A DNA stretch of 22,919 nucleotides from a virus. Under the pieces are notes generated by a model. It made no database searches and was not told the origin of the DNA. It was given only the letters and a program-made list of their open reading frames with translations. Position 1 is the stretch's first letter, and every line of letters starts with the position of its first letter. A program made the translations under genes and the position numbers. Positions 1 through 22,919 of the stretch are shown piece after piece. Location: IMG/VR virus record IMGVR_UViG_3300025674_000425, positions 1 to 22,919 of that record; one strand, 5' to 3'.

Positions 1-1780
1 CGCCGCCGGTCCAGACCGGCTGCGCTGCTGGGCCAGGAGGCACCGATGCGCTTGGGCCTCGCGGTCCGCCCGTCAGCGGTGCCGTATTCGGACCACCCGT
101 GATGGGCTGCACCTTGCACGGGACTGATGGCTGCCCGCCTGTGCCGCCGCCTGTGCTTGGTCCAGAAGGTCCACCTGTCAGCGGTCCATGCGGTCCCGTT
201 GTGCCACCCGATGCGGGGCGATTAGGGAATCGCTTTGCGCCAGGATTGGGCGTGATAACCGGCGTGACAGTCGGCGTCGGCGGGACAACGTCCCCTGGTC
301 GTCGCGGCCTGCCGCCCGTGGTAGGACCACCACCACCGCTTGGTGGTCCTGTCGTAGGACCGCCACCGCCACCACCGCCACCACCACCACCGCCGCCACC
401 ACCACCGCCGCCGCCACCACCACCGCCGCCGCCCGCAGGCACCGAGTAGGTCGGACCCTGCGTTGGCGGCGTGATGTCCGGCGACTCTGCATACCAGCGC
501 CACAGGCCGGGCTTCTGCTCGCCACGGAATCCGTGGCTGCTTGCCGCGTCGTAGCTCAACCAGACGCGCGCCACCTCTGGCAGCGCATCGGGAGATGGGT
601 AGCCGCCGCCGAACTCGAGCGGCGCGTCGCGCGTGCTGTTGTCGTAGAAGTAGGCCCCGGTAGAGATGTGCGCCGCGTTGATCGGGTGCCCGTCGCGGTC
701 GGTGCCGTGCCTGTGCTTGTCTGCGTTGCTGCCTGCGTGCAGCGGACCCTGCCCGCCGATGGCTGACATGAGCGCGACCGCGTGCCCGCCGACAAGGTTG
801 GGACCAAACTGCCCGAACTCCTTGGGCTGCTTCTCGTCCTCGCCTGCCTCTACCTCTGCACCGAACGCACCGCCGCCGACCTGCAAGGTGCCGAACGTGC
901 TGCGAGCTGGTCCGTCCTGACCGCTAGGCACGCCCGTCGTCGGGCCTGTGATCGGACCGCTGCCCGTGGTCGGACTGCCTGCGCCGCCGCCAGTCGTCGG
1001 GCCTGACGGCGCACCGCCGCCGCCAGTCTGCGCAAAGAAGGCTCCGAAGTTGGGGATGCCATCCTTGCCGCTGGTCGTGAAGTTGAGCGCAAGCGTGTTG
1101 CCCGGCGAGCCCAGGCGCGCAAACGATGTGCCCGGCGCAACCGCGATGACGCGAACAAGCGACTGCAAGCGCGCATGGCGACCGCCGATGCCCGGCGTGT
1201 CGCTGCCGTCCATGCAGAGCTCGCGGTCTGGCCCAAGGTCGACGACAAGCGTGCCGCATTCGCCCGGCCCGCCTGCGTTGGGAGCGATCAGGCGCGGGTC
1301 TGCCCACATGGCGACCGCGTGCTGGCCAGACTCCTCGGTGCCCGGCATGACCGTCAGCAGCGCGCCTCGAGGCACGCGCTGCATCCCAGCAGGCCACGCA
1401 GCATCCAGCGGGCGGAAGCGGTTGTCGTTGATGAATGCGCTGTCGCGGATGGGCTGCGAGTTGATCTTGGCGTAGTAGGGGTCCGCGTCGACCGCCATCG
1501 AGGCAAACGCCTGCGCCCATGAACCCATGCCGCGCACCGCGCGCTCGCGGGTCTGCCAGAACATCCACGGGTGCACGTCGCCGAGCGTGCCCAGACCGTG
1601 CTCGCGCCCGTAGCGGATCAACGCCTCGTCCGCGTTCTCGGCGTCGCCGGGGTCCGTCATCTGGATGATGCGGCCAGCCGCGAGCATCATGCGCCGCGAG
1701 ATAGGCGTGCCGTCCTGTGCCGCCGCATGGTCTTGCAGCGGGAAGAAGCCGAGATCGGTGAAGTCGGTGAAGCTCGTCAT
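1..1780 (-). CDS. Gly/Pro-rich tail-tip or adhesin-like protein (partial, runs off left edge)
   Basis: The reading frame starts at ATG 1780, overlapping the stop of the upstream gene as ATGA, and stays open for 593 codons to the left edge, so the C-terminus is missing. Residues 1-250 look like an ordinary globular domain with no family I recognise. Residues about 252-288 form a low-complexity linker rich in GPTTG-type motifs. A second globular segment (about 289-445) holds a His-rich stretch, KHRHGTDRDGHPINAAH. Residues 450-474 are 25 consecutive glycines, followed by more Gly/Pro/Thr/Ser-rich sequence with repeated GGP, PLTGG and GPTTG motifs to the edge. Its place after the hub-like gene suggests a tail-tip, fibre or receptor-binding protein; that role is inferred. 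Polyglycine-II folds are known in T-even gp38-type adhesins, but I cannot show homology. It could instead be a collagen-like virion protein. Confidence 0.8.
   Translation of the reverse strand, partial: MTSFTDFTDLGFFPLQDHAAAQDGTPISRRMMLAAGRIIQMTDPGDAENADEALIRYGREHGLGTLGDVHPWMFWQTRERAVRGMGSWAQAFASMAVDADPYYAKINSQPIRDSAFINDNRFRPLDAAWPAGMQRVPRGALLTVMPGTEESGQHAVAMWADPRLIAPNAGGPGECGTLVVDLGPDRELCMDGSDTPGIGGRHARLQSLVRVIAVAPGTSFARLGSPGNTLALNFTTSGKDGIPNFGAFFAQTGGGGAPSGPTTGGGAGSPTTGSGPITGPTTGVPSGQDGPARSTFGTLQVGGGAFGAEVEAGEDEKQPKEFGQFGPNLVGGHAVALMSAIGGQGPLHAGSNADKHRHGTDRDGHPINAAHISTGAYFYDNSTRDAPLEFGGGYPSPDALPEVARVWLSYDAASSHGFRGEQKPGLWRWYAESPDITPPTQGPTYSVPAGGGGGGGGGGGGGGGGGGGGGGGGGPTTGPPSGGGGPTTGGRPRRPGDVVPPTPTVTPVITPNPGAKRFPNRPASGGTTGPHGPLTGGPSGPSTGGGTGGQPSVPCKVQPITGGPNTAPLTGGPRGPSASVPPGPAAQPVWTGG
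323..350. repeat. 9-bp inverted repeat beside the poly-Gly tract
   Basis: AGGACCACC at 323-331 is the exact reverse complement of GGTGGTCCT at 342-350, with a 10-base spacer. It lies inside the coding region for GPPSGGGGP-type sequence, so it may simply result from Gly (GGN) and Pro (CCN) codons facing each other. There is no U-tract on either side, so it is not a terminator. Confidence 0.5.
359..433 (-). repeat. 25-codon poly-glycine tract (GGT/GGC repeat)
   Basis: Seventy-five bases read on the minus strand as 25 uninterrupted glycine codons, 14 GGT and 11 GGC, with no GGA or GGG. It encodes residues 450-474 of the Gly/Pro-rich tail protein and is bounded by an alanine codon (436-434) and a proline codon (358-356). 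Such a trinucleotide-like tract is prone to in-frame length change, but the mixed GGT/GGC order would reduce slippage compared with a pure repeat. Confidence 0.9.
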
Positions 1781-4005
1781 GCCTTGAACGGGACGATGCC
1801 GAGGATAAGTTGCCGCGCGCTTTCAGGCATCAGCGCATGACGGGGAATTGACCGCTGCTGGCCGGGGAACTCGTGCATCGCGTCGACGCGAGCCGTAGGT
1901 GCCGCCGACACGCGCAGCGTCGCGCTGGCCATGTTGCCGACGAGCTTGAGACCTTCACGCGGCAGGCTGGTGTTGATGATGCCCTGCACGTTGTCGGCGA
2001 ACGGTGCGATCACCTCGGCTGCAAGACTGCGCGCGTGCGGCAGGAGCTCGCGCTCCTCGTTGACCAGCGTGTAGCCGGGCAGCTCTTCAGGCTCCTCGCC
2101 GGGCTGGGGGTCGGTTAGCCCGAACAGCAGCTTCTGCGTGGAGAACGCCTCGCTGGCGTCGGTAATACCGAACCGAGCCGTGACCTCTCCAGGGCTGACG
2201 AAGACCTCAAGCGGCGGACCGTCGCCGTCTTGTATGCGGAACTCGCGCTGGAACAGGCTCTGGATCTCGCTGGACTCAACCTCGACCTGATGGAACTGCT
2301 GCCGGCTGTTCGGCGACGCCGGCACCGCCGTCATCAGCACCTTTGCCTCAAGCACGTCGTCCAAGTAGATGCCGTTGGTGCCGCCTTCCACAATCATGCC
2401 CGCGCCCATGGGCTGGTCTTCCTGCTGTGCAAGATCGCGCGAAGTGCTGATGCCGTCGTAGTTCTGATCGTTGACGAGCTTGCATGGCAAGAAGCTGTCC
2501 GTGATGCCGTAAGGGCTGACGATCCACTCCAGCCGAAAGATGCCGAGCTCCTCGTCCAAGATGTTGACGCGCTGCGGTCCGGGCCTTGTCTCGAGCAGCG
2601 GCGTGCCCTGCGTGTAGGGTCGCAGGTAGTCGACATTGCGCAGATACTTGCTGTCCTCGACGTTGTCGCTGCCGCGCTTGGCCATGAGCTGCCCCTTGGT
2701 GCTGGGCACGATGCAGCCTTGTCCCCAGACCGCTGCCGGTGCGCGCGCACCTGTGACCGGATCCAGTAGCGCGACGCGGATGGGGCGCAAGTTGCGGATG
2801 CGCTCCATGTATTTGCGGTTGAGCCTGAACGTCTGCCGGAAGTGCTGCCGGAAGGCTTGCAGGCGCATGGCTGCGTTGCCCTCGGGGTCAAGGTCTTTGC
2901 CTCGAACCCAGACCGCATCTAGGTCGCCCTTGAACCAGTGGATCTTGACCGTGTCCCATGTCCACGGCAGCGATCCCTCGGGCCGATCGGCGTCCATGGC
3001 CTCGAGCCACTTGTCCACGCGGACGTAGGTGCCCATCGGCACCGTCTTTGTCACTGTGCGGTTCTGGCCGGGGTCGAACTCGGTGATCTCGGTCTGCGGG
3101 TCCGTCGTGGGGATGACGTTGTCGACGTATGCATCGTTGGCGATGGGCTGCGCCGAAGTCTGGCCGCTGTAGTCGTCCTCGAACTCAACCAGCAGCTCGA
3201 TCTCTTTCTGGTAGTGCACGATGACCTTGCTCGGCCTGATGGCCTTGCGGTCGATCCATGCGCCACGCTCGCCCGCGTAGGTGCTGATGGGCAGGTTGCG
3301 GAAATGGTTCTCCGTCGCGTCAAGGTCGCTCGCGTCGAAGATGATCGTGCGGCCCTTCTCGTTGATGTAGAGCGCCGCTCCAGGGATGTAGCTGAGCAGC
3401 CGTTGCAGTGCGATGTCGCCGCTGTCGCGCAGCGTGACGCCTTGCAAGCTAAACTGCCCACTGTCGCCGACGCCGGTTGTGTCCTTTATCGGCCACGAGT
3501 CGACGGTCCAGTTGTCCTCATCGACAAGCTGTAGCACTGCCTCGAGCGCCGTCTGCGATGTCCACTTCGTGTTCTGCGGAGGCTGCAAGCTGTAGTTCAG
3601 GTAGTCGTATTGGTCGACGACCTGCTGCGTCTCGACGGGCACTGCTTGGCCTAGCGCCGTTCGATCGCCAGTCTTGCGCGGCATGTTGAAGTCGCGCACG
3701 ACCAGCTTGTAAGGCCAGAGCCACCGCTTGTCGGCGACCAAGAATGAGACACGGTGCGGACTGTCGCTCGGTGTGAGGTGCAGGATGTAGACCTGCTCGA
3801 TTGTGGTTTTGACGTCTCGGCTGTCCGTGATCTCGAGCGTCAGCGGTTTGCCGAGCCTGCCCTTGAGACGGTCCCATCGCGTGCGGTGCACGCTCATGAC
3901 CGTCGTGTAGGGCGCGACGCCGCTGATGAATCGCCACGCGATGCCACTGGTCGCGGCGAGCTCGACGCCGCCCAGCTTGACGATGGGATTCTTCGCCTCA
4001 GGCAT
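1777..4005 (-). CDS. Tail-hub / tail-associated structural protein
   Basis: A 742-residue protein starting at ATG 4005, three bases after the stop of the upstream tail gene. No signal peptide or membrane segment is visible. The N-terminal 120 residues (beginning with IVKLGGVEL, then PLTLEITDSRD) have the beta-rich look of the first domain of siphophage Tal or myophage hub proteins. The middle is long and mixed alpha/beta, and the C-terminal 100 residues are again beta-rich. It is the largest complete gene in the window and lies between a Dit-like gene and the Gly/Pro-rich tip protein, the usual place for the baseplate hub or tail-associated protein. The role rests on position and general look; I see no lysozyme or peptidase motif. 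It ends with an ATGA overlap with the next gene. Confidence 0.75.
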   Translation of the reverse strand: MPEAKNPIVKLGGVELAATSGIAWRFISGVAPYTTVMSVHRTRWDRLKGRLGKPLTLEITDSRDVKTTIEQVYILHLTPSDSPHRVSFLVADKRWLWPYKLVVRDFNMPRKTGDRTALGQAVPVETQQVVDQYDYLNYSLQPPQNTKWTSQTALEAVLQLVDEDNWTVDSWPIKDTTGVGDSGQFSLQGVTLRDSGDIALQRLLSYIPGAALYINEKGRTIIFDASDLDATENHFRNLPISTYAGERGAWIDRKAIRPSKVIVHYQKEIELLVEFEDDYSGQTSAQPIANDAYVDNVIPTTDPQTEITEFDPGQNRTVTKTVPMGTYVRVDKWLEAMDADRPEGSLPWTWDTVKIHWFKGDLDAVWVRGKDLDPEGNAAMRLQAFRQHFRQTFRLNRKYMERIRNLRPIRVALLDPVTGARAPAAVWGQGCIVPSTKGQLMAKRGSDNVEDSKYLRNVDYLRPYTQGTPLLETRPGPQRVNILDEELGIFRLEWIVSPYGITDSFLPCKLVNDQNYDGISTSRDLAQQEDQPMGAGMIVEGGTNGIYLDDVLEAKVLMTAVPASPNSRQQFHQVEVESSEIQSLFQREFRIQDGDGPPLEVFVSPGEVTARFGITDASEAFSTQKLLFGLTDPQPGEEPEELPGYTLVNEERELLPHARSLAAEVIAPFADNVQGIINTSLPREGLKLVGNMASATLRVSAAPTARVDAMHEFPGQQRSIPRHALMPESARQLILGIVPFKA

Positions 4006-4008
4006 TGG

Positions 4009-5463
4009 TTATGCCTGCCCCGTTGTTGGAGCCGTTTGAATCGGCACGAAGGTCCGGTCGCCGGGCTTGGCGTTGTAGCGTTCGGTCACGCTCTCGGTCA
4101 GCACGGTGACCGTGATGAACTCCTGGCCGGCTGGATCACCTAGCACGCGCGGTGTCACTTGGCTCGTGCTGGCTACGACGTTCCAGCCATACTGCTCGAC
4201 CTTGGTCGTGTCTCGCTGGTCTGGTCCCTTCTGGCCGAGGATCGTGCCATCCAATCTGCCGATCGGCCCATCTGGTCGGGCGCGCTCGCGGATGCGCAGC
4301 TTAGGAGCCTCGGCCCCGATGCCGATGGCTGTCCGGTTCCAGATGCGCTCCAGCACGCCGAAGCCCACGTCAGCAAACGCTGCCAGCTCGTCGCCGCTGT
4401 GCGTGGGCGTGTAGTCGATGCTGCGCGTCTCGCGGAACGCCACGCTCTGCGAGACCTCAACAAGCGACTCGCCGCCGCTAGGCTGAAAGATGAACTGCAG
4501 CGTGATGCTGATGCGCTTCGCGGTCTCGTCGTAGCTGACGCGCTCCTCCTCGACGCCGAAGACCGTGGGCTGGAAGTTGTTCTGGAAGAGTTGCCGGACG
4601 TGGCCCTTGATCTTGTTTCGGTAGACGCTCTCGAGGTCGGTGGTCTCGTCGATGTCGACGGCGCAGTCGTAGTTGCCTATGACTCGTTGCAGCCGCGTGA
4701 CCTCCTCGGTCGCGTCGCCGGGGTATTGGTTGACGTTGGTGAACGTGACACGGTGGTCGCGGATCTGGCCATCATCGAGAGCTGCCTGCGTCTGGTTGAC
4801 CAGCAGCTCGACATATTGCCGCGTGAAGTTGAGCACATGCGGAGCGGGCGTTGCGCCGCCCTCGCGGTCGAGCGTGAAGCTCTCGTCGACCAGCTCAAAC
4901 GTCGCGCCGCTGTCGATGACGTCGAGGTAGTCGTTGCAGCGGTTGTCGGCGTCGGCCTCGTAACGCGCCTTAGCGTCGCCTGCGCTGGTGGCTGTGTAGG
5001 TGCCGCGCATACTGACCACGCGCTGCCGGCCAGACTCGAAGTCGACGAGCACCTCGATGTCACGTAAGCCTGCGTCAGTCGTGTCATCGGCGGGTAGCTC
5101 GCCCTCGATGGTGATCGTGTAGCCACGGCTTGCGCCACGGTCGAGGTCGATGTTGCCGCTCTTGGCGATCGACGCTCGCGCTCGCAGCATCGTCTCGCCC
5201 ACGGTGTAGGTCCATGCGTTGCCGTCGAGGTCGATCTCCAGCGTGTCGCCGTCGACCAGACGCTTGCGGAACTCCTGCTCAAGCGTCTCGCTGCTGCTCT
5301 GCAATCCTGCGAGATCCTCAGCGACGACCACGACGTCGACGACCAGTCGGATGCTGTCGTAGCTCTTGTCAAGGATGTAAGGCCCGACGATCTGGTAGAC
5401 GTCCGACGTGCCGCCGATGGCCTGCGTGCCGTAGGTGATCTCGATGGGGTTGTTGATCGCCAT
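4009..5463 (-). CDS. Distal-tail / baseplate-like structural protein
   Basis: A 484-residue protein from ATG 5463, two bases after the preceding stop. It has no signal peptide, membrane segment or catalytic motif. The sequence is strongly beta-rich, and two segments look alike: about residues 115-172 (ITIEGELPAD ... TATSAGDAKARY) and about 317-366 (ISITLQFIFQP ... TPTHSGDELAAF), suggesting an internal duplication of a structural domain. Lying directly before the hub-like gene and after the short tape-measure candidates, it takes the place of Dit or another baseplate ring protein. This is inferred from order; a tail-sheath role is not excluded, but I do not see a sheath signature. Confidence 0.7.
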   Translation of the reverse strand: MAINNPIEITYGTQAIGGTSDVYQIVGPYILDKSYDSIRLVVDVVVVAEDLAGLQSSSETLEQEFRKRLVDGDTLEIDLDGNAWTYTVGETMLRARASIAKSGNIDLDRGASRGYTITIEGELPADDTTDAGLRDIEVLVDFESGRQRVVSMRGTYTATSAGDAKARYEADADNRCNDYLDVIDSGATFELVDESFTLDREGGATPAPHVLNFTRQYVELLVNQTQAALDDGQIRDHRVTFTNVNQYPGDATEEVTRLQRVIGNYDCAVDIDETTDLESVYRNKIKGHVRQLFQNNFQPTVFGVEEERVSYDETAKRISITLQFIFQPSGGESLVEVSQSVAFRETRSIDYTPTHSGDELAAFADVGFGVLERIWNRTAIGIGAEAPKLRIRERARPDGPIGRLDGTILGQKGPDQRDTTKVEQYGWNVVASTSQVTPRVLGDPAGQEFITVTVLTESVTERYNAKPGDRTFVPIQTAPTTGQA

Positions 5464-5465
5464 GG

Positions 5466-6038
5466 CTACTTGCTCTCGCTGAACGGGTTGATTGCGTCGA
5501 CCAGTCGCGTCATCGCTTCGCTAACCATCTTGCCGAAGCCACTCATGATGCGGTCGATGATCTTCTCGATGCCCGGCCCACGCATCTGCGTGTCGGTCTC
5601 AAACAGCTCGCGGCCTCGCTCCTCGTCCATGCGCAGGCTCTTGATGCTGTTGTAGAACTGACGCGCCTCGGGCGGGATCTCGTTGCGAGCTCCAGCAATT
5701 GCCCCGAATGCCTGGATCGTCTCCTCGCGGGCACGACGAGAAGCTCGAGCGTCTTCGTTGAGCGTGCCGAGGAACATCTCCTCCAGCATCTTGCCCGTCG
5801 CTCCGAGCGACTCGCCGACGACGTCGCCGACGCCGCTCTCCGTCGCACCTCGCACAGCACTGATCCCTGTGCCGATTGCCGTGCCCAGACCGACCGCGCC
5901 GAGGCCCTTTCCGACGACGCTGCGGATGTTGTTGGTCAGCTTGCCGGCGCTGCGCGCGGATTCGCGAACCAGACCCGATAGCTGGCTCTTGGCCTGCCGC
6001 GTGTCGAGCCGCACTTTGACCTTCGTTTCCTGTGCCAT
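5466..6038 (-). CDS. Short tape-measure-like tail protein
   Basis: The upstream Met of the open frame (6134) would overlap the previous gene by about 100 bp. The better start is ATG 6038, sharing one base with the upstream TAA stop (TAATG), giving 190 residues starting MAQETKVKVRLDTRQAKSQL. That opening, followed by a Gly/Ala-rich stretch (about 41-82, with GLGAVGLGTAIGTG), resembles the N-terminus of phage tape-measure proteins. The C-terminal half is charged and probably helical. Tape measures normally have 600 to over 1500 residues, so this is very short. It lies right before the Dit/hub-like genes, the canonical tape-measure place. It could instead be a minor tail assembly protein. Confidence 0.65.
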   Translation of the reverse strand: MAQETKVKVRLDTRQAKSQLSGLVRESARSAGKLTNNIRSVVGKGLGAVGLGTAIGTGISAVRGATESGVGDVVGESLGATGKMLEEMFLGTLNEDARASRRAREETIQAFGAIAGARNEIPPEARQFYNSIKSLRMDEERGRELFETDTQMRGPGIEKIIDRIMSGFGKMVSEAMTRLVDAINPFSESK

Positions 6039-6787
6039 TAGCGCCCCATCCTCTTCTTGCCGTCGCGCATCTGGTGCCGCACCGCCTTCTGGATGAACCG
6101 ATCCATCAAGTCGTCGCCGCCCTGTGCCTTCCACGCCTTCTGGAAAGCCTGCTGCGCTCTCAGGATGAGCATGTCGAACGTGCCGTTGACTCCAAACTCG
6201 CGCTCGATCAGAGACTTGCCGTCCTCGTATTGCTTCTCGACCCGGAACAGATCCTGCGCGATGCGGTTCATCTGCATGTTTTGCTTGCCGCTCTGACTGC
6301 GAATGCGAGCCATCAGTGGGTCCGCTTGGAAGCGGTGGCGCACGCTCATCTTGGCGCGCGCCGCCTCATCCATGTCGCCGAGGATCATGTTGTTCATCTC
6401 GTCGCCCATCTGCTCAAACGTCTTGCCGCTACCAAGACGCAGCGCGACGATGCCGCCCGCGATCAACGCCAGCGCAATGACGCCTGCGGGGTGACGCGCC
6501 AACATCTGGCCACCCTTCTGCACTGCCTTGCCCGCCAGACCGCTCGCGCCGCGTGCCAGACCTGCGCGACCCAAGCGTGCAATCTGCGTCGCACGTTGAC
6601 CGCTAGCTGCGCTGCGCAGTCGTATCTGTCGGCGACGCATTTGCCGCAGCAGCCGCAGGCGTCGCAGCACGCCGCCCTTGCGATTCGCTTGGTCCAGGCG
6701 GCGATCATCTCGAGCACGCGCGCGCGCGGTCGGCTGCTGCTGCGGCCCCAGCGTAGGCCGGAAGATCATGTCGTCGCGGAGCGTCAT
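6038..6787 (-). CDS. Arg-rich protein with one membrane-like segment, tail module
   Basis: A 249-residue protein from ATG 6787, overlapping the previous stop as ATGA. Residues 21-80 are extremely basic (for example LRRLRLLRQMRRRQIRLR at 41-58). They are followed by a single hydrophobic segment at about 101-118 (AGVIALALIAGGIVALRL). The C-terminal half (120-249) is charged and probably helical. I recognise no family. A hydrophobic segment and long helices are typical of tape-measure proteins, so this may be one part of a tape measure divided over two genes, or a small protein delivered with the DNA into the host membrane. The arginine-rich part could contact DNA. All roles are inferred from composition and location. 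Confidence 0.65.
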   Translation of the reverse strand: MTLRDDMIFRPTLGPQQQPTARARARDDRRLDQANRKGGVLRRLRLLRQMRRRQIRLRSAASGQRATQIARLGRAGLARGASGLAGKAVQKGGQMLARHPAGVIALALIAGGIVALRLGSGKTFEQMGDEMNNMILGDMDEAARAKMSVRHRFQADPLMARIRSQSGKQNMQMNRIAQDLFRVEKQYEDGKSLIEREFGVNGTFDMLILRAQQAFQKAWKAQGGDDLMDRFIQKAVRHQMRDGKKRMGR

Positions 6788-7566
6788 GTGGCCAGATAGC
6801 TCCCAACCTCGACTGCGCTGTATTCGTGAACACCAGTCAGACCAGTTGTGTTGAACTTGGCAAAGACGTGGTAGGTGCTGCCATCGACGGGCGTGTGCGT
6901 CGCTGTATCGTCGGTGTCTGCGTAGACTGCGGTGACGTCATCGACCGACGTGGCGGGCGTAGCTCCCGCCTTGTATCCCAGAACGTATCCCGCAAAGTCA
7001 TAGCGCCCTGACAATGCTTCGCCTTGCCATGACCAGCTTGATCCAGACCTAGCAAGCTGCTGCGGCGCGGGGAAGTGCGGCTGCGACGTGCACAGAGCCT
7101 CGACGGTGTATTCGTCAAAGACGACCTGCCGCCCGCGCCCTAGCGTGCTCGGGCTGCCGACGCCGCTGCCCGTGACGATGATGCTAGCTCCGTCGTAGGT
7201 CGTCAGGTTCTGGATCGCGTAGCGCACTCGCTCTGCGACCTGAGCGATGCCCGCGCCGCTGCTGCGCGATGCCGACGACCTCGAGCCGCCAATGACAGCC
7301 TGCTCGCCGAGCGGATCGCCTGCGACCTCTACCGCGACGACGACGTTGAACGTCTGCTGGATGAGCTCGGGGTGGTCCTCGTCGGGCGTGCCCGTGCCGA
7401 TGGTCACAAGGCAGAACGGGAACTGCGGCGGGTGCTCCTCGTCGCTCGGCGGTGCTCCAGCGTAGACGTAGACGCTGCGTGTGCCGAAGACCGGGTTCGT
7501 CGATCCGTCCCATGTCACCTGGGCCAGCTCGTGCTTGAGCTGCTGCGCCATCTGCCACGGGTTCAT
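6784..7566 (-). CDS. Tail-terminator-like protein with C-terminal beta-sandwich extension
   Basis: The open frame begins at 7590, but ATG 7566 overlaps the upstream stop as ATGA and gives MNPWQMAQQLKHELAQ, the better start; the product has 260 residues. Residues 1-160 have the pattern of tail terminator proteins (gpU/gp17 type): an N-terminal helix, a strand with PPQFPFCLVTIG, a central strand VVVAVEVAGD, a helix AERVRYAIQNL, and a final strand VVFDEYTVEALCTS. Residues about 163-258 form a separate Thr/Ser/Val-rich module (W-x-G near 180, TPVDGSTYHVFA at 225-236) resembling an Fn3/Ig-like fold. Terminators are usually about 130-160 residues long, so the extension is extra. The assignment is by pattern, not by search. 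Confidence 0.65.
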   Translation of the reverse strand: MNPWQMAQQLKHELAQVTWDGSTNPVFGTRSVYVYAGAPPSDEEHPPQFPFCLVTIGTGTPDEDHPELIQQTFNVVVAVEVAGDPLGEQAVIGGSRSSASRSSGAGIAQVAERVRYAIQNLTTYDGASIIVTGSGVGSPSTLGRGRQVVFDEYTVEALCTSQPHFPAPQQLARSGSSWSWQGEALSGRYDFAGYVLGYKAGATPATSVDDVTAVYADTDDTATHTPVDGSTYHVFAKFNTTGLTGVHEYSAVEVGSYLAT

Positions 7567-7982
7567 GCTTGCTGCGCCTCCACGCCCCACAGGGTCGGCC
7601 CTGCCGCCTTGTTTTCCTCAGTCGTGCGTCTCTCGCCGAATCCTGACATCGTGCGCTGTGTGCGCGCTCGCGGCGGCTCCTGCGGCTGCTGCATCTGCAT
7701 GAGCTTTGACGCGAAGCCCTGCGCCATCTTCATCGCTAGCGTCGCCTCGGCCTCGTCGTCGCCTTGCAAGGCAGACATGCCGGCGTCGGCGGCCTCGGGA
7801 TCGCGGATGGCGTAGCCGCAGGCTACGACGAAGTCCTGCGCGTGAGCGTCGCCGAGCATCGCGAGCTGCTCCTGCTCGACCTGGGATAGCCGCAGGAACC
7901 ACTCGAACGGCGGGCGCTGCGCGCGCAGCCAACGCTCGTAGGCTTCATTCGTGAGGTCCGGCAGGCGCTTCTTTGAGAACAT
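7563..7982 (-). CDS. Possible tail assembly chaperone
   Basis: A 139-residue protein from ATG 7982, nine bases after the previous stop and ending in an ATGA overlap with the next gene. It is mostly helical: aromatic-rich N-terminus (NEAYERWLRAQRPPFEWFLRL), an acidic middle, then a Gln/Met-rich helix (KLMQMQQPQ) and a flexible charged tail. It lies just after the probable tube gene, where tail assembly chaperones (gpG/gpGT type) normally sit. I did not find a clear slippery heptamer leading into another frame. The function is inferred from position only. Confidence 0.55.
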   Translation of the reverse strand: MFSKKRLPDLTNEAYERWLRAQRPPFEWFLRLSQVEQEQLAMLGDAHAQDFVVACGYAIRDPEAADAGMSALQGDDEAEATLAMKMAQGFASKLMQMQQPQEPPRARTQRTMSGFGERRTTEENKAAGPTLWGVEAQQA

Positions 7983-7991
7983 GGCAGCATT

Positions 7992-8552
7992 CTATGACAG
8001 GGACAAGTCGGCGAGCCTGCCGACCTCGAGGATGTTGCCGCTGCTGTTGCGCACGCATTCGACCGCGATGGGCAAGCCGAGCTCTTCCTGCCGTTGGAAC
8101 GCGAGCTCGGCATTCTCCGACCAATCGGGGATGCCCTCGTAGATCAGGACTGCTGGATTGCTGACCGGATCGTCGGGCACGTAGAGCATCGACACAGCGC
8201 GCGACAGCGCCGAAGCGCCCGCGACGCGGTTGCCGGGCTCGCGAAGCAGGCTGTGACCCGTGACGCTTCCCTGCACAAAGTTGCTTGAGAAGAACTGCTG
8301 GATCGCGTCATCGTCCCATGCCCGGATGAAGCAGGTGAACACGTAGCGCGACGTGCGCTCGAGGACGTCGCTGGCCTCGTTGCCTAAGCCCTCGCACTCG
8401 ATGCGGACGCTGGTGTTGAAGCTGGTCAGCACGACGAGCTTGGTCTTGCCGACCTCGATGCCGCCGTAGGGGAACTCGACGGTCAGATCGGTGGGATTGA
8501 TGACCAGCCGCCCTGGAGCGCGCAAGACCTTGGACACGTTGCCGCTTGCCAT
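7992..8552 (-). CDS. Probable tail tube / major tail protein
   Basis: A 186-residue protein; ATG 8552 shares one base with the upstream TAA (TAATG). The sequence is beta-rich with an N-terminal pattern, LVINPTDLTVEFPYGGIEVG, of the kind seen in tube proteins that describe a strand-turn-strand leading into the tube barrel. No signal peptide, membrane segment or catalytic residues are visible. It lies directly after the gpG-like gene and before the probable chaperone, the usual place of the tube protein. Size also fits (tubes are commonly 130-250 residues). A second possibility is a head-tail joining protein. Confidence 0.6.
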   Translation of the reverse strand: MASGNVSKVLRAPGRLVINPTDLTVEFPYGGIEVGKTKLVVLTSFNTSVRIECEGLGNEASDVLERTSRYVFTCFIRAWDDDAIQQFFSSNFVQGSVTGHSLLREPGNRVAGASALSRAVSMLYVPDDPVSNPAVLIYEGIPDWSENAELAFQRQEELGLPIAVECVRNSSGNILEVGRLADLSLS

Positions 8553-9139
8553 TACCTGCCAACCTCCATGATCCGAACGCCGATGGTCTGGCGGATGTCT
8601 TTGCGGGTCTTAGTCGTGATGCCGACGAACTGACGTTTCGGCACGCGCATCTCGAGCTGCTGATCTCGAGCATGATCACCAAGCAACCAGCCAAGACGCT
8701 CCTGCAAGTCCTCGCTCTGCTTGGCGAGCCACTTGCCGATTCTCTGCTGCACCGTCAGCGTGATCTTCTCGCTCTTGCTGACGCCGCCGAAGTTGTGCAG
8801 CGACGCATACGGCACCGTCGTTCCGACCTCGACGACCTTGCCCTTGACCGCGAACGCGATGCTGTTGGCCAGACGCCCGGTATCACGCAGCGCCGGACGA
8901 CGCTCAAACCTCCGAGCGGGCGGCTTGCGGCGGCCCTGGGCGAAGTCGCTGATGATGCCGAAGACGTTGATGGGACTGCGCTCGCGCCACGCCTTGCGCC
9001 CGAATCGCTGCTCCTTGAACGACGCCTGCGACTCGGCGACCATCATCACGCCGATCTGCTTGAGCGCCTTGGCTGGGTTGTCCAGGTTCTTGTTGACCCG
9101 CCGCAGCTTCGCGCCCTGCTCGAACGTGACGCGCGACAT
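8552..9139 (-). CDS. Mu gpG-like virion morphogenesis / tail completion protein
   Basis: A 195-residue protein from ATG 9139, three bases after the upstream stop. It shows features of the phage virion-morphogenesis/tail-completion family (Mu gpG, P2 gpS type): a basic N-terminal helical part, RPALRDTGRLANSIAF near residues 81-96, then VEVGTTVPYASLHNFGG at about 104-120, and near the C-terminus VPKRQFVGIT. In relatives this protein finishes the tail or head-tail joint so that DNA is retained and the tail attaches. Length is close to family norms. With the gpT-like capsid and MuF-like gene it supports a Mu-related structural block. Confidence 0.85.
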   Translation of the reverse strand: MSRVTFEQGAKLRRVNKNLDNPAKALKQIGVMMVAESQASFKEQRFGRKAWRERSPINVFGIISDFAQGRRKPPARRFERRPALRDTGRLANSIAFAVKGKVVEVGTTVPYASLHNFGGVSKSEKITLTVQQRIGKWLAKQSEDLQERLGWLLGDHARDQQLEMRVPKRQFVGITTKTRKDIRQTIGVRIMEVGR

Positions 9140-9142
9140 GGC

Positions 9143-10450
9143 CTAGTCCTGCCCCGTGTCGTAGCCGCTCGGCATGTAGCCGGCGGGCAGGTTCTTGCGG
9201 TCGCTCCAGCCGTATTGCGTTCCGCTCTCGGTGCTGGTAGTCGTGCCGCTGTTGCTCTTGGGTCCGGCGTGTCCGCGCGCATCTGTTCGGCGGACCTTCT
9301 GGATCATCCCGTCCGGTCCCCAGACCTGATCCCACTTGACCTCCTCGATGGCCGAGCTGGCACCGCCGCGCCGCCACAGCACTGAGATCAGTCCGACCGC
9401 GCCGACTTCTAGGTGCAGCGCATCCGTCGCATCAAAGTCGTTCTGCGCGTAAGCAGGCCACAGGGCGATGACCGCGTCTGCTGCTGAGATGCCCGCCGAG
9501 TCGTTGACGGTTGTGGCCGAGCGATCTCGGATGTTGGTGAGAGTCACCAGTCCGTCGACGTCATACGCGCTCTGCACGTATTCCCAGAGCTCTGCTGCGG
9601 CAGCCGGTTCAGCCGGCGGGTCGGGGTCGATGGGCTGCACTGCGTCAAGCGCAGCATCCATGCGCTCGCCCATCGTGATGGTCGAAGCCGGACTCAGATG
9701 GATCTGATCTGTGGCTTTGGACAGATCGTCGATGTCGACAGCTACGAGGTAGGGGTCAGCAGCCGCTCGAGCAGCGATGGCTGCGCGCACCTTGGTCACC
9801 TCCGCTGGTATCGAGACGTCCGTGCCAAGTTGCGGTGATACCCAGACGACCGGCGTTGTGCTGCCGCCGTAGCTGGCTCGCAGGTCGGTCACAAACTGCT
9901 CGATGGCATCCGCAAACAGGTCGCCGCCGCCCGCCACAGCCATGTCGTTCGTGCCCAGCGCGACAAAGATTGCCTGCACTTCGCCTAGCGTTGGCGGCGT
10001 GCTGCTGATCGCTGTTAGCGCCGCGTTGACGTCCGTTTGGAACTCATCCCAGTTTTCTCCGCTTACCGACTTGGCCCAACGTCCTGCGCTGTAGACCGGG
10101 TTGCCGACCCAGCCCGTGCCCTCTGCGATAAGCGTGGCGCTGACGGATGAACGCTTGACCAGCACGACGCCGTCTGTGGTATGGCGTGCTGCCAGCTTGG
10201 CGATCAGGCTGAACTCTGGACCAGCGCCAGTATAGGGCGAGGGCGGGATGCGCGTGCCGCCGCCATGGCTGTTTGTATGCGCGATGTAGTTCTCGATAGC
10301 CTGATCTTCGTAGTCCCAGATCCGCTGCAAGGAGCCACGGTCCCCCGTCGTGTAGACCGGGTCTGCTAGCGCAGTGGTGTAGGCTGATGTCAGAAAGCTG
10401 GCCAGCGTCAGGCTATCGCCAAGCAACAGGTAGACAGGCTGCGTCGCCAT
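9143..10450 (-). CDS. SGNH/GDSL-family esterase with non-catalytic C-terminal domain
   Basis: A 435-residue protein with no signal peptide. The N-terminal 270 residues form an SGNH hydrolase: block I LLLGDSLTL with nucleophile Ser13, block III ALGTNDM with Gly166 and Asn168, and block V ATDQIHLSP with catalytic Asp248 and His251. The following TMGERM fits sialate/carbohydrate acetylesterases, so a likely reaction is removing acetyl groups from a surface glycan. After a Pro/Ala hinge (275-285), residues 287-435 form a separate domain with a helical pattern (LWEYVQSAY, ISAADAVIALWPAYA) that recalls head-tail connector proteins of the Mu gp36/DUF1320 kind; this is tentative. I see no Shine-Dalgarno sequence in the 20 A/C-rich bases before the ATG. 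It lies between capsid and tail genes, so it is probably a virion component. The substrate is unknown. Confidence 0.85.
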   Translation of the reverse strand: MATQPVYLLLGDSLTLASFLTSAYTTALADPVYTTGDRGSLQRIWDYEDQAIENYIAHTNSHGGGTRIPPSPYTGAGPEFSLIAKLAARHTTDGVVLVKRSSVSATLIAEGTGWVGNPVYSAGRWAKSVSGENWDEFQTDVNAALTAISSTPPTLGEVQAIFVALGTNDMAVAGGGDLFADAIEQFVTDLRASYGGSTTPVVWVSPQLGTDVSIPAEVTKVRAAIAARAAADPYLVAVDIDDLSKATDQIHLSPASTITMGERMDAALDAVQPIDPDPPAEPAAAAELWEYVQSAYDVDGLVTLTNIRDRSATTVNDSAGISAADAVIALWPAYAQNDFDATDALHLEVGAVGLISVLWRRGGASSAIEEVKWDQVWGPDGMIQKVRRTDARGHAGPKSNSGTTTSTESGTQYGWSDRKNLPAGYMPSGYDTGQD

Positions 10451-10470
10451 GGTTTTGTGTGCGCGACGTG

Positions 10471-11823
10471 TTAGGCCGGGTCAATAAAGGTAGGGGTGCC
10501 AGTAGTGCTGGGCAGGTAGCCGAAGCCAGACACCCAGAGCCACCACTGGATCTGCCCCGTTGCCGGCGCGCCGCCCGTGTCGGTGAAGCTCAAGATGTCG
10601 TCGACCAGCCACGGCGTGTGCGTCGAAGCGGTCGCGCGCAGGAACCAATACGTGCCGTCGATCTGGTCAAGCGGCGCAAAGATCGCATCGTCGATCAGCA
10701 GGTAGCCGCTGCTCGCGCTCGCCCATTCGATCTCGACATCGAAAGCGTCCTCGTTGAAGTCGCGCGGCCAGCAGTTCTGGTCGAAGTCGATGATCACCTC
10801 GTTCCACGTCGAGGTCAGAGCGGTCAGCGCGACGGTCTTGGACGAGCTTCCCATGCGGATGATGATGTTGCCGCCCGTGCCCGATCCCGCCGCCTTGTTG
10901 ACCATGATGCGGAACTGGTAGGGCGTGTCGACATCGAGCCGCCGGATGCGCATGTTGGTCAGCGTCTGCTTGAGCAGAGCGTTGCCGGTCAGCTTGAGGC
11001 TAGCGTCGGTCTGCGCGCCGGGGTGGCTGCGGTAGAACGTAGCCGTGTCCTGGTCGATGTTGGCGCTGCCGCTCGTCTCGGTCCATCCGGTGAACTTGGG
11101 CGTCGCCGCACTGTCGAACTCGGAGAAGCTGCTATTGGTCAGCAGGCTGCCCCCGCTGCCCTGGCCAGCGTGTCGGCTGACGATGGTCGTGTTGGCATCG
11201 GCTCCGCTGCCATAGCTTGCGCGCAGCACGCTGTCGAAGCTGCTGGGCTGACCCAAGACCTCGAAGACCTCGGCCTGCTCCTGCACGCCAGTGTTCTGGT
11301 CGGCGATGCACTTCAGCAGCTTCTTCTCAACGTGGCACGCCTCGAGCGCGAAGCCGTTCTCGTCCTCGGTGAGACGCCCGCAGTCGCCGTTGCCGATGTT
11401 GCCTGCTCCTGCCGTCGAGCTCGTGTCGAAGGTGATGTTTCGGCTCTGCACCGTGAGGCTGTTGTCGACGAACCAGTCGTAGAGCGCGCGGAAGATTTGC
11501 GCCGACGTGCGGAAGCCGCTGCCGAAGCCCTGCGTCGCCGTGGCGTCCGAGTCGATGCGGTTGGCATACTCGAACAGGATTGGCGTCAGCGCCTGCGAGC
11601 CAAGCGCAGGCGACATCAGGTCGGAGCAACCAGAGCGGAACGACGCGGCCCAGTTGGCAAGCTCGGTCGGCGTGTATTCACCCTCGAGGCTTTGCAGCAG
11701 TGTGTCCCACTTGCCGCCAGCTCCGGCGTGCGTGCCGTCGATGTGCGCGCGGAACGTCTCGAGGATGTCTACCGCAGCGCGCCACTGCGCCTGGATCTCA
11801 GTTTCGGTCGGGGTTCCGCTCAT
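10471..11823 (-). CDS. Virion protein with carbohydrate-binding-like beta-sandwich domain
   Basis: A 450-residue protein from ATG 11823 with an AGGAG Shine-Dalgarno about 10 bases upstream. Residues 1-200 are mostly helical and do not match a family I know. Residues about 227-385 look like a CBM4/9-type jelly roll: LLTNSSFSEFD, then FTGWTETSGSANIDQDTA, SLKLTGNALLKQTL, PYQFRIMVNKAAG, and a closing SSGYLLIDDAIFAPL. The last 60 residues (WFLRATAS ... WWLWVSGFGYLP) are aromatic-rich. It lies directly before the SGNH esterase, so the pair may bind and process a surface glycan. The specific binding function is inferred from the fold pattern. Confidence 0.75.
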   Translation of the reverse strand: MSGTPTETEIQAQWRAAVDILETFRAHIDGTHAGAGGKWDTLLQSLEGEYTPTELANWAASFRSGCSDLMSPALGSQALTPILFEYANRIDSDATATQGFGSGFRTSAQIFRALYDWFVDNSLTVQSRNITFDTSSTAGAGNIGNGDCGRLTEDENGFALEACHVEKKLLKCIADQNTGVQEQAEVFEVLGQPSSFDSVLRASYGSGADANTTIVSRHAGQGSGGSLLTNSSFSEFDSAATPKFTGWTETSGSANIDQDTATFYRSHPGAQTDASLKLTGNALLKQTLTNMRIRRLDVDTPYQFRIMVNKAAGSGTGGNIIIRMGSSSKTVALTALTSTWNEVIIDFDQNCWPRDFNEDAFDVEIEWASASSGYLLIDDAIFAPLDQIDGTYWFLRATASTHTPWLVDDILSFTDTGGAPATGQIQWWLWVSGFGYLPSTTGTPTFIDPA

Positions 11824-11841
11824 GGTTGCTCGGCTCCTGGT

Positions 11842-12507
11842 CTACAGCTCGTCGGGCCACCACAGGCCCGTCGTCTCAAGCGTGTCGGGGTAGTATTCGC
11901 CACGGCTCCCGCGCTCCTGATCCTCGCAAATCTGCGCGAACATGTAGCGCGCGGCGGGCACGTCGTTGGGGTGCGGGCGGTATTCGTTGGTCGGCTTGCC
12001 GCGCTCGCGGCGCTGCTTGATCTCTTCCTCGGTCGGGATCGTGATGATCTGGCCGCGACGCGGGCGGACGTGGTTGTCGCCGACGTTCTGCCCGGTGCCC
12101 GGCTCCTCGGTCTGCCCGCCGTCGTCGAGGAACCGGATGACTGTGCGCTTGAGCTTGTCGCGCATCTTCTGCACGCGGTGCTCGTCGATGTCGACGATCG
12201 CGCCGATGACGGGCACGCGGCGCTTGTTGCCGGTCCGCATGGGGTCGCTGACGAGGTTCTCGTTGACCTTGGGGAAGTTGATGCCTGCGAGATCGATGTG
12301 CTCACGCGGGCAGCTCGGGGTCACGCCGACCCAATACTTGTAGCTGCGCGCCACGCCGGTCTGCGCCTTGTGTGCCTCGAGGTCAGGAACAAGGTCGCTG
12401 CCGCCGATGTGCGTCTTGCCCTGCTGCGGCTTCTCCTGCGCCGTCAGGGTTGCGGGTTGGCCGACGTCAGGATTGAAGTCGGGGAACTGCTTCTTGCGAG
12501 CTGCCAT
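11842..12507 (-). CDS. Conserved-type phage protein of unknown function after the capsid gene
   Basis: The frame has ATGs at 12516 and 12507. I prefer 12507, because the sequence ACGGAG lies nine bases before it, while the same motif would directly touch the 12516 ATG; the product is then 221 residues, MAARKKQFPDF onwards. It is hydrophilic and basic near the N-terminus, without membrane segments. It has a compact middle (YKYWVGVTPSCP; VPVIGAIVDIDEHRVQKMRDKLKR) and a C-terminal part rich in charged residues ending GLWWPDEL. I do not recognise the family. It is the first gene after the capsid terminator, so it depends on read-through or on a promoter I could not identify. A neck or connector role is only a guess. 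Confidence 0.7.
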   Translation of the reverse strand: MAARKKQFPDFNPDVGQPATLTAQEKPQQGKTHIGGSDLVPDLEAHKAQTGVARSYKYWVGVTPSCPREHIDLAGINFPKVNENLVSDPMRTGNKRRVPVIGAIVDIDEHRVQKMRDKLKRTVIRFLDDGGQTEEPGTGQNVGDNHVRPRRGQIITIPTEEEIKQRRERGKPTNEYRPHPNDVPAARYMFAQICEDQERGSRGEYYPDTLETTGLWWPDEL

Positions 12508-12532
12508 ACGGGTCATCTCCGTTTCATGGTTA

Positions 12533-12571
12533 CAAAAAAGAAGGCCAAGCGTTCACGGTGAACGCCCGGCC
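12533..12571 (-). terminator. Rho-independent terminator after the major capsid gene
   Basis: Arms at 12558-12571 and 12543-12556 pair over 14 bp around base 12557, with core GCGTTCAC/GTGAACGC (closest bases probably unpaired to form the loop) and outer GGCC/GGCC. Two central pairs are G-U on the minus strand but A-C mismatches on the plus strand, so the hairpin is built for minus-strand RNA. It is followed at 12542-12534 by TTCTTTTTT. The hairpin begins 33 bases after the capsid stop codon. Confidence 0.9.
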
Positions 12572-12604
12572 CGTAGCTCTCTGCCGGCTCGTGGCCGCGT
12601 TGGA

Positions 12605-13600
12605 TCAGTTGTTGATCTTGATCGCGCTGTAGGGAAGCGCGATGCCAGCGCCCGCGCGACGCTCCCACTGGACGTATTCTTCGCCCGTGTTGCGCGTGTG
12701 GTCGCTGTTGTTGTCGCCCTCGAGGCTGGAGTATTCCTGGATTCCCTCGCGGTCGAGCATGAACGTCGCACGCTTGGCCGGGTTGCGCAGGAAGACATAC
12801 CAGTCGCCCGTCGCGAGACGCTGCGAACCCCAGAGGGTCACGTTGCGGCTGGCATCTTGGACGAGGTTGCTGGGCGTCGCGGCTGCGGTGTTGCTGCCGT
12901 AGACCTCGCCCTGCCGGCGCTGCAAGAACGCCTCCTCCATCGCCTCGGTATCCGCCGCGCTGTGGATGCAGACCACGCCGCTGTCGATCACTTCGTCAGA
13001 GAGCAGCGGCTGACCCTTGCCGTCCTGCATCTGCTTGAACTGCTCGATGGCGTTGTAGTAGTCCGTGCGGATAGCCGACACGCTGGCGATGCCGTTGCCG
13101 GTCAGCAGGTTGCCGGAGCTCACGCCGAAGCGGTTTGCGCCGCCCGCCGTGGTGGCGAAGAACGCAGCGCCGTCGGGAGCGTTCGGCACCGCCGGGAGCG
13201 TGTCCGTCCCGCCCGTCAGCAGGTCGAAGAAGAACCGCTCAGGAAGCAGCGCAGCGGACTGGCCCGCCATGCGAGCGATGTCCATGAGGCTCTGCGTCTG
13301 GTCGTCCTTGCGGTCTTCCTTGTGCCACTTGATGCGGCGGCCCCAGGTGTAGACCGGCGTCGTGAAGCTCACGGAGTCGAACGCATCCTCGGGGATGCTG
13401 CTGCCGCGGGTCCACTGCGCCATGTGCGGCGCGGCCTCGAAGTAGGCGAACTCGTGCTCGCGGTTGGTCGCGCCGATGCTCAGGTCCATGACCAGAGACA
13501 GACGGGAATCCGCCTGCCTGTTCTGGATGGCCGAGTAGGTATCGGCGAACTCCGTCCGCAGCCCGTTCGCAAGAACTTGACTGGCGATCACAGTGCTCAT
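12605..13600 (-). CDS. Major capsid protein, Mu gpT-like
   Basis: A 331-residue protein from ATG 13600, preceded by a purine-rich GAGAGAG sequence. It resembles Mu gpT-type HK97-fold head subunits: an N-terminal helix (GLRTEFADTYSAI), then FAYFEAAPHMAQWTRGSSIP, a strand with TTPVYTWGRRIKWHKEDRKDD, the helix QSLMDIARMAGQSAALLPERF, and the loop GGTDTLPAVPNAPDGAAFF. In this family hundreds of copies build the icosahedral shell on the scaffold. The gene follows a decoration-type protein and the protease/scaffold, the standard order, and is followed by a terminator. Length is in the usual range (about 300 residues). Confidence 0.9.
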   Translation of the reverse strand: MSTVIASQVLANGLRTEFADTYSAIQNRQADSRLSLVMDLSIGATNREHEFAYFEAAPHMAQWTRGSSIPEDAFDSVSFTTPVYTWGRRIKWHKEDRKDDQTQSLMDIARMAGQSAALLPERFFFDLLTGGTDTLPAVPNAPDGAAFFATTAGGANRFGVSSGNLLTGNGIASVSAIRTDYYNAIEQFKQMQDGKGQPLLSDEVIDSGVVCIHSAADTEAMEEAFLQRRQGEVYGSNTAAATPSNLVQDASRNVTLWGSQRLATGDWYVFLRNPAKRATFMLDREGIQEYSSLEGDNNSDHTRNTGEEYVQWERRAGAGIALPYSAIKINN

Positions 13601-13631
13601 CTGTCTGTCTCTCTCTGGTCAGGGTGTCGGA

Positions 13632-14120
13632 TCAGGCGGTCGCCTGAGCCAGGAACTCGGCTGTCGTGAACAGCGTGACATCGACATCCGTGGCCGAGCG
13701 GAAGCCGCTGAGGAAGCCGACCGGGTGGTCGGCGACGCCGCCAGCGGTCGCGTCAAGCGTGAGGTCGTCGGTGTTGCTGGTCGTCGCGTAGACGATGTCG
13801 CCGACCTTGGCAGCCGTCGGCGTGCCGCCGACGCTGTCGAGGCCGAGCAGCGTGACGCCGCTGTCATCGACGCGCGCCTCAGGCACCGGGGTCGCGCTGG
13901 TGTCGCCCGTGAGAGCCGCGCCGGGCGAGACGCCGAGCGCGTCGCCGAGCACGATGCCCACGAACACGTCGTTCGCGCCGTCGGCCCAGTGGTTCAAGTA
14001 GCCGCCTTCCAGGCCGACCAGCGCGCCCTCAAAGAGCGTGACGCCGTCGGCGATCGGGTAGGCGCTGCGACCGCTGCGCGTCTTCGTCGCGAGCGTCTTG
14101 CGTGCAGTGACATCTGCCAT
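13632..14120 (-). CDS. Capsid decoration-type protein
   Basis: A 162-residue, Gly/Ala/Val/Thr/Asp-rich, acidic, beta-rich protein from ATG 14120 with GAGGA about nine bases upstream. It contains short beta segments such as GVTLFEGALVGLEGGYL and VFVGIVLGDALG that resemble DUF2190-type and other phage head decoration/stabilising proteins, which trimerise on the capsid surface. It lies between the protease/scaffold and the major capsid protein, the canonical location (as lambda gpD). I see no catalytic motif or membrane segment. The family assignment is by pattern and position. Confidence 0.75.
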   Translation of the reverse strand: MADVTARKTLATKTRSGRSAYPIADGVTLFEGALVGLEGGYLNHWADGANDVFVGIVLGDALGVSPGAALTGDTSATPVPEARVDDSGVTLLGLDSVGGTPTAAKVGDIVYATTSNTDDLTLDATAGGVADHPVGFLSGFRSATDVDVTLFTTAEFLAQATA

Positions 14121-14149
14121 CTTTCAGTCCTCGTCCGTGTCGGGGTGGG

Positions 14150-14887
14150 TTAGGCGTCGGCCGCGAAGCCAGCGCGTTGCATGTTGACGGCGACGTAGCG
14201 GTCTTCGCTCATGCGAGTCGCGCCGTGCCTCATGAGCTCCGCGTGCTCGCGGGCGAACTGCGCAGCGCGCTCGACGGCGTCGGTGCCCTGCTCGGTGTAG
14301 TTCAGCGCGATGCCGGGCGTCTTGTTGGCCTGCGCCGCGAACGCGACCGCAGCCGTGTCGCTGTGGCTGAGAGCGCCGAACGTCTGGGCCATGCTGTCGA
14401 CGTAGTCCTTGAACGCAGCCGCGCCGTGCGCCTTGTGGTAGGCGGTCAGCTTGGCCTCGAGGTCGCTGCCGAGCGGCCGGTCTTCCAGGCGCTTCATCGC
14501 CGCGCCGACATCGTCCTTGCGCTTATCGAGCGCGTCCCGCTCGTCGAGCCGCGCCTTGAGCGCGACGTTCTCGCCTTCCAGCTTGCTCATGCGCCTCATC
14601 GCCTCGCCGGGCACCTGCGCCTGCGCGGGCTCCATCGCGTCGCCCTTCTCCTCCATGGCCTCGGTGGCGTCGGCGACGATCATCGCGAGCTGCTCCATGT
14701 CGAACTGGCCAGCCTTGATGGCTTCGCAGACGGCCTCCGCACTCATGCCGTCCTGCATCTTCTCGTCGGAGTCCTCCGACTCCTCGGCCATCTCTTCCTT
14801 CTTCTCGGGGTTGTCGCCCATCTTCTCCTCGTCCTCGTCGTAGGCGAACGAAGCGGCGGCGGCCTTGTCGTCGATCTTGGTGGTCAT
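14150..14887 (-). CDS. Nested scaffold protein from internal start (Mu gpZ / lambda Nu3-like)
   Basis: In the same frame as the protease gene, ATG 14887 (residue 210) starts MTTKIDDKAAAASF, just where the protease linker ends and the acidic scaffold begins. AGGACGAG is centred about ten bases before this ATG, a plausible ribosome binding site. The 245-residue product would be a scaffold alone, made in excess over the fusion, as Z in Mu and Nu3 in lambda. The start is inferred from the domain boundary and the ribosome-binding site. Confidence 0.6.
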   Translation of the reverse strand: MTTKIDDKAAAASFAYDEDEEKMGDNPEKKEEMAEESEDSDEKMQDGMSAEAVCEAIKAGQFDMEQLAMIVADATEAMEEKGDAMEPAQAQVPGEAMRRMSKLEGENVALKARLDERDALDKRKDDVGAAMKRLEDRPLGSDLEAKLTAYHKAHGAAAFKDYVDSMAQTFGALSHSDTAAVAFAAQANKTPGIALNYTEQGTDAVERAAQFAREHAELMRHGATRMSEDRYVAVNMQRAGFAADA

Positions 14888-15514
14888 GGTGAGCTCGTCC
14901 TGCGTGAGTAGGTGCGCGGAATGCCCGCGCCGGAAGCACGCTACCACGCCATCCTCGGCATGTGTGGCTTGTGCAAGGTAGGGGTTGGCGAAAGTCGCAG
15001 ATGCGACGCGCACCGTCTGGCCGCTGGTGGGCACGTTGAGCGTGCTCGGCTCCTCGACGTCCGCGACCATGAGCATCGGCAGCTCAAGGTATGGCGGCTC
15101 GTGATCCAGTAGCGCGAGGCTGTCGATCGCAGGCTTGTCGACGTTGAAGATCTCGACGCTGCGGTATGGCAGGCGAGCTGCCAGCACGTCTTCCTCAACC
15201 CACGGTCGGGTGATGACGAGGTCGGCGAAGATGGCTGTGCGCGTCTTGCCCTTGAAGGTGATCGGCCCCGTGCGCGTGATCTTGAAGAATCCCGCCGGCT
15301 CGGGCACCGGCCCGTCGTCGTGGTGCCGGATGTGCAGCGGCGGCAGGTAGCCCTCGGTCGCCGCTTGCTTGGCCTTGGCTACTGCCGTTTGGATCCAGTC
15401 TGCGTTGAAGCAGACATCGCCACGCTCGCACTCGACGAAGATCGGCACGTCGTGGATCGTTAGATGGCCCTGCGTGTTGCGCGTAGCCCTGTATCCCTGC
15501 ACGGTTTGCGTCAC
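14150..15514 (-). CDS. Prohead protease-scaffold fusion (Mu gpI-like)
   Basis: The open frame extends to 15583, but GTG 15514 overlaps the upstream stop as GTGA and has AGAGGTG six bases before, so it is the likely start, giving 454 residues. Residues 1-180 look like the Mu gpI/S78-type prohead serine protease: PLHIRHHDDG (His61, His64 or His65) and LPYRSVEIF with probable nucleophile Ser119. The exact catalytic residues need alignment. Residues about 210-454 are the scaffold: a strongly acidic stretch (YDEDEEKMGDNPEKKEEM region), then long helices (KLEGENVALKARLDERD) and a C-terminal domain. In Mu and lambda the protease cleaves scaffold and itself during head maturation. It precedes the decoration and capsid genes. 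Confidence 0.85.
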   Translation of the reverse strand: MTQTVQGYRATRNTQGHLTIHDVPIFVECERGDVCFNADWIQTAVAKAKQAATEGYLPPLHIRHHDDGPVPEPAGFFKITRTGPITFKGKTRTAIFADLVITRPWVEEDVLAARLPYRSVEIFNVDKPAIDSLALLDHEPPYLELPMLMVADVEEPSTLNVPTSGQTVRVASATFANPYLAQATHAEDGVVACFRRGHSAHLLTQDELTMTTKIDDKAAAASFAYDEDEEKMGDNPEKKEEMAEESEDSDEKMQDGMSAEAVCEAIKAGQFDMEQLAMIVADATEAMEEKGDAMEPAQAQVPGEAMRRMSKLEGENVALKARLDERDALDKRKDDVGAAMKRLEDRPLGSDLEAKLTAYHKAHGAAAFKDYVDSMAQTFGALSHSDTAAVAFAAQANKTPGIALNYTEQGTDAVERAAQFAREHAELMRHGATRMSEDRYVAVNMQRAGFAADA

Positions 15515-15837
15515 AGTCGCACCTCTTCGATCAGCAGGAAGTTGAGGACGATGCCGCCGCTTGTGCTCGTCTGGACGTTCCACGTTCTGCCGCTGTCCAG
15601 ATTGAACTCCTCGTATCGGAGATTGCCGGCGAGGTTGACTCCTCCAAAGATGCTAACGCCTGTGCCGCTATTAGGGATCAAGCGCAGGTTCATCGCGCCG
15701 CCCCACGCCGTGACACGGATGATGCTGTCGTCGTAGACCTTCTGAAAGTCGGACTCGAGGATGTCCGAGTTCTGCACCGTCGCGACGCTGGCGACGATCT
15801 TGACGTGCTGCTTGTGGAAGTAGGGAGCGGTGCTCAT
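15511..15837 (-). CDS. Small beta-rich protein of unknown function, head module
   Basis: A 108-residue protein from ATG 15837 (ATGA overlap with the HTH gene), ending in GTGA overlap with the protease gene. It has no Cys, no signal peptide and no membrane segment. It consists of alternating short strands (HVKIVASVATVQN; MNLRLIPNSGTGVSIFGG; GGIVLNFLLIEEVRL) typical of a small beta-barrel or fibre-like domain. I do not recognise the family. Translational coupling on both sides implies it is made in stoichiometry with the head proteins; a minor capsid or decoration role is possible. Confidence 0.7.
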   Translation of the reverse strand: MSTAPYFHKQHVKIVASVATVQNSDILESDFQKVYDDSIIRVTAWGGAMNLRLIPNSGTGVSIFGGVNLAGNLRYEEFNLDSGRTWNVQTSTSGGIVLNFLLIEEVRL

Positions 15838-16028
15838 GGCTTCTCGTGTTGTTTGACGATTCTGGTGATGGCAGCACGCATCGCGTGCGTCGGTTGTTGT
15901 GTGTCGCCTCGGATTAGCCGGTAGACCGTAGCATGGTGCGCTGGCAGCTCCTTGGCAATCCGCCTGACGCCCATGGTCGCGGCGATGCGGCGGAACTTGG
16001 CCTGCGTGTTGCTCCAGTCCTCGCGCAC
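15834..16028 (-). CDS. 64-residue helix-turn-helix protein in head operon
   Basis: GTG 16028 shares one base with the preceding TAG stop, and GAGGA lies four bases upstream, so this start is well supported. The 64-residue basic protein has a probable HTH at residues 17-43: an A-T-M-G-V-R-R-I-A-K-E-L helix, a turn, then the recognition-like helix ATVYRLIRGDTQQP and a final helix. The G-D-x-x-x-P ending is typical of Cro/Xre-YdaS-type folds. It may be a small repressor or DNA-binding accessory, but its place among coupled head genes suggests it is made late. The function is inferred from the HTH pattern. Confidence 0.75.
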   Translation of the reverse strand: MREDWSNTQAKFRRIAATMGVRRIAKELPAHHATVYRLIRGDTQQPTHAMRAAITRIVKQHEKP

Positions 16029-16936
16029 TACGTCCTCACAGATGCAAGGTCAGGCCGCCCACCGTGTCGGAATCCAGGGTCGGCAAACGCTCCGCTAGGC
16101 ACCTTGTCCTCGATCAAGCTCCCGTCCTTGCGGATGCGGCCCATCTTCTCGAGCTCTGACCGCGTGACATGCACGACTTGGCATCGGCAGTTGTAGCCCA
16201 GCGGCGGCGCGATCTTGCGCCACTCGGGGTTGCTGACCGACATGATCAGACCGTCAGCGGCGTCGTGGTTGTCGCGCGTGTCGCCGTCGCCGACTGCGTC
16301 GAATCGGAACGCAGGCGCGACCTCTTGGATGTCTGGATCTTGCGCCTGCCGGAACCGCCCGGCGCTGATGGCGGTGTTGATGTTGGTGCGAAAGACCATC
16401 CGCGCGTAGCCCTCTGACCACGCCTGCGACTGCACGCGGATGTCGTCGACGCGCATGGCAAGCCGCTGGCCGGCCTCGCCCTCGGGCACGCCGTCGCGCA
16501 GCGCGCGCTCGATGAACTTCTGCGCCTCGCTGGTAACGCTCTCCTCCGCCGACCGCACGAACGCCATGACCGCGTCTTCGCTGTAGAGTTGCGCGATGCG
16601 CTGCGCGGTGCGCTCGGCTGCGTCGACCAGCGTGACGGGTGCGCGCTCGACCATGTCTTGCAGCGCCTCGTCGAAGGTGACGCGCGGCAGCAGGGTTTGC
16701 GTCGGCTCGTCTGCGGCGAACTTGGCGCTGCGCTTGAGGTTCTGCAACAGCAGGCTAGCGCCCAGGATCTCGCCGACGCCCATGGTTTCGGCCATGACCT
16801 TGGCAAGCTGCTCGCGCGCGGCGCGGGCGCTGACGCGGTCGTCGCGGACCTTGGCGACGTAGAGCTCGTGAATGGCTGCGAAGTAGAGCCGCGCGTAGCG
16901 GCCAGACACGTCCTCGAGCAGCTTGTCTGTGTTCAT
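16028..16936 (-). CDS. Mu F / SPP1 gp7-like head morphogenesis protein
   Basis: The open frame extends upstream to 17101, but ATG 16936 overlaps the previous stop as ATGA and starts MNTDKLLEDVSGRYARLYF, giving 302 residues. The N-terminal 200 residues are helical. The MuF-type domain is clear at the C-terminus: RMVFRTNINTAISAGRF (179-195), DTRDNHDAADG (219-229) and PPLGYNCRCQV (244-254). This family assembles with the portal and a few copies are packaged in the head; SPP1 gp7 affects DNA exit. It follows portal by one gene, as expected. Confidence 0.9.
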   Translation of the reverse strand: MNTDKLLEDVSGRYARLYFAAIHELYVAKVRDDRVSARAAREQLAKVMAETMGVGEILGASLLLQNLKRSAKFAADEPTQTLLPRVTFDEALQDMVERAPVTLVDAAERTAQRIAQLYSEDAVMAFVRSAEESVTSEAQKFIERALRDGVPEGEAGQRLAMRVDDIRVQSQAWSEGYARMVFRTNINTAISAGRFRQAQDPDIQEVAPAFRFDAVGDGDTRDNHDAADGLIMSVSNPEWRKIAPPLGYNCRCQVVHVTRSELEKMGRIRKDGSLIEDKVPSGAFADPGFRHGGRPDLASVRT

Positions 16937-17475
16937 ACCGTGTAGCCGTAAACGATGAACTCGTGCGCGATGAGGCCGGTCAGGTCGTCGCGGACCTCGA
17001 CGCCGAAACACCGATCGGGCTGTAGCGAGTTGACGTGCAGGCTGCATCCGTCCTCGGCGAAGTCCCAGATGGCAACAAGGTGCTGGTTGCCGCCGCCCCA
17101 CGCATTCAACGTCGCTGGATAGGCGTGCAGCGACCAGTCGAAGTTGGTCTTGATCGGATGTCCTGCGGTGAGGTCGTCGACGATCGCGTTGGTCGTCGTG
17201 TTGAAGTAGCCGACGCGCAACCCGTTCCTCAGCGTGGCCAGCGCGCCGTAGGTCGCTGTCTGGAAGTTGCCCTGATCCTCGACGACGACGTGCAGTCTGT
17301 GGATGACATGCGTGCCATCGGTCGGCGGGTTGATCCGAAACAGTTGCGGCCCCAGATCAGATTCCTCGCTGCCGTCTACGTTGGCATCGTGCGATCCCGT
17401 CCCGTCGCCGACCGTGTCGAGGTGACGGTTGAGGAATTGCTTGTCGTCGTCGATGCGCTCGTAGACGTTCGCCAT
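16933..17475 (-). CDS. Beta-rich phage structural protein of unknown function
   Basis: A 180-residue protein; ATG 17475 shares one base with the portal stop (TGATG), and it ends in an ATGA overlap with the MuF-like gene. The sequence is rich in strands and turns: GDGTGSHDANVDGS near residues 23-36, FRINPPTDGTHVIHRLHVVV, PIKTNFDWSLHAYP, and a C-terminal VRDDLTGLIAHEFIVYGYTV. I recall related proteins in other phage head modules but no established function. There is no membrane segment or signal peptide. It may be a neck, fibre or capsid accessory subunit. Confidence 0.7.
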   Translation of the reverse strand: MANVYERIDDDKQFLNRHLDTVGDGTGSHDANVDGSEESDLGPQLFRINPPTDGTHVIHRLHVVVEDQGNFQTATYGALATLRNGLRVGYFNTTTNAIVDDLTAGHPIKTNFDWSLHAYPATLNAWGGGNQHLVAIWDFAEDGCSLHVNSLQPDRCFGVEVRDDLTGLIAHEFIVYGYTV

Positions 17476-19028
17476 CAGACCTGGGCTTGAGGTGTCGGGG
17501 TAAACTGCTCGGCCTCGGTGACCATGGCCTGCGCCTCGTCAAGCGGCAGGTTGAACATGCTAGTGAGCATTCGGATCGCAGTGCCGCTAGGCATCTGCCC
17601 ATTGACGACGCGGTCGATGATGTCCGCCGCCGCCTGCACCTGAGCGCCGTTGAGCGCCGTCTCTTGCAGGTCCACGGGCTCGGCGGGTTGCTCGGGCTCT
17701 GCGGTCTCGGGCTGTGAGGTGCCGAGGCCCAGACCACCGAATAGCGACGAGGCCGGATCTGGTGCGCTCCTGACGACCTCCTCGCCGGGCTCAGGCTTGC
17801 GGAATCCAGTTTGCTCAAGCACGTCCTCGAGCGAGAGCTCGACGCCCATGCTGGCAAGCACCTGCGCGACTGCGGCGCGCTCCTGCGGATCCTCCCGCTT
17901 CTCCTGCGTGATGTTGAAGCGCGGCTTCTCGTTGGCGATGCCGAGCTCTTGCAGGTTGGCGTGATTCTTCCACCAGATGCAGCCGAGCAGGTCGTCGGTG
18001 AGCGTGTCCTCGAGCGTCTCGCGGTCGTATTGGATCAGCGCCTCGGTGCTGTTCTCTTGGATCTGCGCGAGCGCGTAGCTGCCGCCGTCGTTGGCCGAGG
18101 TCGTCAGGTTCGCGCCCATGATCAGCGTGTAGATCGTCGACCGTAGCTCGTCGCGGATCGTGTTCATCAGTTGCCAGCCCTCGCCGCTGACGCTGACGCT
18201 CTCCACCGTGTCGCTGCTGTCGTAGACCAAGACGTGCCGGCTACGCAGATCCTCGAGCACGTCGCGCCACTGGTTGATCAGCTCCGTGTTCGGCAGGCCG
18301 GTCTCGGCGTCGCGCGCGCCGTCGACCTTGGCGGTCAGGATGCCTTGAGCGAACCGCTCGACCGCTTGCAAGCTCTCTTGGAACACCTGCGTCTTGGCAT
18401 ACCACCACCAGCCCAGCGCCTCGCGCAGCCCGCGCCCGTGGCCCAGCGTGCCTTCGTCGTCCTGGTAGACATGCCGGATCGTGTGCGCGGCGTCCTGCAC
18501 GCTCTGCGTCTGCCACTCTTGACCGTATACGTCCCACCGCTCCCAGTTGGCGGTGAGCGTCTCGCCGTGCTGCGGCACGATGCGGAACAGCCGCTTGTCG
18601 TGGTCCTCGATCCGCACCGGGCACCACCAGCGACGAGGCTTGCCGTCGCCGATCGTCAGCGTGCGCACCTTGCCGTGGATCGTGCCGAACCGGGCACCGG
18701 AGAAGAACGCCCGCGCAAGGTTGAGCCGCGCCTGCGTGAAGTCTTGGATGCCGTCGAGCAGCTCGTTGGCGATACCGACCGACAAGTCGGCGCGCGGACT
18801 GCCGGTGACGCGCGGAATACAGTTCCACCGCTGGCCAGCGATGAGGTGCCGCCGGTATCCGACCGCGTGAGCGATGTCGGCGTCTCGCAGCATTTTCTCC
18901 TCGAGCTCGGGCTCGCGGAGCAGCCACAGGCTCGGGTCGTGCACCTGGATGCCGCTGCGGTAGGCCGTCGACAGCGCGCGGACGTAGAGGTTCTGGCTCT
19001 GGTTCTGAACTCGTAGCTCGGTCGTCAT
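17475..19028 (-). CDS. Portal protein, DUF935 / Mu gp29-like
   Basis: A 517-residue protein from ATG 19028 with AAGG eight bases upstream. It resembles the DUF935 portal family: DADIAHAVGYRRHLIAGQRW near residues 49-68, RIVPQHGETL, HVYQDDEGTLGHGRGLREALGWWWYAKTQ, the wing/stem helix GEGWQLMNTIRDELRSTIYTLIMGANLTTS, and SYALAQIQENSTEALIQYDRETLEDTL. The C-terminal 60 residues (NGAQVQAAADIIDRVVNGQ) are the helical crown/clip region. Twelve copies form the ring through which DNA enters and leaves the head and to which terminase binds. Order terminase-portal-MuF is as expected. Confidence 0.9.
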   Translation of the reverse strand: MTTELRVQNQSQNLYVRALSTAYRSGIQVHDPSLWLLREPELEEKMLRDADIAHAVGYRRHLIAGQRWNCIPRVTGSPRADLSVGIANELLDGIQDFTQARLNLARAFFSGARFGTIHGKVRTLTIGDGKPRRWWCPVRIEDHDKRLFRIVPQHGETLTANWERWDVYGQEWQTQSVQDAAHTIRHVYQDDEGTLGHGRGLREALGWWWYAKTQVFQESLQAVERFAQGILTAKVDGARDAETGLPNTELINQWRDVLEDLRSRHVLVYDSSDTVESVSVSGEGWQLMNTIRDELRSTIYTLIMGANLTTSANDGGSYALAQIQENSTEALIQYDRETLEDTLTDDLLGCIWWKNHANLQELGIANEKPRFNITQEKREDPQERAAVAQVLASMGVELSLEDVLEQTGFRKPEPGEEVVRSAPDPASSLFGGLGLGTSQPETAEPEQPAEPVDLQETALNGAQVQAAADIIDRVVNGQMPSGTAIRMLTSMFNLPLDEAQAMVTEAEQFTPTPQAQV

Positions 19029-19061
19029 GCTGTCGCCTTATGGTGCGCGCAGTGTAGCAGA

Positions 19062-19397
19062 TTAGTCCTGCATGGATGCGCTGGTGCGGATAGCCCACTC
19101 GATGCCGGTCGTGCCGCCCCATCCCAGCCAAGCGACGTATCCCGCATCCTTCCACGGCTCGTCTTTGTGCTCGGCGCTGACCTCGGCGTTCTTGCGGTGC
19201 CTGTTGAAAGCAGCCATGCGCTTGACGGTCTCCGCGCTGATCGGCCTGCCGCTGGCAAGCTGCCGGGCTCGGACCCATCCGACTCGCGTCATGCCCTGCA
19301 CTGCGTCGCCGTGTTCCTCCCGCCAGCGCAGCACCTTCTTGGCGTTGCCCTTGGCACCTGCGGGCGGGCGATACGTTTTGGCGAAGTAGATGACCAT
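19062..19397 (-). CDS. Small phage domain protein between terminase and portal
   Basis: A 111-residue protein from ATG 19397, 20 bases after the terminase stop. It carries a recurrent phage pattern: GMTRVGWVRARQLASGRPIS, then TVKRMAAFNRHR, then AWLGWGGTTGIEWA. I know this as a short helical domain often fused to or located near head maturation or MuF genes, but I cannot name an accepted function. Here it is free-standing. No catalytic residues or membrane segment are visible. Spacing of 33 bases to the portal suggests the same transcript. Confidence 0.75.
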   Translation of the reverse strand: MVIYFAKTYRPPAGAKGNAKKVLRWREEHGDAVQGMTRVGWVRARQLASGRPISAETVKRMAAFNRHRKNAEVSAEHKDEPWKDAGYVAWLGWGGTTGIEWAIRTSASMQD

Positions 19398-19417
19398 GTC
19401 TGTGGTTGCCTGCTAGC

Positions 19418-21010
19418 TCATGGCATAAGCCATCGGTCGGTCCGCTCCTGCCGGTCGTCGGGGTGCACGTCGTGCGTGACGTTGCGGCGCTGCGGAATGT
19501 TACCAAACGGCTGACGATTGCCTAGCGGGTGTGCCTCGAGCCACGCCCACGCGCCGCTCGTAGCGTCAACCTCGTCGCACGTCGCGGCGTCAGGGAAGCC
19601 TTCAACGATGCTTAGGAAGTCCGCTGTCCACGGGCCTGCGAAGAGCCGGATGCCGTCGGTCTGGTCGTGCACGGCCTTGCCTGCGTCGACGCCGTGCCAC
19701 GGTGCGCCCGTGTCCGGTCCCTCGCCGCGACGTTGAAAGCCACGCTCGAGGCACGACGCGACCGGGTCGGCGCGGCTGGTCTTGGCCGACATGGACGCGC
19801 TGCCTCGCGTCATGGTGCGCGCCTCGCGGTCCGTCATCGAGCTCGGGCGCGCGCCGACGACGCGGTAGCCTTGCGCCCGCAGGCGCTTCTCGAGCGCGTG
19901 AAACTGCGCCAGCCCGCCGCTGCCGCCCTCGATCTCCAGGCCCACCGTGACGGCGTGCCCGTCCGCCTGCGCCGTCTGGACGATCAGGTCGTCACGCTTG
20001 CCCGGCGTCGCTCGGAATGCGCGGCAGTGTTCAATGGCTCTGACGCCGCGCCTGTGCCGGGCCATGAGCACGCCGGCGGTCTTGGCGGCAGTGCTCTTCT
20101 CGCTCGCCGCAAGATCCCACCAGCGGATGCGTTGGCAGTCCGAGCCGGGCCATCGGTCGGTCTCGGGGTCGAGGAGCGGCCCGAACCACTCGGCGCGGAA
20201 GTAGTCGCCGGGCTCGCGGGCGGACCAATCGCCTTCGAGGAGCTGCTGCCGGACGGTCGGGTGCAGGTGCTCGAGGCCAGCCACGTAGGCGTCGCGGTCG
20301 AGGTAGGGGTTGTCGGCGATCCGGGCGGGCACGTAGCGGTGCTGCGGCGGCGCGCGCTGCCCGGTGTCGGGGTCGATGCCGCCGATGAACTGCCGCGCGA
20401 CCCAGTCGTGACCGGGTCCGCCGGGGTTGCTGGCTGCTAGGGTCCGTAGCGGAATGCGGCTGTCGCTGCCGCGCCGCACGCGGCTGATGCCGACGTATTC
20501 GTATGGTGCCGCCGTAGGCCACTGCGTCAGCTCGTCCCAGCCCGTGAACTGATACTCCGCGCCCTGGTAGCGCAGGTGATCGTTGGGCTTGAACAGGTAG
20601 GCGAACGCGACCTTGCCGCCGTTGGGGAACCTGAAGACCTTGTTCGTCCCGTCCCAGTGCGCGCCCTTGGGTATCCACCACTCCATCGCCCGGTCGAGCA
20701 GCGCGCCCGGCTGGGTCAGGTCGGTGAACGTGCGCCGGAACAGAATGCCAGCGAAGTCGGGCTCGTTCCACGCATACTGCGCCGCCGCCATGAGCAGCGC
20801 GTCGCTCTTTCCACCGCCTGCGCTGCCGCCGTAGAGAGCCTGGAAGACGCGATCGGTCGGCGAGCTCAGGTGCAGGCCAAGGAAGACCTGCTGCGCTGGC
20901 AGCGGCCAGTGCGGTATCCACGGGTTGCCGTAGACGCGCGGGCAGAGCTGCTCGAGAGCCGCCGCGCACTTCTCGCGGCCTTGCGCCTCACGTTCCGCCG
21001 GCTGGCTCAT
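19418..21010 (-). CDS. terL: Terminase large subunit (TerL)
   Basis: A 530-residue protein; ATG 21010 overlaps the small-subunit gene by 23 bp. ATPase motifs: Walker A GGSAGGGKS at 61-69, a Walker B-like YQFTGWDE at 153-160, and coupling motif ASNPGG near 193-198. The RNase H-like nuclease starts with RWWDLA (Asp299), GLEIEGGSGG (Glu357 or Glu359) and CDEVDATSGAW (Asp480 area). A stretch of about 28 residues at 423-450 looks like an insertion. It drives DNA translocation into the prohead and cuts the concatemer. The packaging strategy cannot be read from the sequence. Confidence 0.95.
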   Translation of the reverse strand: MSQPAEREAQGREKCAAALEQLCPRVYGNPWIPHWPLPAQQVFLGLHLSSPTDRVFQALYGGSAGGGKSDALLMAAAQYAWNEPDFAGILFRRTFTDLTQPGALLDRAMEWWIPKGAHWDGTNKVFRFPNGGKVAFAYLFKPNDHLRYQGAEYQFTGWDELTQWPTAAPYEYVGISRVRRGSDSRIPLRTLAASNPGGPGHDWVARQFIGGIDPDTGQRAPPQHRYVPARIADNPYLDRDAYVAGLEHLHPTVRQQLLEGDWSAREPGDYFRAEWFGPLLDPETDRWPGSDCQRIRWWDLAASEKSTAAKTAGVLMARHRRGVRAIEHCRAFRATPGKRDDLIVQTAQADGHAVTVGLEIEGGSGGLAQFHALEKRLRAQGYRVVGARPSSMTDREARTMTRGSASMSAKTSRADPVASCLERGFQRRGEGPDTGAPWHGVDAGKAVHDQTDGIRLFAGPWTADFLSIVEGFPDAATCDEVDATSGAWAWLEAHPLGNRQPFGNIPQRRNVTHDVHPDDRQERTDRWLMP

Positions 21011-21458
21011 TCTCCACCGCTAGGACGCGCTGTGCGATCTGTGTGGCTTGGATGAGCTGCCGCGCGAACTCGGCGCTGTCGGGCACGGGCGGGCCGAGCT
21101 GCGCGACGCCAGCCTGCGCGTGCGCTTCGTTGTGCACGACGACCTTGGGATCTTGCTTGGCGTAGCGTTGGGGAAAGCGGCGCTCAAGCATCCACGCAAC
21201 CGCCGTCCAGTTGTCGTCCATCGCGCGCAGCATCCGCCCGTGCAGCGAAGCCTCGGCCTTGGCTTCTGCTTTTTCTAAGTCTGTGACAAACTGTGGATTG
21301 CGCTCCTTGTGCTTGCGCATGGCTGCGCCGTCGATCCCCGCCATGCGCGCGGCGCGCTCAGGCCAGATGCCGAGCTCAACGTGCCGCAGGATCGTCTCGA
21401 CGACCTCGGGCGTCATGACGCTGCGAGGTCTGCCCACTGCCCGCTTGGTTTTAGCCAT
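20988..21458 (-). CDS. terS: Terminase small subunit
   Basis: A 156-residue protein; ATG 21458 overlaps the methyltransferase stop by 8 bp. The N-terminal basic tail (AKTKRAVGRPRS) leads into a helix-turn-helix (ILRHVELGIWPERAARMAGIDGAAMRKHKERNP, roughly residues 23-55), which should bind the packaging site. A helical oligomerisation segment follows (KAEAKAEASLHGRMLRAM, and AVAWMLERRFPQRYAK). This is the usual layout for small terminases of about 150-180 residues, and the gene directly precedes terL. Confidence 0.85.
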   Translation of the reverse strand: MAKTKRAVGRPRSVMTPEVVETILRHVELGIWPERAARMAGIDGAAMRKHKERNPQFVTDLEKAEAKAEASLHGRMLRAMDDNWTAVAWMLERRFPQRYAKQDPKVVVHNEAHAQAGVAQLGPPVPDSAEFARQLIQATQIAQRVLAVENEPAGGT

Positions 21459-22620
21459 TCCGCACCGCCTTTTGCCCGGTCAGGTTCTCCCACCGCTCGA
21501 CGATGACGTCGCAGTAGGCGGGGTCGATCTCCATGCCGTAGCAGGTTCTGCCAAGCTGCTGTGCCACAAGCAAAGTCGTGCCTGAGCCCAGATACGGGTC
21601 AAGTATGCTCGAGCCTTTGGCTGCCGCAATGCTGGCAGCCATTACCGACATAGGCTTCTGTGTTGGATGCCATCGCTTTGTGTCTTGGGCCTCTCGATTG
21701 TTCCAGCCTCCCCACGGCACACGCACCATGGACCGAGCCTGCTTTCTGCGAGACCAACAGACCTCAAAAGGCGCGCCCGGAATAGCATCGGCGGCCTCTG
21801 ATGCCCTCTTGTCCCAGATGATCCAAGAGCCGCCCGGAGGTAGGCGGTCATAAAACCAGTCTCCTCCCCACAGTAGAACATCGCCTTTCGTCGCGTTTAG
21901 GCAAACTGACGGATCAAACGGCTGGTCATCGCCATGCACAGGCTTGATCGCTCGGCGTACAGAGTTGTCCATGCCCTGCTGTGCGGTGCCCGCTGTTCCG
22001 TCGTATGCCATGCCATAGGGTGGATCGCTCACGACGGCATCGGGTTGCTGACCCTGCAACAGCATCTGCAAAGCGTCCACATTTGCACAGTCGCCGCACA
22101 GCAGGCGATGCGGGCCTAGCGTCCACAGGTCGCCGGGCTGCGTGATCGACTCGGCGGGCGGCTCCGGTGCCTCGTCCTCGACGATCTCGTCGGGCTCGAG
22201 GCCGCGCATGAGCCCAGCCAGCTCCTTGTCGTCGAACGCCAGCAGGTCGCGGGTCGGCTCGTCCATGCCGTCCAGCAGGGTCGCCAGCGTCTCGTCGTCC
22301 CACTCGGCCAGCTCGGCGGTGCGGTTGTCGGCAATGGCGAACTGCACCGCCTGGGCGCTGTCCTCGTCGATGACGACCGCCGCAATGTAATCCCAGCCCA
22401 GCACCTTGGCAGCTTCGAGCGTGCCGTTGCCGGCGCGCACGATCATGCCCTCGCGCTGCACGACCAGCGGCTTGCGCTGCCCGAACGCCGCTAGCGAAGC
22501 CTTGATCGAGTCGAGGTTGCGCTGGCCGTGCTTGCGTGCGTTGCTTGGGTCTGGGTTCAGATCCGCAACTGCGACGGCTAGTTTGCGCAGATCCTCAACG
22601 ATGTGCGGGTGCTTAGTCAT
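21451..22620 (-). CDS. ParB-domain / DNA methyltransferase fusion protein
   Basis: The open frame reaches 22725, but ATG 22620 overlaps the RusA-like stop by 8 bp and starts MTKHPHIVEDLRKL, so 389 residues is preferred. Residues 13-110 are a ParB/Srx-type domain (LNPDPSNARKHGQR, GNGTLEAAKVLGW). Residues 160-389 are an N4/N6 DNA methylase with DPPY at 199-202, HPTQKP at 318-323 and DPYLGSGTT at 341-349; DPPY before GSGTT gives the beta order. It likely methylates A or C exocyclic amino groups in phage DNA, which may protect it from host restriction or mark packaging sites. The target sequence is unknown. The C-terminal domain has lower GC than the N-terminal one. Confidence 0.9.
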   Translation of the reverse strand: MTKHPHIVEDLRKLAVAVADLNPDPSNARKHGQRNLDSIKASLAAFGQRKPLVVQREGMIVRAGNGTLEAAKVLGWDYIAAVVIDEDSAQAVQFAIADNRTAELAEWDDETLATLLDGMDEPTRDLLAFDDKELAGLMRGLEPDEIVEDEAPEPPAESITQPGDLWTLGPHRLLCGDCANVDALQMLLQGQQPDAVVSDPPYGMAYDGTAGTAQQGMDNSVRRAIKPVHGDDQPFDPSVCLNATKGDVLLWGGDWFYDRLPPGGSWIIWDKRASEAADAIPGAPFEVCWSRRKQARSMVRVPWGGWNNREAQDTKRWHPTQKPMSVMAASIAAAKGSSILDPYLGSGTTLLVAQQLGRTCYGMEIDPAYCDVIVERWENLTGQKAVRNG

Positions 22621-22919
22621 GCGGCTGGATCTCCAGCGTGACCATAACGCGACCGTGCGGCTTGTGTGGGTCCGCCATGACCGGACGCTCAAGCCGGAAG
22701 TTGTAGTCGTCGACGCCGATGGCATCTGCGATCCCGTCTAGGCTGGACTTCATGCGCGCGACGAGGTTGTCGATGTCGTAGCGGTAACGGGCGGGCGGCT
22801 CGAACGTGAGCCGGACGTTGATCTGGTCATCGGTCCCCGCCTGTTGAAAGGGTGCCCATGTCTCGCCGGGTTGCGTCATGCTGCCGCGCGCGAGCAGGTA
22901 GGCTTGACTGCGGGCGCGC
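22613..22919 (-). CDS. RusA-like Holliday junction resolvase (probably partial at right edge)
   Basis: A methionine at 22879 gives 88 residues, but it has no Shine-Dalgarno and the frame stays open upstream to the edge for at least 13 more codons, so the true start is probably outside the window. The core RusA signature is present: NVRLTFEPP, then RYRYDIDNLVARMKSSLDG with paired aspartates, then AIGVDDYNFRLE with the further DD. E. coli RusA has 120 residues and uses these acidic residues to bind metal and cut four-way junctions. The N-terminal substrate-binding strand is not seen. It likely resolves recombination intermediates before packaging. Confidence 0.8.
   Translation of the reverse strand, partial: RARSQAYLLARGSMTQPGETWAPFQQAGTDDQINVRLTFEPPARYRYDIDNLVARMKSSLDGIADAIGVDDYNFRLERPVMADPHKPHGRVMVTLEIQPHD

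Follow-up and report, generated by a model that had tools for sequence, protein, structure and literature searches.

The two short proteins, of 249 and 190 residues, that are encoded side by side in the tail module of this virus are probably tape-measure-type proteins of the inner tail of a siphovirus-like phage, and their gene appears to have been duplicated within the clade. This is the best reading of the sequence comparisons, as suggested by the matches of the N-terminal regions with tail-protein families and by the position of the genes. In the textbook mechanism, the length of the tail is set by a single long ruler protein, and ordinary tape measures are usually encoded by single long genes, located at the same place of the tail module as the short genes of this clade. 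The preliminary description had proposed a tube-tailed phage having two short proteins instead of a long tape measure, and this is confirmed by the analysis of the window (the whole stretch of DNA that was analysed, being an IMG/VR virus record of 22,919 bases and probably a fragment, or incomplete virus contig) and of its relatives, in which the arrangement is conserved.

The structural genes of the window are all on the minus strand. The head module and the gene of a gpG-type tail completion protein are followed by the genes of proteins of 186, 139, and 268 residues, which are upstream of the pair of short genes, and downstream of the pair are found the genes of proteins of 484 and 742 residues and then a long gene that is cut by the end of the contig. 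The tail genes, in this order, are:

8552–9139, minus strand: tail completion or neck protein (Mu gpG/Phage_tail_S), matching Pfam PF05069 (E 3.8e-13) and phrog_26 (E 2.6e-17)
7992–8552, minus strand: major tail tube protein (186 residues), from its AlphaFold model and structure searches
7563–7982, minus strand: probable tail-assembly chaperone (139 residues), small and variable, named from position and conservation only
6784–7590, minus strand: putative tail-terminator-like protein having an additional domain at its C terminus, from its conservation in relatives, its position, and weak matching to phrog_123
6038–6787, minus strand: Arg-rich 249-residue paralogue, from its ORF, hydrophobicity, hhalign comparison with the 190-residue family, and junction
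5466–6038, minus strand: 190-residue tape-measure-type protein, from its ORF, phrog_1204 match, conservation, and paralogy
4009–5463, minus strand: putative distal-tail-like protein (484 residues), from its position; conserved in relatives
1777–4005, minus strand: putative tail hub-like protein (742 residues), from its position; conserved in relatives
1–1780, minus strand: putative fibre/adhesin-like protein, cut by the contig end; its full-length relatives have 838–1353 residues

The two short ORFs have exactly the lengths and positions reported before. The pair is located between the tube and chaperone genes on one side and the distal-tail and hub genes on the other side, the tube being assigned by its fold and the distal-tail and hub proteins by their position; however, the gene directly upstream of the 249-residue gene is not the tube gene (7992–8552) but the terminator-like gene (6784–7590). 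When searched by sequence against Pfam, PHROG, and profiles of solved structures, none of the genes between positions 4009 and 8552 is named, except for the weak match of the 190-residue protein. The 249- and 190-residue proteins have no match in Pfam, the 484- and 742-residue proteins have no family match in Pfam or PHROG, and the matches of the tube, terminator, distal-tail, hub, and 249-residue families with the profiles of solved structures are at chance level or absent. One of the 22 members of the terminator-like family matches phrog_123 (“tail terminator”), at an E-value of only 0.09, and the fibre/adhesin-like protein matches repeat families or unknown ones, and only weakly.

The tube protein is recognized by its predicted structure. 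The AlphaFold model of the 186-residue protein, obtained with 20 relatives in the alignment, has a pLDDT of 75 and a pTM of 0.75 (with a 9-sequence alignment the tube fold is too poor for use). When this model is compared by Foldseek with the PDB, phage tail tube proteins are the best matches (E 2.4e-4, probability 1.00), and in BFVD many “major tail protein” entries are found (E 7e-6 to 1e-3). The VIA Z value is 9.6 (131 residues, 3.9 Å) for the comparison with the neck/tube chain of phage Chi, with the tube proteins of Bxb1, YSD1, and other phages close behind. By the fold of this model, the virus is a tube-tailed phage. No contractile-sheath Pfam family is found among the tail genes scanned, which together with the position of the genes suggests that the phage is probably a siphovirus.

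Relatives were gathered by scanning 2.9 million viral contigs with the 484-residue protein, the 190-residue protein, the alignment of the latter, and hub alignments. This yielded 37 related IMG/VR contigs, a few of them being near-identical pairs, which belong to a spread-out group of phages of roughly 41–50 kb. The arrangement is kept, in nearly all of the relatives whose contigs cover it, down to a hub identity of about 27% (apart from the gene of the 190-residue type in L078 and the precise start of the 249-residue-type gene in L028), and both genes are kept with similar sizes in relatives down to about 36–49% identity. These sizes are tightly conserved across the clade, with 180–206 residues for the 190-residue type and 210–288 residues for the 249-residue type. 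Four relatives (G004, 47.9 kb; G009, 43.1 kb; G010, 44.7 kb; G012, 41.4 kb) are taken as circular and complete because their ends are direct repeats of 94–127 bases. The preliminary description had asked whether the complete genome encodes a long tape measure at another place; none is recognisable in these four circular genomes (41–48 kb), and none is located in the tail module at the place of the tape measure. Their long ORFs are fibre-like (838–1353 residues), hub, DNA polymerase A, AAA_25 protein, terminase, portal, and SGNH-like genes and antisense frames; outside the tail module there are a few further long ORFs, which have no family match. Truncation or misassembly as the cause of the missing tape measure is ruled out by the 37 related contigs and the four complete circular genomes, and an assembly frameshift that splits one gene is ruled out by the conservation of the sizes across independent contigs. 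Cultured relatives are not found among 50,697 phage records by the hub, capsid, and 190-residue proteins, the short tape-measure-type proteins of the relatives having only chance-level matches with these records, nor are prophages or hosts found in the GTDB genomes by the hub and capsid profiles.

The tape-measure-like N terminus that had been noticed in the 190-residue protein is found as a weak likeness, in which residues 1–73 match phrog_1204 (“tail protein”, 1483 positions) with an E-value of 9e-4. In the family of the 190-residue type (alignment of 34 sequences), phrog_1204 is matched by the N-terminal KVxVxLDTxxAKxxL region in 8 of the 34 members, with a best E-value of 1.4e-5, and the “tape measure” families phrog_167 and phrog_8927 are matched with E-values of 0.006–0.008. 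In the family of the 249-residue type (25 sequences), single members match tape-measure PHROGs weakly (E 0.02 and 0.075). The best PDB profile match of the 190-residue family is the HFTV1 tape measure (PDB entry 9h4p), concerning the same N-terminal stretch, at a nonsignificant E-value of 0.2. The tape-measure-type matches are all confined to the first ~70–100 residues and are weak, often nonsignificant, such that the similarity of the short proteins to ordinary tape-measure and tail proteins (PHROGs 1204, 167, 8927, and 1293) is a weak similarity of the N-terminal region.

The 249-residue protein is indeed Arg-rich with one membrane-like segment, having 50 Lys and Arg residues versus 23 Asp and Glu residues and a single strong hydrophobic, transmembrane-like segment at residues 101–119 (KD 2.11). 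The 190-residue protein consists of the N-terminal motif KVRLDTRQAKxxL, a weaker Gly/Ala-rich hydrophobic segment (residues 41–59), and a C-terminal domain that is common with the 249-residue protein. Across the clade, the hydrophobic segment is clear in the 249-residue family (KD 1.2–2.8), of which the N-terminal half is basic, and it is weak and Gly-rich in the 190-residue family. A hydrophobic or transmembrane segment for DNA delivery is common in tape measures, without being universal.

By profile comparison, the 249- and 190-residue proteins are paralogues. The two families (25 and 34 sequences, respectively) are aligned by hhalign with a probability of 98.2% and an E-value of 5.3e-14 over 108 columns, the common region being located after the hydrophobic segment and including the LGDxDExARA and ExGRxxIExDxxF motifs. 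This link first appeared with eight sequences per family, and the profile of the 190-residue family alone gives a further match where the 249-residue gene is located, in five virus records (E 1e-6 to 1e-7). The earlier suggestion of a tape measure split over two genes has to be rephrased: the two short proteins are paralogues with a common C-terminal domain, rather than being the N-terminal half and the C-terminal half of one ruler, and the number of copies per genome is 1 to 3.

In the window, the 249- and 190-residue genes overlap by one base (TAATG), and the junctions in the clade are mostly stop/start overlaps of 1 or 4 bases; in L006 and L010, an in-frame stop is directly followed by ATG, and there are gaps of 3–8 bases in L012, L039, and L049. 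The overlapping junctions, with their in-frame or gapped exceptions, indicate at the level of the sequence that the two genes are translationally coupled and argue against their fusion by frameshifting.

Most clade members carry two or three paralogues. A third tandem copy, of the 190-residue type, is found in eight distinct relatives (L040, L042, L043, L048, L049, L050, L051, and L059), and in the hub tree, from which L059 was left out and of which the root is uncertain, six of the three-copy genomes form a supported clade, with which L049 is not resolved. A single gene is present at this locus in the two most distant relatives, encoding proteins of 256 (L060) and 265 residues (L081). These two proteins are mutually related (BLASTP E 1e-5) and have at most the N-terminal ~40 residues in common with the 190-residue family (domain E 0.008–0.055, the search being scaled to 100 sequences).

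These observations bear on the possibility that the 190-residue protein alone is the tape measure and that its 249-residue paralogue is an ejection or membrane-penetration protein, or a DNA-contacting plug, which is released with the tape measure. Such a division of labour would be in agreement with the tape-measure-like N terminus being clearest in the 190-residue family and with the 249-residue family having the strong transmembrane segment as well as an N-terminal half that is basic, but it is rather unlikely, as the two genes are nearly always together, with a common domain and translational coupling, and as both jobs must fall to one gene where distant relatives have a single copy.

L030 (9163–10376) and L054 (5348–7986) have the two genes in reversed order, and in L054 the gene corresponding to the 484-residue protein is placed before the tape-measure-type genes, which points to local rearrangement within a tail module that is conserved. 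The reversed order, and the presence of the C-terminal domain in every copy, argue against subunits that are arranged in series, with a summed length (439 residues in the window, ~600 residues in three-copy relatives) setting a short tail of ordinary length. The two or three tandem genes do total 400–640 residues, which is close to the shortest ordinary tape measures; nevertheless, side-by-side paralogues fit the common domain better than consecutive segments, and the end-to-end arrangement is improbable.

It is quite improbable that the two proteins are holin-like or other nonvirion membrane proteins and that no protein ruler determines the length of the tail. Such a reading would be compatible with the membrane segment, with the basic character, and with the fact that no curated tape-measure family is matched significantly, but the place of the genes inside the tail module, between the tube and hub-like genes, is kept across deep divergence, and the N-terminal regions match tail families. 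The joining of both genes into a protein of ~439 residues by frameshifting or stop-codon readthrough, for which the one-base overlap in the window might speak, is extremely improbable and is rejected on the comparison of the junctions, given their variety, the swapped order in two relatives, and, in the window, the lack of a slippery heptamer close to the junction.

The preferred reading, that of short tape-measure-type proteins, predicts a short tail by the rule of 1.5 Å per residue, according to which the subunits of the window would cover no more than 28 and 37 nm when placed side by side and ~66 nm when placed end to end. From the sequence, a miniature tail is probably the correct reading of the tail length, and the inner rod probably contains subunits of more than one kind. 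One ancestral short gene may have been duplicated, giving two genes of which the proteins would be made in coupled amounts and would lie together in the lumen of a short tail tube. The subunits would co-assemble on the hub, and the tube would polymerise around them and stop at the terminator, such that the two proteins would fix the tube length in assembly, as a ruler. At infection, the subunits would exit from the tube, and their hydrophobic segments, strong in the 249-residue type, may enter the host membrane and aid the passage of the DNA.

Short tape measures are known from other systems. The tape measure g11 (Rcc01694) of RcGTA has ~219 residues (113 + 83 + 20 residues described) and forms a trimer in the channel of a noncontractile tail of 49 nm with five tube hexamers (PMC7296036). 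It is similar, when compared by length and architecture as described, in being a short tape measure in a very short tail (PMC7296036), and it differs in being encoded by one gene and in its helix-strand-helix layout. The tape measure gp40 of the haloarchaeal virus HFTV1 (PDB entries 9h4p and 9h7v) has 341 residues; the tail is 56 nm long, with 11 hexamers in its tube, and gp40 forms a hexamer in which two C-terminal conformations alternate (PMC12494034). Its likeness to the clade proteins is its shortness and the N-terminal match mentioned above, whereas it is longer, has an archaeal host, and provides both conformers from one gene. A tail “built in a new way”, as had been considered, is therefore not needed for explaining the short length (PMC7296036, PMC12494034). 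In a roseophage with RcGTA-like tail parts, the tape measure is long, with a predicted helix of 517 residues (PMC10276861).

Short tape measures being already known, a ruler that is divided among two or three genes that are paralogues is not met in the literature searched, of which the coverage is incomplete. In podoviruses, several small proteins with membrane segments, being ejection or internal virion proteins and tail needles, are encoded near the tail genes; podoviruses, however, have no stacked tail tube, and the clade described here encodes a tube-fold protein in the window and in its relatives. A kinship between tape measures and needles has been proposed for RcGTA (PMC7296036).

By analogy with HFTV1, it is possible, as a tentative proposal, that the ruler of the clade is a hetero-oligomer in which two or three paralogous short subunits from separate genes are packed in one short tube, the conformers of HFTV1 coming instead from one polypeptide. 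More speculatively, the two paralogues could supply two conformers that adapt the sixfold tube to a threefold hub. A lineage having only rulers of 180–290 residues, with one to three paralogues per genome, provides natural experiments on whether the copy number affects the tail length or just the inner-rod symmetry. Such a lineage would rank among the smallest tape-measure systems in phage genomes of normal size (41–48 kb), being comparable to a gene transfer agent.

Several further features are observed. The terminator-like gene is placed downstream of the tube gene, unlike its usual upstream place, and the extra C-terminal domain of its protein (~90 residues, conserved in the clade) is possibly Ig/FN3-like, as judged by eye. 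The 435-residue gene at 9143–10450 is fusion-like, having an SGNH/SASA esterase-like N-terminal domain (Pfam E 2.5e-8) and a C-terminal domain of ~150 residues that is a stand-alone protein of 154–158 residues in most relatives, where separate SGNH-like genes of 650–690 residues are also present. In L038, a frame of 713 residues (13863–16004) downstream of the fibre gene has a second match with the tube profile (E 8e-72), possibly being a second copy of the tube protein, and in the window the truncated fibre-like gene encodes a long poly-Gly stretch at positions 300–450.
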